In this document: piece by piece, positions 1-64,000 of the stretch
Position numbering within the stretch: the first letter of the stretch is position 1
How the letters are laid out: every line of letters starts with the position of its first letter
NCBI RefSeq assembly: GCF_032397745.1
Contig: NZ_CP135921.1
Location: 5,816,501 to 5,880,500, forward strand
Reading direction: 5' to 3'
DNA: 64,000 nt
Source: Bradyrhizobium prioriisuperbiae
GTDB taxonomy: Bacteria; Pseudomonadota; Alphaproteobacteria; Rhizobiales; Xanthobacteraceae
The notes under the pieces: generated by a model
Seen by the model: the letters and a program-made list of their open reading frames with translations, nothing else
Told to the model about the DNA's origin: nothing
Database searches by the model: none
Position numbers and translations under genes: made by a program

Positions 1-831
1 GTCGATCACACGACCGTCAGCCGTCGCGTGCGGGAACTCGAACGCAGCCTGAACATATCCTTGTTCAAGCGTAGCAAGGCGGGCTTTTCCTTGACGGAAG
101 CGGGGATGCGTCTCCTGCAATTCGCGGAGGGAATGGAGAACAACGCAAATGCGATCGTTGAAACGGTCGTCGGAACCGCCGACGCCGCCGGTGCGGTGCG
201 GCTGGCCAGTATGGAGGGCATCGGCAGCATGTATCTGACGACCTGCTTGACCGAGTTTCAACGCACATATCCCTCCATACAGCTTGAGCTGATCACTGAC
301 ACGCGGCTCCTCGACATGACGCGGCGCGAGGCCGATGTGTTCGTCAGTTTCTTTCGGCCTAAGGGTCGACGGCTCTCAGTCAAGAAGATTGGCGAATTCA
401 AGATTTTTCTGTACGCGGCGACGTCTTATTTGAAGAAACATCGGGCGCCCACTGAGCTGAAGGAGTTGGAGGCGCACAGCTTCATCGATTTCATCGATGA
501 GCATATCCATATTAAGGAAAATCGCTGGCTTTCGGATATCCTGCGCCCGCCTCACGTGGTTTTTCGTAGCACGAGCCTAGTGTCGCAGTACATGGCCGCC
601 TGCAGTGGAGCCGGAATTGCGATGCTGCCGTCATTTGTGGCTGCACAAAATCCCGATTTAGTGCCGATCCTCCCAAGCTATTTCTCGATCCGAGACATCT
701 GGATGTCCGTGCACGAAGACATGCTTCATATCGGGCGGATCAAGGCGGTCATGACGTTTCTTGAAAAGCGTGTTGCCGCAGACGCGGTTTATCTCAAGTC
801 GGTTGGAAGCCGTGCTCAGCGGATTTCGTAA
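1..831 (+). CDS. LysR-family transcriptional regulator, 5' end outside the window
   Basis: The reading frame is open from the first base, so the start codon and the first part of the helix-turn-helix lie upstream. The first visible residues (VDHTTVSRRVRELE) are the recognition helix of a LysR winged HTH, followed by the usual linker (LFKRSKAGFSLTEAG) and a periplasmic-binding-protein-like effector domain to residue 276. LysR proteins activate or repress a neighbouring operon in response to a small molecule. No target can be assigned: the next intact gene lies 700 bases downstream in the same direction, and the usual divergent partner would be outside the window. Family assignment is firm; function is unknown. 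Confidence 0.9.
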   Translation, partial: VDHTTVSRRVRELERSLNISLFKRSKAGFSLTEAGMRLLQFAEGMENNANAIVETVVGTADAAGAVRLASMEGIGSMYLTTCLTEFQRTYPSIQLELITDTRLLDMTRREADVFVSFFRPKGRRLSVKKIGEFKIFLYAATSYLKKHRAPTELKELEAHSFIDFIDEHIHIKENRWLSDILRPPHVVFRSTSLVSQYMAACSGAGIAMLPSFVAAQNPDLVPILPSYFSIRDIWMSVHEDMLHIGRIKAVMTFLEKRVAADAVYLKSVGSRAQRIS

Positions 832-1304
832 GGCGTACATCTCGCTTAATTGACTATCGGCCATCGATATCGGTCATACCGGGTCAAAATTATCGGGAGC
901 AGAGTGGCTAAAACTGCCGACATACACGCCCATTCGTTAAGTTTTCTATTTTTAACGTTCATCAATCAAGCGACCAAAACCACTCAGTTGCGCGCTGGCA
1001 GAAGAAGTCAAATAACTGGCAGCGAGGGTCATTCATCTCTTTGCGCGTTCGGTCGATAATGCGCTGCATGCGGTTTAAAGTATTTCGGCAGCGGGGCACG
1101 CCGATTGCAATACGAGCGGGACACTAAGTGGAGACATCTTTCCTATCTCGGCAAAAGGGCTGTTGTATGCCGATCGGCGTATCAGGCTCACCTCGATCAT
1201 GCGGCGACAAATCGCTCGCCGAACTATCTTTCATAGCCCGTTATTGGGCACGATCCCAAACAAGCTAGATCTTAGTTCGCCAAATTGCCAGTCCAAGAAA
1301 AACA
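832..1304. other. Intergenic stretch, no gene recognised
   Basis: About 470 bases between the LysR gene and an SDR remnant. Open frames here are short and resemble no family I know. The DNA looks less G+C-rich than its surroundings, as expected of decayed or regulatory sequence. No hairpin with a T-run is obvious after the LysR stop codon. Confidence 0.4.
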
Positions 1305-1436
1305 ATGATTTTTTCGCTCGACGGTGACGTAGCGTTGATCTTCGGCTCAGGTTCGTCAGGACCTGGTTGGGGCAACGGCAAGGCGGCTGCGGTGGCATAT
1401 GCTCGCGCTGGCGCCAAAGCAGTAGCAATTTCTTAA
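1305..1436 (+). pseudogene. N-terminal remnant of a short-chain dehydrogenase (SDR)
   Basis: A 43-codon frame from an ATG at 1305 to a TAA at 1434. It encodes the first beta-alpha-beta unit of an SDR Rossmann fold: a short lead (FSLDGDVALIFG), a glycine-rich loop in the GSGSSGPGWGNGKA style of 3-oxoacyl-reductase-like SDRs, and the AxAYARAGAKA helix. The catalytic Ser/Tyr/Lys part is absent: the sequence after the stop does not continue the fold in any frame I could read. This is what a deletion leaves behind. It shows that the tautomerase downstream sits in a rearranged locus and probably once had a dehydrogenase neighbour. Confidence 0.7.
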
Positions 1437-1527
1437 AGAGAGTTGCGGCGTTCAAGGAATGCTGAGCGTCCGTATCGCAAAACCGAGCGACGCCGTCATT
1501 AGAACTTAAAAGAAAGGAAGTTATCAC

Positions 1528-1965
1528 ATGCCTACCTACGTATGTACCAGCCATTCGGGGGTTCTTTCTCCAGAGCAGCGGGCGCGCATCTCACGACGCT
1601 TGACCGAGATTCACCACGAAGTGGCGGTTGCTCCGCGGTACTTCGTTCAAGTCATCTTCAACGACCTCTCTCCACACTCGCACTACATTGGCGGCGACGA
1701 GGCTGGCCCGGGACAAATCTGGATACGCGCCGATATCCGGTCGGGGCGGACGCAAGAGCAGAAGGCGAAGTTGCTCACCCGCATCATCGATGCAGTAAGT
1801 GAAATCTCAGGTTCGTCGAGGGAGGACGTTTGGGTATACATTTCGGATATTCCAGGCCAAAGCGTAGCGGAGTTCGGTCACATACTTCCTTCGCCAGGTG
1901 AGGAAGAGGTCTGGTTCGCAGGACTGCCGTCCGCGATTCAAGACAAGTTGCGATCGCGAGCGTGA
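1528..1965 (+). CDS. Tautomerase-superfamily protein, cis-3-chloroacrylate dehalogenase (cis-CaaD)/Cg10062-like
   Basis: A 145-residue protein with the N-terminal proline (after Met removal) that serves as catalytic acid/base or nucleophile in the tautomerase superfamily. Numbering from that proline, the residues known to matter in cis-CaaD and its homologue Cg10062 are all present in register: Pro1, His28, Arg70, Arg73, Tyr103 and Glu114. The C-terminal LPSPGEEEVWF segment also resembles cis-CaaD. Cis-CaaD hydrolytically dehalogenates cis-3-chloroacrylate to malonate semialdehyde; Cg10062 keeps the same six residues but dehalogenates poorly and hydrates propynoates, so the residue set does not fix the substrate. 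A good ribosome site (AAAGGAAG) precedes the ATG. The gene stands alone between an SDR remnant and an empty stretch, with no dehydrogenase or decarboxylase partner left. Confidence 0.85.
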   Translation: MPTYVCTSHSGVLSPEQRARISRRLTEIHHEVAVAPRYFVQVIFNDLSPHSHYIGGDEAGPGQIWIRADIRSGRTQEQKAKLLTRIIDAVSEISGSSREDVWVYISDIPGQSVAEFGHILPSPGEEEVWFAGLPSAIQDKLRSRA

Positions 1966-2557
1966 GGTTTCCATCGAGTGGTCATCCGATGCGCGAGACC
2001 AGTTGAGATTTCGCGACATTTGTACAGAAACTCGGTAACTGAGCTCCGATTCAGGGACATTCTGGTCCTGCGATTGCAGCGGCTCCTGTAGTCGGTGTGT
2101 ACTTGCGGTCAGACTAATTGACACTGCGCATTTGCGCTAACAGCGCGAACCTGTTCCTGAGCTCGGGTGGTTGGATAATCGGCATATTTGTCCACTGGGG
2201 TGCGTCCGATGTCGCGGAGCTGGCGATCGAACGCGCCGAGTCATCAGTGCACTCAGCACGTAGCTCACAATTTACGATCCGCCGCCGTTGCGTTCCATTT
2301 GCACGGCTCCGAGCTGCTTGTGTCTGTCCGTCCTCTCTGAGGTTGGTTCCCCCGCTGTTACGCCCAAGCGTGTCGCGAAGGGGGTAGCCGACAGCGCAGT
2401 CGGATGCAAAGCACCTGTTACGAACGCCTGCGCTTAAAAGTTGGGCGCGTGGACTGTCTTTTGGGCTGATTTGCAGCCCGCCTTCGGCGCGATATCGGAG
2501 CCTGGCTTGAAAATGCGTACGTTTATTTTGGCATGAGCATTGCTTCCATGAATGCAT
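1966..2557. other. Intergenic stretch of about 590 bases, no gene recognised
   Basis: No frame on either strand resembles a known family. Two loosely similar blocks, ATTTCGCGACATT near 2010 and GATTCAGGGACATT near 2050, could be remnants of an insertion-sequence end, but no terminal pair or transposase is visible. The downstream part probably carries the promoter of the importer operon, next to the palindromes described separately. Confidence 0.35.
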
Positions 2558-2586
2558 CCAATATTGGGTGCAATATTGTATCCAAT
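2558..2586. promoter_or_regulatory. Overlapping palindromes before the TorT-like importer operon, likely operator
   Basis: Two copies of the palindrome CAATATTG (2559-2566 and 2571-2578) lie 12 bases apart. The first is the core of a perfect CCAATATTGG (2558-2567). The second is the centre of a 24-base dyad (2563-2586; 20 of 24 positions symmetric) with outer arms ATTGG and CCAAT. The block ends 4 bases before the AGGAGG of the first importer gene, a good place for a repressor. A related dyad lies at 10945-10968. The nearby GntR regulators are the obvious candidates to bind; this is inference. Confidence 0.6.
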
Positions 2587-2601
2587 AACTAGGAGGGGAT
2601 G

Positions 2602-3654
2602 ATGGCGCGTTGGAAGTTGATGCTCGTGCTTGCCTCTGGCCTTGCAGCTTCAGGGATTCCGAAGGCGGAAGCGGCGGATTGGTGGCCGGCTAAAGTGTAC
2701 GATCTTGCAAATGGCAAGTCGGCGGAGGTCGGTTATGTGCCGCTCGAAAAGGCCGATAAAAAGTGGAATATCTGCATCCTTTTCCCGCACGTTAAAGACA
2801 GCTTGTGGGTTGCTGCGGCCTACGGCGCGGTCGAGGAAGCGAAGCGCCTAGGTGTTAGAATCACACTGTTTCAAGCTGGTGGCTACGAGAACCTTCCGAA
2901 GCAGCTCTCTCAATTCGATGACTGCGTCGCATCCAAGCCAGACCTGATCATTACAGGAGCGATTTCAGAAGCCGGACTTGCGAAGAAATTTCAGGAGGGT
3001 CTGGACAAGAAGATACCGCAGGTTGCGCTGATCAATCCGGTTGCGAACGCGCCAGTCACGGCCAAGGTCTCGGTTGACTATCCCACTATGGGTGAGTTGG
3101 CCGGCCAGTATCTCCTTGATACACATCCCGGCAAGCCGGTCAGCGTCGCCGTGTTCCCCGGACCACAGGGCGCTGGTTGGCCCGAGTCCTTCCTCAAAGG
3201 CTTTGATCAGAGGCTCAAGGGAACCTCGGCGAAAATTGTCGACACGAAGTGGGGTGATACCGGAGTCGCTGTCCAACTCAAGCTTGTCGAGGATTCGCTC
3301 CAAACCAATCCAGACATTGGCGTGATCTGGGGGGCTCCGCCTGCAATCGAGGCCGCGGTCAGCGCCGTGCAAGATGCTGGCAAACGCGGCAAGATTGACC
3401 TGCTGCCTTCCTATGAAAATCAGGCGATGCTCGATTTCCTGAAGAACGGTGAAGTCAAAGGATTTCCCACTCTTGCGCCGGTTCTCGAAGCACGCATCGC
3501 TATCGACATTGCCGTTCGGATACTGGAGGGCAAGCCATACTTGAAGGCCCCCATGATCGTTCCCGAGATGATTACCAAGGAGAATCTCGGCAAGTCGGAT
3601 CTCGGCAACATCTTCGCACCGGCCAACTGGCAGCCCGTCTACTCCGTGGACTGA
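2602..3654 (+). CDS. TorT-like periplasmic substrate-binding protein of a ribose-type ABC importer
   Basis: A type I periplasmic binding protein of about 350 residues with a Sec signal peptide ending around PKAEA/AD. The mature start (WWPAKVYDL) and the block WNICILFPHVKDS followed by VEEAKRLGV are the signature of TorT, the periplasmic partner of the TorS sensor for trimethylamine N-oxide, rather than of plain ribose-binding proteins. Here no TorS-like kinase is present; the gene is first in an operon with an ABC ATPase and two permeases, so it most likely delivers a solute to the importer. Two ATGs in a row are possible; the one at 2602 sits 5 bases after AGGAGG (2591-2596), the one at 2599 only 2, so 2602 is preferred. 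The ligand is unknown. Confidence 0.85.
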   Translation: MARWKLMLVLASGLAASGIPKAEAADWWPAKVYDLANGKSAEVGYVPLEKADKKWNICILFPHVKDSLWVAAAYGAVEEAKRLGVRITLFQAGGYENLPKQLSQFDDCVASKPDLIITGAISEAGLAKKFQEGLDKKIPQVALINPVANAPVTAKVSVDYPTMGELAGQYLLDTHPGKPVSVAVFPGPQGAGWPESFLKGFDQRLKGTSAKIVDTKWGDTGVAVQLKLVEDSLQTNPDIGVIWGAPPAIEAAVSAVQDAGKRGKIDLLPSYENQAMLDFLKNGEVKGFPTLAPVLEARIAIDIAVRILEGKPYLKAPMIVPEMITKENLGKSDLGNIFAPANWQPVYSVD

Positions 3655-3662
3655 TCGAGAGC

Positions 3663-3690
3663 CGCGCGACCGCCTCTCTGCGGTTGCGCG
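3663..3690 (+). promoter_or_regulatory. Stem-loop between binding-protein gene and ABC ATPase gene
   Basis: The arms CGCGCGACCGC (3663-3673) and GCGGTTGCGCG (3680-3690) pair over 11 positions with a single G-T wobble, around the loop CTCTCT. No T-run follows, so it is not a classical terminator. Hairpins here in importer operons often protect the upstream mRNA or reduce read-through, giving more binding protein than membrane components. Confidence 0.65.
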
Positions 3691-3736
3691 ACAATGCCAC
3701 CGCGGCTTGTGGCGGACTTCAGTGAGATACGTGGCT

Positions 3737-5254
3737 ATGACGAAAATGCTTGAACTCTGCGGAGTATCGAAAACGTTCCCCGGAGCGATTGCCCTCGATA
3801 GTGTTGATTTCGATCTTCGGGCGGGCGAGGTGCACGTTCTGTTTGGCGAGAATGGCGCCGGCAAGTCGACCCTGATCAATATTATCGCGGGCACCATGAG
3901 CCCGACGCGGGGAGACCTGTTGTTCCGGGGAAGCCAACTCACGGCGCTTACGCCCTTGCTGGCTCGCTCGATGGGTATCGCCGTCGTCTTCCAGGAGTTC
4001 AGTCTGGTCAGCGAACTGACCGTCGAGGAGAATCTTTTCCTCGGACGGGAGCGGTTGAGATTCGGCTTGCTGGACAAGGCAGCGATGACCGCAAAAGCGA
4101 GCGCGATCCTGAGCGATCTTCGCTTTTCCATCTCATCCGGCGCACTGACTGGCGACCTCTCACGTGCGCAACAGCAAATGATCGAAATTGCCAAAGCTCT
4201 GCTTTTTGAGCCGAAGGTCCTTGTGCTCGATGAACCGACGGCCTCATTGACCGAGGCGGAGACGGCAATCCTCTTTGAAGCCATAGCCCGCCTAAAGAAC
4301 GCCGGCGTCGGAATCATTTACGTTTCGCACCGCATGCAGGAAATTCGTGCTCTGGCTGACCGAGTTTCCGTGTTGCGCGACGGTCGAAAGATTAAGACCG
4401 TCCTTGCTTCCGAAACCACCAACGACGAACTGGTTGCCTTGATGGCAGGCCGCAAGATGGAACAACTCTACCCACCCATCGCCCATAATCCCGGGCCACC
4501 GCGTCTCGTCGTAGAAGACCTGACCAGCAGGGGCGAGGCTGTAAAACACGCAAGCCTTACTCTGCGCGGGGGCGAGATCATTGGCATCGGAGGCCTTATT
4601 GGAAGCGGCAAGTCAGAATTTGTACGCGCGCTATTTGGTCTTGAGCCGATCGCCTTCGGAACGATTTCCGTCGATGGGGTAGCCGTACCAAATCCGACTC
4701 CGGCGGCCATGCTTGCACGCAAGCTGTGCTATTTTCCATCCGACCGGAATACCGAGGGGCTGGCGCTCACGCGCAGCGTTATCGAGAACGCATCCATCAC
4801 GGCCCTCTCAACGCCGGCCCTGATGCGCGGGCCGTTTCTGCGCAAGAACAGTGAACGATCATTGATTGGACGAATAGCCAATCAGCTGGCGATCAAGCCG
4901 CGGCGAACGGACACTATGGTCCGCAATCTCTCGGGCGGAAATCGTCAAAAGGTTGTGCTGGCAAGAGGATTGGCGCGGCCCACAGAGATCTATCTTTTCG
5001 AGGAGCCGACCGTGGGAATCGACGTCGGCGCAAAGCTCGACGTTTACAAGACCATTCAGGGGATCGTGGAGCAAGGACATGCGGTCCTGCTTGTTTCTTC
5101 CGATCTTTCGGAACTTCTACATCTGTCGCATCAACTGCTGATCTTCAGTGGGGGTCAGATCGTTGCGAGGCTGGAGGGCGAAAACCTTACGGAAAAGGAG
5201 GCACTCTCCCACTTCTTCACGCGCCGCGGCGTCGTGACGGAGCGGGCGCCATGA
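3737..5254 (+). CDS. Ribose/galactose-type ABC importer ATP-binding protein, two fused nucleotide-binding domains
   Basis: A 505-residue RbsA/MglA-type ATPase made of two tandem ABC domains. The first has a complete Walker A (GENGAGKST, residues 37-45), a Walker B with LVLDEPTASL and the H-loop YVSHR. The second has a shortened Walker A-like loop (GLIGSGKSE), the signature LSGGNRQK and a Walker B with the variant FEEPTVGID, as in RbsA, where the halves are unequal. It energises uptake through the two permeases that follow; its stop codon overlaps the first permease start (ATGA at 5251). An in-frame TTG at 3707 would add ten residues not expected in the family, so the ATG at 3737 is preferred. 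Confidence 0.93.
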   Translation: MTKMLELCGVSKTFPGAIALDSVDFDLRAGEVHVLFGENGAGKSTLINIIAGTMSPTRGDLLFRGSQLTALTPLLARSMGIAVVFQEFSLVSELTVEENLFLGRERLRFGLLDKAAMTAKASAILSDLRFSISSGALTGDLSRAQQQMIEIAKALLFEPKVLVLDEPTASLTEAETAILFEAIARLKNAGVGIIYVSHRMQEIRALADRVSVLRDGRKIKTVLASETTNDELVALMAGRKMEQLYPPIAHNPGPPRLVVEDLTSRGEAVKHASLTLRGGEIIGIGGLIGSGKSEFVRALFGLEPIAFGTISVDGVAVPNPTPAAMLARKLCYFPSDRNTEGLALTRSVIENASITALSTPALMRGPFLRKNSERSLIGRIANQLAIKPRRTDTMVRNLSGGNRQKVVLARGLARPTEIYLFEEPTVGIDVGAKLDVYKTIQGIVEQGHAVLLVSSDLSELLHLSHQLLIFSGGQIVARLEGENLTEKEALSHFFTRRGVVTERAP

Positions 5255-6276
5255 GCACGATTCCCACCTCGCTTCAGGGTGCCGTTGCACGTGCCGCCCG
5301 GCCGCCGGACAGACGGTTTTGGTCGGCACGGTGGTATCTCCCTCTCTTGCTCCTCCTATTGCTTGCGGGACTTTCGCTCGGCGAGCCGCGTTTCCTGAGT
5401 TCGCTCAATCTTCTCAACCTGTCGCGAAACGTCTCTTACCTCGCGATTGCGAGCGTCGGCCAGATGATCGTGATGATCTTGGGGGGAATGGATCTCTCGA
5501 TCGGCGTTGTTGTGGCGCTAAGCAGCGTCACCACCGCGATCGTCATGAATCTGGTCGCCGTTTGGTGGCCGGGATATGAATTGCTCGCTATTGCTGTCGC
5601 GATTGGCGCTGCCTTGACGATTTCGGGATTTGTCGGGTTCTTGAACGGCCTCTGCGTCGCGAAAACGGGCGCATCGGCCTTCATCGTGACGCTCGGGGCA
5701 TTTTCGATCGTCAACGGCATTGCATACTACGTGACGGCCGGAATTCCGATCTACGGCATGCCGGCCTCGTTTACCAACGGATTGGGACGCGGTACGGCGG
5801 CAGGCATCCCTTACAGCGTATTTGCCGCCATCCTGCTGACGATCGTGATCGCGGCTGTGCAACGACGCACCCGGTTTGGCCGCTATCTCTATGCCATCGG
5901 TGGCAATCCTCATGCCGCACGCATCTCGGGTCTTCCCGTCATACGGTACACGGTTTTCGCGTACACGCTCTGCTCGTTGCTGGCAGGCCTGACTGGCGTT
6001 CTCCTCACGGCGCGCGTTGGCGCCGGACAAGCCAATCTGGGCGCCGAGTTCATGCTTCAGAGCATCGCCGTGGCGGTTGTTGCAGGCGTCTCCTTGCGGG
6101 GTGGATTGGGACGCGTTGAAATAGTCTTCCTTTCCGCCGTATTCATCACCGTTCTCGCAAATGCGATGAACCTCATCCGCATCGACAGCAAAGTCCAGAC
6201 CATTGTCTTCGGTGTGGTGCTTCTGGCCGCAGTCTTTCTGGATCGGCGCAAAGCGAAAGGAAATGATCATGCTTAG
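5251..6276 (+). CDS. ABC importer permease, RbsC type
   Basis: An inner-membrane permease of 341 residues in the branched-chain/ribose superfamily (BPD_transp_2). After a short cytosolic N-terminus with a basic patch come about eight to ten hydrophobic segments; the conserved GGMDLSIG motif near residue 70 and the cytoplasmic stretch GRYLYAIGGNPHAARISGL near residue 210 are the RbsC hallmarks for coupling to the ATPase. The gene overlaps the ATPase by ATGA and is followed by a second, similar permease, so the channel is probably a heterodimer. Confidence 0.92.
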   Translation: MSTIPTSLQGAVARAARPPDRRFWSARWYLPLLLLLLLAGLSLGEPRFLSSLNLLNLSRNVSYLAIASVGQMIVMILGGMDLSIGVVVALSSVTTAIVMNLVAVWWPGYELLAIAVAIGAALTISGFVGFLNGLCVAKTGASAFIVTLGAFSIVNGIAYYVTAGIPIYGMPASFTNGLGRGTAAGIPYSVFAAILLTIVIAAVQRRTRFGRYLYAIGGNPHAARISGLPVIRYTVFAYTLCSLLAGLTGVLLTARVGAGQANLGAEFMLQSIAVAVVAGVSLRGGLGRVEIVFLSAVFITVLANAMNLIRIDSKVQTIVFGVVLLAAVFLDRRKAKGNDHA

Positions 6277-7255
6277 CGCCGTCATGCCTCGCATCCGACA
6301 GTCGATGGACGCGTCAGCAGCAGTACCCGTTCTCATGCTCGCACTCCTGGCGATGGTCTTCGGCATCGTGCAACCGACCTTCGCCACCCTGGGCAACGCG
6401 AGCAATGTCGCCATCCAAGCGAGCTATCTAGCCATTTTCGCGCTTGCCCAAACGTACGTCATGATCACGCGCGGTTTCGATCTTTCGCTCGGAACAACCG
6501 TTTCGCTGATTAGCGTCGCGAGCGGCATGGCGATCATGCATGTGCTTGGCCAGGGATTCAGTGCAGCTGCCGCGATCGGCGCCGGAATCTTCGTCGGGAT
6601 GGCGATCGGCGTCTCGGTCGGCGCCATCAACGGCATTTGCGTGGCCTGGCTCAGGCTGAGCCCTTTCGTCGTGACGCTAGCGACACTCAACATCTGTCTC
6701 GGGCTGGCGTCATCGATCTCGCAAGGGTTCCCGATTTTCAATCTTCCAGACGGGTTGAACGGCACTTTCTACCGCGCCCAGCTCGTTAGTCTGCCTGCTC
6801 CCGTCATAGCCGCTGTCGCGTTGCTCGCGATATCTTTTGTGCTGTTTCATCACACGAGGTTCGGACGGTCGCTATACCTCATAGGCACAAACCCGCGCGC
6901 ATCGGCCGTTGCCGGTCTCCCGTCCAAGGTCTACGTACTCAGCTCCTATCTGATCTGCTCGTTTCTGGTGGCGTGCGGGGCGCTCCTTCTGACCGCGCGC
7001 ACTGGATCGGGTGAGCCAAATCTCGGCGGAAATCTCATGCTGGAAAGTATCGCGGCTGCCGTGGTTGGAGGCGCGTCGCTCCGAGGAGGGCGGGGGGGCG
7101 TGGCCTCCCCCATCGTGGGCGCGCTTTTCATAACCGTGCTGTCGAACGGTATGAACCTCACACGCATCGACGGTTACGTGCAGCAAATGATCCTCGGGCT
7201 TGTCATTGTCGCAACGGTCTTTGGCGACATGAAGCGTGGGGATCTTCGTTCTTAG
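6269..7255 (+). CDS. Second ABC importer permease, RbsC type
   Basis: A second RbsC-like permease of about 328 residues, clearly related to the preceding one: it repeats the motif as RGFDLSLG and the cytoplasmic loop as GRSLYLIGTNPRASAVAGL. Two close ATGs are possible; the one at 6269 lies 8 bases after GAAAGG, the one at 6263 only 2, so 6269 is preferred. Both overlap the end of the first permease gene, implying coupled translation. Unlike E. coli RbsC, which works as a homodimer, this system supplies two distinct permeases. Confidence 0.9.
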   Translation: MLSAVMPRIRQSMDASAAVPVLMLALLAMVFGIVQPTFATLGNASNVAIQASYLAIFALAQTYVMITRGFDLSLGTTVSLISVASGMAIMHVLGQGFSAAAAIGAGIFVGMAIGVSVGAINGICVAWLRLSPFVVTLATLNICLGLASSISQGFPIFNLPDGLNGTFYRAQLVSLPAPVIAAVALLAISFVLFHHTRFGRSLYLIGTNPRASAVAGLPSKVYVLSSYLICSFLVACGALLLTARTGSGEPNLGGNLMLESIAAAVVGGASLRGGRGGVASPIVGALFITVLSNGMNLTRIDGYVQQMILGLVIVATVFGDMKRGDLRS

Positions 7256-7284
7256 AATCATTTTCCTTCGAAAGGAGTCGGCTA

Positions 7285-8577
7285 ATGGCGAAAGTAAACA
7301 TCATCGGAGCAGGTCCGGCAGGTTGTGTCCTCGCGTATGCGCTTCTACGTGATGGCCATCAGGTAACGCTCTTCTCGGACCGGACGCCCGATCAGTGGCT
7401 CAATCACTCGGCGCCGACAGGCACGGCTTATTTATGGGGCGAGGTCATTGATATTGAGCGGGAGTTGGGAATGGACCACTGGTCTCGAGATATGTTCGGA
7501 GGACACGGCGTCTTGTTCGATCGTGCGGAACAGGTCGGTGACCCCAATCCGAAAGTCATGAAGGGCCGTTTTGAGTACGGAAAGGAAGGCTGCGGCATAG
7601 ATCAGCGGATGCGTGTCCATCGCTGGCTTGAGGATCTCGAGAGCCGGGGCGGCAGGCTCGTGATCGAGAGCGTGACGCCACAACGCCTTGATCAAATCGC
7701 GCTTCAGGCCGACGTCACCATTCTGGCGGCAGGAAAGGCTGACCTCGCCAATATCATTCCCCGCGACGCCGCTCGAAGCGAGTTTGACAAGCCGCTCCGG
7801 AATCTCTCGATGGCTATCGTCCGCAGCAAGTCGGGTCGGCACGTACGGGACTGGTTTTCCGATCGATGGGAATATGTGCCAACCAAATTTGATTTCTTCG
7901 CCGATGCCGGCGAGTACTTCTGGGTCCCCTATACTCACAAGACCGCAGGTCATACATTCGCACTCTTGTTTGAAGCGAAACCGGGTGGTCCCTTCGACCG
8001 ATTCAACGGCTTGAAGTCCGGCGAAGAGGTGACCGAGGTTGCCAAGGATATTATGCGCAAACATGCGCCGTGGGAACGTCATTTTGCCGACGACGTCGAA
8101 TATGTCTCGGAGGACCGTCACGGTTGGCTCACGGGTCGCTTTCCACCAACCGTGCGCCAGGCGTTCGGACGTCTGCCGTCGGGTGGCTTGGTCATGCCGG
8201 TAGGCGACACAGCGATTACGTTCGACCCGATCTGCGGGCAGGGCGGCAATTTTGCCAATCGAAGCGCCAAGTTCATCGCGGAGCAGATCACAAGCCACGG
8301 CAATGCAAAGTTTGACGAGGTCTGGATGACCAAGGTGAACTACCTGCTCTGGTCCGCTTACGGGAAAAACCAGTGTCTCTTCAACAATACGTTCCTGAAG
8401 GAGCTGTCCGCGACCGCCCAACTAGTTGTCGATACGGCGTGCTCAAGCGATGATGCAGGAGATGCGTTCTATTATGGCTTCCCCCATCCGGAGACGATCT
8501 GTCCCGCGCTTAGCGACGGGCATGTCGCGAGAGCTTTCGCCGCACGTCACGGTTATCCTGTCGGGCAGGCCGCATAA
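7285..8577 (+). CDS. FAD-dependent monooxygenase, styrene monooxygenase StyA-like
   Basis: A 430-residue flavoprotein with an N-terminal dinucleotide fold (IIGAGPAG, residues 6-13) and a second FAD-contacting GD motif near residue 307 (GDTAITFDPICGQGGN), which matches the GD..TxDPxxGQGxN pattern of styrene monooxygenase StyA. Length and layout fit the group E two-component monooxygenases, which use FADH2 supplied by a separate reductase to epoxidise or oxygenate an alkene, indole or sulfide. The reductase follows immediately (TAATG overlap). A clear ribosome site (AAAGGAG) precedes the ATG. As the gene directly follows the ABC importer, the imported solute is probably its substrate or a precursor. 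Similarity to StyA is partial, so styrene itself should not be assumed. Confidence 0.8.
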   Translation: MAKVNIIGAGPAGCVLAYALLRDGHQVTLFSDRTPDQWLNHSAPTGTAYLWGEVIDIERELGMDHWSRDMFGGHGVLFDRAEQVGDPNPKVMKGRFEYGKEGCGIDQRMRVHRWLEDLESRGGRLVIESVTPQRLDQIALQADVTILAAGKADLANIIPRDAARSEFDKPLRNLSMAIVRSKSGRHVRDWFSDRWEYVPTKFDFFADAGEYFWVPYTHKTAGHTFALLFEAKPGGPFDRFNGLKSGEEVTEVAKDIMRKHAPWERHFADDVEYVSEDRHGWLTGRFPPTVRQAFGRLPSGGLVMPVGDTAITFDPICGQGGNFANRSAKFIAEQITSHGNAKFDEVWMTKVNYLLWSAYGKNQCLFNNTFLKELSATAQLVVDTACSSDDAGDAFYYGFPHPETICPALSDGHVARAFAARHGYPVGQAA

Positions 8578-9083
8578 TGGTCGCACCTTCAAATGTTCAC
8601 TTCCGGGAGGCGATGTCGCGCCTGGGCGCGGCAGTCAATGTGATCACTTCGGCCGGCGCCGCCGGCCGCCTCGGATTCACCGCAACTGCGGTCTGCAGCG
8701 TTAGTGACCAACCGCCAACCTTGGTCGTATGCATGAACCGGGGCAGTCCTCAGAACGAAGCGATCAAGAAAAATGGCGTTTTGTGTGTCAATACGCTCGC
8801 CGACGTTCAACTGGACCTCAGTCCCGTCTTCGCTGGCATGACGCCGGCAAGGGGAGAAGATCGCTTTTTGGTGGCCAGTTGGTCCAGTCTGGCGACCGGA
8901 TCGCCGGTTCTTTCGGATGCGTTGGTGTCGTTCGATTGCGCGATTGATCGTACCATAGAAGTTGGGACCCATAGCGTTCTGTTCTGCACGGTGCTCGACG
9001 TTGCAACCAGGGAGCACGGCGAACCGTTGCTGTACTTCGGGCGTCAGTATTGTTCAAGACGGCCTCTCATCAGCGACTGCTGA
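8577..9083 (+). CDS. Flavin reductase domain protein, StyB/HpaC-like
   Basis: A 168-residue member of the split-barrel flavin reductase family (Flavin_Reduct): the early GFTATAVCSVS segment, the LVVCMN strand and the NEAIKKNGVLCVNTLA block with LS..FAGM are typical. It should reduce FAD or FMN with NAD(P)H and pass the reduced flavin to the monooxygenase encoded just upstream. The start codon overlaps the monooxygenase stop by one base (TAATG), consistent with equimolar expression. The C-terminus is short and ends in CSRRPLISDC, but the core fold is complete. Confidence 0.88.
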   Translation: MVAPSNVHFREAMSRLGAAVNVITSAGAAGRLGFTATAVCSVSDQPPTLVVCMNRGSPQNEAIKKNGVLCVNTLADVQLDLSPVFAGMTPARGEDRFLVASWSSLATGSPVLSDALVSFDCAIDRTIEVGTHSVLFCTVLDVATREHGEPLLYFGRQYCSRRPLISDC

Positions 9084-9112
9084 GGCCAAGTCGATCCTAA
9101 GGAGACTACGAG

Positions 9113-9817
9113 TTGAAGAATGCCGCCGGAAAAATTCGCGGCCAGTTGGAGCAGCAGATTCGAAGGCGCCTCTTGCAGGCAATCTTTGAACAGCGCCTGC
9201 CGCCAGGCGCTCGACTGACAGAGGAAGTTCTCGCGGAGACGTTCAACGTAAGCCGCACGGTCATCCGCCAGGTTATCGCGCGGCTCGCCCAGGATGGAAT
9301 TCTAGTAAAGAATACCAGTGGTGCGACCCACGTTGCTTCTCCGTCCAAAGTCGAAGCCAAGCAGATGCTCGCGGTTCGCCGCATGATCGAGCCGGAGATC
9401 GTAAAATATCTCGCAAACCAGGCGAACAATCTTTCCTTTGCGGATCTGCTGGTTCACATCGAAAGCGAAGCCAGGGCTCGGCGGGCAGAAGACGGCGGCA
9501 CGTTGGTACGTCTTACTGGAGAATTTCATCTTCTGCTCGCGAGGATGACGGGCAACGCGGTCCTCGCCCGTTTGATGACGGAATTGCAAGCGCTCATTTG
9601 TTTGGCCATTCTGCTTTATGCGACGGGCAACGATGCGTGCCACGAGGACGAACATCGCCGAATGGTCGACGCGATCAAGGCTGGAGACGGCTCAGCCGCC
9701 GCTGTCCTCATGATCCATCATCTTGACCATATCGAAGCCGATCTCAATCTCGAAGAGAGCACCCGGCCGGGGTTCGAGATCGGTGCTGCTCTTAACTGGT
9801 TGAGCGGTGGCGGCTGA
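9113..9817 (+). CDS. GntR-family regulator with FCD effector domain (copy A)
   Basis: A 234-residue regulator with an N-terminal winged HTH (around residues 15-70, LTEEVLAETFNVSRTVIRQ) and an all-helical FCD ligand domain with metal/ligand residues in the EFH and DEHRRMVDAI segments. It begins with TTG, supported by AAGGAG eight bases upstream (9099-9104). It is the last gene of the importer/monooxygenase operon and probably regulates it. It is strikingly similar to the convergent gene at 9913-10620 through both domains, so the pair derives from a duplication. The likely binding sites are the palindromes at 2558-2586 and 10945-10968. Confidence 0.9.
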   Translation: MKNAAGKIRGQLEQQIRRRLLQAIFEQRLPPGARLTEEVLAETFNVSRTVIRQVIARLAQDGILVKNTSGATHVASPSKVEAKQMLAVRRMIEPEIVKYLANQANNLSFADLLVHIESEARARRAEDGGTLVRLTGEFHLLLARMTGNAVLARLMTELQALICLAILLYATGNDACHEDEHRRMVDAIKAGDGSAAAVLMIHHLDHIEADLNLEESTRPGFEIGAALNWLSGGG

Positions 9818-9912
9818 CTGCGCTTGCATTGACCTATAGGCATTTGGCCGGGCACCTTGGTCAGGATAGTGGATCTAGGCAGGCTCCAAGCCAAATAGGT
9901 CTCAAACTCAAG

Positions 9913-10620
9913 CTAGGAGCCAGCCGAAGTTCTCTGTCTTTGTCCGAGCCACGTGAGTGCTTCCGAGATTTCGACGGTGGGTTTGTCGTCCAATCTCAGA
10001 TCTCTTTCGATGTGATCCAGATGATGGAGCATCATGGCGGCAGCTGAGGAGCCGTCCTTCTTTTTGATCGCCGTCACGATCTTTCGGTGTTCGTCAGGAG
10101 GGCAAGCATCATCTCCGCTCGCGTAAAGAAGGATCGCCAGGCAAACGAGCGCCTGGAGTTCCGTCATCAACCTGATCAGGACCTTATTGCCGGTAAGCTG
10201 GGCCAATTGCAGATGGAATTCGCCGGTAAGGCGGACGAGCGTGCCTCTGTCTCCAGCGCGACGTGCACGATCTTCCAGCGCGAGATGGGCGGACAATTCT
10301 GTAAACGACAGAGTTGCTGCGTTTTCCGCAAGGATCTTCACGATTTCCGGCTCGATCATCCGGCGAACCACAAGCAGTTGTTGCGCCTCGCGCCGCGAAG
10401 GCGCAGCCACGTGAGTCGCTCCCGTGGAGAGCTTGACCAAAATACCGTCTTGGGCAAGGCGAGCGATGACCTGACGGATCGTCGTACGGCTGACGTCGAA
10501 TGTGGCGGCAAGCGCCTCCTCGGTAAGCCGTGCGCCAGGCGGCATCCGTTGTTCAAATATGGCTTGAAGAAGCCTCGTCCGGATGACTTGCTCCGACTGG
10601 CCTCTCTGGCTTTTCTTCAT
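9913..10620 (-). CDS. GntR-family regulator with FCD effector domain (copy B)
   Basis: A 235-residue paralogue of the GntR protein encoded at 9113-9817, with the same layout: winged HTH (LTEEALAATFDVSRTTIRQ) and FCD domain (LVRLTGEFHLQLAQLTGN). The stretches VIARLAQDGILVK and VRRMIEPEIVK are identical in both. The longer upstream frame would add 85 residues of low-complexity, non-homologous sequence; the ATG at 10620 starts where the paralogue starts and has an AGGATCAGG ribosome site, so it is chosen. The gene points away from the peptide-type importer operon beginning at 11463, the usual place for its regulator. Ends of copies A and B are 95 bases apart. Confidence 0.9.
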   Translation of the reverse strand: MKKSQRGQSEQVIRTRLLQAIFEQRMPPGARLTEEALAATFDVSRTTIRQVIARLAQDGILVKLSTGATHVAAPSRREAQQLLVVRRMIEPEIVKILAENAATLSFTELSAHLALEDRARRAGDRGTLVRLTGEFHLQLAQLTGNKVLIRLMTELQALVCLAILLYASGDDACPPDEHRKIVTAIKKKDGSSAAAMMLHHLDHIERDLRLDDKPTVEISEALTWLGQRQRTSAGS

Positions 10621-10944
10621 CAACCTGATCCTATCGGTTTTGCGCGCTCGCACTTTCTGCCTTTGCACGGTCCTGAGTAGCCCAACATCGCCGCACAAAC
10701 AGCCGTCCCGCAGCAGATAGTTACAAACAATCCCTGCGAATGATTTCCGCCGCTCCCTGTCGTTTGAGAGAGCGATCTTGCCGTCGCCGCAATGGTGGGA
10801 CCAGCATGTGAGGCTGCGTCGTCGCTCAACCTTTAAGCATAACGCGGATGATTTGAACAATTTGACCTGCTTCACAAAATTACGACGACAGAAACCTGAA
10901 ATATTTCAATGGCATCTGTTGTGGCACGAGGCTTGCTGACGCGT

Positions 10945-10968
10945 ATTGTACACAATTTTGTGCCCAAT
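10945..10968. promoter_or_regulatory. Dyad between GntR copy B and the peptide-type importer operon, likely operator
   Basis: A 24-base dyad with 18 symmetric positions, outer arms ATTG and CAAT, inner elements CACAA and TTGTG. Aligned without gaps to the dyad at 2563-2586 it matches at 17 of 24 positions, with shared pattern ATTG-N4-CAAT-N-TTGT-N2-CCAAT. It lies 325 bases before the GntR copy B start and 494 bases before the importer start. A shared regulator, or two regulators with overlapping specificity, is the simplest reading. Confidence 0.5.
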
Positions 10969-11462
10969 ATAATGAAAAATTGTTTTCAAAATTTCTGCCT
11001 GCCAATATTGTCCGCGCGCGATCGACGTTGCGCGCAAACCGTCGCGCGGCTCTCGGTGAACACGAGCAACAGTAATCGGCGAGGCGGTGCGATGCGTGAG
11101 CAGCGATGCAGTGCCCCAATGCGCGATCTGAGGGTTGTTCCGGGCGTGAGATTGTTTTCGACATTCTCTGCTGTCGGCGCTCGAGCATCTCCTCTCGATC
11201 GCGCCATGGCGCCTCCCGCATCTCTGCGGTTGTCTACCTGGTTTAGTCGCCGAGGGCGGCGCGGGGCCGGTCGCTCGCGGATTCCGGTCGAGAAACACCG
11301 CTGCGGCATCATTCCGGTCTGCAGTTCGGAGCGCATTGCGATCCCGCTTGGATACTGCCGCATCGGCACCGGCGGACGCCCGGTGCCTCCGAGCGAGTCG
11401 TTTGCCACGCTCTCGTCCCAATCCCTTGCCGGACAGATTACTTATGAAGAGGAGGCGCGTTA
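10969..11462. other. Long leader before the peptide-type importer operon, no gene recognised
   Basis: About 490 bases between the dyad and the first ATG of the operon. An open frame runs through much of it on the + strand, but its predicted protein is arginine- and serine-rich with no recognisable domain, as expected of a random frame in G+C-rich DNA. The stretch may hold a promoter and a long 5' untranslated region. A purine-rich AAGAGGAGG at the end is the ribosome site of the gene at 11463. Confidence 0.4.
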
Positions 11463-13112
11463 ATGATTGATATTTCGACCACGTCGTTAAATGAGAAGGT
11501 TCGCCCGGCACGGCGCGGCAGCGTGTCTTCGGTCTTGCAAGCGATGATGCTCGCACTGCCCGCCTTGGGTTACACTTGGTGCTCCCCGGTCTCCGCTCAA
11601 GGGGCGGCCAAGACAACCCTGGTGGTGGCGGCGCCCCGCACGCCGGAGTCGCTCGACCAGGAATATCCCCCGACCGAAGCAGTCCACGAAGTCCGGCGCA
11701 ATGTGTACGAGCGCCTCCTTGGTTACGTGCCGAAGGTCGTGGATGGGATTACCTACGAAGATTTCGACAAGATCGTCGGTGCGCTCGCCGAAACCTGGGA
11801 TGTTGCGCCCGACAAGAAGTCGATTACGTTTCATCTTCGTAAGGGTGTGAAAAGTTCTGCCGGCAACGAGCTCAACGCCGACTCGGTCATGTGGTCGTTC
11901 GAGCGAGGCTGGAATTTGAAATCCAACTTTCACTGGTACATGACCCAGATCCTCAAGATCACGTCCTTCCAGGATGCGTTTTCGAAGCTCGATGATTACA
12001 CCGTCAAGGTCACCATTCCGAATTCGTCGCCGCTGATCGATCGCCTCTGGGTCAATAGCGACCTCGGCATTCTCGACGCTGTTGAGATGAAGAAGCATGT
12101 CACCGCTGACGACCAGTGGGGCGGCAAGTGGCTTGCATCCCATTCGGCTTCGTTCGGGCCCTACTATGTGACCGAATACAGCCCTGGCCAGCAGGTTATT
12201 TACGAAGCGAACGACAGCTACTATCGCGGCGCTCCGAAGATCAAGAAGATCATCTTCCGCGAGCTTCCGACGTCGTCGAACCGCGTCGCCGCCTTGCAGG
12301 TCGGCTCGGTCGACGTCGCGGAATACCTGTTGCCGCGCGAACTCTCCCTTCTGGAGAAGGCGCCGGGTGTGAAGATCTATAAGGTCTTCGGCAACTACAT
12401 CCACCGTGTGGAGATGAACAACGCGCTGAGGCCTTTTACCGATCCCAAGGTGCGGCTGGCGCTCAACTATCTCGTGCCGCGCGATGAGATCTTGAAGGCG
12501 GTTTATTTTGGGACGGCGCGACCGACCAAGAGCCCGATTTCAGAGATCTATCCGGGCTTTACCGACCAGTATTTCCACTTCAATCTCGACGTCGCCAAGG
12601 CGAAGGAACTCCTCGCGGAAGCCGGACTGAAGGATGGCTTCAAGACCGAGTTGGGCTATCGCACGGGTGACCAGATCGAAGAGGAGATCGCCGTCATTCT
12701 AAAGTCCGCTTTTGCCAAGGCTGGCGTTGACGTCACGCTGTCCAAGCTGCCGGCATCCACGCTCGTCGAGCGCTACACGAAAGGAGAGATACCGATGTAT
12801 TTCTTCCGTGATATGGCGATCGTTCCTGACGCGGCCTATGTCGCGAACCTCTGGCTGAACAGCGGCTCCCTCATCGACTATTCACGCTTCAAGAGCCCTG
12901 AGGTCGACCAATTGATCAACAACGCGTTGACCAGCGTCGACGAAGACAAGCGACTGGAAGCCATGAAGCGGGTGCAGCAGATCGCGGTCGAGAACGCGCC
13001 CTGGGTGCTGCTCTTCAATCCCGGCTACCAGCTTGCAACCCGGACAAACGTCAAGGGTTATTCATGGTACACGCCGAACGGAAATTTCTGGTTCGACTTC
13101 TACAAAGAGTGA
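11463..13112 (+). CDS. Extracellular solute-binding protein family 5 (dipeptide/oligopeptide/opine type)
   Basis: A 549-residue DppA-like binding protein. A positively charged N-terminus (RPARRGS) and a hydrophobic stretch form a long signal peptide ending near VSAQG at about residue 48. The mature protein has the family-5 layout: LAETWDVAPDKKSITFHLRKGV near the start, the WSFERG block, and the late FKTELGYRTGDQIEEEIA region. Family members bind peptides, opines, nickel or glycosides. It is first in an operon with two DppB/C-like permeases and a fused ATPase, followed by an epimerase, an SDR and a dihydropyrimidinase; a cyclic amide or modified amino compound is therefore a reasonable ligand, but this is inference. 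Confidence 0.9.
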   Translation: MIDISTTSLNEKVRPARRGSVSSVLQAMMLALPALGYTWCSPVSAQGAAKTTLVVAAPRTPESLDQEYPPTEAVHEVRRNVYERLLGYVPKVVDGITYEDFDKIVGALAETWDVAPDKKSITFHLRKGVKSSAGNELNADSVMWSFERGWNLKSNFHWYMTQILKITSFQDAFSKLDDYTVKVTIPNSSPLIDRLWVNSDLGILDAVEMKKHVTADDQWGGKWLASHSASFGPYYVTEYSPGQQVIYEANDSYYRGAPKIKKIIFRELPTSSNRVAALQVGSVDVAEYLLPRELSLLEKAPGVKIYKVFGNYIHRVEMNNALRPFTDPKVRLALNYLVPRDEILKAVYFGTARPTKSPISEIYPGFTDQYFHFNLDVAKAKELLAEAGLKDGFKTELGYRTGDQIEEEIAVILKSAFAKAGVDVTLSKLPASTLVERYTKGEIPMYFFRDMAIVPDAAYVANLWLNSGSLIDYSRFKSPEVDQLINNALTSVDEDKRLEAMKRVQQIAVENAPWVLLFNPGYQLATRTNVKGYSWYTPNGNFWFDFYKE

Positions 13113-13120
13113 TCAATGGT

Positions 13121-13141
13121 GGGAGCGCCATCGTCGCTCCC
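13121..13141 (+). promoter_or_regulatory. Stem-loop between binding-protein gene and first permease gene
   Basis: A perfect 7-bp stem, GGGAGCG (13121-13127) with CGCTCCC (13135-13141), around a 7-base loop, starting 9 bases after the stop codon of the binding-protein gene. No T-run follows. It occupies the same position in its operon as the hairpins at 3663 and 39438, consistent with unequal expression of binding protein and membrane parts. Confidence 0.6.
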
Positions 13142-13170
13142 GCTTCCTTTCGCTTTCGTCGAGAGCTGCC

Positions 13171-14214
13171 ATGCATCGCTTTGTGCGCCTTTGGCGTTCT
13201 ACCCCGCGTCCGCTGAGAATTCTCATTGCGCGGTTGCCGTTAATCGTGCCTCAAATGTCCGGCGTGATGCTGGTTACGTTTGTTTTGGTGCGGTTGCTGC
13301 CCGGAGATCCTGCGCTCCTGATGCTCGGCAACACGGCCACGCCCGAAACGATCGCAGCGCTGCGCGAGCGCCTCGGCCTGAATTTGAGCATCTGGAAACA
13401 ATTTCTCCGCTATGCCTGGAACGTCCTGCACGGTGATCTTGGCATATCGCTCTTTACCTCGAACCCTGTAGCGACCGATTTGCTTGAGCGGGCGCCCGCA
13501 ACACTCGAGTTGATTGTCTATGCCATGATGCTGACCGTCGTCGTCGGCGTCACGGTCGCCGTTGTATCGGTCGTGCGTCAGGGCGGCATCGTCGATGTCG
13601 CGAGCAGGTTCTATGGTCTTGCGGCGGGGGCCATTCCCGACTTCTGGGTAGGGCTGCTCCTGATCTATTTCCTCTTCTATCTCGGTGGGATCGCGCCCGC
13701 TCCTTTCGGGCGGATCGACGCTTTCGTGGCACCCCCGCCGCGTATTACGGGATTCTACACGCTCGATGGCATCCTCACCGGCAACTTTGCGGCTGTTGCC
13801 TCGGCCTATGGCCGCTTGGCACTTCCCGTGCTGACCCTGACCATCGTCAACGCTGGCGCACTCATGAAAATGACGAAGTCGACCTTCGCCGACGTGTACC
13901 GGAGTGAGTTTATCCGCCACCAACGAGCAAGCGGCCTGCGCGAAAGCACCATCACGCGCTGCGCGCTGCGGAACAGCCTGCCGCCGGTTATCACAATGGT
14001 CGGTTTTTTGTTCGGCTTTCTGCTGGGCGCGGCCGTGCTCGTCGAAACGATCTTCGCCTGGGGCGGACTGGGGCAATACGCGGTGCAGGCCGTCATCAAC
14101 AGCGACTACCCGGCACTGCAAGGCTTTGTGCTGGTCGCAGCCGGATTCATTCTGATCGTCTACCTGATCGTCGATATTCTCTATGAACTCGCTGACCCGC
14201 GCATCAAGGTCTGA
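13171..14214 (+). CDS. ABC importer permease, DppB type
   Basis: A 347-residue inner-membrane permease. The N-terminal transmembrane helix is followed by the DppB/OppB signature LVRLLPGDPA, then about five further helices; the EAA-type coupling loop is near residue 245 (HQRASGLRESTITRCALRN). An upstream in-frame codon would extend the protein into the end of the binding-protein gene and through the hairpin, so the ATG at 13171, where family homology begins, is used. It pairs with the DppC-type permease that follows 11 bases downstream. Confidence 0.92.
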   Translation: MHRFVRLWRSTPRPLRILIARLPLIVPQMSGVMLVTFVLVRLLPGDPALLMLGNTATPETIAALRERLGLNLSIWKQFLRYAWNVLHGDLGISLFTSNPVATDLLERAPATLELIVYAMMLTVVVGVTVAVVSVVRQGGIVDVASRFYGLAAGAIPDFWVGLLLIYFLFYLGGIAPAPFGRIDAFVAPPPRITGFYTLDGILTGNFAAVASAYGRLALPVLTLTIVNAGALMKMTKSTFADVYRSEFIRHQRASGLRESTITRCALRNSLPPVITMVGFLFGFLLGAAVLVETIFAWGGLGQYAVQAVINSDYPALQGFVLVAAGFILIVYLIVDILYELADPRIKV

Positions 14215-14225
14215 CGGAGCCGGCC

Positions 14226-15065
14226 GTGAAGGACATCCTTTCTCAAATTCTCAAGCGACCGGCCGCGATGGCAGGACTCGTTCTGCTGTTGCTGCAACTG
14301 CTCATGATCATCTTCGCCCCGCTGCTGACGTCCTACTCGCCCGAGGCGGCCGATCCGCTCAGCTCGCTGCAGGCGCCTTCCAGCGAGCACTGGCTTGGCA
14401 CCGACGTATCGGGAATGGACATCTATTCGCGCATAGTCTTCGCGACCCGCATCAATCTCCTGATCAGCATTTCGGCCGTCGCTTTCGCTCTCGCGATCGG
14501 TGTACCAATTGGTCTCTTCATCGGCTACTATCGCGGGTTCGTCAGTTCGCTGGCGATGCGCATTTTTGACTTCATTCAGTCGTTCCCCGTGTTCGTGCTT
14601 GGGATGGCCCTGGTCTCGGTCCTGGGGCAGGAAATCTGGAATGTTGCGATCGCGCTCGCCGTGCTCTTCGTGCCAATGTTCGCCCGGCTGATCCGGGCGG
14701 AGACTCTGTCCCTGCGTGAGCGGCCGTTTGTCAGCGCAGCACGCTGCAGCGGCGCCACCGATCTCTCGATCATGTTTCGCCATATCCTTCCGAATGCCTT
14801 CGGTCCGGCCATTGTCCAGATCTCGATCAGCATCGGCATGGCGATCCTGCTCACCGCGGGGCTGTCCTTCGTAGGGGCGGGCGTTCGCATGCCGACGCCC
14901 GAATGGGGACTGATGGTTTCGGGGGGCGCGCAACAGATGATTCTCGGAATCTGGTGGGTGTCGCTGTTTCCCGGTCTTGCAATCGTCATGGCCGTGCTTT
15001 GCTTTGCTCTCTTGAGCGATGCGGCGCGCGACATCATGGATCCCCAGAGCCGGACGCGCCGATGA
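14226..15065 (+). CDS. ABC importer permease, DppC type
   Basis: A 279-residue DppC/OppC-like permease starting with GTG. The region after the first helix carries the family landmark HWLGTDVSGMDIYSRI, and the EAA coupling loop is near residue 178 (AARCSGATDLSIMFRHILPN). Six hydrophobic segments are visible. The last four bases overlap the ATPase start (ATGA at 15062), so translation of the three membrane-associated components is tightly coupled. Confidence 0.92.
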   Translation: MKDILSQILKRPAAMAGLVLLLLQLLMIIFAPLLTSYSPEAADPLSSLQAPSSEHWLGTDVSGMDIYSRIVFATRINLLISISAVAFALAIGVPIGLFIGYYRGFVSSLAMRIFDFIQSFPVFVLGMALVSVLGQEIWNVAIALAVLFVPMFARLIRAETLSLRERPFVSAARCSGATDLSIMFRHILPNAFGPAIVQISISIGMAILLTAGLSFVGAGVRMPTPEWGLMVSGGAQQMILGIWWVSLFPGLAIVMAVLCFALLSDAARDIMDPQSRTRR

Positions 15066-16732
15066 TCAAGCCTTCTTGTTCACCGCTTCTGGAAGTGAAA
15101 GGCCTCACCGTCGTCGCCGATGACAAGGCGGTTCTTTCCGGTATCGAATTTTCGATCGCTCCCGACGAGGTCCTGGGCATTGTCGGCGAGACCGGCGCCG
15201 GCAAGTCGGTGCTCGCACGGGCGCTCATTAAGCTGCTACCCGAAGGGCTTCGTGCCACGTCTGGCGAGATTGCCATCAACGGGGAGAAAATCTCAAACTA
15301 CTCGAAGGAAGAGGACCGTCAGCTGCGCGGCAGACATATCGCTCTTATCGGCACCAATGCGAAGGCGTTGCTCGACCCCGTTGAGACGGTAGGCATGCAG
15401 GTCGCCAGGGTGCTGCAGGCCCACCGCGGCGGCACCCGTCAGGACGCCTGGAAGGCTGCCATCGACCTGTTCACAAAAGTCGGAATCGTCGATCCAGAGC
15501 GTCGCGCGCGGGCCTACCCGCACGAACTCTCGGGGGGCATGGCGCAGCGTGTCGTTATCGCGATGGCCCTCATCGCCGGGCCCCGGATTGTCTTGGCCGA
15601 CGACGCGACGCTGGGGCTGGACGCGACCATCCAGGTTCAGGTGCTTGATCTGTTGATCACCCGCTGCCGCGAGCTTGGCCTGGGTGTCGTTCTGATCACG
15701 CATGATCTTGGTATCGTCGCGCACTATTGCGATCGGGTCGCGATCATGAGGGGCGGCAAGATCGTCGAGCTTCGTCCGACCGGCGATTTCCTGGAGCAAC
15801 CGGAGACGACCTATGGACGTGATCTGATCGCCGCTGCCAGGATCCGCCCGACGCCAATGATCGAGAGCCCGCCGAAAGCCGCCGAAACGCCGTCACGCCG
15901 TGGGAAACTGCTCGAAGTCCTGAATGTAAGGAAACATTTCCCGCTCGGTGACGGCCAAGTGGTCAAGGCCGTCGATGATGTGTCTTTCTCGGTCGCCCGA
16001 GGGCAGACGCTGGCGCTTGTCGGCGAAAGCGGCTCCGGCAAGACCACCATTGGCCAATGTCTTGTTCGCCTGCTCGACATCGATTCGGGCAGCGTCGTGT
16101 TTGATGACCAAGAGATCACAAACCTCGAAGAGCGGCGCTTTCGTACGCTGCGACGACGCATTCAGATGGTCTTCCAGGAGCCGTACGTCGCCCTCAATCC
16201 GCGGTGGCGTGTCGAGGGGCTGATCGCGGAGCCACTGAGACTGGATCGGACGCTCAAACGCGACGACCGCGCGCACCGGGTCAGGCAGCTACTCGAAATG
16301 GTTCATTTGCCAGCTCGGGCGGGACAACTGTTCCCGCATGAAATCACGGCAGGTGAACAGAAACGGGTGGGCATCGCCCGCGCCTTGGCGACAAGCCCCG
16401 ATTTCGTCATCTTCGATGAGCCCACGACGGCCCTGGATATCCGTGTCCGAGCTCAAATCATCGATCTTGTGCGCGAGTTGCAGCAGGGAATGGGCCTGTC
16501 CGCCTTGTTCATTACGCACGATCTGAACTCGGTGCGGTCGCTGGCGCACAATGTTGCGGTCATGCGCTACGGAAAAATCGTCGAACAAGGTCTGACCGAG
16601 CAAGTGTTCAACGCTCCCGTGCATGACTACACTAAGATGCTACTCGCCGCCGAGCTGCCGATCGAACAAAGCGAAAAGCAACGGTCGCGCGAAGAGAACA
16701 AGCGCCTCGAAGGGCTGAGGAGAACGAAATGA
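15062..16732 (+). CDS. Fused DppD-DppF ABC importer ATPase
   Basis: A 556-residue protein with two complete peptide-type ABC domains, normally encoded by separate dppD and dppF genes. Domain 1: Walker A GETGAGKS near residue 43, signature LSGGMAQR, but the Walker B end reads ADDAT in place of the usual ADEPT, so the catalytic glutamate position is an aspartate and the next proline an alanine. Domain 2: Walker A GESGSGKT near residue 322, a variant signature (TAGEQKR) and a regular FDEPTTALD. One of the two ATP sites may therefore be weakened, as in several asymmetric ABC proteins. The gene overlaps the preceding permease and the following epimerase by ATGA at both ends. Confidence 0.92.
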   Translation: MIKPSCSPLLEVKGLTVVADDKAVLSGIEFSIAPDEVLGIVGETGAGKSVLARALIKLLPEGLRATSGEIAINGEKISNYSKEEDRQLRGRHIALIGTNAKALLDPVETVGMQVARVLQAHRGGTRQDAWKAAIDLFTKVGIVDPERRARAYPHELSGGMAQRVVIAMALIAGPRIVLADDATLGLDATIQVQVLDLLITRCRELGLGVVLITHDLGIVAHYCDRVAIMRGGKIVELRPTGDFLEQPETTYGRDLIAAARIRPTPMIESPPKAAETPSRRGKLLEVLNVRKHFPLGDGQVVKAVDDVSFSVARGQTLALVGESGSGKTTIGQCLVRLLDIDSGSVVFDDQEITNLEERRFRTLRRRIQMVFQEPYVALNPRWRVEGLIAEPLRLDRTLKRDDRAHRVRQLLEMVHLPARAGQLFPHEITAGEQKRVGIARALATSPDFVIFDEPTTALDIRVRAQIIDLVRELQQGMGLSALFITHDLNSVRSLAHNVAVMRYGKIVEQGLTEQVFNAPVHDYTKMLLAAELPIEQSEKQRSREENKRLEGLRRTK

Positions 16733-17643
16733 GTAACGAAGCAGTTCTCGTTACGGGCGCGAACGGGCTCATCGGCAATGCCGTTAGAACAATGCTCGAG
16801 GCGACGGGGCGGAAGGTGCTTCCGCTCGACAGGGTCTCGCGGACGGAGGAAGGTAAGGACATTATCGAGTGCGACGTGACCGATGTGCACCGTCTGCATG
16901 TGGTTGCCGGCCGCCAGCCTCTGGCCGGCGTCATTCATTGCGGCGCTTTCTCAGGGCCCATGGTGGCGCGCGACAACCCCGTCGCGATGGTCAAGGTCAA
17001 CATCGTCGGAACCGCCAATGTTCTGGAAATCGCGCGAATTCATGGAGTGTCGCGCTTCGTGTTTTGCTCATCGACGAGTGCGTTTGGAACGACCCATGCC
17101 GCGAGCCCGATCCCCGAGGACGTGGCCTTGTTTCCTGGGAGCGTCTATGGAGCCAGCAAAGTTGCCGCCGAACAGCTCGTCTCGACTTTCTCCCGGCAGT
17201 ACGGGTTGGACGGCGTGAGCCTGCGACTGTCCTGGGTCTTCGGTCCGCGCCGGACCACAGACTGCGTGATCCGAACCATGATCGAAGATGCTCTTGCCGG
17301 CAAACCGACGCGTATGCCGTTCGGCCGAGACTTTCCCCGGCAGTATATCCATGTCGAGGACGCTGCACGGGCGCTGATGACGGCGCTCGATAGACCTTCG
17401 TTGCCGCGGTCGGTCTACACGATCACCGGTGGTACGTTCCTTACGCTGGGGCAGATCGCAGAGATCGTTCGAAAAATATTTCCTCAAGCTGATATCGAGC
17501 TCGGGCCGGGAGCAGACCCCGTTGATGAGGTGCAGGGACAGTTCGACATCACGGCGGCGGCTAGGGATCTCGGCTTTCAGCCGGCACTCAGCTTCGAGCA
17601 GGGCGTCGAGAGATACGCCGAGTGGCTGAAGGCGCGGAAATGA
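16729..17643 (+). CDS. NAD(P)-dependent epimerase/dehydratase (extended SDR)
   Basis: A 304-residue extended SDR. The cofactor motif VTGANGLIGNAV is at the N-terminus, the catalytic tyrosine and lysine are in SVYGASKVAAEQL near residue 140, and the C-terminal substrate domain has the QYIHVEDAARAL stretch typical of sugar-nucleotide epimerases and uronate dehydrogenases. The exact reaction cannot be told. It overlaps the ATPase gene by four bases, so it belongs to the importer operon and probably acts on the imported compound or a product of it. Confidence 0.85.
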   Translation: MSNEAVLVTGANGLIGNAVRTMLEATGRKVLPLDRVSRTEEGKDIIECDVTDVHRLHVVAGRQPLAGVIHCGAFSGPMVARDNPVAMVKVNIVGTANVLEIARIHGVSRFVFCSSTSAFGTTHAASPIPEDVALFPGSVYGASKVAAEQLVSTFSRQYGLDGVSLRLSWVFGPRRTTDCVIRTMIEDALAGKPTRMPFGRDFPRQYIHVEDAARALMTALDRPSLPRSVYTITGGTFLTLGQIAEIVRKIFPQADIELGPGADPVDEVQGQFDITAAARDLGFQPALSFEQGVERYAEWLKARK

Positions 17644-17660
17644 CCGGCGAGGGATGTGTG

Positions 17661-18419
17661 ATGAAAGACGTATTCAGCCTCAAGGGCCGCAAAGCGGTCG
17701 TAACCGGCGGCAGCCGGGGTATCGGCGGATCGATCGTCGATATTTTCTGTGCTCATGGTGCGGATGTCGCGTTTTGTCATTTTGGTGACGCAAAGAATGC
17801 GGCCGCGAAATGCACCAAATTGCGTGCGCAAGGCTATGGCGTACACGCGATCGAATGCGACGTCGCTGATGAAGCCAGCGTCGCAGCAATGGCTGCTTTG
17901 GCGAAGAAGGAGCTAAGCCAAATCGACATCCTCGTCAATTGTGCCGGCATTGGAGGCGATAAGCCGTTTTCGTCGATCACGGTTGCGGATTGGGACGGCA
18001 TGCTCGGCGTCCATCTGAAGGGGACGTTCCTTGTCACCAGACAATTTTTCGCGGACATGGTCAGCCGCTCCTATGGTCGCGTCATCAACTTCTCGTCCCA
18101 GCTCGCTTACAAAGGAGCGCCGGGGCTGGCGCACTACTGCGCAGCCAAGGCTGGCATCGTCGGTTTCACGCGCGCATTGTCCTATGAAGGGGCTCCACAC
18201 GGCGTCATGGTCAACGCTATCGCGCCAGGTCCTGTCGAGACAGAGCTCTTGATGGGACTGAGCGACGAATGGCGCGCCATGAAGCTGGCAGAGTTGCCCA
18301 TCCGGCGGTTCGGTAAAGTGGAAGAGATCGCGCCGACCGCCCTGCTGCTGGCGTCGGATGCCGGTGCCTTCTACGCAGGGCAAAGCTTGTCGCCCAACGG
18401 TGGCGACGTGATGATCTGA
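17661..18419 (+). CDS. Short-chain dehydrogenase/reductase, 3-oxoacyl-reductase-like
   Basis: A classical SDR of 252 residues: cofactor loop VTGGSRGIGG, the NCAGIGG strand, and the active site Ser (NFSSQ) with Tyr-x-x-x-Lys (HYCAAKAG). Such enzymes interconvert alcohols and ketones with NAD(P)H. The ATG at 17661 lies 6 bases after GAGGGA and matches where homologues start; an ATG at 17640 overlapping the epimerase stop (ATGA) would add seven residues and cannot be excluded. It lies between the epimerase and the dihydropyrimidinase in one operon. Confidence 0.88.
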   Translation: MKDVFSLKGRKAVVTGGSRGIGGSIVDIFCAHGADVAFCHFGDAKNAAAKCTKLRAQGYGVHAIECDVADEASVAAMAALAKKELSQIDILVNCAGIGGDKPFSSITVADWDGMLGVHLKGTFLVTRQFFADMVSRSYGRVINFSSQLAYKGAPGLAHYCAAKAGIVGFTRALSYEGAPHGVMVNAIAPGPVETELLMGLSDEWRAMKLAELPIRRFGKVEEIAPTALLLASDAGAFYAGQSLSPNGGDVMI

Positions 18420-18456
18420 TCACGCGCTGTTCCAGCAAAAAAAGAGAGAAACTTAA

Positions 18457-19887
18457 ATGAGCGACTTCGATCTAGTAATTCGTGGGGGCACGGTGGTGAC
18501 GGCCGCCGATACCGTCAAAGCGGATGTCGGAATCCGCGCGGGGCGCATCGTAACTGTAGCTGAAAAGGTCGATGGCGGGAGAAGGAGAATCGATGCCTCG
18601 GGCATGCTGATCATGCCCGGCGGCATCGACAGTCATGTGCACCTGGCACAGCCGGCGTTCGGCGGACCAGCAATGGCGGACGGCTTTGAAAGTGGTACGC
18701 GATCGGCCATCGCCGGTGGAAACACGACCGTTTTGCCGTTCGCCTTGCAACCGCGCGGGGCATCGCTACGGACAAGCGTGATCGACTATCATAAGGAGGC
18801 CGAAGGCAAGTGCTATACGGACTTTGGCTTCCATTTGATCATCTCTGATCCAACTCCAAGTGTCCTGGGCCAGGAACTTCCTGCTCTTGTTAACGACGGA
18901 TACACGTCCTTCAAGGTCTTCATGACGTATGATGATCTCGTTCTGAACGACCGTCAGTTGTTGGAAGTGTTCGACTGCGCCAGAGGATGCCGAGCGCTCG
19001 TCATGGTCCATTGCGAAGGCTACGACGCGATCCGGTTCATGACAGATCGGCTCGAGCGTGCCGGCAATACGGCGCCTTACTACCACGCGATATCGCGGCC
19101 TCAGTCGGTCGAACGTGAGGCAACACATCGCGCTATTAGCCATGCCGAGCTTACAGATGTGCCGATTATGATCGTGCACGTGTCTGGGCGGGAGTCCATG
19201 GAACAGATCCGCTGGGCCCAACAGAAAGGCCTGAAAATCTACGGCGAGACTTGTCCGCAATACATTGCCCTGACGGCGGATGACCTCAAAGGCTTGAATA
19301 TGGACGAGACCGGCGGCAAGTATGTGTGTTCACCGCCACCACGCGATCGGGCGAGTTGGGATGCCATTTGGGAAGGCATTCGAACCGGTGTATTTCACAC
19401 GTTCTCATCGGATCATTGTCCATTCACATACGGCTCCGTGATGGGTAAGCTGAATCCAAAGGCGCGAACATCATTCCGCTGGGTACCAAACGGAATTCCA
19501 GGGGTCGAGACCCGCCTGCAAATCCTCTTCTCCAAGGGGGTCGTCGAGGGGCGTATAACGCTCAACGAGTTCGTTGCGTTGACCTCAACGAACCACGCCA
19601 AGATGTATGGACTTTATCCAAGGAAGGGCTCTATCGCGCCCGGTTTCGACGCGGACATTGTCATTTGGGATCCGAATCGTAAGGAAACAGTTCGTCAAGA
19701 GTTGATGCACCATGGTGCCGACTACACACCCTACGAAGGCCACGCTGTGACGGGATGGCCGATAATGACTATCCTGAGGGGAAAGGTGGTTATGGAGGAA
19801 GGCAAGATCCTCGGCGCTCCAGGGGATGGTAGCTTCCTCAAGCGTGATCTTTCTCCCTATGCCGCACGACCATCGGTCGCTGCCTGA
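18457..19887 (+). CDS. Dihydropyrimidinase/hydantoinase-family cyclic amidohydrolase
   Basis: A 476-residue amidohydrolase that opens cyclic amides (hydantoins, dihydropyrimidines and related imides) to N-carbamoyl or amic acids. The binuclear zinc site is recognisable: His60 and His62 in DSHVH, a carbamylatable lysine in TSFKVFM (residue 153), histidines in MVHCEG and IVHVSGRE, and the aspartate in FSSDHCPF near residue 319. The CSPPPRD stretch before it is typical of D-hydantoinases. It is the last gene of the importer operon; no carbamoylase or hydantoin racemase is present, so the product must be processed elsewhere or the substrate is an imide. The substrate cannot be told from sequence. 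Confidence 0.9.
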   Translation: MSDFDLVIRGGTVVTAADTVKADVGIRAGRIVTVAEKVDGGRRRIDASGMLIMPGGIDSHVHLAQPAFGGPAMADGFESGTRSAIAGGNTTVLPFALQPRGASLRTSVIDYHKEAEGKCYTDFGFHLIISDPTPSVLGQELPALVNDGYTSFKVFMTYDDLVLNDRQLLEVFDCARGCRALVMVHCEGYDAIRFMTDRLERAGNTAPYYHAISRPQSVEREATHRAISHAELTDVPIMIVHVSGRESMEQIRWAQQKGLKIYGETCPQYIALTADDLKGLNMDETGGKYVCSPPPRDRASWDAIWEGIRTGVFHTFSSDHCPFTYGSVMGKLNPKARTSFRWVPNGIPGVETRLQILFSKGVVEGRITLNEFVALTSTNHAKMYGLYPRKGSIAPGFDADIVIWDPNRKETVRQELMHHGADYTPYEGHAVTGWPIMTILRGKVVMEEGKILGAPGDGSFLKRDLSPYAARPSVAA

Positions 19888-19918
19888 TATTTGGCTGTCC
19901 CATCTTCGGGCCGTACCG

Positions 19919-20258
19919 CCTTCCGCCGGCATCCGCCTTGGGCGCGACGGTCGACAACGACATGATTGCAGTCCGCATTAAGCTGATCTCCGGGCCGTGG
20001 TCGTAGCGACGCCAGCATATTTCGAACGGTATGCGAGGCCGGAGACGCCTCGAGACCTGGAAGCGCACGTCTGCATTAACTACCGTCTCGTCGGCGGCGG
20101 CCTCTTGCCATGGGAGTTTGAGCGCGAGGGCTGCGAGGTCAACATCCGCGCCACTAGGCAGCTAATCGTCAACGACGGCGTCCTTGCTACGGCTGCCGTG
20201 CGGGCAGGTGCGGGGCTTGGCTACTTGATGGAGCACAAAGCCGCGGACGAAATCGCCG
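19919..20258 (+). pseudogene. LysR-family regulator, C-terminal fragment with two frameshifts
   Basis: Only part of the effector domain of a LysR regulator remains; the DNA-binding half is missing. The fragment is readable by changing frame twice: AGIRLG (19925-19942), then ATVDNDMIAVRI (from 19944), then DLRAVVVATPAYFERY (from about 19984) onward through LGYLMEH. The first shift is an extra base near 19943, the second a compensating change near 19982. At about 20258 the LysR sequence stops and an IS3-type transposase tail continues in the same frame, so part of the gene was lost at an insertion sequence. Confidence 0.8.
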
Positions 20259-20486
20259 ATGCGCGGTCAAAGATCGTCGAATGGGTTGCTGACTACAATG
20301 GGGAGCGCCCGCACTCCTCGCTAAAATACCAGACCCCCGCGGCCTACGCCGCCACATTCACCGCAACGGGCGATCGGCTGCGCAACCCGACCAGCTCCGC
20401 CGATCGCCCGTTGCTCCACCCGCGCCGCAAGTTGTACAAACCCCCGAGACTCTAATCGCCGCCGGATGAAAGTTCGGTGGCACGTC
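20259..20486 (+). mobile_element. IS3-family insertion-sequence remnant: transposase 3' end and right terminus
   Basis: The C-terminal piece of an OrfB (DDE) transposase: KIVEWVADYNGERPHSSL carries the final catalytic-region motif YN..RPHSSL of the IS3 family, followed by the TPAAYAA block. Near 20385 one base seems to be missing: the expected tail (PDQLRRSPVAPPAP, ending AAG) continues in the next frame to a TGA at 20467. The element ends in GGCACGTCA, where TCA fits the TGA...TCA ends of IS3 elements. The left end and most of the transposase are gone, so it cannot move. Confidence 0.75.
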
Positions 20487-20632
20487 AGCTCATTGAAAAG
20501 ATCGGGACTCTGGCGAGAGGGAGATTGGATACATGCTCCAACCACCCAACTCCTACTTCATCCGGAATGATCAAGATCGGAAATGGAACCTACTCCATTC
20601 GCGAAGCCAATGATCCGCCGAATACACTGTGT

Positions 20633-21235
20633 TCAGGAACTCCGTCCCTCCGGGGCGGCTTGGATCGTTCCACGACGACCGTCTCGTATTGTCAGCCAAA
20701 CCGCTGAAATTAGGAAGTAGAAGGCACCAAAGGCAGCGTAGGGAGCGATGTTGATAATGCTTGGCGTTTGAGCACCGCTCGCAGCATGAATGAAGAAAAT
20801 CCCTGCCAACGCGGACTGTGCGCCGCTAAGAACCATTGCCCATTGTGCTCCGTAGGACTTCCAGCGTCGAATGCCCGTCGCGAGCTGTAATATGCCTGAC
20901 AAGACGGCCCAGACGCCGAAAACAACCAGAACGGCGCTCATGCTTTGAGTAAGTGCGATAGCGACAGCGAGTGTAGTGACTGCACTAACCACCAGATTGA
21001 GTGCCTGACTAGAGTTGCTGATGAGACCGTCGTTGCTCGCTGCATCCACGTAGTTCGCGGCCGCGTCCCAAGCCGGATAAACGACTAACATTACAGCAGC
21101 GAGCTGGGGAAGCTGTCGTCCGACTGTGAGCGCCAAACCTACCCAGATCAACGAGAAGGCCGCGCGAACGTAGTAATATCCCTTCAACCAACTTGAGGCC
21201 GAGAGGGACGAAACCAGGGATTGCTGACTTTGCAT
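20633..21235 (-). CDS. HdeD-like (DUF308) multi-span membrane protein
   Basis: A 200-residue protein with about six hydrophobic helices arranged as three pairs, the layout of the HdeD/DUF308 family; E. coli HdeD contributes to acid resistance at high cell density by an unknown mechanism. Recognisable segments are the N-terminal helix around LIWVGLALTVG and the late repeat-like helices around FGVWAVLSGILQLATG. The start at 21235 lies 28 bases from a CTAG-centred palindrome (21264-21275), also found before the TetR gene and the gene at 22282, which points to joint control. Function here is inferred to be envelope stress protection. Confidence 0.8.
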   Translation of the reverse strand: MQSQQSLVSSLSASSWLKGYYYVRAAFSLIWVGLALTVGRQLPQLAAVMLVVYPAWDAAANYVDAASNDGLISNSSQALNLVVSAVTTLAVAIALTQSMSAVLVVFGVWAVLSGILQLATGIRRWKSYGAQWAMVLSGAQSALAGIFFIHAASGAQTPSIINIAPYAAFGAFYFLISAVWLTIRDGRRGTIQAAPEGRSS

Positions 21236-21263
21236 CTTTTAAACTCCATGCGTCGCCCCTCAT

Positions 21264-21275
21264 CCTACTAGTAGG
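21264..21275. promoter_or_regulatory. CTAG-centred palindrome, likely operator of the HdeD-like gene
   Basis: CCTACTAGTAGG is a perfect 12-base palindrome, 28 bases upstream of the HdeD-like start codon. Aligned on the central CTAG with the sites at 21519-21536 and 22254-22269 it gives the consensus CCNACTAGNWGGTA. The TetR-family protein encoded between them is the obvious ligand. Confidence 0.7.
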
Positions 21276-21518
21276 TAGCCATCTCGATGTCAATGCTCGC
21301 CATACACCTTCCTGATCGTTGGGCGACGCTTCTCGTATGGCGCGAGCCGCGGCAGTGCTCGTAGTGCAGCAGTCGGTCATCCCGAGCCAGTGGAAGCGCA
21401 TGGCCGATTTTGTGCACGCTTGCTCCCGATTTGGATCCGAATTCTCGATAGAATGGCGAGGCTGACGTATCGACACGAAAGATTGCGCGCCGACACTGCG
21501 ACTTAGCAGCTTGACAGT

Positions 21519-21536
21519 CTACCGACTAGAAGGTAG
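21519..21536. promoter_or_regulatory. CTAG-centred inverted repeat directly before the TetR gene
   Basis: CTACCGACTAGAAGGTAG has outer arms CTACC and GGTAG and the same central ACTAG as its two sister sites. It ends 9 bases before the TetR start codon, a position typical of autorepression. Confidence 0.7.
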
Positions 21537-21545
21537 CAATCTCCT

Positions 21546-22130
21546 ATGAGCAATCTTTCCACCACTGCAGACGACATCCTTGCTTGCGCGCAGGTTCTGA
21601 TTATAGCGGGCGGCTACAACGGCTTTAGCTATGCCGACGTTGCGGAAGTTGTCGGGATTCGCAAACCAAGTATCCATCATCATTTTCCGACGAAAGCGGA
21701 TTTGGTACGTACGCTGATTTCTCAATATAGGGAGAAGGCGACAATTGGTTTTGCAAACCTGGAACGACAGATTCCCGATCCAGTCGAACAGCTTCGAAGC
21801 TATACGGGTTATTGGTCGGCCTGTATCAGAGACGCTAGTGCGCCGTTCTGCGTGTGCGCCCTTCTAGCGAGCGAGCTTCCCGGTCTGCCAGCCGAAGTCG
21901 CTTCCGAAGTAAGGACGCATTTCCAGGGTATCTCGACCTGGCTGACTTCCGTTTTTAAGCGAGGTCAGCTTGAGGGAAAGTTTACTTTAAAAAGCGCGCC
22001 TCGCATCGAAGCGGAAATCTTTTTGGCAACTGTTCACGGTGCAATGTTGTCGGCGCGTGCCTATGGCGATGCAGAAATTTTCCAAGCTATCACCGCTCCG
22101 ATGGTCGACCGACTCTGTACTCGACATTGA
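21546..22130 (+). CDS. TetR/AcrR-family transcriptional regulator
   Basis: A 194-residue TetR-family repressor. The N-terminal HTH spans about residues 10-55, with the typical sequence GYNGFSYADVAEVVGIRKPSIHHHFPTKADLV; the rest is a helical ligand domain with cysteines around residue 100 (FCVCALLASE). Three near-identical operators before this gene and both neighbours suggest it controls a small regulon: HdeD-like protein, itself, and the gene at 22282 with the redox genes behind it. The inducer is unknown; the cysteine cluster would fit a thiol- or aldehyde-responsive repressor of the NemR kind, but that is speculation. Confidence 0.9.
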   Translation: MSNLSTTADDILACAQVLIIAGGYNGFSYADVAEVVGIRKPSIHHHFPTKADLVRTLISQYREKATIGFANLERQIPDPVEQLRSYTGYWSACIRDASAPFCVCALLASELPGLPAEVASEVRTHFQGISTWLTSVFKRGQLEGKFTLKSAPRIEAEIFLATVHGAMLSARAYGDAEIFQAITAPMVDRLCTRH

Positions 22131-22253
22131 GAGTTTGTTCGATTTCAAAAACCGAACATCTGCTCAGCACTCAATAGGGCGACAGCCCACCCCGCTGACG
22201 GTTTTGGGCAGAAAAGCGCGCTGCTCAAACTAGAAAATCCACGCGCCGAAAAC

Positions 22254-22269
22254 TACCAACTAGTTGGTA
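22254..22269. promoter_or_regulatory. Perfect CTAG-centred palindrome before the secreted-protein gene
   Basis: TACCAACTAGTTGGTA is a perfect 16-base palindrome 12 bases before the ATG at 22282. It is the most symmetric of the three sister sites and probably the strongest operator of the set. Confidence 0.75.
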
Positions 22270-22281
22270 CATGAGGATATC

Positions 22282-22917
22282 ATGCGTCTCAACACCTTCC
22301 ACGCCTTCGTCCTTTCCGCATTGCTTGGTACGTCATTGATGTCGGATTTCGTGCCGCCAGCATTCGCCCAAAATCCGAAAGCGCAGCAGGTGCGCGTGCG
22401 GGGCAGCATCGTCGAGCTAAGTAACGCGGTCCTCAAGGTTAAGACCCGCGAGGGGAAGACCGTCGATGTCACGCTCGCTCAAGGCTTCAATGTTTCCGGC
22501 GTCGCGAGAGCGTCGGTGAGCGATATCAAGGCAGGCGACTATGTCGGCATCGCATCCCTGCCGAAAGCCGATGGCGGTGACGGTGCCTTGGAGGTGTTGA
22601 TTTTTCCGCCGGCGCTCAAAGGCGCTGGGGAAGGTAGCTTTGGCTGGGACCTCAAGCCAAATAGCACGATGACGAACGCGACTGTGGCAAATGCGGTCAA
22701 GGGAGTATCGGGACGCACGGTGACGGTCATGTATCACGGACAGGAGAAGACGATCGCCATTTCCGAAGGGACGCCCGTCGTTACCCTCGCTCCTGCAACC
22801 GAGGCCGATTTGAAGCCGGACGCTGTTGTTTTTATCTCCGCCGAGAAGGGCGCAGGCGATGCGATCGTCGCGCAGCGAGTTGTCGTCGGCTCCAACGGTG
22901 TAGTTCCGCCAATGTGA
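22282..22917 (+). CDS. Secreted protein of unknown function, DUF5666-like
   Basis: A 211-residue exported protein. The N-terminal signal peptide (hydrophobic HAFVLSALLGTSLM, cleavage near AFAQN) is clear. The mature part reads as two similar beta-rich halves: RVRGSIVELSNAVLKVKTREG followed by a VTLAQGF strand, and later GVSGRTVTVMYHGQEKTI followed by EGTPVVTL. This pattern resembles the DUF5666 beta-barrel repeat. TGAGGA before the ATG at 22282 is the ribosome site; an upstream in-frame GTG lies within the operator and is unlikely. The gene leads into a cytochrome b561 and a molybdoenzyme, so a periplasmic redox or stress role is likely. Confidence 0.75.
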   Translation: MRLNTFHAFVLSALLGTSLMSDFVPPAFAQNPKAQQVRVRGSIVELSNAVLKVKTREGKTVDVTLAQGFNVSGVARASVSDIKAGDYVGIASLPKADGGDGALEVLIFPPALKGAGEGSFGWDLKPNSTMTNATVANAVKGVSGRTVTVMYHGQEKTIAISEGTPVVTLAPATEADLKPDAVVFISAEKGAGDAIVAQRVVVGSNGVVPPM

Positions 22918-23010
22918 GTTGCGGCGTCCCGGCCGGGCGTCGCCTTAACCCGGCCGGTGGCATTTCCGAGCCCGCAGACCGATCAAAATATCCCTCACCC
23001 GGACAACCCG

Positions 23011-23868
23011 ATGAACGAAGAGATGAGGCGTTCGCAGCAAACCCCAGGCCGGAGGACCATTTTTGTTTGGCGTCACTCCGTCGTTACGCGTTTGACCCAC
23101 TGGTTGAACGTTCTGTGCCTCGGCTTCCTGCTCCTGAGCGGCCTCCAGATATTCAACGCCCATCCGGAACTCTACTGGGGGCAGTTCGGTGCGGATGCTG
23201 ATCCGCCTTTTATCAAGATCGGTGCGAGCGAAATCAACGGCGAGCAGCATGGTCTCCTAACTATCGGCAGTGTCTCCGTCCGCACGACGGGTGTCCTGGG
23301 CCTATCGAAGATGGAAGGCGAATGGACGCCGCGGGCGTTTCCGGCTTGGCTCACGCTTCCATCCGACCAGGACCTTGCCGCCGGCCGACGTTGGCATTTC
23401 TTCTTTGCCTGGATATTTGTCGTCAACGGTCTCGTGTACCTCTGGTACGGGCTCTTGAGCAGCCACTTTTATCGCGATCTGGCGCCGGGCCGCCACGAAC
23501 TTGCATTACGTTATCTCTGGCGCGAAATGATGGATCATGCACGTCTGCGCTTTCCCTCCGGGGAGTTGGCGCGCCATTATAATCCTCTTCAGAAGCTTAC
23601 CTATGTCCTCGTCATCATGGTTCTCTTGCCGTTGATGGTGCTGACCGGTCTGACGATGTCGCCGAGCGTCGATGCGGGATTTCCGGTTCTTCTCGACATC
23701 TTCGGCGGCCGTCAGTCTGCTCGGACGCTTCACTTCATTACGGCATCGCTGCTTGTCGGTTTCGTCGTTGTTCACGTTGCGATGGTCATCCTCTCCGGTC
23801 CTTGGAACAACATGCGTTCGATGGTCACCGGCCGCTATGCCATCCGGCAGGACGGGCCTGACGCATGA
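23011..23868 (+). CDS. Cytochrome b561-type membrane protein
   Basis: A 285-residue di-haem cytochrome b of the Ni-hydrogenase/formate-dehydrogenase b561 type. Four hydrophobic helices are visible; candidate haem ligands are in VTRLTHWLN (first helix), RRWHFFFAW, and LHFITASLLVGFVVVHVAM (last helix). Between helices 1 and 2 is a periplasmic insert of about 80 residues. Such proteins pass electrons between the quinone pool and a periplasmic enzyme; the partner is encoded next, overlapping by ATGA at 23865. The ATG at 23011 is preferred over an upstream in-frame start because homology begins there. Confidence 0.85.
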   Translation: MNEEMRRSQQTPGRRTIFVWRHSVVTRLTHWLNVLCLGFLLLSGLQIFNAHPELYWGQFGADADPPFIKIGASEINGEQHGLLTIGSVSVRTTGVLGLSKMEGEWTPRAFPAWLTLPSDQDLAAGRRWHFFFAWIFVVNGLVYLWYGLLSSHFYRDLAPGRHELALRYLWREMMDHARLRFPSGELARHYNPLQKLTYVLVIMVLLPLMVLTGLTMSPSVDAGFPVLLDIFGGRQSARTLHFITASLLVGFVVVHVAMVILSGPWNNMRSMVTGRYAIRQDGPDA

Positions 23869-24638
23869 CCGGTCTTACTCGCCGTCGTTTCCTGATGGGT
23901 AGTACCTGTGCCGCAAGCGCGCTCGCGCTGTCTAGCTGCGATGTACCGGGGCAAAATGCCGAATTGGGAGCAGTCCTTCGCTCAGCCGAGAAGCTGACGA
24001 TGAAAGCCCAAAGGCTGCTTGTAAGTCGCGGCGCGCTCGCGCGCGAGTTTGCCGAAGCGGACATCTCGCCATCATTCCGGGTGAACGGGACGAACAAGCC
24101 GGACGGCGACGAATATGCCCAGCTCGTCGAAGGCAAGTTCGCAAGCTGGCGATTGAAGATCGATGGCCTCGTCGAGCGGCCGCAGGAGATTTCGCTCGCA
24201 GACATCAAGAAGCTCCCGGCCCGCACCCAGATTACCCGCCATGATTGCGTCGAAGGCTGGAGTGCCATCGGCAAGTGGACAGGCGTTCCGCTTGGAATCC
24301 TGCTGAAGTCTGTCGGGCTGAAGCCCTCGGCGCGATTTGCTGTCTTCTACTGTGCCGACGAACTGGAGAGGACGCTCGATGGAAGTGGACGCTACTATGA
24401 AAGCATCGATCTCATCGACGCTTTCCATCCGCAGACGATCCTCGCTTATGCTATGAACGACCGGGGCCTTAGTGTCGGCCACGGCGCTCCACTGCGCCTT
24501 AGGGTTGAACGGCAGCTTGGCTACAAGCAGGCAAAGTACATCATGCGCATTGAGATAGTCGCTAATTTCGCAGGGTTGTGGGGCGGCAACGGCGGTTATT
24601 GGGAAGACCGGGGATACGAATGGTACGCCGGAATTTGA
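23865..24638 (+). CDS. Molybdopterin-dependent oxidoreductase, sulfite-oxidase fold
   Basis: A 257-residue protein with a twin-arginine signal (LTRRRFLMG) followed by a hydrophobic stretch ending in LSSC, so it is exported folded and may be lipidated at that cysteine. The molybdopterin domain carries the expected Mo-ligand cysteine in RHDCVEGWSAIGKWTGVPL and the later HGAPLRLRVERQLGYKQAK segment. It belongs with YedY/MsrP-type and related SUOX-fold enzymes; with the adjoining cytochrome b561 it forms a two-subunit membrane redox system, probably reducing or oxidising an S- or N-oxide. The substrate is unknown. Confidence 0.88.
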   Translation: MTGLTRRRFLMGSTCAASALALSSCDVPGQNAELGAVLRSAEKLTMKAQRLLVSRGALAREFAEADISPSFRVNGTNKPDGDEYAQLVEGKFASWRLKIDGLVERPQEISLADIKKLPARTQITRHDCVEGWSAIGKWTGVPLGILLKSVGLKPSARFAVFYCADELERTLDGSGRYYESIDLIDAFHPQTILAYAMNDRGLSVGHGAPLRLRVERQLGYKQAKYIMRIEIVANFAGLWGGNGGYWEDRGYEWYAGI

Positions 24639-24746
24639 GCGGCCTTCGAGGTCCCCGCGGCTTTGCTTGCGTACCTCTCCGCCAATCGTGAATCACGCCG
24701 AAACAGCAGCAAGAATGTGGAAGAAGATGCTCACTGTTCGTACGAG

Positions 24747-25040
24747 ATCCGGCACACACCATCGCCATCGAATTGATCGACAAGGCGTTCCAGACGGTCG
24801 ACGTCGATACGCTAGTCAGCCTATATGACGATGCCGCCGTTCTGATCTCGACAAAGATCGCTCCTGGTCGCGAGATCTACGGGCAAGCAGGAGTTAATCG
24901 ATTTCTATGCTCGCGTATTGCAGCCGGAGCTGCTCCGTCGCTCAGATAAAGATCCATGTCGTCGAGGCGGACGGCATCGCGCTCTTCTAATCGCGTTGGG
25001 GCTTGAGCCGGGAGGAGCGCCGACCAAGAGTTTCATTGCG
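24747..25040 (+). pseudogene. NTF2/SnoaL-like protein remnant with frameshift and stop
   Basis: The first part reads TIAIELIDKAFQTVDVDTL then SLYDDAAVLI, the typical start of a small SnoaL/DUF4440-type protein. At about 24900 the frame must change to continue as DFYARVLQPELLRRSD, and again to read KIHVVEADGIALF, which then meets a TAA before SRWGLSREERR. No intact start is visible. At least two frameshifts and one stop make it non-functional. It heads a series of decayed genes running to 28412. Confidence 0.7.
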
Positions 25041-25160
25041 ACGGCGGTGTTCCGACGGTTATCCGCTTACGCCGAGTTCTTACTCCGCGCTCTAGGCGGG
25101 TGCCGCTACACCGCACAGAATCCGGCTTGGATAGCGTGAGGCCAGTCGTCCGGTGGAACT

Positions 25161-25812
25161 GTGAGAAGCCGATGTTATTCCCGTGACAAACGCGAACTTC
25201 GCGACGTCCTCGGGACGTTCGTCACCGGCGTGACTATCGTGACGACGCGCGACCCGAGCGGAATTGGGCACGGAGTTACCGCGAACTCGTTCAGCTCTGT
25301 TTCCCTCGACCCTGCGCTCGTGCTCTGGAGCCAGTCGATGACATCACGCAGCCACAATGCCTTCAAGGAAAGCGATCATTTTTGCTGTTCACATCCTAGC
25401 CGAGGATCAGATCGAGATTTCCAACTATTTTGCAAAATCGCGGGACAACAAGTTCGATGGAATTGACCACGGCTTGGGGATTGCCGATCTGCCCATCATT
25501 GGTGGATGCGCGGCATATCTCGAATGTAGCAAGGTCGCCGAATATCCCGGTGGGGATCACATCGTGTTCCTCGGCAAAGTGGAGCGCTTCTATCGTTTTC
25601 CGAAGTGCCCCCTGGCATTTTACTGTGGCAAGTATGCGGTGGCGTCACCGCACGATGGCGTCCCAATCTCGCCCGGAGGCCGCGCGCAGCAGGAGAATTG
25701 CTCGATTGAACGGCCCGACGATCCTTTGAGCGCATCATCTCACAATGGGCTCGGTACGCCGCATGGTGAAGAGAGCCAAACGGCTTTGGCCGCCCGGCTT
25801 AAGACCGATTGA
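25161..25812 (+). pseudogene. Flavin reductase-family protein, broken by a +1 frameshift
   Basis: Both halves of a flavin reductase-like protein are present in different frames. The first reads [18 protein letters not shown] then [14 protein letters not shown] and NAFKESDHF; after a run of five Ts (about 25378-25382) the second continues as [19 protein letters not shown] to VFLGKVERF. Removing one T joins them exactly, so this is a homopolymer frameshift. The protein would have been the reductase of a two-component oxygenase. A sequencing error in the T-run would restore the gene, but its neighbours are also broken, so genuine decay is more likely. Confidence 0.8.
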
Positions 25813-25903
25813 GAAAAATACAAGCTGAGGGGCCGTTCCGCTAGAGTGCCTGCTTCGGCAGATGACGCTATGTGGTGTGCCTGGTTTGCTCGATGGCGGT
25901 TTT

Positions 25904-26647
25904 ATGATGCAGCGCTCTCAAAAACTCGATCCGGATGCCGTAGAGTACGCAATCACGTCTCGTCGCAGCATCCGAGCCTTCCTGCCGGAGCCCGTGTCGC
26001 GCGATACGATAGAACACCTGTTGAGAGTTGCAAGCCGAACCCCGAGCGGCAGCAACATGCAGTCTTGGCGCGTCCATGTACTACTCGGCATGGCGCTTGC
26101 GGAGTTGACCCGAGAACTATCGGCTTCACATCGGGCCGGAGAGCCGCCACGGAGCGAATACCACTATTATCCGACTGACTGGCGGTCGCCTTATATCGAA
26201 CGTCGTCGGAAAGCCGGGTGGGATCTTTACACGCTCGCCGGAATTGAGCGTGGCGATCGCGTGTCTAGCGAAAGACAACGAGGCCGCAACTACAACTTCT
26301 TTGGCGCTCCAGTCGGTCTGATATTCGTGATTGACAAATACCTTGAGCGCGGAAGTTGGCTCGATTTCGGGATGTTTCTTCAGAATATTATGGTCGCGGC
26401 CCGTGGTCGCGACACCTGTGCTCAAGCGGCGCTTGCCAATTTTCCAGCCATCACTCGACGCCATCTGGCCATACCCGACGACCAGATGATCATATGCGGT
26501 ATGGCTTTGGGCCGTGGTGATCCAGATGATGCGACCAACAGGTTGATCACCGGCCGACGTGGCCTTGGCCGTCGGCGCCGAGAAGATGTCGGGGCCGGAC
26601 AAGACGCGCACTGCGGCGATCTTCGACGGTTCGTGGGACGTCCATGA
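25904..26647 (+). CDS. Nitroreductase-family protein with a replaced C-terminus
   Basis: A 247-residue FMN-dependent nitroreductase-type protein. It contains the FMN-binding start (AITSRRSIRAFLPEPVSRD), the PSGSNMQSWRVHV segment and the late MVAARGRDTCAQAALANF block, up to GMALGRGDPDDATNRL. There family similarity ends: the last 35 residues are arginine-rich and out of frame with the thiolase sequence that occupies the same DNA. A deletion has evidently joined the end of this gene to the middle of a thiolase gene. The core fold is nearly complete, so activity is possible but uncertain. The ATG at 25904 is where homology begins. Confidence 0.75.
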   Translation: MMQRSQKLDPDAVEYAITSRRSIRAFLPEPVSRDTIEHLLRVASRTPSGSNMQSWRVHVLLGMALAELTRELSASHRAGEPPRSEYHYYPTDWRSPYIERRRKAGWDLYTLAGIERGDRVSSERQRGRNYNFFGAPVGLIFVIDKYLERGSWLDFGMFLQNIMVAARGRDTCAQAALANFPAITRRHLAIPDDQMIICGMALGRGDPDDATNRLITGRRGLGRRRREDVGAGQDAHCGDLRRFVGRP

Positions 26648-27045
26648 CGTCTTGCGCTCGACCGCAACGCTGCTTGCCCTCGGCGAGGGGATCGAGACGC
26701 CAGCTGAATTTCAAGACGCCGGCCCGCACAGCGTCTTCATGGATGTCTATCAGGGCTTCACCAAATTCCACATGCGCGAGTTTGGAACGACGGTCAGGCA
26801 ACTCGCGACCGTCTCGTCGAAGAATCATGTTCATTCCGTCGACAATCTCCGCTCGCAATATCGGCAAGCCTACTCGGTCGACGAGGTGCTCGCGGCGCGG
26901 ATGATCGCCTGGCCGCTGACACTGCCGATGTGTTCGCCAGTCAGCGACGGTGCGGCGGCGGCGATCGTGTGTTCGCCGGCTGCGTTGGCGAAGCTCCATC
27001 AGAGTCGAGTGGTGCAGGTGCGCGCTTCCGTGCTCGCGGCGGGTG
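26553..27045 (+). pseudogene. Thiolase (acetyl-CoA acetyltransferase-like) internal fragment
   Basis: The segment VALAVGAEKMSG, followed by FTKFHMREFGTTVRQLATVS, AYSVDEVLAARMIAWPLTL and CSPVSDGAAAAIVCSP, is the central part of an SCP2-like thiolase. The N-terminal part with the nucleophilic cysteine and the C-terminal catalytic CxG motif are absent. At its right end (about 27045) it is fused in frame to an acyl-CoA ligase, giving a long open chimeric frame that does not correspond to any sensible enzyme. Two deletions, one on each side, explain the structure. Confidence 0.8.
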
Positions 27046-28412
27046 GAGTCCTTCTCTGGGCGGGCAATAGTCCCGAGTATATCGAGGTGATGTTCGCCGC
27101 CTGGTTCGCCGGCGCGGTGATCGTTCCCGTCAACTTCGCGCTCCATCCGCGAGAGGTGGCTTCCATCGCTGAAGATTGCCGCGCCAAGGTCTGTTTCGCG
27201 ACGCTCGAAAAGATCGGCGAGTTGCAAGAATTCATGTCCTCGGAGAAACGCTGCACTCTGCCCATGGATGAAACCGCGCTGAAGACGTTGCGGGGAGAGG
27301 ACCGCGGCGTTGTTGATGTGGAGTTCTCGGACGTCGCATGGATCTTCTATACCAGCGGGACGACTGGGCGACCGAAAGGCGCAATGCTGAGCCACCAGAA
27401 CCTGCTGGCGATGACTTTTGCCTTCCTAGCCGATGTGGACGCCCTGTCGCCGCATGACTGCCTATTCCATCTCGCGCCGCCCCAGTCGCACGCGGGAGGG
27501 CTGTTGATGCTGCGCATATCATGAAGGGCACGCGAAATGTTATCCCTGATCCTGCGGGTTTCGATCCGGAAGAGGTGTGCCGCCTCACGAGAATATTCGG
27601 TTCGGTCAGCAGCTTCATGTCGCCGACTATGCTTGCACGGTTCGTCTCGGCGCCGTCTCTCGACAGCGATGTGATCGCAGAAACACGAACCATTCCTTGC
27701 GGTGGAGCGCCGATATACGCGGAAGACATGAAGCGTGCGCTGAAGGTGCTGGGTCCGAAGGTTTGGAATGACTATGGGCAAGGCGAATCGCCGTGCACGA
27801 TCTCGGGGCTCCCCAAAACCTGGTTGGCCGATCCATCGCATCCTGATTTCGAGCGACGTCTTGCTTCCGTCGGGGTCGCAAGAAGTGGCGTCGAGATCGC
27901 AGTACGAGCCCGGGATGGATCCTTGAGCCGAACGGGCGAGGGCGAAGTTGCCGTTCCCGGACCGGTGGTGATGAGTGGATATTGGGGCGACGAACCTGCG
28001 ACGCGTGGGGCAAGGATGGTTGATGACCGGCGACCTCGGCTTGATTGAGAGCGATGGTTTGTTGACGCTGAAGGGGCGGGCCAAAGAGCTGATCATAAGC
28101 GGCGGCTCCAATATTTATCCTCGAGAGGTCGAGGAAATATTGTTGAGACATCCAGGTGTGGCGGAAGTCGCGGTCGTCGGCACTCCGGATCCAGTATGGG
28201 GCGAGAACGTCGTAGCCTTCGTCGTGGCGCGCAATGGCAGCGAATTGTCGCCGTCCAAGTTGGACGAATTGTGCCTTTCGCAAATCGCGCGCTTCAAGCG
28301 CCCGTAGGAATACCACTTTGTACCTGATTTACCCAAGAATAATGCCGGCAAAGTCTTAAAACGTGAACTGCAGGCCACGCTAGGCGCCAAAGCCGATTGG
28401 GAACGAAAATAG
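27046..28412 (+). pseudogene. AMP-forming acyl-CoA ligase, N-terminally truncated with frameshifts and a nonsense codon
   Basis: Starts inside the ligase at LLWAGNSPEYIEVMFAAWF, fused to the thiolase fragment. The P-loop-like YTSGTTGRPKGAM is present. After SHAGGLLML a one-base deletion near 27510 shifts the frame to MKGTRNVIPDPAGFDPEEV; a further shift near 28010 is needed to reach GWLMTGDLGLIESDGLLTL and SGGSNIYPREVEEILL; a TAG at 28305 then interrupts FKRP before EYHFVPDLPKNNAGKVLKR, which carries the essential lysine and ends at 28412. The gene is dead several times over. Confidence 0.85.
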
Positions 28413-28681
28413 GCTAGCGACGGCTTGGCTGCGACGGGTTTGGCCGCTTCTCGCTTCGTTCGATTCGATTGCTGCCACGTCTCTGGATATCGGAGCATGT
28501 AGGAGCGGATCGGCGTGACATCCGAGCAAGAACACAATTTTAGGTCCCTTTGATCACGTACACGCGCAGTTCCAGACGTGCCGGCACTCGAAGTAGACCT
28601 CGGCTGGAGGCTACCTTTGTTCGTATTTCGAGCATGAGTCAAAGCATGAAGAGCATTGGTAAAGACCGCTTGCCCAGCGTG

Positions 28682-29149
28682 TTAGTCCTCCTCGGAGACG
28701 CCCTGATTTAATTCCGGAAGGCGAGCCATCATGCGGCGAAGGAAGACGAGAAGCTGTTCTTTTTCGCCCGGTGTGAAGTCGATTAGGAGGGAAGCCTCTC
28801 TTTGCAGCGCGACGACAAGAATCTTATCGTGCAAGTGCTTGCCGGATGGGCTGAGCGACCAAGTCCGGCCATTTACGCCTGTGTTCTGCACGAGACCACG
28901 ACCGTGCAGTGTATGCAGCGTACGGCTGGCGGGGGCCTTGTCCAAACCTATCACTTCGCAAACCCTTTTGGCGGTCGAACCGGGGTAGATCGCGAGCATC
29001 ACCATGATGCGCCACTCAACGACACCTACACCAAATCTTTGGAGATAAAGACGCGAAGCGCCTCGAGACAATTTATTCGATATGACAACGAGAAAGAAAG
29101 GAACATAGGAATCGACGTTTAGAAGACGGGAAGGTGATCTCTTTGGCAT
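28682..29149 (-). CDS. MarR-family transcriptional regulator
   Basis: A 155-residue MarR-type regulator: helical dimerisation ends flank a winged HTH (GSTAKRVCEVIGLDKAPASR, then the wing around LVQNTGVNGRTWSLSPSGK). The start is 44 bases from a MarR-type palindrome (29193-29221) in the divergent promoter region shared with the linalool dehydratase-like gene. MarR proteins usually repress the divergent gene until a phenolic or hydrophobic ligand binds, which fits a terpenoid-type enzyme as target. The gene appears intact, unlike the broken genes behind it. Confidence 0.9.
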   Translation of the reverse strand: MPKRSPSRLLNVDSYVPFFLVVISNKLSRGASRLYLQRFGVGVVEWRIMVMLAIYPGSTAKRVCEVIGLDKAPASRTLHTLHGRGLVQNTGVNGRTWSLSPSGKHLHDKILVVALQREASLLIDFTPGEKEQLLVFLRRMMARLPELNQGVSEED

Positions 29150-29192
29150 CAGGTCTCAATATCACTTGACGGGCAAATCTCCCAATGGCAAA

Positions 29193-29221
29193 AGTTGCTA
29201 AAGTAAGTTGCTATAGCAACT
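29193..29221. promoter_or_regulatory. MarR-type operator: perfect palindrome plus an extra half-site
   Basis: AGTTGCTATAGCAACT (29206-29221) is a perfect 16-base palindrome. The half-site AGTTGCTA is repeated at 29193-29200, 13 bases from its copy in the palindrome. The block lies in the divergent gap between the MarR gene and the linalool dehydratase-like gene. Size and symmetry match MarR-family operators. Confidence 0.75.
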
Positions 29222-29239
29222 AGATTTGGAGGAGCTTTG

Positions 29240-29428
29240 ATGGTTTTGCTCGGATTAGCGGTCGATCGAGCAAAGCTATATCAACATGGGTGCCGAGATT
29301 GGGCAGGCCATAAAGCGACGTCGCCGCATGCCGCGTCCGCTAAATTTGGCGGGGTTTGGTGTGCAGGAGACAGGCAGCCGAACACGACACGCTACATGCG
29401 GTTTCCGACAATTAGTCGAGTATATTAG
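29240..29428 (+). other. Possible small or decayed open frame before the linalool dehydratase-like gene
   Basis: An ATG with a strong ribosome site (GGAGGAGC, 29228-29235) opens a 62-codon frame beginning MVLLGLAVDRAKLYQ. The protein resembles nothing I know. Another frame from 29286 reads MGAEIGQAIKRRRR. Good initiation signals on a nonsense product suggest either a short leader peptide or the start of a gene since disrupted. Confidence 0.3.
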
Positions 29429-29502
29429 CCGATTTTAGCTGATTGCCGGCGGATGAGTTCTTCCGACACCGACGACACAATGGCAATTTGGAGGACGCAA
29501 GT

Positions 29503-31107
29503 ATGACCACACTGCTGATGAGCAAGCCAGCGCAGCTTGAGAAGCCTGCGGCTCCCATCTTGTCGGACGAGCAGGTAGGGTCTCTCCGCCACATCGACAA
29601 CTTGTCCCGGCTACCCCGTGGGGACTGGCACCACATGACGGGGCCTCTGCCTTTGCAAGAGGACTTTAGCGCCTATCGTTACCAACTCGGCTACATGAGC
29701 TTGGCGCTGGCGCTCGCTCACTATCATCGTTTGCCGGCTGCACCAACTGTATTCCGGGGCACCCTGGACCGCCTGATCCAGCGGATGCTGGAGACCGACG
29801 TGTGGTGGTACTGGCGTGACACCAGTACGGCCGGCGGCGTCGCAGGTGTCCCGCTGCCGCAGTTGCAGAGCAAGACCGATCCCGTCGCCGTCGACAATAT
29901 CATGTACAGCGCCTACCTGATGGACATGACGCTGCTCTACACAATGCTGTTCGACGACCGCAAATATGAGGAGCCAGGATCTCTTACCTTCCGCGTCCAG
30001 CCGTTCTTATGGGGAGCTGATCGTCAAGAGGAGTTCCGGTACGACCAGCGTACATTGGTCGATCGCATCTACTGGAATCTGATTCAGAATGGCTACCTGG
30101 GAGTAGCCTGCGAGCCGTACTGCGTCTTCCAGATCTGCAATCAGGTTCCGATCCTCGGCTACCGGCTCCATGACCACATCTACGGTGGTGACCTCGCGCA
30201 AGAAGCCATGGATGGCTATATCAAGGCTTGGAGCGACTTTGGGGGTGGGGTGAATGAGCGCGGCCACTTCATCAAGTTCATCATTCAGCGCAACGAACTC
30301 CTTCCGAAGGATCTACCGATGGACGCGGACTCGCCGTTCGCGGACGCTTGGCTCGGACTCCTGTTGAACATGTGGCGGCCGGAGTTGGTCCGTAAGACCT
30401 ACAACGATAAGGTTGATCGGTGGCTAGACCGGACACCCGACGGCACTATCGGCGTCAACAATTTCGGGCGCCTGCCGGGCAGTCAAGATCTGGTTCAGCC
30501 GGGCACGCTCGGTGAGTTCGGATGGTTCGCCGGGTGGGCCTCGGAGATGGGCGACGAGGAGGTCGTAGCCGGCTTGCTTCGCCATGCCGATCGATTCATG
30601 AGCCCACGATGGGAGAACGGTGGGCTCTACTACCCTCGTCGCGACAATAGCCACGACGGCCAGGGTCGTTTCGTCAACATGACGCCGATCGTCAGCAACG
30701 CGATGATTCCCTACGCGCGCCTGAATGTTGCCGACGGCCTGCAAAAGCTTTTCCGACACCCCTGGACTGATCGTGAACGGTCGCGTCCAGCCCTGACGGA
30801 GCTGAGCGAAGAGGTCGACGTGCGTCGCGCCTGGTACCATGAAGAGAAGCGGAAGCTGCAGCTCACCCTCAGTCCTATGCGCGGCCTCGCAAAAACGACT
30901 GCGGAGCTCACGATCTCGTCGGTCTGGTCCGACAACTGGTCGCTCACCGTCGATGGTGTCGCAGTGGCCCGGGGGAGGGACGGGACTGTCGTCGCGACGG
31001 AAGCGGGGCGGCAGTTCGCACCCCGCAGGAGAGACAATCTGCTCGACCTTTCGCTACCTCTGGACCATGGCTCCCGGGATATCGAGATGACGTGGGGGGA
31101 GGCATGA
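29503..31107 (+). CDS. Linalool dehydratase/isomerase (LDI)-family protein
   Basis: A 534-residue protein of the (alpha/alpha)6-barrel LDI family. Residues reported for the Castellaniella enzyme that can be placed here by spacing: an Asp and Tyr six apart (Asp54 and Tyr60 in EDFSAYRYQ, for Asp39/Tyr45) and two cysteines nine apart (Cys203 and Cys212 in CEPYCVFQICNQ, for Cys171/Cys180). The catalytic His129 position probably falls in NIMYSAYL, where a Tyr stands instead; this alignment is from memory. The family interconverts linalool, geraniol and myrcene or dehydrates small alkenols. Unlike the periplasmic founder (about 400 residues with a signal peptide), this protein is longer and has no signal peptide. 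The ATG at 29503 lies 8 bases after GGAGG. It overlaps a SCO-like gene and faces a MarR gene. Confidence 0.8.
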   Translation: MTTLLMSKPAQLEKPAAPILSDEQVGSLRHIDNLSRLPRGDWHHMTGPLPLQEDFSAYRYQLGYMSLALALAHYHRLPAAPTVFRGTLDRLIQRMLETDVWWYWRDTSTAGGVAGVPLPQLQSKTDPVAVDNIMYSAYLMDMTLLYTMLFDDRKYEEPGSLTFRVQPFLWGADRQEEFRYDQRTLVDRIYWNLIQNGYLGVACEPYCVFQICNQVPILGYRLHDHIYGGDLAQEAMDGYIKAWSDFGGGVNERGHFIKFIIQRNELLPKDLPMDADSPFADAWLGLLLNMWRPELVRKTYNDKVDRWLDRTPDGTIGVNNFGRLPGSQDLVQPGTLGEFGWFAGWASEMGDEEVVAGLLRHADRFMSPRWENGGLYYPRRDNSHDGQGRFVNMTPIVSNAMIPYARLNVADGLQKLFRHPWTDRERSRPALTELSEEVDVRRAWYHEEKRKLQLTLSPMRGLAKTTAELTISSVWSDNWSLTVDGVAVARGRDGTVVATEAGRQFAPRRRDNLLDLSLPLDHGSRDIEMTWGEA

Positions 31108-31604
31108 CCGCTGGCGGGGCACCGACCGAACCTCGGTGGACGCTCACTGACCATCACGGTCGTCGCGTCACTGAGCGGGATTTCAGGGGCTGGTACGAGT
31201 TGGTCTTCTTCGGCTTCACCCACTGCCGAGTGGTGTGCCCTCGCGCACTGAGCAAGCTCACCGCTGTCCTGGACGACATCGGCGAGCTCGCCGAACGAAT
31301 TCAGCCGCTGTACATCTCGGTCGATCCAAAGCGCGACACGCCTGACGTCATGCGCGCGTTCCTCGAACAGAATTATCCCCACTTCCTCGGGTTGACCGGA
31401 AGCGTCGAAGAGACCGAAGTTGCCCGCAGCGCCTTCCGGGTTTTCGCTGGCCGCCGCGAAGACCCCGACGACCCGGACGGGTACGCCGTGCCGCACTCAG
31501 CTCTGACCTATCTGATTGACCCTGACGGACGCTACGTAACGCATTTCCCCGATGTGGCCGAAGCCGATCGCATCGCCGACAGCCTTAAGAAGCTCCTCTG
31601 CTGA
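31104..31604 (+). CDS. SCO1/SenC-family thioredoxin-fold protein without membrane anchor
   Basis: A 166-residue protein with the copper/thiol site of SCO proteins: Cys41-x3-Cys45 in FTHCRVVCP and the distant ligand His131 in VPHSALTYLIDPDG. SCO proteins normally deliver copper to cytochrome oxidase from a membrane-anchored periplasmic position. This one starts directly at the domain (MTAGGAPTEPRWTL) with no signal peptide or transmembrane helix, so it should be cytosolic. The start overlaps the LDI-like stop (ATGA), with a GGGGGGAGG ribosome site. Tight coupling to the LDI-family gene suggests it serves that protein, for example in disulfide or metal handling; this is inference. Confidence 0.82.
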   Translation: MTAGGAPTEPRWTLTDHHGRRVTERDFRGWYELVFFGFTHCRVVCPRALSKLTAVLDDIGELAERIQPLYISVDPKRDTPDVMRAFLEQNYPHFLGLTGSVEETEVARSAFRVFAGRREDPDDPDGYAVPHSALTYLIDPDGRYVTHFPDVAEADRIADSLKKLLC

Positions 31605-31908
31605 CCACTTGAGTTGTAAGTTAAGAGAAATCGGTCCACTGGACGTCGTTCGTCCCAATCAAGGGCATTGCCAACATATGCAATAGGACATTATTTAGCT
31701 GCACGTAGCGGTACAAGCGTCCACTTGATGCTGCAGGCCTACAGATGCGCTAATCATCACCAGAGCAAGCGCCCATATTTTTCATGCCGCGCCGTGAATT
31801 GTGGCAAAGTTCGCGATTTGGAGAACCTCAAGCGTCGTCAACTTACTACGTCGTTTGAGCGTCGCTGCTGCAGTTAGAGTTAACCGAACGAGATCGCTTT
31901 GACCACGG
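31605..31908. other. Intergenic stretch, nothing recognised
   Basis: About 300 bases between the SCO-like gene and the IclR remnant. No frame resembles a known protein and no clear terminator is visible. The junction between the LDI module and the tricarboxylate module probably lies here. Confidence 0.4.
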
Positions 31909-32300
31909 CTACGCGAAGCTAATGGCGGCTGCCGCTGCCACCACCAGCGGCGCGACCCGGCGCTCGAAGTCGTCGAGCTGCCACTCACCCAAGGAGCCGG
32001 CGACATGTACGGCGCCGAACGCTCGTCCCTCCCTGTCCTTTAGAGCCGCGGCAATTGCTAACTCCCCCACGTAGACTTGCTCGAGTGAGGTAGCGTATCC
32101 CGTTTGTCGCGCGCGCTTCACGTGCTCCATAATTTTGGGAATTTCCGTCGTTGTCCGCGATACTGCGCGCAAAATCCGATGGTACAGGTCAATTACCTGC
32201 TCGTCGTAGAATGGGATATTAGGGCGAGCAAAATGGACAATATGCTCTGCCCGTCGCCGCAGGATACGACTTGCTGACGAACAAGAACCGGATTGTTCGG
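31909..32300 (-). pseudogene. IclR-family regulator, C-terminal effector fragment
   Basis: The readable part, RTTTEIPKIMEHVKRARQTG then YATSLEQVYVGELAIAAALKD, and SLGEWQLDDFERRVAPLVV, is the end of an IclR effector domain. The N-terminal HTH and most of the ligand pocket are missing; upstream residues (to an apparent ATG at 32337) do not match the family. It follows the PrpB-like lyase on the same strand, and may be what is left of a former regulator of this cluster, now served by the GntR gene at 34738. Confidence 0.75.
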
Positions 32301-32353
32301 GGCAGCGTGGCATTGCGCGATCGAATGAACGGAGCACGTCCGCCTCTCAACGT

Positions 32354-33277
32354 TCACTTGCGTTGAGGCATGCCGGCCGGAACGATTGTTTGAACGATGG
32401 ACGAATCGAGAGCTTCGTAGTCGTGCAGGCCGATTGCTGCGTAGAGTTCCGCCCGCGTCTGCATCCGCTCGACGACCCCATGCGTGCCGCCGTCGCGCGA
32501 AATCGCCGCGTAAAGATCTGCCTGGGCCTTGTTCGCCATTCGGAGGGAAGAAACCGGCCAGATGACCATCGCGTAGCCCATGGCCTCGAACTCTGCGGCC
32601 GTGAAGAACGGCGTCCTTCCAAATTCCGTCATGTTCGCGAGCAGGGGCACGCCCGGCATGCGCTCGGCAAAGGCGCGGAACATCTCGGCCGTGTTGAGCG
32701 CTTCCGGAAAGATCGCGTCGGCACCTGCCTCCATGTAGAGCCTTGCGCGGGCAACCGCGCCGTCGAGGCCCTCGCTTGCTGCGGCGTCGGTCCTGGCGAT
32801 GATCACGAGGTCGCGCCGCGCTTTCGATGCAGCCGAGACCTTCGCCGCCATGTCATGCGCATCGGCGAGCCTCTTGTCGTTCAGATGGCCGCACTTCTTG
32901 GGCAGGATCTGGTCTTCGAGGTGAAGCGCGCCCGCACCGGAATCCTCGAAGACGCGGGTCGCGTGCATCACGTTCAACGCCTCGCCGTAGCCCGTGTCGG
33001 CGTCGACGAGGAGGGGCAACCCTGCCGCGCGGACGATCTGGCGGACGAAAAAGGCGACCTCATCCACGGCGATGATGCCGAGATCGGGCAGGCCCATCGA
33101 CGCCGTCATGGCTGCGCCCGAAAGATAAAGCGCATCGAAACCGGCCGCCTTGGCCTGCAGCGCCGCCATGCCGTTGTGAGCGCCCGGCAGTTGCAGGATG
33201 CCGGGCCGCTTCAAGAGGTCGCGGAAGCGGCGGCCGGCGGATTCTCGGGGAAGATCGGCGGCAACGAGATAAGTCAT
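32354..33277 (-). CDS. Isocitrate lyase/PEP mutase superfamily lyase, 2-methylisocitrate lyase (PrpB)-like
   Basis: A 307-residue TIM-barrel lyase. Hallmarks: the metal-binding stretch VDADTGYG (residues 91-98), the EDQ motif near 121 and the catalytic cysteine in KKCGH (Cys129). PrpB cleaves 2-methylisocitrate to pyruvate and succinate; relatives cleave 2,3-dimethylmalate or oxaloacetate, so the exact acid is open. It is co-transcribed with the PrpF-like gene upstream (33 bases apart). No methylcitrate synthase is nearby, so this is probably not the housekeeping propionate pathway but the final cleavage step of a dedicated acid-degradation route. Confidence 0.87.
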   Translation of the reverse strand: MTYLVAADLPRESAGRRFRDLLKRPGILQLPGAHNGMAALQAKAAGFDALYLSGAAMTASMGLPDLGIIAVDEVAFFVRQIVRAAGLPLLVDADTGYGEALNVMHATRVFEDSGAGALHLEDQILPKKCGHLNDKRLADAHDMAAKVSAASKARRDLVIIARTDAAASEGLDGAVARARLYMEAGADAIFPEALNTAEMFRAFAERMPGVPLLANMTEFGRTPFFTAAEFEAMGYAMVIWPVSSLRMANKAQADLYAAISRDGGTHGVVERMQTRAELYAAIGLHDYEALDSSIVQTIVPAGMPQRK

Positions 33278-33310
33278 CGTCCAGGGCTCCAGGAATCTTT
33301 AGAAGAATCG

Positions 33311-34489
33311 TTACGCGCTGCGCCGCGCTTGCGCGGTCGCTTTGGCAGTACGATAGAACACGCTTCCCTCGAACAGCCGTCTGGCGGTGCGGTACACCGC
33401 GCCATGAACGGCGCGCGCCTTTGCGGGATCATCGGCATGTTCGACGGCTGCATCGACCACGGTCGTGCCGGAGGGGTGGGCGATGGTGATCGGGCCATCA
33501 CCGGCGCGAGCCATCCGGTTCGCGAGCGTGCCCTTGATGCGCACCGCGATGGCCAGGCAGGTGGCGCCGGTGATCGGGACCGCACGGTGCGGCTGACCGA
33601 TCGAAATCATCCGGATGCCCAGCGATATGTCCGAAGGCTCCAGCCGTCGCCCCGACAACGTCGCCATCTGGCGCGGCGCCACGATCATCGCGACTTTGGG
33701 CACGCTCGGGATCTTGGCTGCTTCCGTTATATTTAGCGCAAGGCCCATCGCCACCGAGGCCGCGCAGCGAATCGCTTCCATCCGCTCGAGGAATACCGGA
33801 TCGCTCTCCAGCGCCTCGGGCATCTCGCTGCCGTCCTTGCCGACCGAATTGGCCGCGATGAAGACGCAAGGGTTGGCGGCATCGACGAGCGAGGCCTCGA
33901 TCGTGCCAAGGCCGGGGATATCGAAATGATCGAATGCGTGTCCGGTCGGGAGCAGGCGTCCGGTTCTGGTGCCGCCGGGATCGGCGAATTCAAGCCGAAC
34001 GGGCGCTCCCTGTCCGCCGACGCCATCGATCGTCATCTCGCCATCGGTCTCGACTTCCCCATCGCTCATGGGGAAGCGAGACACGATGATCTTGCCGGTA
34101 TTGGTATTGTGGATGCGCACGACGGCTTCGCCGTTCGCAGGCGCCTTCACCAGGCCTTCGCTGACGGCGAACGGGCCCATCGCCGAAGACATGTTGCCGC
34201 AATTTGCGCTGTAGTCGACTGCGGCGCTCTTCACAGAGATCTGCGCGAACGTGTAGTCGATGTCTGCATCCGGCCGCGTCGGCGCGCCGACCACGCAGAC
34301 CTTCGATAGAGACGACAGCCCGCCGCCCATTCCGTCCAGTTGGCGGCCATTGGGATCGGGCGAGCCCATCACGGATAGGAAGATGGGGTCCCATTGTGCG
34401 GGATCTGCCGGCAGGTCCTGTCTGTTGAATACGACGGCTTTCGACGTGCCGCCGCGCATGAAAGTGGCTCTGAGCTTGTTCTGCGGCAT
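33311..34489 (-). CDS. PrpF-family isomerase (2-methylaconitate / 4-oxalomesaconate type)
   Basis: A 392-residue protein of the PrpF fold, two diaminopimelate-epimerase-like halves. Landmarks are MRGGTSKAVVF near residue 11, GGGLSSLSKV near 60 with a conserved lysine, and the active-site ANCGN (Cys97). Family members move a double bond or swap its geometry in small unsaturated polycarboxylates: PrpF acts on 2-methylaconitate, GalD on 4-oxalomesaconate, Mii on 3-methylitaconate. Together with the downstream PrpB-like lyase and the divergent TcuA-like flavoprotein it suggests handling of an aconitate-like intermediate. The start lies just beside two TGTATAC elements (34505-34540). Confidence 0.88.
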   Translation of the reverse strand: MPQNKLRATFMRGGTSKAVVFNRQDLPADPAQWDPIFLSVMGSPDPNGRQLDGMGGGLSSLSKVCVVGAPTRPDADIDYTFAQISVKSAAVDYSANCGNMSSAMGPFAVSEGLVKAPANGEAVVRIHNTNTGKIIVSRFPMSDGEVETDGEMTIDGVGGQGAPVRLEFADPGGTRTGRLLPTGHAFDHFDIPGLGTIEASLVDAANPCVFIAANSVGKDGSEMPEALESDPVFLERMEAIRCAASVAMGLALNITEAAKIPSVPKVAMIVAPRQMATLSGRRLEPSDISLGIRMISIGQPHRAVPITGATCLAIAVRIKGTLANRMARAGDGPITIAHPSGTTVVDAAVEHADDPAKARAVHGAVYRTARRLFEGSVFYRTAKATAQARRSA

Positions 34490-34504
34490 AAATCTACCTT
34501 ATGC

Positions 34505-34540
34505 ATACCATTGTATACGTTGGATACCAGTGTATACATT
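34505..34540. promoter_or_regulatory. Tandem TGTATAC operator elements before the prpF-like gene
   Basis: A 14-base sequence occurs twice as a direct repeat, ATACCATTGTATAC (34505-34518) and ATACCAGTGTATAC (34524-34537), 19 bases apart with one difference. The second runs into TGTATACATT. TGTATACATTA is shared with the perfect palindrome at 35580-35595 before the TcuA-like gene. A GntR protein is encoded between the two sites, and FadR/FCD-type GntR proteins commonly bind TGTATACA-like dyads. Confidence 0.7.
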
Positions 34541-34737
34541 AATGGAGTGGGCTGCTACTCTTATTCTATTCGGTGGACGCTTATTGCCTCGTTCCAGACA
34601 GGCGGCACGACGCCGAATATCCTGCTCCGTTCGTGTGCCTTGTAGGACCAGAACGACCAGACGCAGATCATTGATGGACGGTTTGGCGCGTCACGCTCTT
34701 ACGAGCAGCTCCTGCCGAATGAGATCGGAAAGACTTC

Positions 34738-35442
34738 ATGACCGACGAGATGCTGTTGCCGGACCGCACGAAGTTCGCATCTGCTGCCGACTACGCTTAC
34801 GCGGCACTGCGGCGTGAGATCGTCGAAGGGCGCTTTGCTCCAGGTCGGCGCATGCGCGAAGTCGAACTGGCGGAACATCTCGGCATCAGCCGAACGCCGA
34901 CGCGTCAGGCGTTGACGCGGCTCGAGCTCGAGGGCTTGCTCGATCTTCGCCCGAGAACCGGGCTTGTCGTTTCCGTTCTCGACATGGATGCGGTCGAAGA
35001 ACTCTACGAAATGCGCGCGGCGCTCGAAGGCACCGCAGCCGCATTGGCCTCGAAGCATGCAAGTCCGAAAGATCTTGCAGCGCTCGCCCGGCTCGTCGCC
35101 GAAGGCGAAAAGCTCGGCCGCGAGCCCTTCAATCTTTATCGGCACAACAGAGAACTGCACGACGCGATTCAAATGGCCGCCCACAACCGCTATCTCGAAA
35201 AGAGCTTGTCCGCGCTTCAAGATGCGATCGCGCTTCTGGGGCCGACGACATTGGCCGAGAAGGGCCGCTTTGCTGTCGCCCAGGCGGAGCATGCCGCCAT
35301 CGTGCAGGCCATTGCGCATAGAGAAGGCGAGAAGGCCGAGCGCCTGGCGCGAGCGCACGTTCTGAGCGCGCTCGAGACCCGTCGGGCGATCCTGGCGAAA
35401 GAGCGCGAGTTGGAGACACGTGGCGAGCAGGGCGGCGCCTGA
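34738..35442 (+). CDS. GntR-family regulator with FCD effector domain
   Basis: A 234-residue GntR protein: winged HTH at about residues 18-75 (MREVELAEHLGISRTPTRQAL) and a helical FCD domain (EELYEMRAALEGTAAALA, later HNRELHDAIQMAAHNRYL) whose conserved acidic and histidine residues bind a metal and a carboxylate ligand. It lies between the lyase/isomerase genes on the minus strand and the TcuA-like operon on the plus strand, with matching TGTATACA sites before both, so it most likely represses both arms until the substrate or an intermediate appears. Confidence 0.92.
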   Translation: MTDEMLLPDRTKFASAADYAYAALRREIVEGRFAPGRRMREVELAEHLGISRTPTRQALTRLELEGLLDLRPRTGLVVSVLDMDAVEELYEMRAALEGTAAALASKHASPKDLAALARLVAEGEKLGREPFNLYRHNRELHDAIQMAAHNRYLEKSLSALQDAIALLGPTTLAEKGRFAVAQAEHAAIVQAIAHREGEKAERLARAHVLSALETRRAILAKERELETRGEQGGA

Positions 35443-35579
35443 ATGACGATGCGAGCGGCGCAATCTTCGCGGCTCACAAACGTGCTTTCGATCTCGAGCC
35501 CAATCCCAATCTTCGGACAACCCACTGTTTGAACGGCATTTTCCGCGTACCAGGGACTTGCATCATTTCGCCTTGCATT

Positions 35580-35595
35580 CTAATGTATACATTAG
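35580..35595. promoter_or_regulatory. Perfect palindrome before the TcuA-like operon, likely GntR operator
   Basis: CTAATGTATACATTAG is a perfect 16-base palindrome 54 bases before the ATG at 35650. It is followed directly by a second small inverted repeat, TATTC-ATAA-GAATA (35596-35609). The core TGTATACATTA recurs at 34531-34541 before the divergent PrpF-like gene. Confidence 0.78.
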
Positions 35596-35649
35596 TATTC
35601 ATAAGAATACTGAAGCGCAAAAGTGATAGTTCGGCGGGAAGGAACGGAA

Positions 35650-37170
35650 ATGCACGAAGAGTTCGATGTGATCGTCGTTGGCGCGGGAAACGCCGCTCTG
35701 GCTGCGGCAGTCTCAGCGAAAGAAAACGGCGCAGACCGTGTCGTCGTTCTCGAGAAGGCTCCCCGCGAAATGCGAGGCGGAAACACGCACTGGAGCGGCG
35801 GTGTTCTGCGCTTCGCCTATGACGAGCCGCGCGAGATCGGCGCTCTGTTGCCGGGCATCGAAGACGAATTCGAAAACTTCTACGACGGCATCTCTCCCTA
35901 CACGCAGGAAGATTTTCACGGCGATCTCATGCGCGTCACGAACGGACGCACGGATCCGATTCTGTCTCGTCTTCTCGTGTCGAACTCGCAGGCCACCGTT
36001 CGCTGGATGAAGGACACCGGCGCCATCAAGATGGAGCCGGCGATCAGCCTTTCCGCCGTCAAGAAAGACAACGTCATGGTCTGGGCGCGCGGCCTAGTCG
36101 TGCGTGCGGCGCACGAGGGCGTCGGCCTCTCGCGCAGCTGGTTTTCGACCTGCGAGCGCATGGGCATCGAGGTGCGGTACGGCAGTGCCGTCGCGGAGCT
36201 GCTTCAGGACGAGAACGGTAGTGTTGTCGGCGTCAAGACCAAGGACGACGATGGGGTTCGCACGCTCGGTGCGAAGGCCGTCGTGCTCGGCTGCGGTGGT
36301 TTTGAAGCAAACGTCCAGATGCGCACGCAGCACATCGGTCCGCTGGTCGGCGCCGCAAAAGTTCGCGGGACGCCTCACAATCAGGGCGACGGTCTGCGCA
36401 TGGCGCTCGCCATCGGCGCGATGCCGTGGGGGCAGTGGAGCGGCTGCCATGCAACGCCGATCAGCGCGGACTGGGGCGACTTCGCGCCCCGCGAGATGAC
36501 CGACCGCAGCAATCGCCTGTCCTACGTCCATTCGGTGATGATCAATCGCAAGGGCAAACGCTTCGTCGACGAAGGCGAAGACGGCGCGCTCTTTACCTAC
36601 GCCAAATTCGGCCGCGCCATTCTGGCCGAGCCGGGCGCCAAGGCCTACCAGCTGTTCGATAGCAAGGTGATCCATTTGCTCGAGCCGCGCTATTCGACCA
36701 GCGACCCGATCAAGGCCAATTCGCTTGAAGATCTGATTGCGCAACTCGATATCGACGACAAGCAGCAGGCGCTCAAGACCGTCCTCAATTACAACGACCA
36801 CGCGCGATCGGCCGACGAAGGATTCGATCCCACGAAAAAGGACGGCCTCTCCACCAATGGGCTCGATCTCGAAAAGACCAACTGGGCGCTGCGGCTCGAC
36901 AAGCCGCCTTATTATGCCTACAGCGCGACGGGCGGAATCACCTTCACGTTCGGCGGCCTGAAGATCAACGAGAATGCCGAGGTGATCGGCACGGATTGGC
37001 GTCCGATCAAGGGCCTGTACTGCTGCGGCGAGCTCGTCGGCGGTCTGTTCTACGACAACTATCCTGCGGGCACCGGCCTCGTCTCCGGCGCGACATTCGG
37101 CAGGATCGCGGGCCGCAACGCCGCACACCAGCAGAGCGTCGCGCCAACTGCTGCGGTGGCGGCGCGATGA
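35650..37170 (+). CDS. FAD-dependent dehydrogenase, tricarballylate dehydrogenase (TcuA)-like
   Basis: A 506-residue flavoprotein of the fumarate reductase/succinate dehydrogenase type. The N-terminal FAD site is VIVVGAGNAALAAA; ARRANGED after it are the GGNTHWSGG segment, the GCGGFEAN strand and the C-terminal closing motif YPAGTGLVSGATFGRIAG. Order and length fit TcuA, which oxidises tricarballylate to cis-aconitate. The TcuB electron-transfer protein is absent here, so the acceptor must be another protein. The ATG at 35650 has a GGAAGGAA ribosome site; an upstream in-frame GTG at 35623 is less likely. It overlaps the MmgE/PrpD-like gene by ATGA. Confidence 0.87.
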   Translation: MHEEFDVIVVGAGNAALAAAVSAKENGADRVVVLEKAPREMRGGNTHWSGGVLRFAYDEPREIGALLPGIEDEFENFYDGISPYTQEDFHGDLMRVTNGRTDPILSRLLVSNSQATVRWMKDTGAIKMEPAISLSAVKKDNVMVWARGLVVRAAHEGVGLSRSWFSTCERMGIEVRYGSAVAELLQDENGSVVGVKTKDDDGVRTLGAKAVVLGCGGFEANVQMRTQHIGPLVGAAKVRGTPHNQGDGLRMALAIGAMPWGQWSGCHATPISADWGDFAPREMTDRSNRLSYVHSVMINRKGKRFVDEGEDGALFTYAKFGRAILAEPGAKAYQLFDSKVIHLLEPRYSTSDPIKANSLEDLIAQLDIDDKQQALKTVLNYNDHARSADEGFDPTKKDGLSTNGLDLEKTNWALRLDKPPYYAYSATGGITFTFGGLKINENAEVIGTDWRPIKGLYCCGELVGGLFYDNYPAGTGLVSGATFGRIAGRNAAHQQSVAPTAAVAAR

Positions 37171-38165
37171 GCGTTAGCACCGTCATGTCGGGACCTGATG
37201 CCTGGGCCGAAAGCCTGGCGGATCAAATCAGCGCCTACGATTCACGGCAGCGAGATGCCAGGACCGCAGGAAGGGCGAGGGCGGCGGTCATCACTGCGTT
37301 CGGCCGGGCGCTGTCCGGTGCGCCGGCCAGCATGGCGAAAGCGCTGCTGGGCACGTCCGGCGTCGCAACGACCGGAGGATCGTCGCTTGTCTTCGGAACC
37401 GAACGGCGCACCAGCGCGGTCGATGCCGCACTGATCAACGCCACGGCTGCCGTCGCCGGCTCCGAAGCATCGCGCGATGCTGCGAATTCGGCCTGTATCG
37501 TGGCGCTGTTCGGGCTCTGCGAAGAGCGTGGAAAGACAGGGCAGGATTTCCTCGACGCATTGATATCAGGCGCGGAGATATCCCCCTCTCTCGCGCCGAC
37601 GCTGTCGCCTGCCACCGGCCAGCTCGGATTCGCCCTGTTCGGCGGCGTCGCGGCAGCTGCGCGCGTGCTCGAATTGAGCCGCCCGAAAATTGCAGCTGCG
37701 CTGTTGATGGCCGGGATGGCAAACGTTGACAGTCCTTCGGCCGGGCAGGTCGGCGCATCGTCGCTCATGGTCGGCCTAAGCCTTCGAAGCGGATTGCTAG
37801 CCGCTCTGCTTGCCGAAGCCCTCGACGAGGCGTCCTGCGCCGAGATGATCAGGAGCGAAGGGCGCGCAATCCCCAGTCCGGCCGCGGGCAACGGGGCGCC
37901 GGGCGAGACCGCTTTCGATCTTCTTGCCGTGCCATCACCGCCGGGAGCCAATCTCTGGGATCAGTTCGAGCGGCAAGCTGGCGCCGTCTTGCCGCGCGAT
38001 CATATCGCTCCGCTGTTCGAGCGGCTCGAGACGATCGACAAGGTGAAGGACCTCGCGACGGTCTCGCGTCTGTTGCAGGGACGCGGCGCTCAGGCGGCGC
38101 CAAAGAAAGTTGTCTTCGCCGCGCGAGGAACGCACGAGCCGGAGGAGACGACTTGGGTTCCCTGA
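37167..38165 (+). CDS. MmgE/PrpD-family protein, shortened
   Basis: A 332-residue protein of the MmgE/PrpD family (2-methylcitrate dehydratase, cis-aconitate decarboxylase, iminodisuccinate epimerase). Recognisable parts are the helical-domain block SLVFGTERRTSAVDAALINA, followed by ATAAVAGSEASRD, the central LGFALFGGVAAAARVLELS and a family-like end (PLFERLETIDKVKDLATVS). Full-length members have about 450-480 residues; the piece absent here corresponds to much of the second, lid domain. The frame is intact and coupled to the TcuA-like gene (ATGA at 37167), so this is a compact variant rather than obvious decay. It may act as dehydratase, isomerase or decarboxylase in the same pathway. Confidence 0.75.
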   Translation: MSVSTVMSGPDAWAESLADQISAYDSRQRDARTAGRARAAVITAFGRALSGAPASMAKALLGTSGVATTGGSSLVFGTERRTSAVDAALINATAAVAGSEASRDAANSACIVALFGLCEERGKTGQDFLDALISGAEISPSLAPTLSPATGQLGFALFGGVAAAARVLELSRPKIAAALLMAGMANVDSPSAGQVGASSLMVGLSLRSGLLAALLAEALDEASCAEMIRSEGRAIPSPAAGNGAPGETAFDLLAVPSPPGANLWDQFERQAGAVLPRDHIAPLFERLETIDKVKDLATVSRLLQGRGAQAAPKKVVFAARGTHEPEETTWVP

Positions 38166-38264
38166 TCCGCAAATGAATACGAGGCGGCCAAGCCGCGTCG
38201 CGACGACAAGCCTTACCTGAAAACAAGAGCAAGGCCGACAAAAGCAACATCTGGGGAGATTGGA

Positions 38265-39422
38265 ATGAAACGTTTTGAGTTGGTTGCCGCACTCGCCGCA
38301 TCGGTCGCGTGTTCTGCGGCCCAGGCCGAAGACAGTGTCACCATCGGCGTACACGCCAGTTTTTCCGGTGCGGGCGCGGCCTTTGCCGAGGGCATGCTCG
38401 CCGCCACCGACTTTGCCGCCGAAGACGTCAACAAGGACGGCGGCCTCGACGTCGCCGGCAAGCGCTACAAGATCCTGTTCAAGCAATATGACGATCGCTA
38501 CCGCGCCCAGGATGCGGTCACAGCCATGGATCGCCTGATGATCCAGGACGGAATCCGCTTCGTGGTCGGCCCGATGGGGTCGGCGGCGGCGGTGGCAACC
38601 AAGGATCAGACCACCTCCGGAAAAGTCATCACCATGACGCTGGCCTTCACGCCGCGGGCGCTTGGCGCCGATGCGCCGTTCGCGTACCGGCCGGTGATCA
38701 CCACCGGCGAATTCTCCGATCCGCAGGTGGCCTGGCTGATGAAGAATACGTCGGCGAAGCAGGTCGTGTCGCTTCTTCCCAATGATGAGACCGGGCAGCA
38801 AATCGGCGTGGCGAACTTCAACTCATATGCCAAGACCGGTGCGAAGCTGCAGGTCGAGTATTTCGAGCGCGAGCGCGTCGACTTCGTGCCCATTCTCACC
38901 CGCATTCTGATGAAGGTCGACGGGCTCGAGCTCGGCGGCAACTCTCCGACCACCGCCGGGCTCATTCTCAAGCAGGCCCGCGAATTGGGCTACCGCGGTC
39001 CGGTGTTCGTCACGGGCGGCGACGTCGCCGCCGAGATGCTCAAGGTCGCGGGCAAGGATGCGGCCGAGGGCATCTATGTCCATCTGCCGATCGATACCGG
39101 CTTGCCGGATACGGCGGCCTACGTTGCCCGCTTCAAGGCCAAGTATGGGCAGAACATGAACGGCTTTAGCCCGTTCTTCTATGCCGGCCTGCAGATGCTG
39201 TTCACAGCCATGAAGAAGGCCGGGACCGTGGACGACACGATCAAGATCGGAACGACGCTCGACGGATTGTCCGACGTTCCGACTGCGATGGGCAAGGCGG
39301 GTTGGACCGGCGAGCAGAAGTACGGAATCAAGCACCAGATCGACCTTCCCTTCTACATCGGCCAGATGAAAGACGGCGTCGTGGCGAAGGTGGCAACCTG
39401 CGACGTCAACGCGTGCAAATAA
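38265..39422 (+). CDS. Branched-chain amino acid-type ABC substrate-binding protein (LivK-like)
   Basis: A 385-residue periplasmic binding protein (Peripla_BP_6). A signal peptide ends near AAQAE; the mature protein starts with SVTIGVHASFSGAGAAFAEG and continues with the DDRYRAQDAVTAMDRLM segment that precedes the ligand cleft. Despite the family name, many relatives bind aromatic acids, urea, or dicarboxylic and other organic acids. Position after the TcuA and PrpD-like genes suggests a polycarboxylate or related acid. The four other importer genes follow in the standard Liv order. Confidence 0.92.
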   Translation: MKRFELVAALAASVACSAAQAEDSVTIGVHASFSGAGAAFAEGMLAATDFAAEDVNKDGGLDVAGKRYKILFKQYDDRYRAQDAVTAMDRLMIQDGIRFVVGPMGSAAAVATKDQTTSGKVITMTLAFTPRALGADAPFAYRPVITTGEFSDPQVAWLMKNTSAKQVVSLLPNDETGQQIGVANFNSYAKTGAKLQVEYFERERVDFVPILTRILMKVDGLELGGNSPTTAGLILKQARELGYRGPVFVTGGDVAAEMLKVAGKDAAEGIYVHLPIDTGLPDTAAYVARFKAKYGQNMNGFSPFFYAGLQMLFTAMKKAGTVDDTIKIGTTLDGLSDVPTAMGKAGWTGEQKYGIKHQIDLPFYIGQMKDGVVAKVATCDVNACK

Positions 39423-39437
39423 GCGACCGCTGGAACA

Positions 39438-39460
39438 GGCGAGGCGCTTTGCGCCTCGCC
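39438..39460 (+). promoter_or_regulatory. Strong stem-loop after the binding-protein gene
   Basis: GGCGAGGCGC (39438-39447) and GCGCCTCGCC (39451-39460) form a perfect 10-bp stem around a TTT loop, 16 bases after the stop codon. There is no T-run, so it should stabilise the upstream mRNA or cause partial termination rather than end the operon. It is the third hairpin in this window in this position of an importer operon. Confidence 0.7.
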
Positions 39461-39489
39461 GACGCGATTGGAGTCGTCGTCCCGTGAGC

Positions 39490-40359
39490 ATGGAAATCAT
39501 CCTGGTTCAGACCATCGTGAACGGCCTCATGGTCGGCATGATCTATGTGCTGATGGCCATCGGCTTCACCATGGTGTTCGGCATCATGCGCATCGTTAAT
39601 TTCGCGCATGGTGAGTTCTACATGGCTGGCGCGTTCCTGTTCGCGATCCTCTATGGCAGCAACAATCTGCCGTTCTTCATCAGCGTCTTGCTCGCCGTAG
39701 GCGCCACGGCCCTGCTTGGACTGCTGATGGAGCGGATCGTGTTCCGCAAGTTTCGCGGCAACGAGCTGAACGGGATGATTGCCTCCGTCGGCGTCGCTCT
39801 CATCCTCCAGAACAGCGCGCTGCTGCTGTGGGGATCGTCGGCACGCACGGTGCCGCCCGTCATATCCGGGGTCCTGTCCGTCGGCGGTATCGTGTTCCCC
39901 TGGTCGCGGCTGGTGGTCATCATCGGAGCGATCGTTGCCGTCGTGTCGCTCAATCTGTTGATCGGCCATACCCGTATTGGCCGGGCCATGCGCGCGGTGG
40001 CCCAGGACGCCGAGATCGCACAGGTGCAAGGCATTCGGGTCGATATCATATTCCCAGTCGCGTTTGTGCTGGGCGTGAGCCTTGCGGCCTTCGCCGGTGT
40101 TCTCATGGCTCCGGTGCTGTCGGTCTCGCCCTTCATCGGCCTTGCGCCGACGCTGAAAGCCTTCGTGATCGTTGTTATCGGAGGACTCGGCAGCGTTCCC
40201 GGTGCCGTGGCCGGGGGATTGCTCATCGGCCTGATCGAGAGCTTTGCCGGCACGTTCGTGAGTGCTTCGCTGTCCGAGATCCTTCAATTCCTGGTCGTCA
40301 TCGCCGTCGTGCTGCTGCGTCCGCAAGGTCTGTTGGGCCGAAAGGAGCGTGAAGCGTGA
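39490..40359 (+). CDS. ABC importer permease, LivH-like
   Basis: A 289-residue permease of the branched-chain amino acid superfamily with about eight hydrophobic helices. The early signature GFTMVFGIMRIVNFAHGEFYM is characteristic of LivH, and the GRAMRAVAQDAEIAQVQGI coupling stretch is near residue 160. A GTG two codons upstream (39484) is an alternative start. It overlaps the next permease by GTGA at 40356. Confidence 0.93.
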   Translation: MEIILVQTIVNGLMVGMIYVLMAIGFTMVFGIMRIVNFAHGEFYMAGAFLFAILYGSNNLPFFISVLLAVGATALLGLLMERIVFRKFRGNELNGMIASVGVALILQNSALLLWGSSARTVPPVISGVLSVGGIVFPWSRLVVIIGAIVAVVSLNLLIGHTRIGRAMRAVAQDAEIAQVQGIRVDIIFPVAFVLGVSLAAFAGVLMAPVLSVSPFIGLAPTLKAFVIVVIGGLGSVPGAVAGGLLIGLIESFAGTFVSASLSEILQFLVVIAVVLLRPQGLLGRKEREA

Positions 40360-41342
40360 ATTCCCCCGCAACCAAGCCGATGCCTTATGTCGGCGTCACG
40401 ATTGCCGTTGGTCTCGCAGCACTGCTGCCTTGGTTCGCTCCGAACCAGTTCTATGTCCATCTGGCGACAGTCGGCTGCATCAATCTGATGCTCGTGCTCG
40501 GCCTTGCCATCATTGCCCGCGCCGGGCAGCTCTCCATGGGGCACGGCGGTTTTGCGCTGGTCGGCGGATATGTCTCGGCATTGTTGTCGATGAAGGGGTG
40601 GCCGCCACTGCTGACCCCGTTCATCGCAGGACTGGCCGCGGCCGTGATCGCCGCCGCCCTTGGCTGGATCATTCTACGCTTGCGCGGCGTCTATTTCGTG
40701 CTGGTGGCCTTTGCGTTCAGCCAGATCGCCGTGTTGCTGGCGCTGGACATGAGCTCCGTCACGGGCGGCGCGAACGGGCTCGTCGGCGTGCCCCCGATCT
40801 CGATCTTCGGCTACGTCCTTCGCGCCAAGCCGCAATTCTATCCCTTCGCGCTAGTCTGCGCGTTGACCACGCTGCTCCTGACCTGGCTGCTCTACCGGTC
40901 GCCTTTGGGCACGATGATGGCGGCCACCGCCGAGAATCAGCGCCTCACCGAATCGAGCGGCATCGATACGCATCGGGTCCAGGTGATCGCCTTTACGATC
41001 GGCTCCGGCATCGCAGGCTTCGCCGGTGCGCTGTCCACGCACTATCTCCGATTCATTTCGCCGGACTCTTATACGTTCTGGGAGTCGGTATCCTACCTGA
41101 CCATGCTGGTGGTCGGCGGACGGGACGGCGTGCTGGGCCCGGTTGTCGGCGTCCTCGTGCTGACACCCTTGCCGGAGCTGCTGCGCTCCACCGAAGGACT
41201 TCAGCATATCATCTACGGGGCCGTGCTGGTGCTCTGCCTGATGTTCGTCCCGAACGGCCTCGCGAGCCTCGTGCAAATCTGGCGTTCGCGCCAACGGGTT
41301 GCGAGAACGAGCGCAGCACTGGTGGCCGAGGAAGTGCCATGA
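40356..41342 (+). CDS. ABC importer permease, LivM-like
   Basis: A 328-residue LivM-type permease starting with GTG and overlapping LivH by four bases. The LivM landmark GRAGQLSMGHGGFALVGGY follows the second helix, and the coupling loop around ENQRLTESSGIDTHRVQ is near residue 200. The C-terminus is basic. It forms the channel with the LivH-like subunit. Confidence 0.93.
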   Translation: MNSPATKPMPYVGVTIAVGLAALLPWFAPNQFYVHLATVGCINLMLVLGLAIIARAGQLSMGHGGFALVGGYVSALLSMKGWPPLLTPFIAGLAAAVIAAALGWIILRLRGVYFVLVAFAFSQIAVLLALDMSSVTGGANGLVGVPPISIFGYVLRAKPQFYPFALVCALTTLLLTWLLYRSPLGTMMAATAENQRLTESSGIDTHRVQVIAFTIGSGIAGFAGALSTHYLRFISPDSYTFWESVSYLTMLVVGGRDGVLGPVVGVLVLTPLPELLRSTEGLQHIIYGAVLVLCLMFVPNGLASLVQIWRSRQRVARTSAALVAEEVP

Positions 41343-42100
41343 GCATGCTTGAAGTCGAGAACCTGAAGCGTTCCTTCGGTGGGCTTGTCGCCGTTCGAAA
41401 CGTGTCCTTCGCTGTCAACGAGGGCGACTTTCTCGGCCTTATCGGTCCGAACGGCGCAGGCAAGACCACGCTGTTCAACGTGATCTCCGGCGTTCTGAGA
41501 CCGTCGGCGGGGACGGTCCGGTTTCTGGATCGCGACATCTCCGGACAGCCGGCTAATCAGACGGTTCGCCAGGGGCTGTCACGGACTTTCCAGGCCGCAA
41601 CGATCTACCCGGAGGCGACGGTCATTGAGAACGTCGCGCGCGGCACCTTGGCGTCGGGGCTGACCGGACTGTGGGGAGGCTTTTTCTCGAACAAATGGCG
41701 CCTCGCGGTGGAAGAGAAAGCGCTTCGTGTGCTCGATCTGTTCGGACTGACGCGCCGTGCGGGCCTGAAAGCGCGCGAGCTGTCCTATGGCGAGCAGCGG
41801 CGCCTCGGCGTCGCCATCGCGCTCGCCAGCGAACCCAGGCTTTTGATGCTCGATGAGCCGGTCGCTGGGCTCAATCCCGAGGAGGCGGCCGAGCTCGCTT
41901 CGGTTCTGCGCCGGGTGAAATCGGAGCGCGGCGTTACGATGGTGATGGTCGAGCATCACATGCGCACGGTCATGGGCTTGTGCAATCGCGTCGTTGTGCT
42001 GGATCACGGCACGCTGATCGCCCAGGGAACGCCTGCGGAAGTTGTCTCGAACCCGGTCGTGATCGAGGCGTATCTCGGCAAGGAAGCCGTCCATGCTTGA
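41339..42100 (+). CDS. ABC importer ATPase, LivG-like
   Basis: A 253-residue ATPase: Walker A GPNGAGKTT, signature LSYGEQRR, Walker B LMLDEPVAGLNPEE and the H-loop VEHHMRTV, the exact LivG pattern. It starts with ATG at 41339 overlapping the LivM stop. The reading frame stays open far upstream, through the LivM gene in another frame; that extension has no homology and is rejected as start. The end overlaps LivF by eight bases. Confidence 0.94.
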   Translation: MSMLEVENLKRSFGGLVAVRNVSFAVNEGDFLGLIGPNGAGKTTLFNVISGVLRPSAGTVRFLDRDISGQPANQTVRQGLSRTFQAATIYPEATVIENVARGTLASGLTGLWGGFFSNKWRLAVEEKALRVLDLFGLTRRAGLKARELSYGEQRRLGVAIALASEPRLLMLDEPVAGLNPEEAAELASVLRRVKSERGVTMVMVEHHMRTVMGLCNRVVVLDHGTLIAQGTPAEVVSNPVVIEAYLGKEAVHA

Positions 42101-42800
42101 CGTTCGCGGGATCAGTGTCGCCTACGGTGCCCTGACGGCAGTCCGTAATTTGAGCCTGTCCGTGGCTGATGGAGCTATTGTCTCTCTCATCGGTTCAAAC
42201 GGGGCGGGAAAGACCACCACGATGAAGGCCGTCATCGGCCTCAGGCCGGTGAGCGGCGGAGAGATCTATTTCGACGGCGAGCGTATCGATGGCCGATCGG
42301 CGCCGCAGCGCGTGGGGCGCGGGATCGCGCTTTCGCCCGAGGGACGGCGTGTTTTCCCGCAGATGAGCGTGCTCGATAACCTCCTGGTGGGTGGCTATTC
42401 GCAGCGCGACAAGGCTCAGCAAAAGAAGACGCTCGAGCAGATCTACGGCTATTTTCCCCGCCTCGTCGAGCGCAGGAGCCAAATGGCCGGCTCGTTGTCG
42501 GGCGGCGAGCAGCAGATGGTGGCCATCGGCCGCGCGCTGATGGCGAAGCCACGCCTGTTGCTGCTGGATGAACCCTCGCTTGGGCTTGCCCCGATCATCG
42601 TCGACGAGATCGCGCGCATCATCGTCGAGATCAACCGCGATATCGGCATGTCGATCATCCTGGTCGAGCAGAATGCGAAGCTTGCGCTCAATCTATGCAC
42701 CGAGGCCTTTGTGTTGGAAACTGGCGCGGTCGCGCTGAGTGGGAAGGGAAAAGACCTTCTGGCCAGTGACTATGTGCGGCGCGCCTATCTCGGCATCTGA
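42093..42800 (+). CDS. ABC importer ATPase, LivF-like
   Basis: A 235-residue ATPase: Walker A GSNGAGKTT, signature LSGGEQQM, Walker B LLLDEPSLGLAPI and the LivF-specific VEQNAKLAL near the end. The first bases overlap LivG. With the four genes upstream it completes a five-component Liv-type importer in canonical order (K-H-M-G-F). Confidence 0.94.
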   Translation: MLDVRGISVAYGALTAVRNLSLSVADGAIVSLIGSNGAGKTTTMKAVIGLRPVSGGEIYFDGERIDGRSAPQRVGRGIALSPEGRRVFPQMSVLDNLLVGGYSQRDKAQQKKTLEQIYGYFPRLVERRSQMAGSLSGGEQQMVAIGRALMAKPRLLLLDEPSLGLAPIIVDEIARIIVEINRDIGMSIILVEQNAKLALNLCTEAFVLETGAVALSGKGKDLLASDYVRRAYLGI

Positions 42801-42834
42801 ATATTCCTCTGTCTGGAAATTCCGGAGTTTTGAC

Positions 42835-43728
42835 ATGACTGACTCTTCGACCTTCGGCTTCATCGGTTTGGGTGTCATGGGGGAACCCATGTGCCGGCAC
42901 CTCGTGCAGAAGAGGGGGAGCAGGGTTCTGGTTCACGACCTCAATGCCGAGCCCGTGACGCGCTTGGTTCAGGCCGGCGCGGTCGATGTCGGCTCGATCT
43001 CGGGGCTGGCGAAAGCCGATGTCATTTTCATTTCCATGCCCAGCGGCGAGCACCTCAAGAAGATATGCGAGATGCCCGGGGGACTCCTCGAGTTCGCACG
43101 CTCCGGTCAAACTATCGTGGATCTGTCGACGAGCCCGCTGAAATTGACCCGCGAACTGGCCGGAATCTTCGCTGCAAAGGGGGCCGATTATGCCGATGCG
43201 CCCGTTGCCCGGACACGCGTGGCGGCCGAGGCGGGGACGCTTGCGATTTCGGTCGGGGCATCACTCGAAGTGTTTGCGCGTATCGAACCGTTGCTGCGTT
43301 GCTTCGCGTCCGAGGTGACCCATTGCGGCGATGTCGGATCGGGCCAGGTCGTGAAGATCCTGAACAACATGGTCGTAGTAGGCACCGTGACTGCGCTGTG
43401 CGAAGCCGCCGCGATCGCGAATTCGGCGGGTGTGTCGACCGAGACTTTGTTCGACGCCTTCTCCAAGGGCTCCGCGGACAGCTTTGCGTTGCGCAACCAC
43501 GGCTACAAGGCCGTTGCTGCGCGGGAGTTTCCCGAACGGGTCTTCTCGACCGACTACATGCACAAGGACGTCTCCTACGCGCTCGACATGGCAAGGGATG
43601 CCGGGATCGAGGCCCGGGAGGCCGCACTCGGTGCCAGCCTTTTGACCGAGGCCTCTCAAGCCGGCTTTGGCGCAAATTACTGGCCGGTCATCGTGAAGGT
43701 TATTGAACGCGCTTCGAAGAAGTCATGA
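42835..43728 (+). CDS. NAD(P)-dependent beta-hydroxyacid dehydrogenase (3-hydroxyisobutyrate/tartronate semialdehyde type)
   Basis: A 297-residue member of the 3-hydroxyisobutyrate dehydrogenase family: N-terminal cofactor site FGFIGLGVMGEPM, the substrate-binding strand YADAPVARTRVAAEAGTLAI (in which the usual S-G-G is replaced by A-R-T), and the catalytic lysine in GQVVKILNNM near residue 175. The family reduces or oxidises short beta-hydroxyacids such as 3-hydroxyisobutyrate, tartronate semialdehyde or 2-hydroxymethylglutarate. It sits directly behind the importer, with the aldehyde dehydrogenase further on. The altered substrate loop suggests an unusual substrate. Confidence 0.87.
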   Translation: MTDSSTFGFIGLGVMGEPMCRHLVQKRGSRVLVHDLNAEPVTRLVQAGAVDVGSISGLAKADVIFISMPSGEHLKKICEMPGGLLEFARSGQTIVDLSTSPLKLTRELAGIFAAKGADYADAPVARTRVAAEAGTLAISVGASLEVFARIEPLLRCFASEVTHCGDVGSGQVVKILNNMVVVGTVTALCEAAAIANSAGVSTETLFDAFSKGSADSFALRNHGYKAVAAREFPERVFSTDYMHKDVSYALDMARDAGIEAREAALGASLLTEASQAGFGANYWPVIVKVIERASKKS

Positions 43729-43777
43729 TCAACGCGTGAAGGCGGCCAAATAGCAGAAATAGCAATGGGAGGGTCTT

Positions 43778-44734
43778 GTGCGGGTGCTGTGGCTGACGAT
43801 TGCCCTGCTGCTTTCGCAGTTGAACGGGGCAGGGGCGGAAAATTATCCCTCGCAACGAATTACGGTGATCGCGCCGTTTGCGCCGGGCAGCGGGACCGAC
43901 GGCGTTGCGCGCATCGTGTTTCAGCGGCTGTCGGAGTTGCTGAAAACGACGATCATCATCGATAACCGCGTCGGTGCGAATGGCGCACTCGGTGCGACGG
44001 TTGCCGCGCGATCAGCGCCCGATGGATACACGTTGCTCGTCGGCGGAACGTCGACGCACGCGGCCAATCCCAGTCTGCTGAAATCGATACAATACGATCC
44101 CATAGCCGACTTCGCGCCGATCTCGCAATTCGGCCTGTTTCCGTACTTTCTGATCGTCGACCCTGGACTGCCTGTCAAGAACGTGACCGATCTCGTGGCC
44201 CTGGCGAAAAGCAAGCCCGGCACGTTGACGTTCGGATATGCCAATGCGCTCGGCCAATTGTCCGGCGAGGCGTTCAAGCGCAGGGCGGGGATCGACATTG
44301 CCGCCGTGCCCTACCGAAATAGCCCGCAGGTCGTGACCGATATCATCGCCCAGCGTGTCTCCATGACGTTCATGGATATGGCGCCCGCGGTCTCGCAAGT
44401 CGAGGCTGGTCAAGCGCGTGCACTCGCAACCACGAATCCGGACCGCGCTTCGCGTTTCCCTGAGATCCCGACCATGAAGGAGGGAGGCGTTGCGTTCATC
44501 AATATCTCCGCCTGGACGGGACTCTTCGCCCCAAAGGACACGCCACCCGAAATCGTCGCCAAACTCGCGGAAGGCGTGCGCGAGGTATTGGCGGAATCCG
44601 AGATCCGCAGCCGGCTCGCCGACATCGGCTTCGAAGCGCAATGGATCGGGCCGGTGGAGTTCGGCAAACATGTCAAGGACGACATGGAATTGTGGGCGAC
44701 GACAACCAGGGAAGCTGGCATCGAGCGCCAGTGA
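43778..44734 (+). CDS. Bug-family (TctC-type) periplasmic binding protein
   Basis: A 318-residue Bug protein, the extracytoplasmic receptor of tripartite tricarboxylate transporters, starting with GTG. Signal peptide ends near GAGAE; then the family start YPSQRITVIAPFAPGSGTD, the RVGANGALGA carboxylate-binding loop and the AVPYRNSPQVVTDIIAQ segment. No TctA or TctB gene is close by; the only ones in the window are 18 kb downstream in another cluster with its own Bug protein. Orphan Bug proteins are common and may serve distant transporters. Confidence 0.92.
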   Translation: MRVLWLTIALLLSQLNGAGAENYPSQRITVIAPFAPGSGTDGVARIVFQRLSELLKTTIIIDNRVGANGALGATVAARSAPDGYTLLVGGTSTHAANPSLLKSIQYDPIADFAPISQFGLFPYFLIVDPGLPVKNVTDLVALAKSKPGTLTFGYANALGQLSGEAFKRRAGIDIAAVPYRNSPQVVTDIIAQRVSMTFMDMAPAVSQVEAGQARALATTNPDRASRFPEIPTMKEGGVAFINISAWTGLFAPKDTPPEIVAKLAEGVREVLAESEIRSRLADIGFEAQWIGPVEFGKHVKDDMELWATTTREAGIERQ

Positions 44735-44742
44735 ACGACGAC

Positions 44743-45543
44743 ATGTCCGAGTATGAAATCTATGCGATCCGCTACGCCAGCAAGGATGATCGGCGCTCAT
44801 CGGAAAATTTCATCGAGAACGATGCGCCGGATATTCAGATGCCGTTGGACTTTTTCGTTTGGGCGCTGGTCAGTCCAAACCGTACGGTGATCGTCGATAC
44901 CGGATTCGACGAGAAGGCGGGCAACGCTCGCAATTACGCCGTCACGCGGCCGGTCGCTGAAGGCCTGAAGCAGATCGGTATCAATCCCGACAACGTCAAA
45001 GACGTCATCCTGACCCACATGCATTGGGACCATGCCGGTAACCGTGGCCTGTTTTCCCAGGCCCGGTATCACGTACAGGAGCGAGAGATGCATTTCTGCA
45101 CCGGCAGATGCATGTGCGACGCTCAGCAAAACAAGGCGTACAACGCCGAGGACGTCAGTCACATCGTCAGGCGGAATTTTGAAGGAAGCGTGACCCTTCA
45201 CGATCCAAATTCCGATTTTGACGACGGCATATCCTTGCACTGGCTGGGCGGCCATACCGCGGGACTTCAGGTCGTGAGGGTGAAGACGCGACGAGGTCAT
45301 GTGGTGCTGGCCTCGGACGCTTCGCACTATTACGCCAATATCCTTCAGCGTCGGCCTTTCCCGGTGCTGTTCGACATGAACCAGATGCTGAACGGTTTTG
45401 CTGTCATCCAGAAGCTGGCTGATAGCCCCTCCCACATCATTCCGGGGCACGATCGGCAGGTGCTGTCGCTGTTTCCCGCCGCGCGCGAAGGGCTCGACGG
45501 GATTGCTCGACTGGACGCCGATCCAATCGGACGTCCGGCCTGA
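44743..45543 (+). CDS. Metallo-beta-lactamase-fold hydrolase, N-acyl-homoserine-lactonase-like
   Basis: A 266-residue hydrolase with the binuclear zinc signature HMHWDHAGN near residue 92, a further histidine in LGGHTAG near 170 and the aspartate in LASDASHYY. The closest style is the AHL lactonase/AttM group, which hydrolyses lactone rings. In a catabolic cluster it may open a lactone or thioester intermediate rather than quench quorum signals. ATG 44743 is used; a GTG at 44731 overlapping the Bug stop (GTGA) would add four residues. Confidence 0.85.
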   Translation: MSEYEIYAIRYASKDDRRSSENFIENDAPDIQMPLDFFVWALVSPNRTVIVDTGFDEKAGNARNYAVTRPVAEGLKQIGINPDNVKDVILTHMHWDHAGNRGLFSQARYHVQEREMHFCTGRCMCDAQQNKAYNAEDVSHIVRRNFEGSVTLHDPNSDFDDGISLHWLGGHTAGLQVVRVKTRRGHVVLASDASHYYANILQRRPFPVLFDMNQMLNGFAVIQKLADSPSHIIPGHDRQVLSLFPAAREGLDGIARLDADPIGRPA

Positions 45544-45630
45544 ACCCGATCAAATCCAGAGGTCGGTCCGCGCAGGACGCACCGTCCCGATCAGAAGCAC
45601 TCAATTCGCCAATAGCGGAGACGATGGATC

Positions 45631-47109
45631 ATGTCGAAGAGGTATGGACTTGCGATTGCAAACGAAACGGTGAGCGCATCGAACCAAGAATGGTTCGCAG
45701 CGATCAATCCCTATAGCCGCGAGGAATGGGCGCTGGTGCCGCAGGCAACGCCCTCGCAGGTCGCCGATGCGATCGCCGTCGCCAGGAGAGCGTATGAATC
45801 CGTCTGGAGCAAGACGACGGGCCTCGCCCGCGCGACATTGCTCGACAAGCTGGCCGACTTACTCGATGCGCAGGCCGAGCGCATGGCGATCATGGAGAGC
45901 ACCGACAACGGAAAGATCATCCGGGAGACGCATGGACAGATGCATTTTGCGGCTCGCGCCTACCGGTTCTTTGCTGGATGCGCCGACAAGATCTTCGGTG
46001 ACACAATTCCGCTCGACCAGCGCGATGTGTTCGACTTCACGCGCAGGGAGTCGATCGGCGTCGCGGTGCTGATTACGGCCTGGAATTCTCCCATGGGCCT
46101 GCTTGCCAACAAGCTCGCGCCGGCGCTGGCCGCAGGCAATTGCGTCGTCATCAAGCCATCCGAGCATGCATCCGTGACGACGCTGGAATTCACCGAACTG
46201 GTCCGAGAGGCTGGGTTTCCAGCAGGTGTGGTCAACGTTGTCACCGGCGACTACAGAACGGGGCAGGCGCTGCTGTCGAGCGGGCGGATTGATCGCGTCA
46301 GTTTCACGGGCAGCCCGAATGTCGGCCGCCAGATCGCGGCAGAGGCGGGCCGCTCTCTTGTTCCGGTGACATTGGAGTTGGGTGGCAAGTCTCCCAACGT
46401 CATATTCGAGGATGCCGATCTCGATAAGGCGACCGTCGGCGCACTCGCCGGCATCTTCGGCGCAACCGGACAGACCTGTATCGCCGGCTCGCGGCTCCTC
46501 GTTCAGCGTTCAATTCACGATGAAATCGTGCAACGGCTCGTCGCCCGCGCTCAGAAGATCAGACTGGGCAATCCCCTGGAGAAGACGACGGAAATGGGAA
46601 CGGTGGCGAATGAGCCGCAGTTCGATCGTATCCTCAAATGCATTGGCGATGCCCAAGGCGAGGGTGCGGTTCTCGCTTGCGGTGGAAAGCCTGCGACGGG
46701 GGATGGTCTGGGAAAGGGCCTATTCATCGAGCCGACCATCTTTACCGGCGTGGAGAACAAGATGGCGATCGCCCAGGAGGAAGTGTTCGGACCCGTGTTG
46801 TCGGTCATTCCCTTCAACACGGAGGATGAGGCGATCAGCATCGCCAACGATACGAAATATGGTCTGGCATCCGGCGTCTGGACGACGAATTTGTCGCGCG
46901 CCTTGCGCGTGTCGCGCGCTGTCCACGCGGGAACGGTCTGGGTGAACACCTATCGCGCGTCCAGCGCGATGGCGCCGTTCGGCGGCTTCAAGGACTCCGG
47001 ATTTGGCAAGGAGCGCGGCATTGCGGCATTGGACGAATTCCTGCAGACCAAGAACGTCATGATCGATTTTTCAAACGAAGAGCGTGATCCGTTTGCTCTC
47101 AAAATGTGA
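45631..47109 (+). CDS. NAD(P)-dependent aldehyde dehydrogenase
   Basis: A 492-residue aldehyde dehydrogenase. The cofactor-side glutamate is in VTLELGGKSPNVIFED and the catalytic cysteine in GATGQTCIAG (Cys283). Family length and motifs are complete. It would oxidise an aldehyde made by the preceding dehydrogenase or from a semialdehyde product to the acid. It is the last gene of the module; a tRNA remnant lies 127 bases downstream. Confidence 0.93.
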   Translation: MSKRYGLAIANETVSASNQEWFAAINPYSREEWALVPQATPSQVADAIAVARRAYESVWSKTTGLARATLLDKLADLLDAQAERMAIMESTDNGKIIRETHGQMHFAARAYRFFAGCADKIFGDTIPLDQRDVFDFTRRESIGVAVLITAWNSPMGLLANKLAPALAAGNCVVIKPSEHASVTTLEFTELVREAGFPAGVVNVVTGDYRTGQALLSSGRIDRVSFTGSPNVGRQIAAEAGRSLVPVTLELGGKSPNVIFEDADLDKATVGALAGIFGATGQTCIAGSRLLVQRSIHDEIVQRLVARAQKIRLGNPLEKTTEMGTVANEPQFDRILKCIGDAQGEGAVLACGGKPATGDGLGKGLFIEPTIFTGVENKMAIAQEEVFGPVLSVIPFNTEDEAISIANDTKYGLASGVWTTNLSRALRVSRAVHAGTVWVNTYRASSAMAPFGGFKDSGFGKERGIAALDEFLQTKNVMIDFSNEERDPFALKM

Positions 47110-47236
47110 GGTAGGCTTCGCCAAGTTTAAGACCGATATCGGCCTTCTCGTCTGGGAGCGTGCGACGAATGCCCATCATCGGCCGGATAAGCCCCAGCTT
47201 GCGACTGGCAAGTCATTGATTGTTCTTTACCCGTGG

Positions 47237-47285
47237 CTAACTCTTAATCAGCGGATCCCAGGTTCGAGCCTTGGTGCGCCCACCA
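47237..47285 (+). other. 3' half of a tRNA-Lys(CTT) gene, probable integration (att) scar
   Basis: The block begins in the anticodon stem (GCTAA), continues with the loop CTCTTAA (anticodon CTT), the 3' stem strand TCAGC, a T-arm CCAGG-TTCGAGC-CTTGG and the acceptor strand TGCGCCC with ACCA. The expected 5' half (acceptor 5' strand and D-arm) is not upstream. One stem pair is mismatched (A-C), so it is a decayed copy, not a functional tRNA. Tyrosine integrases that use tRNA genes leave such 3' copies at one end of the inserted element, so this may be a boundary of a genomic island. Confidence 0.75.
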
Positions 47286-47432
47286 AGCTTTTCAAAGACT
47301 TGGCCAGACCTCGCGGAGAACGGACCTTTCAGTTGGGAGGTTAGCGTAATTCCTTCTGAAGATTCGGTTGAGAGTCGAAGATTTTGGTGCAAGCTGACGT
47401 CGGGTTTGCTCGCTGATTTCAAAGCAGCAAGC

Positions 47433-47732
47433 CTAAGGCGTTCGTTCGATGTGGGCCCGGATCGCGGCTCGCCCGGCATCGATCCAGCCATGCTCGCGCG
47501 CTTTGGCCACCATCTCCGCGTAGTGCCGATCCCAGCTTGCATCGTCCGGCCGACCCGCCAGGGTGGGAACCAGATCGATCGAGACCAGTGCATCACGATC
47601 GCCCAGAAACGTGATCCCCTTCCATTCCAGCGTTCCCGGCGATGTCTTCGCATGAAGCACCAGCTTGAACCTGCGGAAGTCGCACGATTCTGTCAGCCGG
47701 ACATCGCCGCCGTCGAAGCATTCGATGATCAC
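47433..47732 (-). CDS. Conserved hypothetical small protein
   Basis: A 99-residue acidic protein with no signal peptide or membrane segment and no domain I recognise. It begins MIIECFDGGDVRLTES, has a beta-rich first half and a helical second half (WDRHYAEMVAKAREHGWID). It is the third gene in a minus-strand row after the monooxygenase and flavin reductase genes, 64 bases behind the latter, and so may be part of the same transcript. The clean frame and protein-like composition support a real gene. Confidence 0.5.
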   Translation of the reverse strand: MIIECFDGGDVRLTESCDFRRFKLVLHAKTSPGTLEWKGITFLGDRDALVSIDLVPTLAGRPDDASWDRHYAEMVAKAREHGWIDAGRAAIRAHIERTP

Positions 47733-47796
47733 GATGTCGGTCCTTCCTGCGATAGGGCCTGGCGCGATGGACGGCGTCGTGCCGAGCGAAAGGCGG

Positions 47797-48312
47797 TTAC
47801 GCCTGAGGCAACGCGCGCAGCGCGCCCTGGAAGTTGACGAGAGGATCGCCGTTCCCGCCGCGGGTGGCGACGATTCTGCCGATGAAGAGACCGTGCGTGC
47901 CGACGACCTGGTGATGGTGCAACACGCACTCTAACGCGCCGATCGCGGGTTCGAGCAGCGGTATATCGAGGATGCCCTGCTGCCACGGTGCCGTCGCGAA
48001 GCGATCGACGCCATTGGCGCCGCCAGCAAAGCGCAGCGCCAAATCCTCCTGCCCCTTGCCGAGGAGGCTGATCCCGAAGCGGCGATTGGCGAGGATGGCG
48101 GCGTGCGTTTCGGAGCTCGTATTGACGCCGACGAGCAGGCAGGGCGGTTCCATGCACAGCGAGGTGACGGAGCTGACCGTCAGTCCACGCCGCGCGGCCT
48201 CTGCGCCCGTCGTCACGATTGCGACGCCGCTCGCGAGGTTGCGCATGGCCAACCGGAATTCCGCGGCTTCGACTGAGCGGACATCAGTCATTTGAGACAT
48301 CTGACATCCCAT
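47797..48312 (-). CDS. Flavin reductase-family protein
   Basis: A 171-residue split-barrel flavin reductase: start FRLAMRNLASGVAIVTTG, the LTVSSVTSLCMEPPCLLV flavin-binding block and the end VVGTHGLFIGRIVATRGG. It should provide reduced FMN to the luciferase-like monooxygenase encoded just upstream (36 bases away), forming a two-component system. The first ATG at 48312 has GGAGG 7 bases upstream; two further in-frame ATGs follow within 21 bases. The product is not closely similar to the reductase at 8577, so the two systems are separate. Confidence 0.88.
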   Translation of the reverse strand: MGCQMSQMTDVRSVEAAEFRLAMRNLASGVAIVTTGAEAARRGLTVSSVTSLCMEPPCLLVGVNTSSETHAAILANRRFGISLLGKGQEDLALRFAGGANGVDRFATAPWQQGILDIPLLEPAIGALECVLHHHQVVGTHGLFIGRIVATRGGNGDPLVNFQGALRALPQA

Positions 48313-48348
48313 GACGTACCTCCGAACCTCGCTCCTCGCCGGTCGCGC

Positions 48349-49431
48349 TTACGCCGAAACCGCTTCGCTCGCGACCTTGCCGCGGCCGGATTTCAGCTCC
48401 TTCCGGATCGCGGGAATGATCTTGCTGCCCCACAGCTCGATCTGGCGCAGCATCGTGCGCTGATCGAAATCGCCGAGCTGGGTTTGAAGCGCGATGTGGG
48501 TCGGCTTGAGGATGCTGATCTCTTCCAGCATGCGATCAATCACCTGGTTGACGCTGCCGACAGGTAGATTGTTGCGCATCGTCTCCAGGCTCATGTCGTT
48601 CGGTCCGGCCTCTTCCTTGATCAGATAGCCGTCATCGCTCTGGGCGCGCCGGAACTTCAGGCTTTCGGAGAGCCGGCGCTGAAAGCGCGCATTGTCGAGA
48701 TACGACTGGATCTCGCTGTCATTGTCGCTGGCATAGGCGCAGCGCAGGAAGCCGAAGTGTGTGTCGTCGATGGAACGGCTTTCTTTGGCTGCGATACCCT
48801 CGAGGCGTTCGCGCAGCGCCTTGATGGCGTCGAGGCCGTTCAGCAGCGCGGTGACGAACAGATTGTGGTTGTCGCGAATGGCGCGGCCGAGCGTTTCGCC
48901 GTGGCCGGACGTGACCCAGATCGGCGGCATCGGCGTCTGCACCGTGCGGACGGCGATGGCGGTCGGCGGCATCTTCAGGTGCTCGCCCGAATAGGAGAAG
49001 ATGCGATCGCGCATGCCGGCCTGGAGCACGTCGTAGAACTCGGCGAACAGCACATGCGAATGGTCGAGGTCGACGCCGAAGCGGTCGAATTCGAACTTTT
49101 GATAACCTGAGCCGATGCCGAGATCGAGGCGGCCGTTCGAGACGGTGTCGGCAAAGCCGATCTCGCCGAGCAGTCGCGCTGGATTGTACAGCGGCAGCAC
49201 GCAGACGGCCGAGCCGAGCCGGATGCGCTTGGTCAGGCCGGCGCAATGCGCGACCATCATCAGCGGCGAGGGGCACAGGCTGTAATTGTTGAAATGGTGC
49301 TCGGCGTACCACGCCGTATCGAAACCGGCGTGTTCGGCGGCAACCGTCTGCTCGACGGCGTTGTTGATGACCTGCTGCGAGCTCTGATGATAGCCGCGCT
49401 GCTGCGCCAGAATGAATACGCCGAATTCCAT
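48349..49431 (-). CDS. Luciferase-like (LLM class) flavin-dependent monooxygenase
   Basis: A 360-residue TIM-barrel monooxygenase: N-terminal MEFGVFILAQQRGYHQ, the AWYAEHHFNNYSLCPSP active-site region, the cofactor stretch RLDLGIGSGYQKFEFDRFG and PPIWVTSGHGETLGRA. These match bacterial luciferase-like enzymes that use FMNH2 for oxygenation, Baeyer-Villiger reactions or desulfonation. The flavin reductase behind it completes the system. The frame is open 39 codons further upstream, but homology starts at the ATG at 49431. The promoter is shared with a divergent LysR gene and contains tandem repeats (49454-49493). Confidence 0.9.
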   Translation of the reverse strand: MEFGVFILAQQRGYHQSSQQVINNAVEQTVAAEHAGFDTAWYAEHHFNNYSLCPSPLMMVAHCAGLTKRIRLGSAVCVLPLYNPARLLGEIGFADTVSNGRLDLGIGSGYQKFEFDRFGVDLDHSHVLFAEFYDVLQAGMRDRIFSYSGEHLKMPPTAIAVRTVQTPMPPIWVTSGHGETLGRAIRDNHNLFVTALLNGLDAIKALRERLEGIAAKESRSIDDTHFGFLRCAYASDNDSEIQSYLDNARFQRRLSESLKFRRAQSDDGYLIKEEAGPNDMSLETMRNNLPVGSVNQVIDRMLEEISILKPTHIALQTQLGDFDQRTMLRQIELWGSKIIPAIRKELKSGRGKVASEAVSA

Positions 49432-49453
49432 CGGTTGTGTCCTCCACCAAATC

Positions 49454-49493
49454 GCGGTCGCTGTTGCGATCCCGCGGTCGCGCTTGCGACCCG
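49454..49493. promoter_or_regulatory. Tandem 20-base repeat with dyad symmetry between LLM monooxygenase and LysR genes
   Basis: Two adjacent 20-base units (49454-49473 and 49474-49493) agree at 16 of 20 positions. Each contains an inverted repeat: GGTCGC-N4-GCGACC is perfect in the second unit and has one mismatch in the first. The period of two helical turns places both dyads on one face of the DNA, as expected for a LysR tetramer or two dimers. Confidence 0.55.
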
Positions 49494-49574
49494 TTCCGAG
49501 CAAGCTACGGCCTTGAGCTTTTTCGAACAATTGATGTAATCTGAGCATGTCCTTTGCAGAATCTGAAAAGATCG

Positions 49575-50492
49575 ATGAACCGCCTCCAAGCCATGGAATT
49601 GTTCGTCAACTCCGTCCGCGAGGGCAGCTTTTCGGCGGCCGGGCGCCGCGTCGGGCTCTCGCCGGCGTCGGTGTCGCGCTATATCGGCGAGCTCGAGGCG
49701 CAGCTCGGTGTGCAACTCCTGAATCGGAGCACGCGCCATCTCGGATTGACCGACGCGGGCAAGATCTTCTTCCAGCGGACGGAGCAGGTGCTGCATGGCA
49801 TCGAGGACGCCGAAGCCGCAGCGCTCGCACTCCAGACCGCCCCGCGCGGAACGCTGCGGGTGCATTCGCGGACGCTGTTTGGCATCAAGGTGCTCTCGCC
49901 ACTGATACCGGGCTTTCAGAAGCTCTATCCGGAGCTGAAGGTGGAGCTGCGCCTGTCCGAGCGGCGCGCCCAGCTTCGTGAGGACGAGTTCGACGTCGAT
50001 TTCCAGATCGCTGCGCCGAAGGATCCTGGCCTCATGCAGCGCAGGCTGCTGAAGAGCGAGCGGATTCTCGTGGCCTCGCCGGATTACGTCGGCCGGATGC
50101 CGAAATTGCGTGAACCGGAAGATATCACCCGCCACAACTGCCTGACCTATTGGATGGGCCCCGACGATGTCGTCTGGAAGTTCATGCGAAAGAACAGGCT
50201 GCGCGAGATCGTCGTGCCGTCGTCCTTTGGCAGCAACAACGGCGTGGTGCTGTGCGATCTCGCCGTCACCGGGCACGGCATCGCGCTGATGGATGACTAC
50301 ACCGTGGCAGAGGAGCTGAAGAACGGACGCCTGATACGTCTGCTGCCGGGCTTCCGGGTAACGAATTCCACCTTCGACGAGGGAATCTACGCTGCGTTTC
50401 TCCAGAGCAGCTATCTGCCGGAAAAGATCAGGGTCTTCGTGGACTACATGGCCGAGAACGTGCCAAGGCAGATCAGGCGATCGGCGCCATAG
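49575..50492 (+). CDS. LysR-family transcriptional regulator
   Basis: A 305-residue LysR regulator with an intact N-terminal HTH (MNRLQAMELFVNSVREGSFS, then LSPASVSRYIGELEAQLG) and effector domain. The ATG at 49575 matches the usual LysR start; an in-frame start at 49554 would add seven residues. Being divergent from the monooxygenase/flavin reductase genes, with a dyad repeat in the shared gap, it is their most likely regulator. Its end is 7 bases from the end of the convergent SMP-30 gene. Confidence 0.9.
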   Translation: MNRLQAMELFVNSVREGSFSAAGRRVGLSPASVSRYIGELEAQLGVQLLNRSTRHLGLTDAGKIFFQRTEQVLHGIEDAEAAALALQTAPRGTLRVHSRTLFGIKVLSPLIPGFQKLYPELKVELRLSERRAQLREDEFDVDFQIAAPKDPGLMQRRLLKSERILVASPDYVGRMPKLREPEDITRHNCLTYWMGPDDVVWKFMRKNRLREIVVPSSFGSNNGVVLCDLAVTGHGIALMDDYTVAEELKNGRLIRLLPGFRVTNSTFDEGIYAAFLQSSYLPEKIRVFVDYMAENVPRQIRRSAP

Positions 50493-50499
50493 GTGCCGA

Positions 50500-51384
50500 T
50501 CAGTCCGAGGCGAACCGGAGCGCCGGCAATCCGCGAACGCCGAGGCCTTCGACGGCAAACAAGCCTCCGGCATCGGGGTGATCGTCGCCGAGAGCGTGGC
50601 TGCGCGAGATCGATGTCACATACAGGACGTCGAGATCGGGCCCGCCGAAGGTCACGCTGGTGGGATGACGGACCGGCATATTGATGGTGTGTGCGATCGT
50701 TCCGTTCGGCGCAAAACGCGCGATCTTGCCGGTACGCACCAGAACGGACCAGAGATAGCCTTCCGAATCGATCGTCGCTCCGTCGCAACCGGACGCTTGT
50801 GCCTCGGTGTTGACGAAAACGCGCTTGTTCGAGAGGGGGCCATCCTGACTGTAAGCATAAGCCCAGATGACCCGTCTCGCGCTGTCCGCGAGGTAGAACG
50901 TCCGTCCGTCCGGGCTGAAGCATGGGCCGTTGCTCACGGCGAGGTCCGTCTCCAGCAGTTCCGGCGCGCCCGATGCGTCCAGGCGATAGAGACCGCCGAG
51001 CGGCGGCTCATCCCGGGCGCGGTCGCCGTGCATCGTGCCAGCCACGAAGCGTCCATACGGATCGGCCTTGCCGTCGTTCAGTCGCACCTTCGGGTGGTCG
51101 AGACCGATCGACGGACCTTCCGTCAGCGCGCGAATGTCGAAATCGTAGCGCGCAAATCCGTTGCGCAGGGCCAGGACAGCGCCGCCGTCGCCGCGCAGTG
51201 CCAGCGAGCCGATCGGTGCGGGCACGCTGAACTGCTCGGCCGCGCCGGTGACGGGATCGAGCGCATGGATCAATCCGGCCAGGGCGTCAATCCAATAGAG
51301 GCGCTGTCGGCGCTCGTCCCAGACCGGGCTCTCGCCGAGTTGGTCCTTCGTCGCGCCGATGCGGGTGATGCGGACCGCGCTCAT
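50500..51384 (-). CDS. SMP-30/gluconolactonase-family lactone hydrolase
   Basis: A 294-residue six-bladed beta-propeller of the SMP-30/regucalcin family. The divalent-metal ligands can be placed: Glu18 in LGESPVWDE, Asn in AVSNGPCFSPDG and Asp in SGCDGATIDSEG; the RLNDGKADPYGRFV segment is also typical. Such enzymes hydrolyse sugar and other lactones to acids. It is divergent from a TetR gene, and the GACCGATCGGTC operator lies between them, so it probably belongs to the TetR regulon. Confidence 0.9.
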   Translation of the reverse strand: MSAVRITRIGATKDQLGESPVWDERRQRLYWIDALAGLIHALDPVTGAAEQFSVPAPIGSLALRGDGGAVLALRNGFARYDFDIRALTEGPSIGLDHPKVRLNDGKADPYGRFVAGTMHGDRARDEPPLGGLYRLDASGAPELLETDLAVSNGPCFSPDGRTFYLADSARRVIWAYAYSQDGPLSNKRVFVNTEAQASGCDGATIDSEGYLWSVLVRTGKIARFAPNGTIAHTINMPVRHPTSVTFGGPDLDVLYVTSISRSHALGDDHPDAGGLFAVEGLGVRGLPALRFASD

Positions 51385-51409
51385 GCGCCCTCGTGGAATC
51401 GCCGGGCTT

Positions 51410-51421
51410 GACCGATCGGTC
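51410..51421. promoter_or_regulatory. GACCGATCGGTC operator between SMP-30 and TetR genes
   Basis: A perfect 12-base palindrome in the context TGACCGATCGGTCGGTGA. The same core occurs twice more, at 53212-53223 and 53287-53300, in the next divergent gap. TetR regulators of acyl-CoA catabolism often bind GACCG-type dyads of this kind. Confidence 0.75.
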
Positions 51422-51488
51422 GGTGAAAAACTAGGGTCATTCTAAATCTCTCGGGTTGGCGCAGGCTGACGAATGGATTGTGGACTGC

Positions 51489-52163
51489 ATGACTGAACTG
51501 TCGACGATGAAGGATGGCGTTGCGAACCAGGCCGAGGCCTCGGATCGCGTACTGCAAATCCTCGCCGAGGCCGGGCGGCTGTTTGCCAGCAAGGGTTTTG
51601 AGGGAACCTCGATGCGCGACATCGCGCTCGCTTGCGGCATCTCCAAGTCGCTTCTCTATCATCATTTCGCCAACAAGGACGAAATCTACGCGCGCGTCGC
51701 GGTCGGCTCGACGCTCGAGCTCTATCTGTTCGTGCGCGATCGCATTCCCGACGGGCCGCCCTCGCAGAAGATCCGTGCTTTCATGGTCGCAACGGCGGAA
51801 TATTTCCGGCGCTACCGCTGGGCCTGGATCGCCTCCACGACCGCCTTCTGGAACGATCCCGACCGGCTGCGGCACAAGGAGCGGCTGACGCGCCGCGACC
51901 GCTTCGAGAATTTTCTGCGCGGGCTGATCCAGGAAGCCATCGATGCCGGCGAGATTCGCAAAGTCGATGTTCCCATGACCGGGCGGCTGATCCTCTCCTC
52001 GCTGAATTGGATGCACCGCTGGTACAATCCCAACAAGTCCGCAACGCCCGAGCAGATCGCGGAGATCTTCTTCGACATGATTTTCAACGGCCTGCGGATT
52101 GGCGAACTTGTCGAGCTTCCCCGGGCGGAGCCGCCCAAGGCAGGCCGGCGCAAGTCGCGCTGA
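51489..52163 (+). CDS. TetR-family transcriptional regulator
   Basis: A TetR repressor of 224 residues from the ATG at 51489 (a TTG at 51456 would add 11). The HTH is at about residues 20-65 with LFASKGFEGTSMRDIALACG, then SKSLLYHHFANKDEI; the C-terminal part resembles the TetR_C domains of fatty-acid or aromatic-acid regulators (FRRYRWAWIASTTAFWNDPD). Operators before this gene and before the enoyl-CoA hydratase/Bug gene pair suggest it represses itself, the SMP-30 gene and the acyl-CoA cluster, with an acyl-CoA as likely inducer. Confidence 0.9.
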   Translation: MTELSTMKDGVANQAEASDRVLQILAEAGRLFASKGFEGTSMRDIALACGISKSLLYHHFANKDEIYARVAVGSTLELYLFVRDRIPDGPPSQKIRAFMVATAEYFRRYRWAWIASTTAFWNDPDRLRHKERLTRRDRFENFLRGLIQEAIDAGEIRKVDVPMTGRLILSSLNWMHRWYNPNKSATPEQIAEIFFDMIFNGLRIGELVELPRAEPPKAGRRKSR

Positions 52164-52184
52164 TCGGCGGGCGGCAGCCGCGCC

Positions 52185-53162
52185 TTATTCCAGGGCGATG
52201 TTTTGCGCCTTGATCACCGGTCCCCAGAGCGCCGCATCCTTGGTCAATTGGGCATCCAGCCGTTCCGGTGCGCCGGTATCGACCATCAGGCCATCGGTAT
52301 CGAGCTGCTTTGCGATCTCGGACTTCTGCATCGCAGCGTTGGCTGCCGCGTTCAGGCGCGCGATGACGTCGCGCGGCGTGCCCGCGGGGGCGTGAAGTGC
52401 GGTCCAGAACGATGCCGTGAGGTCGGGATAGCCGGATTCGGCCAGCGTCGGTATTTCGGGGAAGCTCGCCATGCGCTTTTCCGCGGAGACGGCGAGAATA
52501 CGAAGCTGACCGCCGCGCGCGTGCTCGATGACGGCGGCGGGCGTTGCGAAATTGAGGTCGCATTCGCCCGACAGCGTTTCCATGATGGAGGCGGGATTGT
52601 TGCGGTAGGCGACCTCGGTGACGGCGAATCCCATCGATTTGCCCATCATGATCCCGAACAGGTGAGTGACGCTGCCCGGGCCCAACGTGGCGTAGAACAG
52701 CGGCTTGTCGCGCCCCTTGGCATAAGTGACGAAGCTCTTCACGTCGGCGGCGGGCGTCCGCGCGTTCACGGTCAGCGACAGCGGCCCATTGCAGAGCATG
52801 GCGACGGAGGCGAAGTCCTCGAGCTTGTAGGGCAGGTTCTTGCGCAGCAGGATGTTCAGCGAAATCGGCCCGGTGCCGCTAGCCAGCAGGACCGACCCGT
52901 CCTTCGGTGCGCGCGCCACATATTGCGATCCGACGATGCCGTTGGCGCCGGGCTTGTTGTCGACCAGGACCGGCTGATCCAGGGTTTCCGCCATGGCTTT
53001 CGCGATCGAGCGCATCAGGCTGTCGATTGAGCCGCCGGGTGCATAGGGCACGATGATGAAGATCGTCTGCGAGCGTGCCCTTACGATTGCAGGTGCGGCA
53101 AGCGGGGCAACAAGGGCGCCGGCGATCAAAATTGTCGCCTGGCGTCGGCTGATCCTGGGCAT
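52185..53162 (-). CDS. Bug-family (TctC-type) binding protein of a tripartite tricarboxylate transporter
   Basis: A 325-residue Bug protein. The N-terminus (PRISRRQATILIAGALVAPLAAPAIVRA) is a signal sequence with a twin-arginine-like RR before the hydrophobic stretch; the mature part has IIVPYAPGGSIDSLM, the NKPGANGIVGSQYVA ligand loop and TEVAYRNNPASIMETL. The ATG at 53162 has GAGGAGG upstream and is preferred over 53177. Since tctB and tctA are at the far end of this cluster (62220 onward), this is probably their receptor. Confidence 0.92.
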   Translation of the reverse strand: MPRISRRQATILIAGALVAPLAAPAIVRARSQTIFIIVPYAPGGSIDSLMRSIAKAMAETLDQPVLVDNKPGANGIVGSQYVARAPKDGSVLLASGTGPISLNILLRKNLPYKLEDFASVAMLCNGPLSLTVNARTPAADVKSFVTYAKGRDKPLFYATLGPGSVTHLFGIMMGKSMGFAVTEVAYRNNPASIMETLSGECDLNFATPAAVIEHARGGQLRILAVSAEKRMASFPEIPTLAESGYPDLTASFWTALHAPAGTPRDVIARLNAAANAAMQKSEIAKQLDTDGLMVDTGAPERLDAQLTKDAALWGPVIKAQNIALE

Positions 53163-53211
53163 GCGAGTCCTCCTCAAGGTCGTTCTTTGATTGCGCGGAA
53201 ATCTATCGGCT

Positions 53212-53300
53212 GACCGATCGGTCGGTCAATAGGAGATCAGCTGGATATTGCAAGCAGCCAAACTTGGTGTTATCAACACAAAAAGCTGACCGATCGGTCA
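53212..53300. promoter_or_regulatory. Two GACCGATCGGTC operators in the divergent Bug/enoyl-CoA hydratase gap
   Basis: GACCGATCGGTC at 53212-53223, inside TGACCGATCGGTCGGTCA, and the perfect 14-base palindrome TGACCGATCGGTCA at 53287-53300. The core is identical to the operator at 51410. One copy lies near each divergent gene, as expected for a TetR repressor closing both promoters. Confidence 0.8.
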
Positions 53301-53348
53301 GGACGACAAGCGAACCAAGCAAGACGAACAGAAGCCCAGGAGGAAGCC

Positions 53349-54119
53349 ATGTCAGGAGATATCGTCACCCTTGAAGTGTCCGATCATATCGCGCTGGTGA
53401 CGCTGAACCGGCCTCCCGTGAACGCGCTCGATCGCGCGATGCGCGACCGCATCGTGGCCGTATTCGACGAGATTTCCGAGCGCAGCGACGTCAGGGTCGC
53501 GATCCTGACCGGCGCCGGAAAGGTGTTTTGCAGCGGCGCGGATCTGAAGGATCGTCCGGATCCGGCGAAGATCGGCGCGTTTCACAGCCACAACCGTATC
53601 ACGCGCGAGACCGGAAACTGCATCCGTGAATGTTCAAAGCCGGTCATCGCGGCGATCAACGGCGTTGCGCTGGGAGCGGGCGTGGGCCTGATGGCTTCCT
53701 GCGACATTTTCTACGCCTGCGAGGAGGCCGTCTTCGGCATGCCGGAGATCAATGTCGGGCTCGCCGGTGGTGCGGCGATGCTGAATACGTTGTTCGGTCG
53801 CTCCCTGATGCGCCGCATGTTCTTCACCGGCTACCGCGTGCCTGCCGCCGAGCTCTACCGCCTCGGCATCATCGAGGCCTGCACGACCAAGGAAAATCTG
53901 ATCCCCGAAGTGATGAAGCTCGCCAGCGAGATCGCCTCGAAGAGCCCGATCGCGATTGAATATGCCAAGAACGCGGCGAACATGGTCGAGCTGATGCCGC
54001 CGCGGGACGCCTACCGTTTCGAGCAGAACATCACCATGGCGCTGTCCAAGACGGAGGACGCCAAGGAAGCGCGGATGGCGTTCCTGGAGAAGCGCACGCC
54101 GGTGTTCAAGGGGCGCTGA
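53349..54119 (+). CDS. Enoyl-CoA hydratase/isomerase-family protein
   Basis: A 256-residue crotonase. The oxyanion-hole segments are CSGADLKD (near residue 60) and GVALGAGVGLMASCD (near 105); the acidic catalytic region is PEINVGLAGGAAML. It should hydrate or rearrange an enoyl-CoA made by the acyl-CoA dehydrogenases downstream. GGAGG precedes the ATG. First gene of the acyl-CoA operon, one base before the next gene. Confidence 0.92.
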   Translation: MSGDIVTLEVSDHIALVTLNRPPVNALDRAMRDRIVAVFDEISERSDVRVAILTGAGKVFCSGADLKDRPDPAKIGAFHSHNRITRETGNCIRECSKPVIAAINGVALGAGVGLMASCDIFYACEEAVFGMPEINVGLAGGAAMLNTLFGRSLMRRMFFTGYRVPAAELYRLGIIEACTTKENLIPEVMKLASEIASKSPIAIEYAKNAANMVELMPPRDAYRFEQNITMALSKTEDAKEARMAFLEKRTPVFKGR

Positions 54120-54120
54120 G

Positions 54121-56250
54121 ATGCGGCCGGGAGAGGGTCTCGACGCGCTGATGTTGCCGCGCTCGATCGCGATCATCGGCGCCTCGCAGGAGGCGACGAA
54201 GATCGGCGGCCGGCCGGTCGATCTGTTGCGCCGTCACGGCTATGCGGGCCGCATCTATCCGGTCAATCCAAAGGCGGCGACGGTACAGGGGCTGAAGGCC
54301 TACGCCTCGGTGGCCGAGGTGCCAGAGGCGCCGGATCTCGCCATCATCGCGGTCGATGCGGAGCGAGCTGGCGAGGCCGTGGAGCAGTGCGCGGCCCGTG
54401 GCGTCCGTAGCGTCGTCGTGTTTTCCTCCGGCTTTGCCGAACTCGGCGAGCAGGGCCGTGCGATGCAGGACCGCCTGCGGCTGGCCGCGCGCAACAATGG
54501 CATGCGCCTGCTTGGGCCGAACTGCCTTGGCGCCGTCAGCATCGCCGAAAAGAGCATCGCGACGTTTTCGATCGTGCTCGAACAAGGCATGCCGACCGCC
54601 GGCGCGCTCGGCATCGTCTCGCAGAGCGGCAATCTCGGCAGCTACACCATGCGCCTTGCCAGCGAGCGCGGCGTCGGCGTCAGCCGCTTCATCACGACGG
54701 GCAACGAGTGCGACATCGACATCGCCGACGGCATTGCCTGGATGGCACGTGATCCCGCCACCAAGGTGATCCTGTGCTGCCTCGAAGCGTGCCGGGATGC
54801 TGGCCGCCTGATCTCGGCGCTGGAAGAGGCGCGCGATGCCGGCAAGCCTGTCATCGCCATGAAGATCGGCACGTCTGCGGCAGGCCAGGCCGCTGCGGCC
54901 TCGCACACTGGAGCGATGGCGGGATCGGATGCCGTGTTTGACGCGCTGTTTGCGCGTTGCGGGGCGGTGCGCGTGCGCAGTATCGACGAGCTCATCGATC
55001 TCGGTCATGCCGCATCGATCCTGCTGCCGGACCGGCTGCCGAAGGGCCCGGGCATAGCGATCCTCACGGCGTCGGGGGGCTTTGGCGTGCTGCTCGCGGA
55101 TGCGGCGCAGGCGGTCGGATTGTCGCTGCCCGAGCTTGACGAGGAGACGCAACGAAAGATTCTGGAGTTGGTACCGTTTGCATCGGCCCGCAATCCGGTC
55201 GACGCCACTGCGCAGATGTCCAGTCGCCCCGATCTGCTGGAGAAGATCATGTCCGCCGTCGTGGCGGACGAGCGGGCCGATACGGTGATCCTGCCACTCC
55301 CGTTCTCGCTGCATCTGCCGCGCCTGCGTTCCATCTATATGGACACGCTGCGCAACATCCGCGCGCAATTTCCCGCACGTTCGATCGTTTTGTGCGTCGA
55401 CGGTCCGGAGGATGCGCTGACCGAGCTGCACGCGCTGGGCTTTCCAACGATCGCGAGTTTCGACGGCTGTTGCGCAACCGTCGCCGCGCTGGTGCGGTTG
55501 CAGGCCGTGGCGAGGCGTCCACAGGACAAGCCGGCGATCGAGCGGGCACAGCCGCTTGCGGCCGACGCCTTCCGCCACGAACTCGGTGCCAAGCGAGCGC
55601 TCGCGGACGCCGGCGTTCCGGTCCTTGCCGAGCGTCTCGTGCAGGATGTTGATGCGGCGGCTCGCGCCGCCACCGACATCGGATATCCCGTGGTGCTGAA
55701 AATCGCCTCGCCCGATCTGCCGCACAAGACGGAGGCCGGCGGCGTGGTCGTGGGCGTTGGTTCGGAAGCTGACGTCCGGCGGGCTTATGCCCAGATGCTG
55801 GATCGCGTCGCCACCAGGGCGCCGCACGCGGCGATCGATGGCGTGATCGTGGCGCCGATGGCCAAAGGCGTCGCCGAACTCATTCTGGGGAGCCGCGTCG
55901 ACCCGGTGTTCGGGCCGGTTGTGATGGTCGGTCTTGGCGGCATCTTCGCGGAGATCCTCCAGGACTCAGCCGTGCAGATGGCACCGGTCAGCGAGGCGCA
56001 GGCGATGGCAATGCTGAAATCGCTGAAGGCGTTCGCTGTGCTCGACGGCGCGCGGGGGCGGCCGCGCGCCGACCTCGAAGCCGCAGCCCGGGCCGTTGCC
56101 GCGTTGTCGCGCTTCGCCGCTGCGCATGCCGACACGATCGCGGAGATCGACGTCAATCCGCTGCTGTTGCGGGGCGAAGGCGAGGGGGCCGTGGCGCTCG
56201 ACGCGCTGTTGATCCCGCACGGCAAGTTCCCGGCTCACGAGCATCACTGA
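54121..56250 (+). CDS. NDP-forming acyl-CoA synthetase (CoA-binding plus ATP-grasp)
   Basis: A 709-residue single-chain enzyme of the ADP-forming acetyl-CoA synthetase superfamily. Domain order: CoA-binding Rossmann domain (SIAIIGASQEATKIGGRP), ligase-CoA domains with LLGPNCLGAVS and the SHTGAMAGSD loop, and a C-terminal ATP-grasp domain (YPVVLKIASPDLPHKTEAGGV; VMVGLGGIFAE). It activates a carboxylic acid as CoA thioester at the entry to the pathway, with formation of NDP and phosphate rather than AMP. Related proteins are acetyltransferases (Pat), but no GNAT domain is attached here. Confidence 0.88.
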   Translation: MRPGEGLDALMLPRSIAIIGASQEATKIGGRPVDLLRRHGYAGRIYPVNPKAATVQGLKAYASVAEVPEAPDLAIIAVDAERAGEAVEQCAARGVRSVVVFSSGFAELGEQGRAMQDRLRLAARNNGMRLLGPNCLGAVSIAEKSIATFSIVLEQGMPTAGALGIVSQSGNLGSYTMRLASERGVGVSRFITTGNECDIDIADGIAWMARDPATKVILCCLEACRDAGRLISALEEARDAGKPVIAMKIGTSAAGQAAAASHTGAMAGSDAVFDALFARCGAVRVRSIDELIDLGHAASILLPDRLPKGPGIAILTASGGFGVLLADAAQAVGLSLPELDEETQRKILELVPFASARNPVDATAQMSSRPDLLEKIMSAVVADERADTVILPLPFSLHLPRLRSIYMDTLRNIRAQFPARSIVLCVDGPEDALTELHALGFPTIASFDGCCATVAALVRLQAVARRPQDKPAIERAQPLAADAFRHELGAKRALADAGVPVLAERLVQDVDAAARAATDIGYPVVLKIASPDLPHKTEAGGVVVGVGSEADVRRAYAQMLDRVATRAPHAAIDGVIVAPMAKGVAELILGSRVDPVFGPVVMVGLGGIFAEILQDSAVQMAPVSEAQAMAMLKSLKAFAVLDGARGRPRADLEAAARAVAALSRFAAAHADTIAEIDVNPLLLRGEGEGAVALDALLIPHGKFPAHEHH

Positions 56251-56309
56251 AGCCAATCGACAAGAGGTCGGAGAAGCCGGCCCAGAGGAAACGCAGGAAG
56301 CAGGAGGAA

Positions 56310-57527
56310 ATGGTAAAGACATCGACGATCGCTACACTGGGCATGATTGCCTTGCTGCTCACGAATACGCCGCTGTCCGCGCAGGGCATCTCCGGCGATG
56401 TCGTCAAGATCGGCATCATGAACGACCAGAACGGTCCCTACGCCGACAATTGCGGCCTGGGTTCGGTCGCCGCCAAGCTCGCGGTCGGCGATTTCGGCGG
56501 AACGGTCAACGGCAAGAAGATCGAACTCGTGATCGCCGACGATCAGAACAAGCCCGATGTCGGCGTCGCCATCGCGCTGCGCTGGGTCGACAATGAAGGT
56601 GTCGATGCCATCGTCGGCTGCTCTGCTTCGTCGATCGCGCTTGCCGTGCAGGAGATCATGAAGAACCGCAAGAAGCCCTACCTGCTCGCGGGAACGGCGG
56701 GATCGTTCTTCACGAATGACAAGTGCTCGCCGATGACGACTCAGTGGGTGGTCGACACCTACGCCCAGCCGAAGGCCACTGTGAAAGCGCTGCTCGCGCA
56801 GGGGATCGACAGCTGGTTCTTCCTGACGGTCGACTACGCCTTCGGCAAGGCCTGGCAGGCGGACGCGACGAAGTTCATCGAGGCGGGCGGCGGCAAGGTA
56901 GTCGGCTCGGTGCTGCATCCGCTCAATTCGTCGGATCTCTCCTCGTTCCTGCTGACCGCGCAGGCCAGCGGCGCCAATGCGATTGCGCTCGCCAATTCAG
57001 GTGCGGATTTCGCCAATGCGATCAAGCAGGCCCAGGAGTTCGGGCTAACGAAGAAGCAACTGCTCGTTCCTCTCGGCCTCATGATCAGCCAGACGCACGG
57101 AATTGGCCTCAAGGATCTCCAGAACGTGCGGCTGACGACGCCCTTCTACTGGGACATGACTGCGGAGAGCCGGGCCTTTGCCAAGCGCTATGCCGAGGCG
57201 ACGAACGGCCAGCTTCTCAATGAAGGCAAGGCGGCCACCTACAGCGCCGTCACACACTATCTGAAGGCGGTCGCCGCCGCGGGTTCCGACGATGGCGACG
57301 CCGTGATGCGGCAGATGAAGAACACGCCGATCAACGATTTCGAGATGAAGAATGTCACCATCAGGGCCGACGGCCAGGTGATGCGTCCGCTCTATGTCGC
57401 GCGGATCAAGGCTCCGGCCGAATCCAGATACACCTACGACTATTACGAGATCACCGGCACGATCGCGCCCGAGGACGCGTGGCGGCCGGCATCGGAGAGT
57501 ACCTGCGATCTTCTCAAGTCGCAGTGA
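56310..57527 (+). CDS. Branched-chain amino acid-type ABC substrate-binding protein, orphan
   Basis: A 405-residue Peripla_BP_6 protein. Signal peptide ends at LSAQG; then GDVVKIGIMNDQNGPYADN and the DDQNKPDVGVAIALRWVDN segment. Cysteines near residues 51 and 135 may form a disulfide. AGGAGG precedes the ATG. No permease or ATPase gene of the ABC type is nearby, although it is in the middle of the acyl-CoA operon; it may work with a distant Liv-type channel, perhaps that at 39490-42800. Confidence 0.9.
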   Translation: MVKTSTIATLGMIALLLTNTPLSAQGISGDVVKIGIMNDQNGPYADNCGLGSVAAKLAVGDFGGTVNGKKIELVIADDQNKPDVGVAIALRWVDNEGVDAIVGCSASSIALAVQEIMKNRKKPYLLAGTAGSFFTNDKCSPMTTQWVVDTYAQPKATVKALLAQGIDSWFFLTVDYAFGKAWQADATKFIEAGGGKVVGSVLHPLNSSDLSSFLLTAQASGANAIALANSGADFANAIKQAQEFGLTKKQLLVPLGLMISQTHGIGLKDLQNVRLTTPFYWDMTAESRAFAKRYAEATNGQLLNEGKAATYSAVTHYLKAVAAAGSDDGDAVMRQMKNTPINDFEMKNVTIRADGQVMRPLYVARIKAPAESRYTYDYYEITGTIAPEDAWRPASESTCDLLKSQ

Positions 57528-57580
57528 AGAACAGGCTGCCGGTACATGAAGGCACGTATGGCGAAAGCGGGAAGCAGGCG

Positions 57581-58792
57581 ATGAGTGTACTTGAAGCGGT
57601 ATCGACCCATCCGGTCGCAGGTGAGACCCTGGCCGGCGAAGCCTATCGCGAAGCGATGCATCGCTGGCTGCACGCCAATCTGCCTGCCAGCTTCCGCAGC
57701 GACAGCGCCAGATTCACGACGCCCACGCTCCAGCAATCGGTCGCCTGGGAGGCGGCGATGTACCGCGCCGGGCTGACCGGAATCACCTGGCCGGAGGCCT
57801 ATGGCGGGCATGGCCGTTCCTTGCGCGAACATCTCATCGCCAATCAGGAGATCGGCCGGCTTGCGATGCCGGAAAGCGTCAACTCGATCGGCAAGGAGCT
57901 TGCCGGTCCGATCATCCTGGCGGTCGGCAGCGAGGAGCAGAAGCGGCGTTTCCTGCCCGCGATCATCGAGATGCGCAACATCTGGTGTCAGGGCTTCTCG
58001 GAACCTGAAGCCGGCTCCGATCTCGCGGGGCTTCGCACCCGTGCCACGCAAACCGGTGACGGCTGGCGGATCAACGGCCAGAAGATCTGGACCAGCGGCG
58101 CATACCGGTCGCAGCGCTGTCTGGTGCTTGCCCGTACCGGGCCGCTGGAGGATCGCCATCGCGGCCTTGCCATGTTCGCGGTACCGCTCGATGCCAGCGG
58201 CGTGCGCGTGCGCACCATCAAATCGATCGACGGACGCGAGAGCTTTTGCGAGGTCTTCTTCGACGAGGTCGAGGTCGCCCAGACTGACGCACTCGGCGCG
58301 CCCGACGAGGGCTGGGCCGCGGCCATTCGCGTGCTGGAGATCGAGCGGGCGACCAACCGCATGTATCGCGCCTGGCGATTCGAGAATGAGCTGCGTCATC
58401 TGATTTCGGCCTGCAAGGCAGATGCCGCGCTGTCCGAAATGGTCGGCGAACGCCATTATGCGGTCAGGCTCGGCGAGGTCGCCGTCGAGATCGAGGTGCT
58501 GAAGGCGCATGTCGAGACCGCCGTCGAGGCGCTCGCCAACGGTGACAAGATCGGGGCGCGCGGCAGTCTTGCGAAGCTGTACTGGAGCGAAGCGCATCAG
58601 CGCTTTGCCGCCCTCGCGCTCGAACTGCTTCAGCAGGCGTCGCTTCCGCACATTCCCGCGATCACGGTGGCGCGGCGTCGCTTTGAGGCGATCTATCTAC
58701 AGGCGCGTGCCGAGACGATCTATGCAGGCACGACCGAGATCCAGCTCGGCATCATCGCCGATCGCATCCTGCAGCTATCGAGGGGCAAATAA
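57581..58792 (+). CDS. Acyl-CoA dehydrogenase, larger subunit of a likely heteromeric pair
   Basis: A 403-residue acyl-CoA dehydrogenase. It has the N-terminal helical domain, the FAD-contacting QGFSEPEAGSDLAGLRTRA and KIWTSGAY segments, and a C-terminal end with IYAGTTEIQLG. At that last site the usual catalytic glutamate (YEGT) is alanine, so the base must come from another position, as in some long-chain and steroid-side-chain enzymes. The RxQFG motif for the neighbouring subunit's FAD is absent; it is present in the small dehydrogenase at 59599. The start at 57581 begins family homology; a longer in-frame start would overlap the binding-protein gene. Confidence 0.87.
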   Translation: MSVLEAVSTHPVAGETLAGEAYREAMHRWLHANLPASFRSDSARFTTPTLQQSVAWEAAMYRAGLTGITWPEAYGGHGRSLREHLIANQEIGRLAMPESVNSIGKELAGPIILAVGSEEQKRRFLPAIIEMRNIWCQGFSEPEAGSDLAGLRTRATQTGDGWRINGQKIWTSGAYRSQRCLVLARTGPLEDRHRGLAMFAVPLDASGVRVRTIKSIDGRESFCEVFFDEVEVAQTDALGAPDEGWAAAIRVLEIERATNRMYRAWRFENELRHLISACKADAALSEMVGERHYAVRLGEVAVEIEVLKAHVETAVEALANGDKIGARGSLAKLYWSEAHQRFAALALELLQQASLPHIPAITVARRRFEAIYLQARAETIYAGTTEIQLGIIADRILQLSRGK

Positions 58793-59562
58793 TGGTCTCT
58801 CAGGGGCAGGTCCCGGGTCTGCTGCACGATCGCCTCGTCATGGTGACGGGGGCGGGGCAAGGGATCGGACGAGCCATCGCGCTTGGGGTGGCCTCGGCAG
58901 GGGCAAAAGTCGTCGTGGCCGATCTGCGGGACGAGCGGGCGGAGGCTACCGCAGGCGAGATAAGGGCGGGAGGCAGGGAGGCCGCCGCCTATGCGCTCGA
59001 CGTGACCGACGCTCAGGCCTGCGTCCAGCTGGCGAAGCGCGTGGATGAGGAGATCGGTCCCGCCGATGTCATCGTCAACAATGCCGGGATCATCATTCGC
59101 GAGCCCATCGACAGCCCGCGCGCCCATCAGAACTGGCGCCAGGTCTTCGATGTAAACGTCAACGGTACCTTCAACGTGGTTCATGCTTTCATTCCGGCGT
59201 TACGTAAAACGCGCGGGTGCATCATCAACGTTGCTTCCGTCGCGGCCTTTGGCGGCATGGGCGGTACGCTCGGCTATTCTCCGTCCAAAGGTGCGGTGAG
59301 GCTGTTCACGCAGGCACTTGCCCGCGATCTCGCGCCTGATGGCATCCGGGTCAACGCCGTCGCGCCCGGCATCGTGGCGACCGAGATGAGCGAGAGCACC
59401 CGCGACGATCCGACGAGGTTGTCTGGCCTGATGGCGCGTACGCCGTTGAAGCGTGTGGGACAGCCCGACGAGATCGCGGGGCCGGTGATCTTTCTCGCCT
59501 CGGCGATGGCGTCCTATGTCAACGGTGTCATCCTGCCCGTCGACGGCGGATATCTCGCTTAG
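58792..59562 (+). CDS. Short-chain dehydrogenase/reductase
   Basis: A 256-residue classical SDR: VTGAGQGIGRAIALG, the NNAGI strand, and the active site Ser (NVASV) with Tyr-x-x-x-Lys (GYSPSKGA). It overlaps the acyl-CoA dehydrogenase stop by one base (TAATG). Between two acyl-CoA dehydrogenase genes it probably oxidises a 3-hydroxyacyl-CoA or an alcohol group on the ring or chain being degraded. Confidence 0.9.
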   Translation: MVSQGQVPGLLHDRLVMVTGAGQGIGRAIALGVASAGAKVVVADLRDERAEATAGEIRAGGREAAAYALDVTDAQACVQLAKRVDEEIGPADVIVNNAGIIIREPIDSPRAHQNWRQVFDVNVNGTFNVVHAFIPALRKTRGCIINVASVAAFGGMGGTLGYSPSKGAVRLFTQALARDLAPDGIRVNAVAPGIVATEMSESTRDDPTRLSGLMARTPLKRVGQPDEIAGPVIFLASAMASYVNGVILPVDGGYLA

Positions 59563-59598
59563 TGAGCAGTAGTAGTCGCGCAGTTTTCGAAGAGGACG

Positions 59599-60627
59599 AT
59601 GATGACGACGGCCGAAGGACTTCAACCCGACGAGTTTGCGGCAACCGCGGCACGCGCAGTGGCCGCATGTGCGGGTACTAACGTGCGCGAACAGGCGCAA
59701 AATCTCGCCGGCGACGGTTTTCTCGGCGTCATCGCGGATGAGGAGGTGGGGGGACTGGCTCTGCCGCTCGGCTTCGCGGTGCCGGTGATCGCGGCCGCGC
59801 ATTCCGGATTGCTCGGGTTTCCGCTCCTTGAGACCATGCTCGCCGGCCGCCTGCTGCAATCATCGCTGACCCGTCTTGCTACTGCGATCGTTGCCGGCGG
59901 GACATTGGCGACGATCGCCTGGCAGGGTGAGGTCGTCGCCGAACGCGACGGCGGGGTACCGGTGCTGAGCGGCTCGCTCGCACGCGCGCCTTGCGCGGCG
60001 GGGGTCGACTACATTCTGGTACGGATGAGCGGAGACGCCGCGGCGCTGATCCCGACGGATGCCGAGGGTGTCGTGGTCGAGGACGCGGCCGGCCTCGATC
60101 TGACGGTACCGGAGCATACGGTGCGACTGGAGAAGGTCGAGGTTCCCATAGGCTCGATCCTGCCGGCCGGTACGTGGGATCTGCTCAACTCGGATGCCAA
60201 CGTACTCCGTGCCGCTGCCATCCTGGGATCGGCCGAAGCATGCTTGTCGCTCGCGCAGGAGCACGCCTCGACGCGCCGTCAGTTCGGGCACGCCTTGTCC
60301 TACAATCAGGCTATCCGCCATGCGCTGGCGCGCCAGAAGCTCGGGCTCGAGAGCATCCGTCATGCGATCACGCGGAGCCTGTCCGACGACGGCGGCCCCG
60401 CTCAGCGCGACGCGGCGTTCCTTGCCGCAGCGACCTATGGCAGCTCGATCAGCGAAGGCGCGCTCCAGATCCATGGTGGCATGGGTTTCACATGGGACGT
60501 GCCGGTGCATCGCCATCTGCGCCGCATCCGCACGCTGCAAGCGCAGGGCGACGCCAGCGGCCTGATCAGCACGTTCGGCCGCCGTTACGTATCGGAAGTT
60601 GCTCCGTTTGCCGAGGCAGGAGCGTGA
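59599..60627 (+). CDS. Acyl-CoA dehydrogenase, small subunit of a likely heteromeric pair
   Basis: A 342-residue acyl-CoA dehydrogenase-like protein, shorter than the standard 380-400. The N-terminal and middle domains are weak (no EPxAGSD), but the C-terminal domain carries the subunit-bridging FAD motifs STRRQFGHALSYNQ and QIHGGMGFTWD. The large dehydrogenase at 57581 has exactly the motifs missing here. Such complementary pairs form alpha2beta2 enzymes in steroid side-chain degradation (FadE26/FadE27 type). It is likely inactive alone. Confidence 0.85.
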   Translation: MMTTAEGLQPDEFAATAARAVAACAGTNVREQAQNLAGDGFLGVIADEEVGGLALPLGFAVPVIAAAHSGLLGFPLLETMLAGRLLQSSLTRLATAIVAGGTLATIAWQGEVVAERDGGVPVLSGSLARAPCAAGVDYILVRMSGDAAALIPTDAEGVVVEDAAGLDLTVPEHTVRLEKVEVPIGSILPAGTWDLLNSDANVLRAAAILGSAEACLSLAQEHASTRRQFGHALSYNQAIRHALARQKLGLESIRHAITRSLSDDGGPAQRDAAFLAAATYGSSISEGALQIHGGMGFTWDVPVHRHLRRIRTLQAQGDASGLISTFGRRYVSEVAPFAEAGA

Positions 60628-60638
60628 AGGAGACAGCC

Positions 60639-61412
60639 ATGACCGAAACCAGGGATCAGACGCTCGCAGGCCGCGTCGCACTCGTCACCGGTGCTGGAAA
60701 CGGCATCGGCCGCGCAACCGCGCTCAAGCTTGCCGCGCGCGGCGCGATTGTCGGCGTCAATGATCTGAAGCCGGAGTTCGTGGACAGCACGGTGGAGGCG
60801 ATCAAGACGGCCGGCGGCAACGCGGTTGCCGTCGCCCAGGACGTGTCGAGCCGGGATGGCATGCGGCAGGCGGTGCTCGGATTGGCGGAGCGCGCGGGGC
60901 GTTTCGACATCCTCGTCAACAACGCGGCATGGGTCCGCTATCAATCCACCGCTGAGATCGCCCCGGAAACCGTCGACCGCATGCTCAATATCGGCTTCAA
61001 GGCCGTGATCTGGGGAATCCAGGCCGCCGCGGAAGTCATGGATGCGGAGCGCGGCGGTGCGATCGTCAACGTTGCCTCGGTAGCCGGCCTGATCTCGGCC
61101 AAGAACAGCATCGTCTACAGCGGCATCAAGGCCGGTGTCATGGGGATCACGCGAGCAGCCGCAGCGGAGCTCGGCGCGCGCAACATCCGTATCAATGCCG
61201 TGGCGCCATCGGCGATTCCGACCGAGGGAACGATGCGCAACCGCAATGCCGAACTCGATGCGCGCCGGATCGCGAGAACGCCGCTGGGCCGGCTTGGCAC
61301 GGTCGACGATATCGCCAAGGCGATCTGCTTCCTCGCCGGCGACGAAAGCGGATTCATCTCGGCGCAGGTGCTCACCGTGGACGGCGGCATCACGCTGACC
61401 AACATTGCCTGA
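60639..61412 (+). CDS. Short-chain dehydrogenase/reductase
   Basis: A 257-residue SDR: VTGAGNGIGRAT, NNAAW, active-site Ser (NVASVAG) and Tyr-x-x-x-Lys (VYSGIKAG). It is only modestly similar to the SDR at 58792, so each probably has its own substrate. AAGGAG precedes the ATG at 60639. An upstream frame overlapping the dehydrogenase gene in another register is not supported. Confidence 0.9.
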   Translation: MTETRDQTLAGRVALVTGAGNGIGRATALKLAARGAIVGVNDLKPEFVDSTVEAIKTAGGNAVAVAQDVSSRDGMRQAVLGLAERAGRFDILVNNAAWVRYQSTAEIAPETVDRMLNIGFKAVIWGIQAAAEVMDAERGGAIVNVASVAGLISAKNSIVYSGIKAGVMGITRAAAAELGARNIRINAVAPSAIPTEGTMRNRNAELDARRIARTPLGRLGTVDDIAKAICFLAGDESGFISAQVLTVDGGITLTNIA

Positions 61413-61425
61413 CAGGACAATCGCG

Positions 61426-62223
61426 ATGTCCGATCTGACGGCGGAACAGCAGGCGCTGAAGGAAGCCTACGTCAAGGCCCGCGGCTATTGGCGGCCCTGG
61501 ACCGAGGGGCTGCTGCGGCTCGATCCGGCGTTTCTCGAGGCTTACGGCAAATATGCGGGCTATGCCGCGGAGAAGGGGCCGCTATCACCCAAGATGCGGG
61601 AGCTGATCTATGTCGCGCTCGATGGATCGGCGACGCATCTGTTCCGTTCCGGCCTCGCGCTGCACCTCCGCCTTGCGCTTCAGGAGGGAGCCACGGCGCA
61701 TGAGATCATCGACGTGTTTCGGCTGGCGACGGCTCAGGGGCTGGATGGCTGCAACCTCGGCATCGGTATCCTCGCCGAGGAGTTGGCGAGCGCTGGCGAG
61801 GACGTCGATCATCCCGAACTCACGAATGAGCAGCGCGTGCTGCGGGACGCCTATGTGGCGCAATTCGGCGACTGGCCTGATTTCTGCGAGCAATGGCTGC
61901 GGTACGATCCCGGCTATTTCGCCGTCCTGCTGAATCTCCTCGCGGACCGGCACGCAGGAGGCGGTCTCGACCGACGCTCGCAATGTCTGATCTCGCTCGC
62001 ATTGAACGCCTGTTTCACGGCGCTCAATCAGCATGGCCTGCGCATGCAGATCAAGCGGGCGCTGCGGCTCGGCATCGGCCAGCGGGAGATCCGTCAGGTT
62101 CTCCAGATGACCGCACATCTCGGCGTACACGCGTGCGCCGTCGGTGTCCCGGTTCTGATGGAGGCCCTTGAGGAGCGTTCCTCGAACGACGGCAACGGAC
62201 TGCGTGAGGGAGGACGGGAATGA
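61426..62223 (+). CDS. Carboxymuconolactone decarboxylase (CMD/AhpD)-like protein, two domains
   Basis: A 265-residue protein with two CMD-type helical units: the first around SPKMRELIYVALDGSATHLF, the second around RSQCLISLALNACFTALNQH. The CxxC redox pair of AhpD is absent from both, so peroxidase activity is unlikely; gamma-carboxymuconolactone-type or unknown functions remain. It is in the acyl-CoA operon, overlapping tctB by ATGA at 62220. An upstream in-frame TTG at 61405 is not favoured. Confidence 0.82.
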   Translation: MSDLTAEQQALKEAYVKARGYWRPWTEGLLRLDPAFLEAYGKYAGYAAEKGPLSPKMRELIYVALDGSATHLFRSGLALHLRLALQEGATAHEIIDVFRLATAQGLDGCNLGIGILAEELASAGEDVDHPELTNEQRVLRDAYVAQFGDWPDFCEQWLRYDPGYFAVLLNLLADRHAGGGLDRRSQCLISLALNACFTALNQHGLRMQIKRALRLGIGQREIRQVLQMTAHLGVHACAVGVPVLMEALEERSSNDGNGLREGGRE

Positions 62224-62687
62224 AAGGATTGGCGATCCGCAATCACAGGGCTTTCGCGTCTGGCGCGCTGTTCCTTGCATTTGCAGTCTTCTTCTTCGTG
62301 ACGGCGCTCCAGTACCCCGCAGGCATCGCCGCGAAGATGGGGCCGGGCTATTTCCCGCGTCTGCTCGCGATCGTGCTCGCCGCCATCGGTCTCGTCATCA
62401 TCCTCGGTGCGATCAAGTCCACCGCGGACCGACAGACACTGCGCACATGGGACCTCAAGGGGCTCGCCTGGATCGCCGGATCCGTGATCCTGTTTGGAGC
62501 CCTGCTGTTTCCGCTTGGTCTGGTCGGTGCCCTGTTCGTCCTGGTTATGGTGTCGAGCAGGGCCAGCCCCGAATTCACATGGACAGGCGCGCTGACGAAT
62601 GCGGCGGTGCTCATCGTGCTGTGCCTTGCCGTCTTCGTCTACGGTCTCGGGCTGCCATTGCCCGTCTGGCCCTCTCTTCTCAACTGA
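62220..62687 (+). CDS. Tripartite tricarboxylate transporter small membrane subunit (TctB family)
   Basis: A 155-residue protein with four hydrophobic helices and the TctB layout: first helix (ALFLAFAVFFFVTALQYPAG), the KMGPGYFPRLLAIVLAAIG segment that is the family signature, and two C-terminal helices. It associates with TctA to import a carboxylate using the ion gradient, after delivery by the Bug protein. Overlaps the preceding gene by four bases. Confidence 0.92.
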   Translation: MKGLAIRNHRAFASGALFLAFAVFFFVTALQYPAGIAAKMGPGYFPRLLAIVLAAIGLVIILGAIKSTADRQTLRTWDLKGLAWIAGSVILFGALLFPLGLVGALFVLVMVSSRASPEFTWTGALTNAAVLIVLCLAVFVYGLGLPLPVWPSLLN

Positions 62688-62699
62688 ACGAGCTGACCG

Positions 62700-64000
62700 A
62701 TGGACCTCTTTCATAATCTGGCGATTGGCTTTGCGACGGCAGCTCAGCCCACCAACCTCCTCTACGCCTTCTTCGGCTGCCTGCTCGGAACCTTGATCGG
62801 CGTGCTTCCCGGACTCGGGCCGCTCGCCACCATCGCGATGCTGCTGCCGATCACCTATGCGCTGCAACCGGACGCCGCGCTGATCATGCTCGCCGGGATC
62901 TATTACGGCGCGCAGTATGGCGGCTCGACCACGGCCATCGTCGTCAATCTGCCCGGCGAGTCCTCGTCCGTCGTGACCACGATCGACGGCTATCAGATGG
63001 CCAAGCAGGGCCGCGCCGGCGTGGCGCTCGCCACCGCGGCGATCGGCTCGTTCTTCGCCGGATGCGTCGCCACGCTGGCCTTGGCGGCCCTCGCAGGTCC
63101 GCTGACCGCGACCGCCTTGCTGTTTGGCCCCAAGGAATTCTTCGCGCTCATGATCCTGGGCCTGATCCTCGCCTCGGTGCTGTCGAGCGGCCCGTTTATC
63201 GAAGGCATCGGCATGGTCGTACTCGGCATGCTGTTGAGCCTTGTCGGCACCGATCTGAACAGTGGCAGCCAGCGCTTTGCCTTCGGTATTCCGCAGCTCT
63301 TCGATGGCCTCGATTTCGTGCCGCTGGCGATGGGCATCTTCGGCTTTGCCGAGATCGTCAAGAATCTCGAGCAGGACGACAAGCTGTCGCTGGTGACCCA
63401 GAAGATCACCAATTTGTTTCCGACCCGCGACGATTTCCGTCGCATGGTGCCCGCGATGCTGCGCGGCACCGCGCTGGGAACGCTGCTCGGAGTCTTGCCG
63501 GGCGGCGGCGCGGTGCTTTCGTCCTTTGCGTCCTATACGCTCGAGAAGAAGCTGTCGCGGCATCCCGAGCAGTTCGGCAAGGGCGCGATCGAGGGCGTTG
63601 CGGGCCCGGAGTCCGCCAACAACGCCGGCGCTCAGACCTCGTTCATTCCGCTGCTGACACTTGGAGTGCCCTCCAACGTCGTGATGGCCCTGATGGTCGG
63701 CGCCATGAACATCCACAACATTCACCCGGGTCCGGAGGTGATGACGAAGAATCCAACCCTGTTCTGGGGCCTGATCGTCTCGATGTGGGTCGGCAATCTG
63801 ATGCTGCTGATCCTCAATCTTCCGCTGGTCGGGCTGTGGGTGAAGCTGCTCACCATTCCCTACCGATATCTCTTTCCGGCGATCATGGTGTTCTGCTCGA
63901 TCGGCGTCTATTCCATCAACAGCGGAACGTTCGAAGTCTACGAGGCGGCCGTGTTCTGCGTGTTCGGCTATGTCCTGATCAAGCTGCAACTGCCGGCGGC
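62700..64000 (+). CDS. Tripartite tricarboxylate transporter large permease (TctA family), 3' end outside the window
   Basis: Open from the ATG at 62700 to the window edge (433 codons visible of about 500). Family landmarks are [20 protein letters not shown] near residue 30, [20 protein letters not shown] near 70, and the internal repeat [17 protein letters not shown] near 260, showing the inverted two-half architecture. It begins 12 bases after tctB. With the Bug protein at 52185 it completes the transporter. Confidence 0.93.

Follow-up and report, generated by a model that had tools for sequence, protein, structure and literature searches.

In Castellaniella defragrans, the myrcene/geraniol pathway continues after linalool dehydratase (LDI, also written Ldi) with a geraniol dehydrogenase, a geranial dehydrogenase and a CoA ligase. 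SCO proteins, the second family considered here, are membrane-bound helpers of cytochrome oxidase that work outside the cytoplasm or in mitochondria. According to the accessible parts of the published accounts, the reactions known for LDI are C-O hydration, dehydration and isomerisation (PMC6600392, PMC4791888), and Ldi includes a capping disulfide, C48-C101, is oxygen-sensitive, and requires DTT and the reduced state of C170 and C179 (PMC6600392). In the linalool isomerase Lis of Thauera linaloolentis, as far as the available portion of its description extends, the LDI-like domain is placed on the cytoplasmic side and four transmembrane segments are predicted (PMC4791888). Sco proteins can serve as thiol reductases as well, as stated in the accessible part of a further report (PMC6696091).

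The LDI and SCO families are both known. The pairing of their genes, a soluble branch of SCO and a fungal fusion of the two, which are described below, appear to be the new elements, as none of them was found in the open literature searched; a subscription paper could exist.

Results and discussion

The LDI and SCO genes of the window

The window, a stretch of 64,000 nucleotides from the genome of Bradyrhizobium prioriisuperbiae (9.08 Mb, single contig), includes an LDI-family gene followed by a SCO gene (Table 1). The product of the former gave a full match to PF18566 (Ldi) of 346.1 bits against a cut-off of 26.1, and GGAGG precedes its start codon. The latter, read from GTG 31092, matched PF02630 (SCO1/SenC) at 145.5 bits (cut-off 22.8). 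An earlier note on this DNA had the two genes overlap with the SCO gene starting at that GTG. The overlap stands, at 4 nt from ATG 31104, which is probably the best start as judged from the sequence; GTG 31092 is possible but less likely, because an overlap of 4 nt is the median spacing in the 66 loci where the SCO gene lies downstream.

Table 1. Positions of features of the LDI-SCO locus in the window.
Feature	Position	Strand	Remarks
MarR-family regulator, divergent from LDI	28682..29149	-	PF12802, 28.2 bits (cut-off 27)
Perfect 16-bp palindrome AGTTGCTATAGCAACT between MarR and LDI	29206..29221	.	Candidate operator
LDI-family protein, 534 aa	29503..31107	+	PF18566 match; ATG start 29503
Tyr138 codon, at the place of LDI His129	29914..29916	+	Alignment NIMYSAY / NIMYKGH
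Three-cysteine motif C203-E-P-Y-C207-V-F-Q-I-C212	30109..30138	+	Conserved in alignment rows
GGGGGGAGG, ribosome-binding-like sequence before ATG 31104	31094..31102	+	Inside the end of the LDI gene; putative function
Soluble SCO, 166 aa	31104..31604	+	PF02630; 4-nt overlap with the LDI stop codon (ATGA); alternative start GTG 31092

The LDI-family protein

The protein has the LDI-type (alpha/alpha)6 barrel, followed by a beta-rich C-terminal part, and is 19-20% identical over the barrel to C. defragrans LDI (PDB 5HLR, 5G1U and 5I3T). Foldseek matches to GH127 and other glycosidases, with E of about 1e-5 to 1e-4, were read as no more than a resemblance in fold.

In an alignment of 96 rows of the family, C203 and C212, which align with both active-site cysteines of LDI, are present in 96 of 96 rows and C207 in 95 of 96, and the residue at the place of the catalytic histidine is Tyr in all 96. 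The retention of the two active-site cysteines and the replacement of the histidine, both proposed in the earlier note, are features of the whole alignment. C203, C207 and C212 are the only cysteines of the protein, and a counterpart of the capping disulfide is missing. No hydrophobic stretch was found in the first 50 residues (17-residue maximum 0.39), as judged by the hydrophobicity of the N-terminus, in keeping with the lack of a signal peptide noted before, and the protein is predicted to be cytosolic. A further claim, that an Asp/Tyr pair of the known enzyme is kept, proved wrong or unproven: a 156-aa N-terminal query covering this region gave no PDB match, hhalign against a canonical-like protein aligned the region only with a nine-residue gap, and the pair is not a conserved feature of the LDI-SCO family.

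The protein differs from C. defragrans LDI, then, in its predicted cytosolic location, in Tyr for His129, in the third cysteine, in the lack of the capping-disulfide cysteines, in the extra C-terminal part and in having a SCO partner of its own. It shares with Lis the cytoplasmic side on which the LDI-like domain is reported to lie, but differs from it in the four transmembrane segments predicted there.

Conservation of the LDI-SCO pair

Scanning of genome contigs yielded 113 confirmed LDI relatives, and the 80 loci that were kept belong to Actinomycetota (37) and to Alpha- (26), Gamma- (10) and Betaproteobacteria (7). The search was seeded with peptide patterns that included the three-cysteine motif, which favours the three-cysteine subfamily and does not favour SCO. 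The profile used for SCO was derived from the protein of the window and from five fungal domains. An LDI-type SCO gene was adjacent (within 540 bp) in 71 of the 80 loci: downstream on the same strand within 120 bp in 64, at 535-537 bp in two, directly upstream in four, and divergent at a distance of 66 bp in one. Among the 66 downstream same-strand pairs, 51 overlap, with SCO starts picked by script near the domain, a choice on which both the overlaps and the N-terminal lengths depend.

Of the other nine loci, three have the LDI-type SCO gene 1.3-8.2 kb upstream, one (L044) has only an oxidase-type SCO as neighbour and was counted as a miss, and in five none was scored. These five include L009 with a SCO remnant, L041, where the end of a SCO gene shows at the locus edge some 10 kb upstream, and L061, where the LDI gene lies at a contig end. 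When the whole genomes of the nine loci and of the divergent locus L076 were searched, an LDI-type SCO was found in 10 of 10 (194-267 bits; next SCO 132 bits). For L027, L068, L076 and L077 it was the one already seen in the locus, and in the genome of L009 it belongs to a second pair, L010. All 11 LDI-type SCOs of these ten genomes have a non-proline CxxVCPR motif, while eight of the nine lower-scoring SCOs read CPD and one CAEVCPT.

The same association was seen in whole genomes, in which the best few LDI candidates per genome were scored. Among 337 genomes of the class to which the window belongs, any LDI match occurred in four, and matches above 700 bits at three places in two genomes; LDI-type SCOs above 250 bits were likewise found at three places in those same two genomes, the next SCO scoring 189 bits. 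LDI and LDI-type SCO genes are adjacent in genome G363, and an adjacent pair is present in G026 too. In the family of Amycolatopsis sp. GM8 (Pseudonocardiaceae by NCBI rank; 150 genomes), all eight genomes with a three-cysteine LDI hold an LDI-type SCO. By locus, SCO is adjacent in eight of ten three-cysteine loci there, one of these eight (L160) being partial as well, and the remaining two are a locus with a remnant and an LDI fragment. In a plasmid collection, 12 records match the window LDI, and the eight with at least 44% identity also hold the first eight ranks among 267 SCO matches; the two genes are adjacent in seven of these plasmids and about 10 kb apart in that of Variovorax.

The pairing is real and general, and the check for such pairs elsewhere that the earlier note had called for came out in its favour. 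Could the genes be neighbours by chance, or through shared regulation only, with no joint biochemical function? The neighbours of the pair vary between loci, so that the context does not define a shared pathway. On the other side, both gene orders occur, LDI-SCO in most bacterial loci and SCO-LDI in four loci and in fungal fusions, and the distances between LDI proteins are correlated with those between their SCO partners (r 0.62 for 106 pairs, where none of 1000 shuffles exceeded 0.12, and 0.49 when the 76 bacterial pairs are taken by themselves), a correlation to which host relatedness contributes. Given also the adjacency in 71 of 80 loci, the LDI-type SCO in the other nine genomes, the fusions and the separate branch formed by these SCOs, mere neighbourhood was rejected as highly improbable. 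That the SCO is dedicated to the LDI-family enzyme is well supported.

The remnant in L009 (L009:11602-11724, Amycolatopsis sp. GM8) lies behind an intact LDI gene and has lost approximately residues 42-116, CxxxC among them. Among named relatives, those nearest to the window pair are from Pseudonocardiaceae (64-67% identity for LDI and 69% for SCO), and metagenome proteins reach 75-96% identity to the window LDI. Transfer of the pair between phyla is possible.

Fungal fusions

In Dactylonectria, Fusarium, Ilyonectria, Aspergillus and Colletotrichum, SCO and LDI form one chain with SCO first. Of 188 proteins examined, 38 are longer than 600 aa and have an intact SCO motif, and 37 of these 38 carry the three cysteines and the Tyr; in the other one the cysteine motif was not found. 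The fusions that bear organism names are all fungal, though not every one of the 38 bears a name. Nine more proteins above 600 aa have no intact SCO motif near the start, and some of them are perhaps gene-model errors. The model of one fusion (P0049; pTM 0.77) shows two well-folded parts and, between them, a disordered linker some 18 residues long (170-187), which suggests a tethered partner, docking not being predicted with confidence.

A soluble branch of SCO

The window SCO reads CRVVCPR and PH, with CRVVC, Asp78 and His135 (numbered from the GTG), CxxxC and His being the putative copper ligands, and has no hydrophobic N-terminus. The earlier note had described it as keeping CxxxC and His without a membrane anchor. 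Both CxxxC cysteines, the His and the Asp are present in all 76 LDI-linked SCOs, the window one included; in the fungal SCO domains, His and Asp are present in 41 of 41 and each cysteine in 39 of 41.

These proteins share the thioredoxin-like family and the CxxxC, His and Asp residues with SCO/SenC of cytochrome oxidase assembly (human SCO1, Bradyrhizobium Blr1131), but differ in several respects. Their motif is C(R/K/A/Q)x(V/I)CP, followed by R in 72 of 76, and P precedes the His in 63 of 76, whereas CP(D/E/N)(V/I)CPT and DH are the motifs of 31 SCOs used for comparison, of which two come from the genome of the window and 29 from genomes of the same family. A hydrophobic N-terminal stretch was found in none of the 76 LDI-linked SCOs and none of 38 fungal fusions, as opposed to 29 of 29 oxidase-type proteins. 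In a tree of 57 rows made by a quick method (28 of the 76 LDI-linked SCOs, 10 of the 41 fungal ones and 19 of the 32 of oxidase type, with that of L044 counted among the last), the LDI-linked and fungal SCOs form one branch on a long stem (SH-aLRT 99), apart from the oxidase-type. Oxidase-type SCO genes are present elsewhere in the genome of the window (L003 and L004), and the window SCO is therefore an extra, specialised one.

The third cysteine

The third cysteine appears to go with the SCO. Ten LDI relatives with W, L or Q in its place had no SCO gene in the flanking DNA, which extended more than 5 kb on each side in L150, L151 and L152, but ended 0 to 1.4 kb past either end of the reading frame in L122, L126, L161-L164 and L167, where a SCO gene farther off is possible. 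In sphingomonads, a two-cysteine paralogue with the canonical His (NIMYSGH) occurs near the pair (L015:4278-5882, L044:15239-16804 and L060:3182-4696), and in L015 and L060 it is the three-cysteine gene, not the paralogue, that the SCO gene adjoins.

Possible role of the SCO

The pairing alone does not fix the chemistry. Taking delivery of copper and thiol chemistry jointly, it is likely that the SCO is a dedicated helper, and the single chain of the fungi together with the bacterial adjacency suggests that it prepares the three-cysteine site of the enzyme. This retains one half of the earlier proposal of a thiol or metal chaperone dedicated to a carbon-carbon lyase: the dedicated SCO is borne out by the 71 of 80 loci and the fusions, and the carbon-carbon lyase was rejected, since the LDI reactions known from the accessible parts of the literature are all of the C-O hydro-lyase or isomerase kind.

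Our preferred reading, whose chances we place a little short of even, is of a cytosolic catabolic enzyme with a three-cysteine site serviced by its own soluble SCO, most likely with copper(I). An enzyme of LDI fold would have three cysteines in the active site where LDI has two and a histidine; its small SCO partner would dock on it and deliver copper(I) bound by its own CxxxC and His. Copper delivery is favoured because the metal ligands of the SCO are kept in 76 of 76 bacterial cases, because a cytosolic copper site would need a chaperone whereas a cytosolic thiol enzyme has general reductants at its disposal, and because the added cysteine appears with the SCO. A fuller version is doubtful, namely a cytosolic cuproenzyme of the (alpha/alpha)6-barrel type with a Cys3, possibly Cys3-Met, copper site, which would carry out chemistry on alcohols or alkenes, perhaps with oxygen. 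Its metal would come from a soluble SCO no longer engaged in oxidase assembly, encoded beside it in bacteria and built into the same chain as a chaperone in fungi.

Several observations count against the preferred reading, among them the lack of a confident docking in the fusion model and the ability of SCO proteins to work as thiol reductases. The two-cysteine paralogues mentioned above lie near the pair in three sphingomonad loci, and in L044 the LDI-type SCO gene is about 10.8 kb from the three-cysteine gene, past the genes of the other paralogue. A ninth genome of the family of Amycolatopsis sp. GM8, G787, is an exception in that an LDI-type SCO was found there but no LDI with three cysteines. 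A weaker SCO of one genome (CAEVCPT; 121 bits, L146) is also without the CPD proline. Finally, a protein encoded by the Rhodococcus erythropolis plasmid pRSLBG43 (L147:8902-11394) has three cysteines, keeps the His and has an export-like N-terminus; no SCO gene was found on the 19.4 kb of this locus, and the protein, if exported, would be beyond the reach of a cytosolic SCO.

A reading close to that of copper delivery, possible but on balance unlikely, makes the SCO a dedicated thiol-disulfide reductase: C207, as a resolving cysteine, would pair in a disulfide with one of the active-site cysteines in the course of turnover or under oxygen, the SCO would reduce it again, and the LDI protein would be metal-free. 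The cytosol already contains general thiol reductants, however, and there is no obvious need in a reductase for the metal-binding His, which is invariant (76 of 76). The accompaniment of the SCO by the third cysteine fits a reductase too, as do, from the accessible parts of the reports, the oxygen sensitivity and DTT requirement of Ldi with its reduced C170 and C179 (PMC6600392) and the capacity of Sco for thiol chemistry (PMC6696091).

A lasting association of the two proteins, with the SCO as a structural or catalytic subunit that itself holds the metal at the LDI active site or transfers electrons, would agree with the fusion in fungi and the tight gene overlap in bacteria. It is considered improbable, as the disordered linker of the fusion model fits a mobile partner at least as well and, in some loci, 1.3-8.2 kb or more separate the SCO gene from that of LDI.

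If a soluble SCO branch is tied to one cytosolic enzyme in two bacterial phyla and in fungi, this would be a new use of the SCO family. The system can be tested as one of two things, a copper enzyme of the cytosol that has a chaperone of its own or a thiol enzyme that has a reductant of its own. It may also be relevant to how chemistry of the LDI type, which is sensitive to oxygen in the known enzyme, could proceed in other hosts. LDI-type enzymes are sought for the production of alkenes and terpenols, and their expression could be affected where a partner is missing.

Gene neighbourhood and regulation

Within 10 kb, an MDR alcohol dehydrogenase is encoded in 30 of the 80 loci, an aldehyde dehydrogenase in 28 and an AMP-forming CoA ligase in 30, as judged from clusters by sequence likeness of which a few members were checked with Pfam and NCBIfam. 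Any of the three families is present in 47 loci, all three in 15 and none in 33, the last figure counting against the reading with copper(I) set out above. Two of the alcohol dehydrogenases had benzyl alcohol dehydrogenase as their second-best PDB match, after one named only zinc-binding alcohol dehydrogenase. These neighbours fit a conversion of alcohol to aldehyde, acid and CoA ester by analogy with the pathway of C. defragrans, whose enzyme kinds recur near many LDI-SCO pairs, with the difference that the LDI-SCO enzyme is predicted to be cytosolic. The product of the enzyme would probably be a primary alcohol, formed from an allylic or tertiary alcohol and passed to the alcohol dehydrogenase, the aldehyde dehydrogenase and the CoA ligase in turn.

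Regulators near the pairs vary (TetR, MarR and Fis-type). In the window, the MarR protein probably controls the pair, and a promoter scan gave nothing above shuffles. Beside the window pair, at 25161-28307, lie broken or partial genes, among them a flavin reductase piece, a nitroreductase, a thiolase piece and an AMP-forming ligase whose parts lie in different frames, which are possibly decayed pathway genes or sequence errors.

A second copy in the same genome comprises MarR, LDI, transport and sugar genes, and SCO, with thirteen identified genes on one strand over about 15 kb. Between its LDI and SCO genes (L089:2957-18083) lie, on the same strand, two ABC transporters with sugar-type binding proteins, and aldose epimerase, gluconolactonase-like and GFO/IDH/MocA genes. 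A sugar as substrate was considered from these neighbours and dropped, because such transport and sugar-enzyme genes were not seen directly beside the window pair.

Other surroundings were seen in plasmid and membrane-type relatives. In L147, a gene for a His-rich DUF1942 lipoprotein-like product lies downstream of the LDI relative, with genes for ALDH, ADH and an AMP ligase beside it. A 734-aa two-cysteine relative on a Rhodococcus opacus plasmid (L150:7167-10436) is followed by a gene for Caa3_CtaG (PF09678), of an oxidase-assembly family. The genes of two membrane-type two-cysteine relatives (L151:4820-7969 and L122:77-2856) immediately follow one for a polyprenyl diphosphate synthase, which bears the annotation uppS in L151 and was recognised by eye from the sequence in L122, and in L151 a diacylglycerol kinase family gene follows. 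These membrane-type proteins may act on polyprenols.
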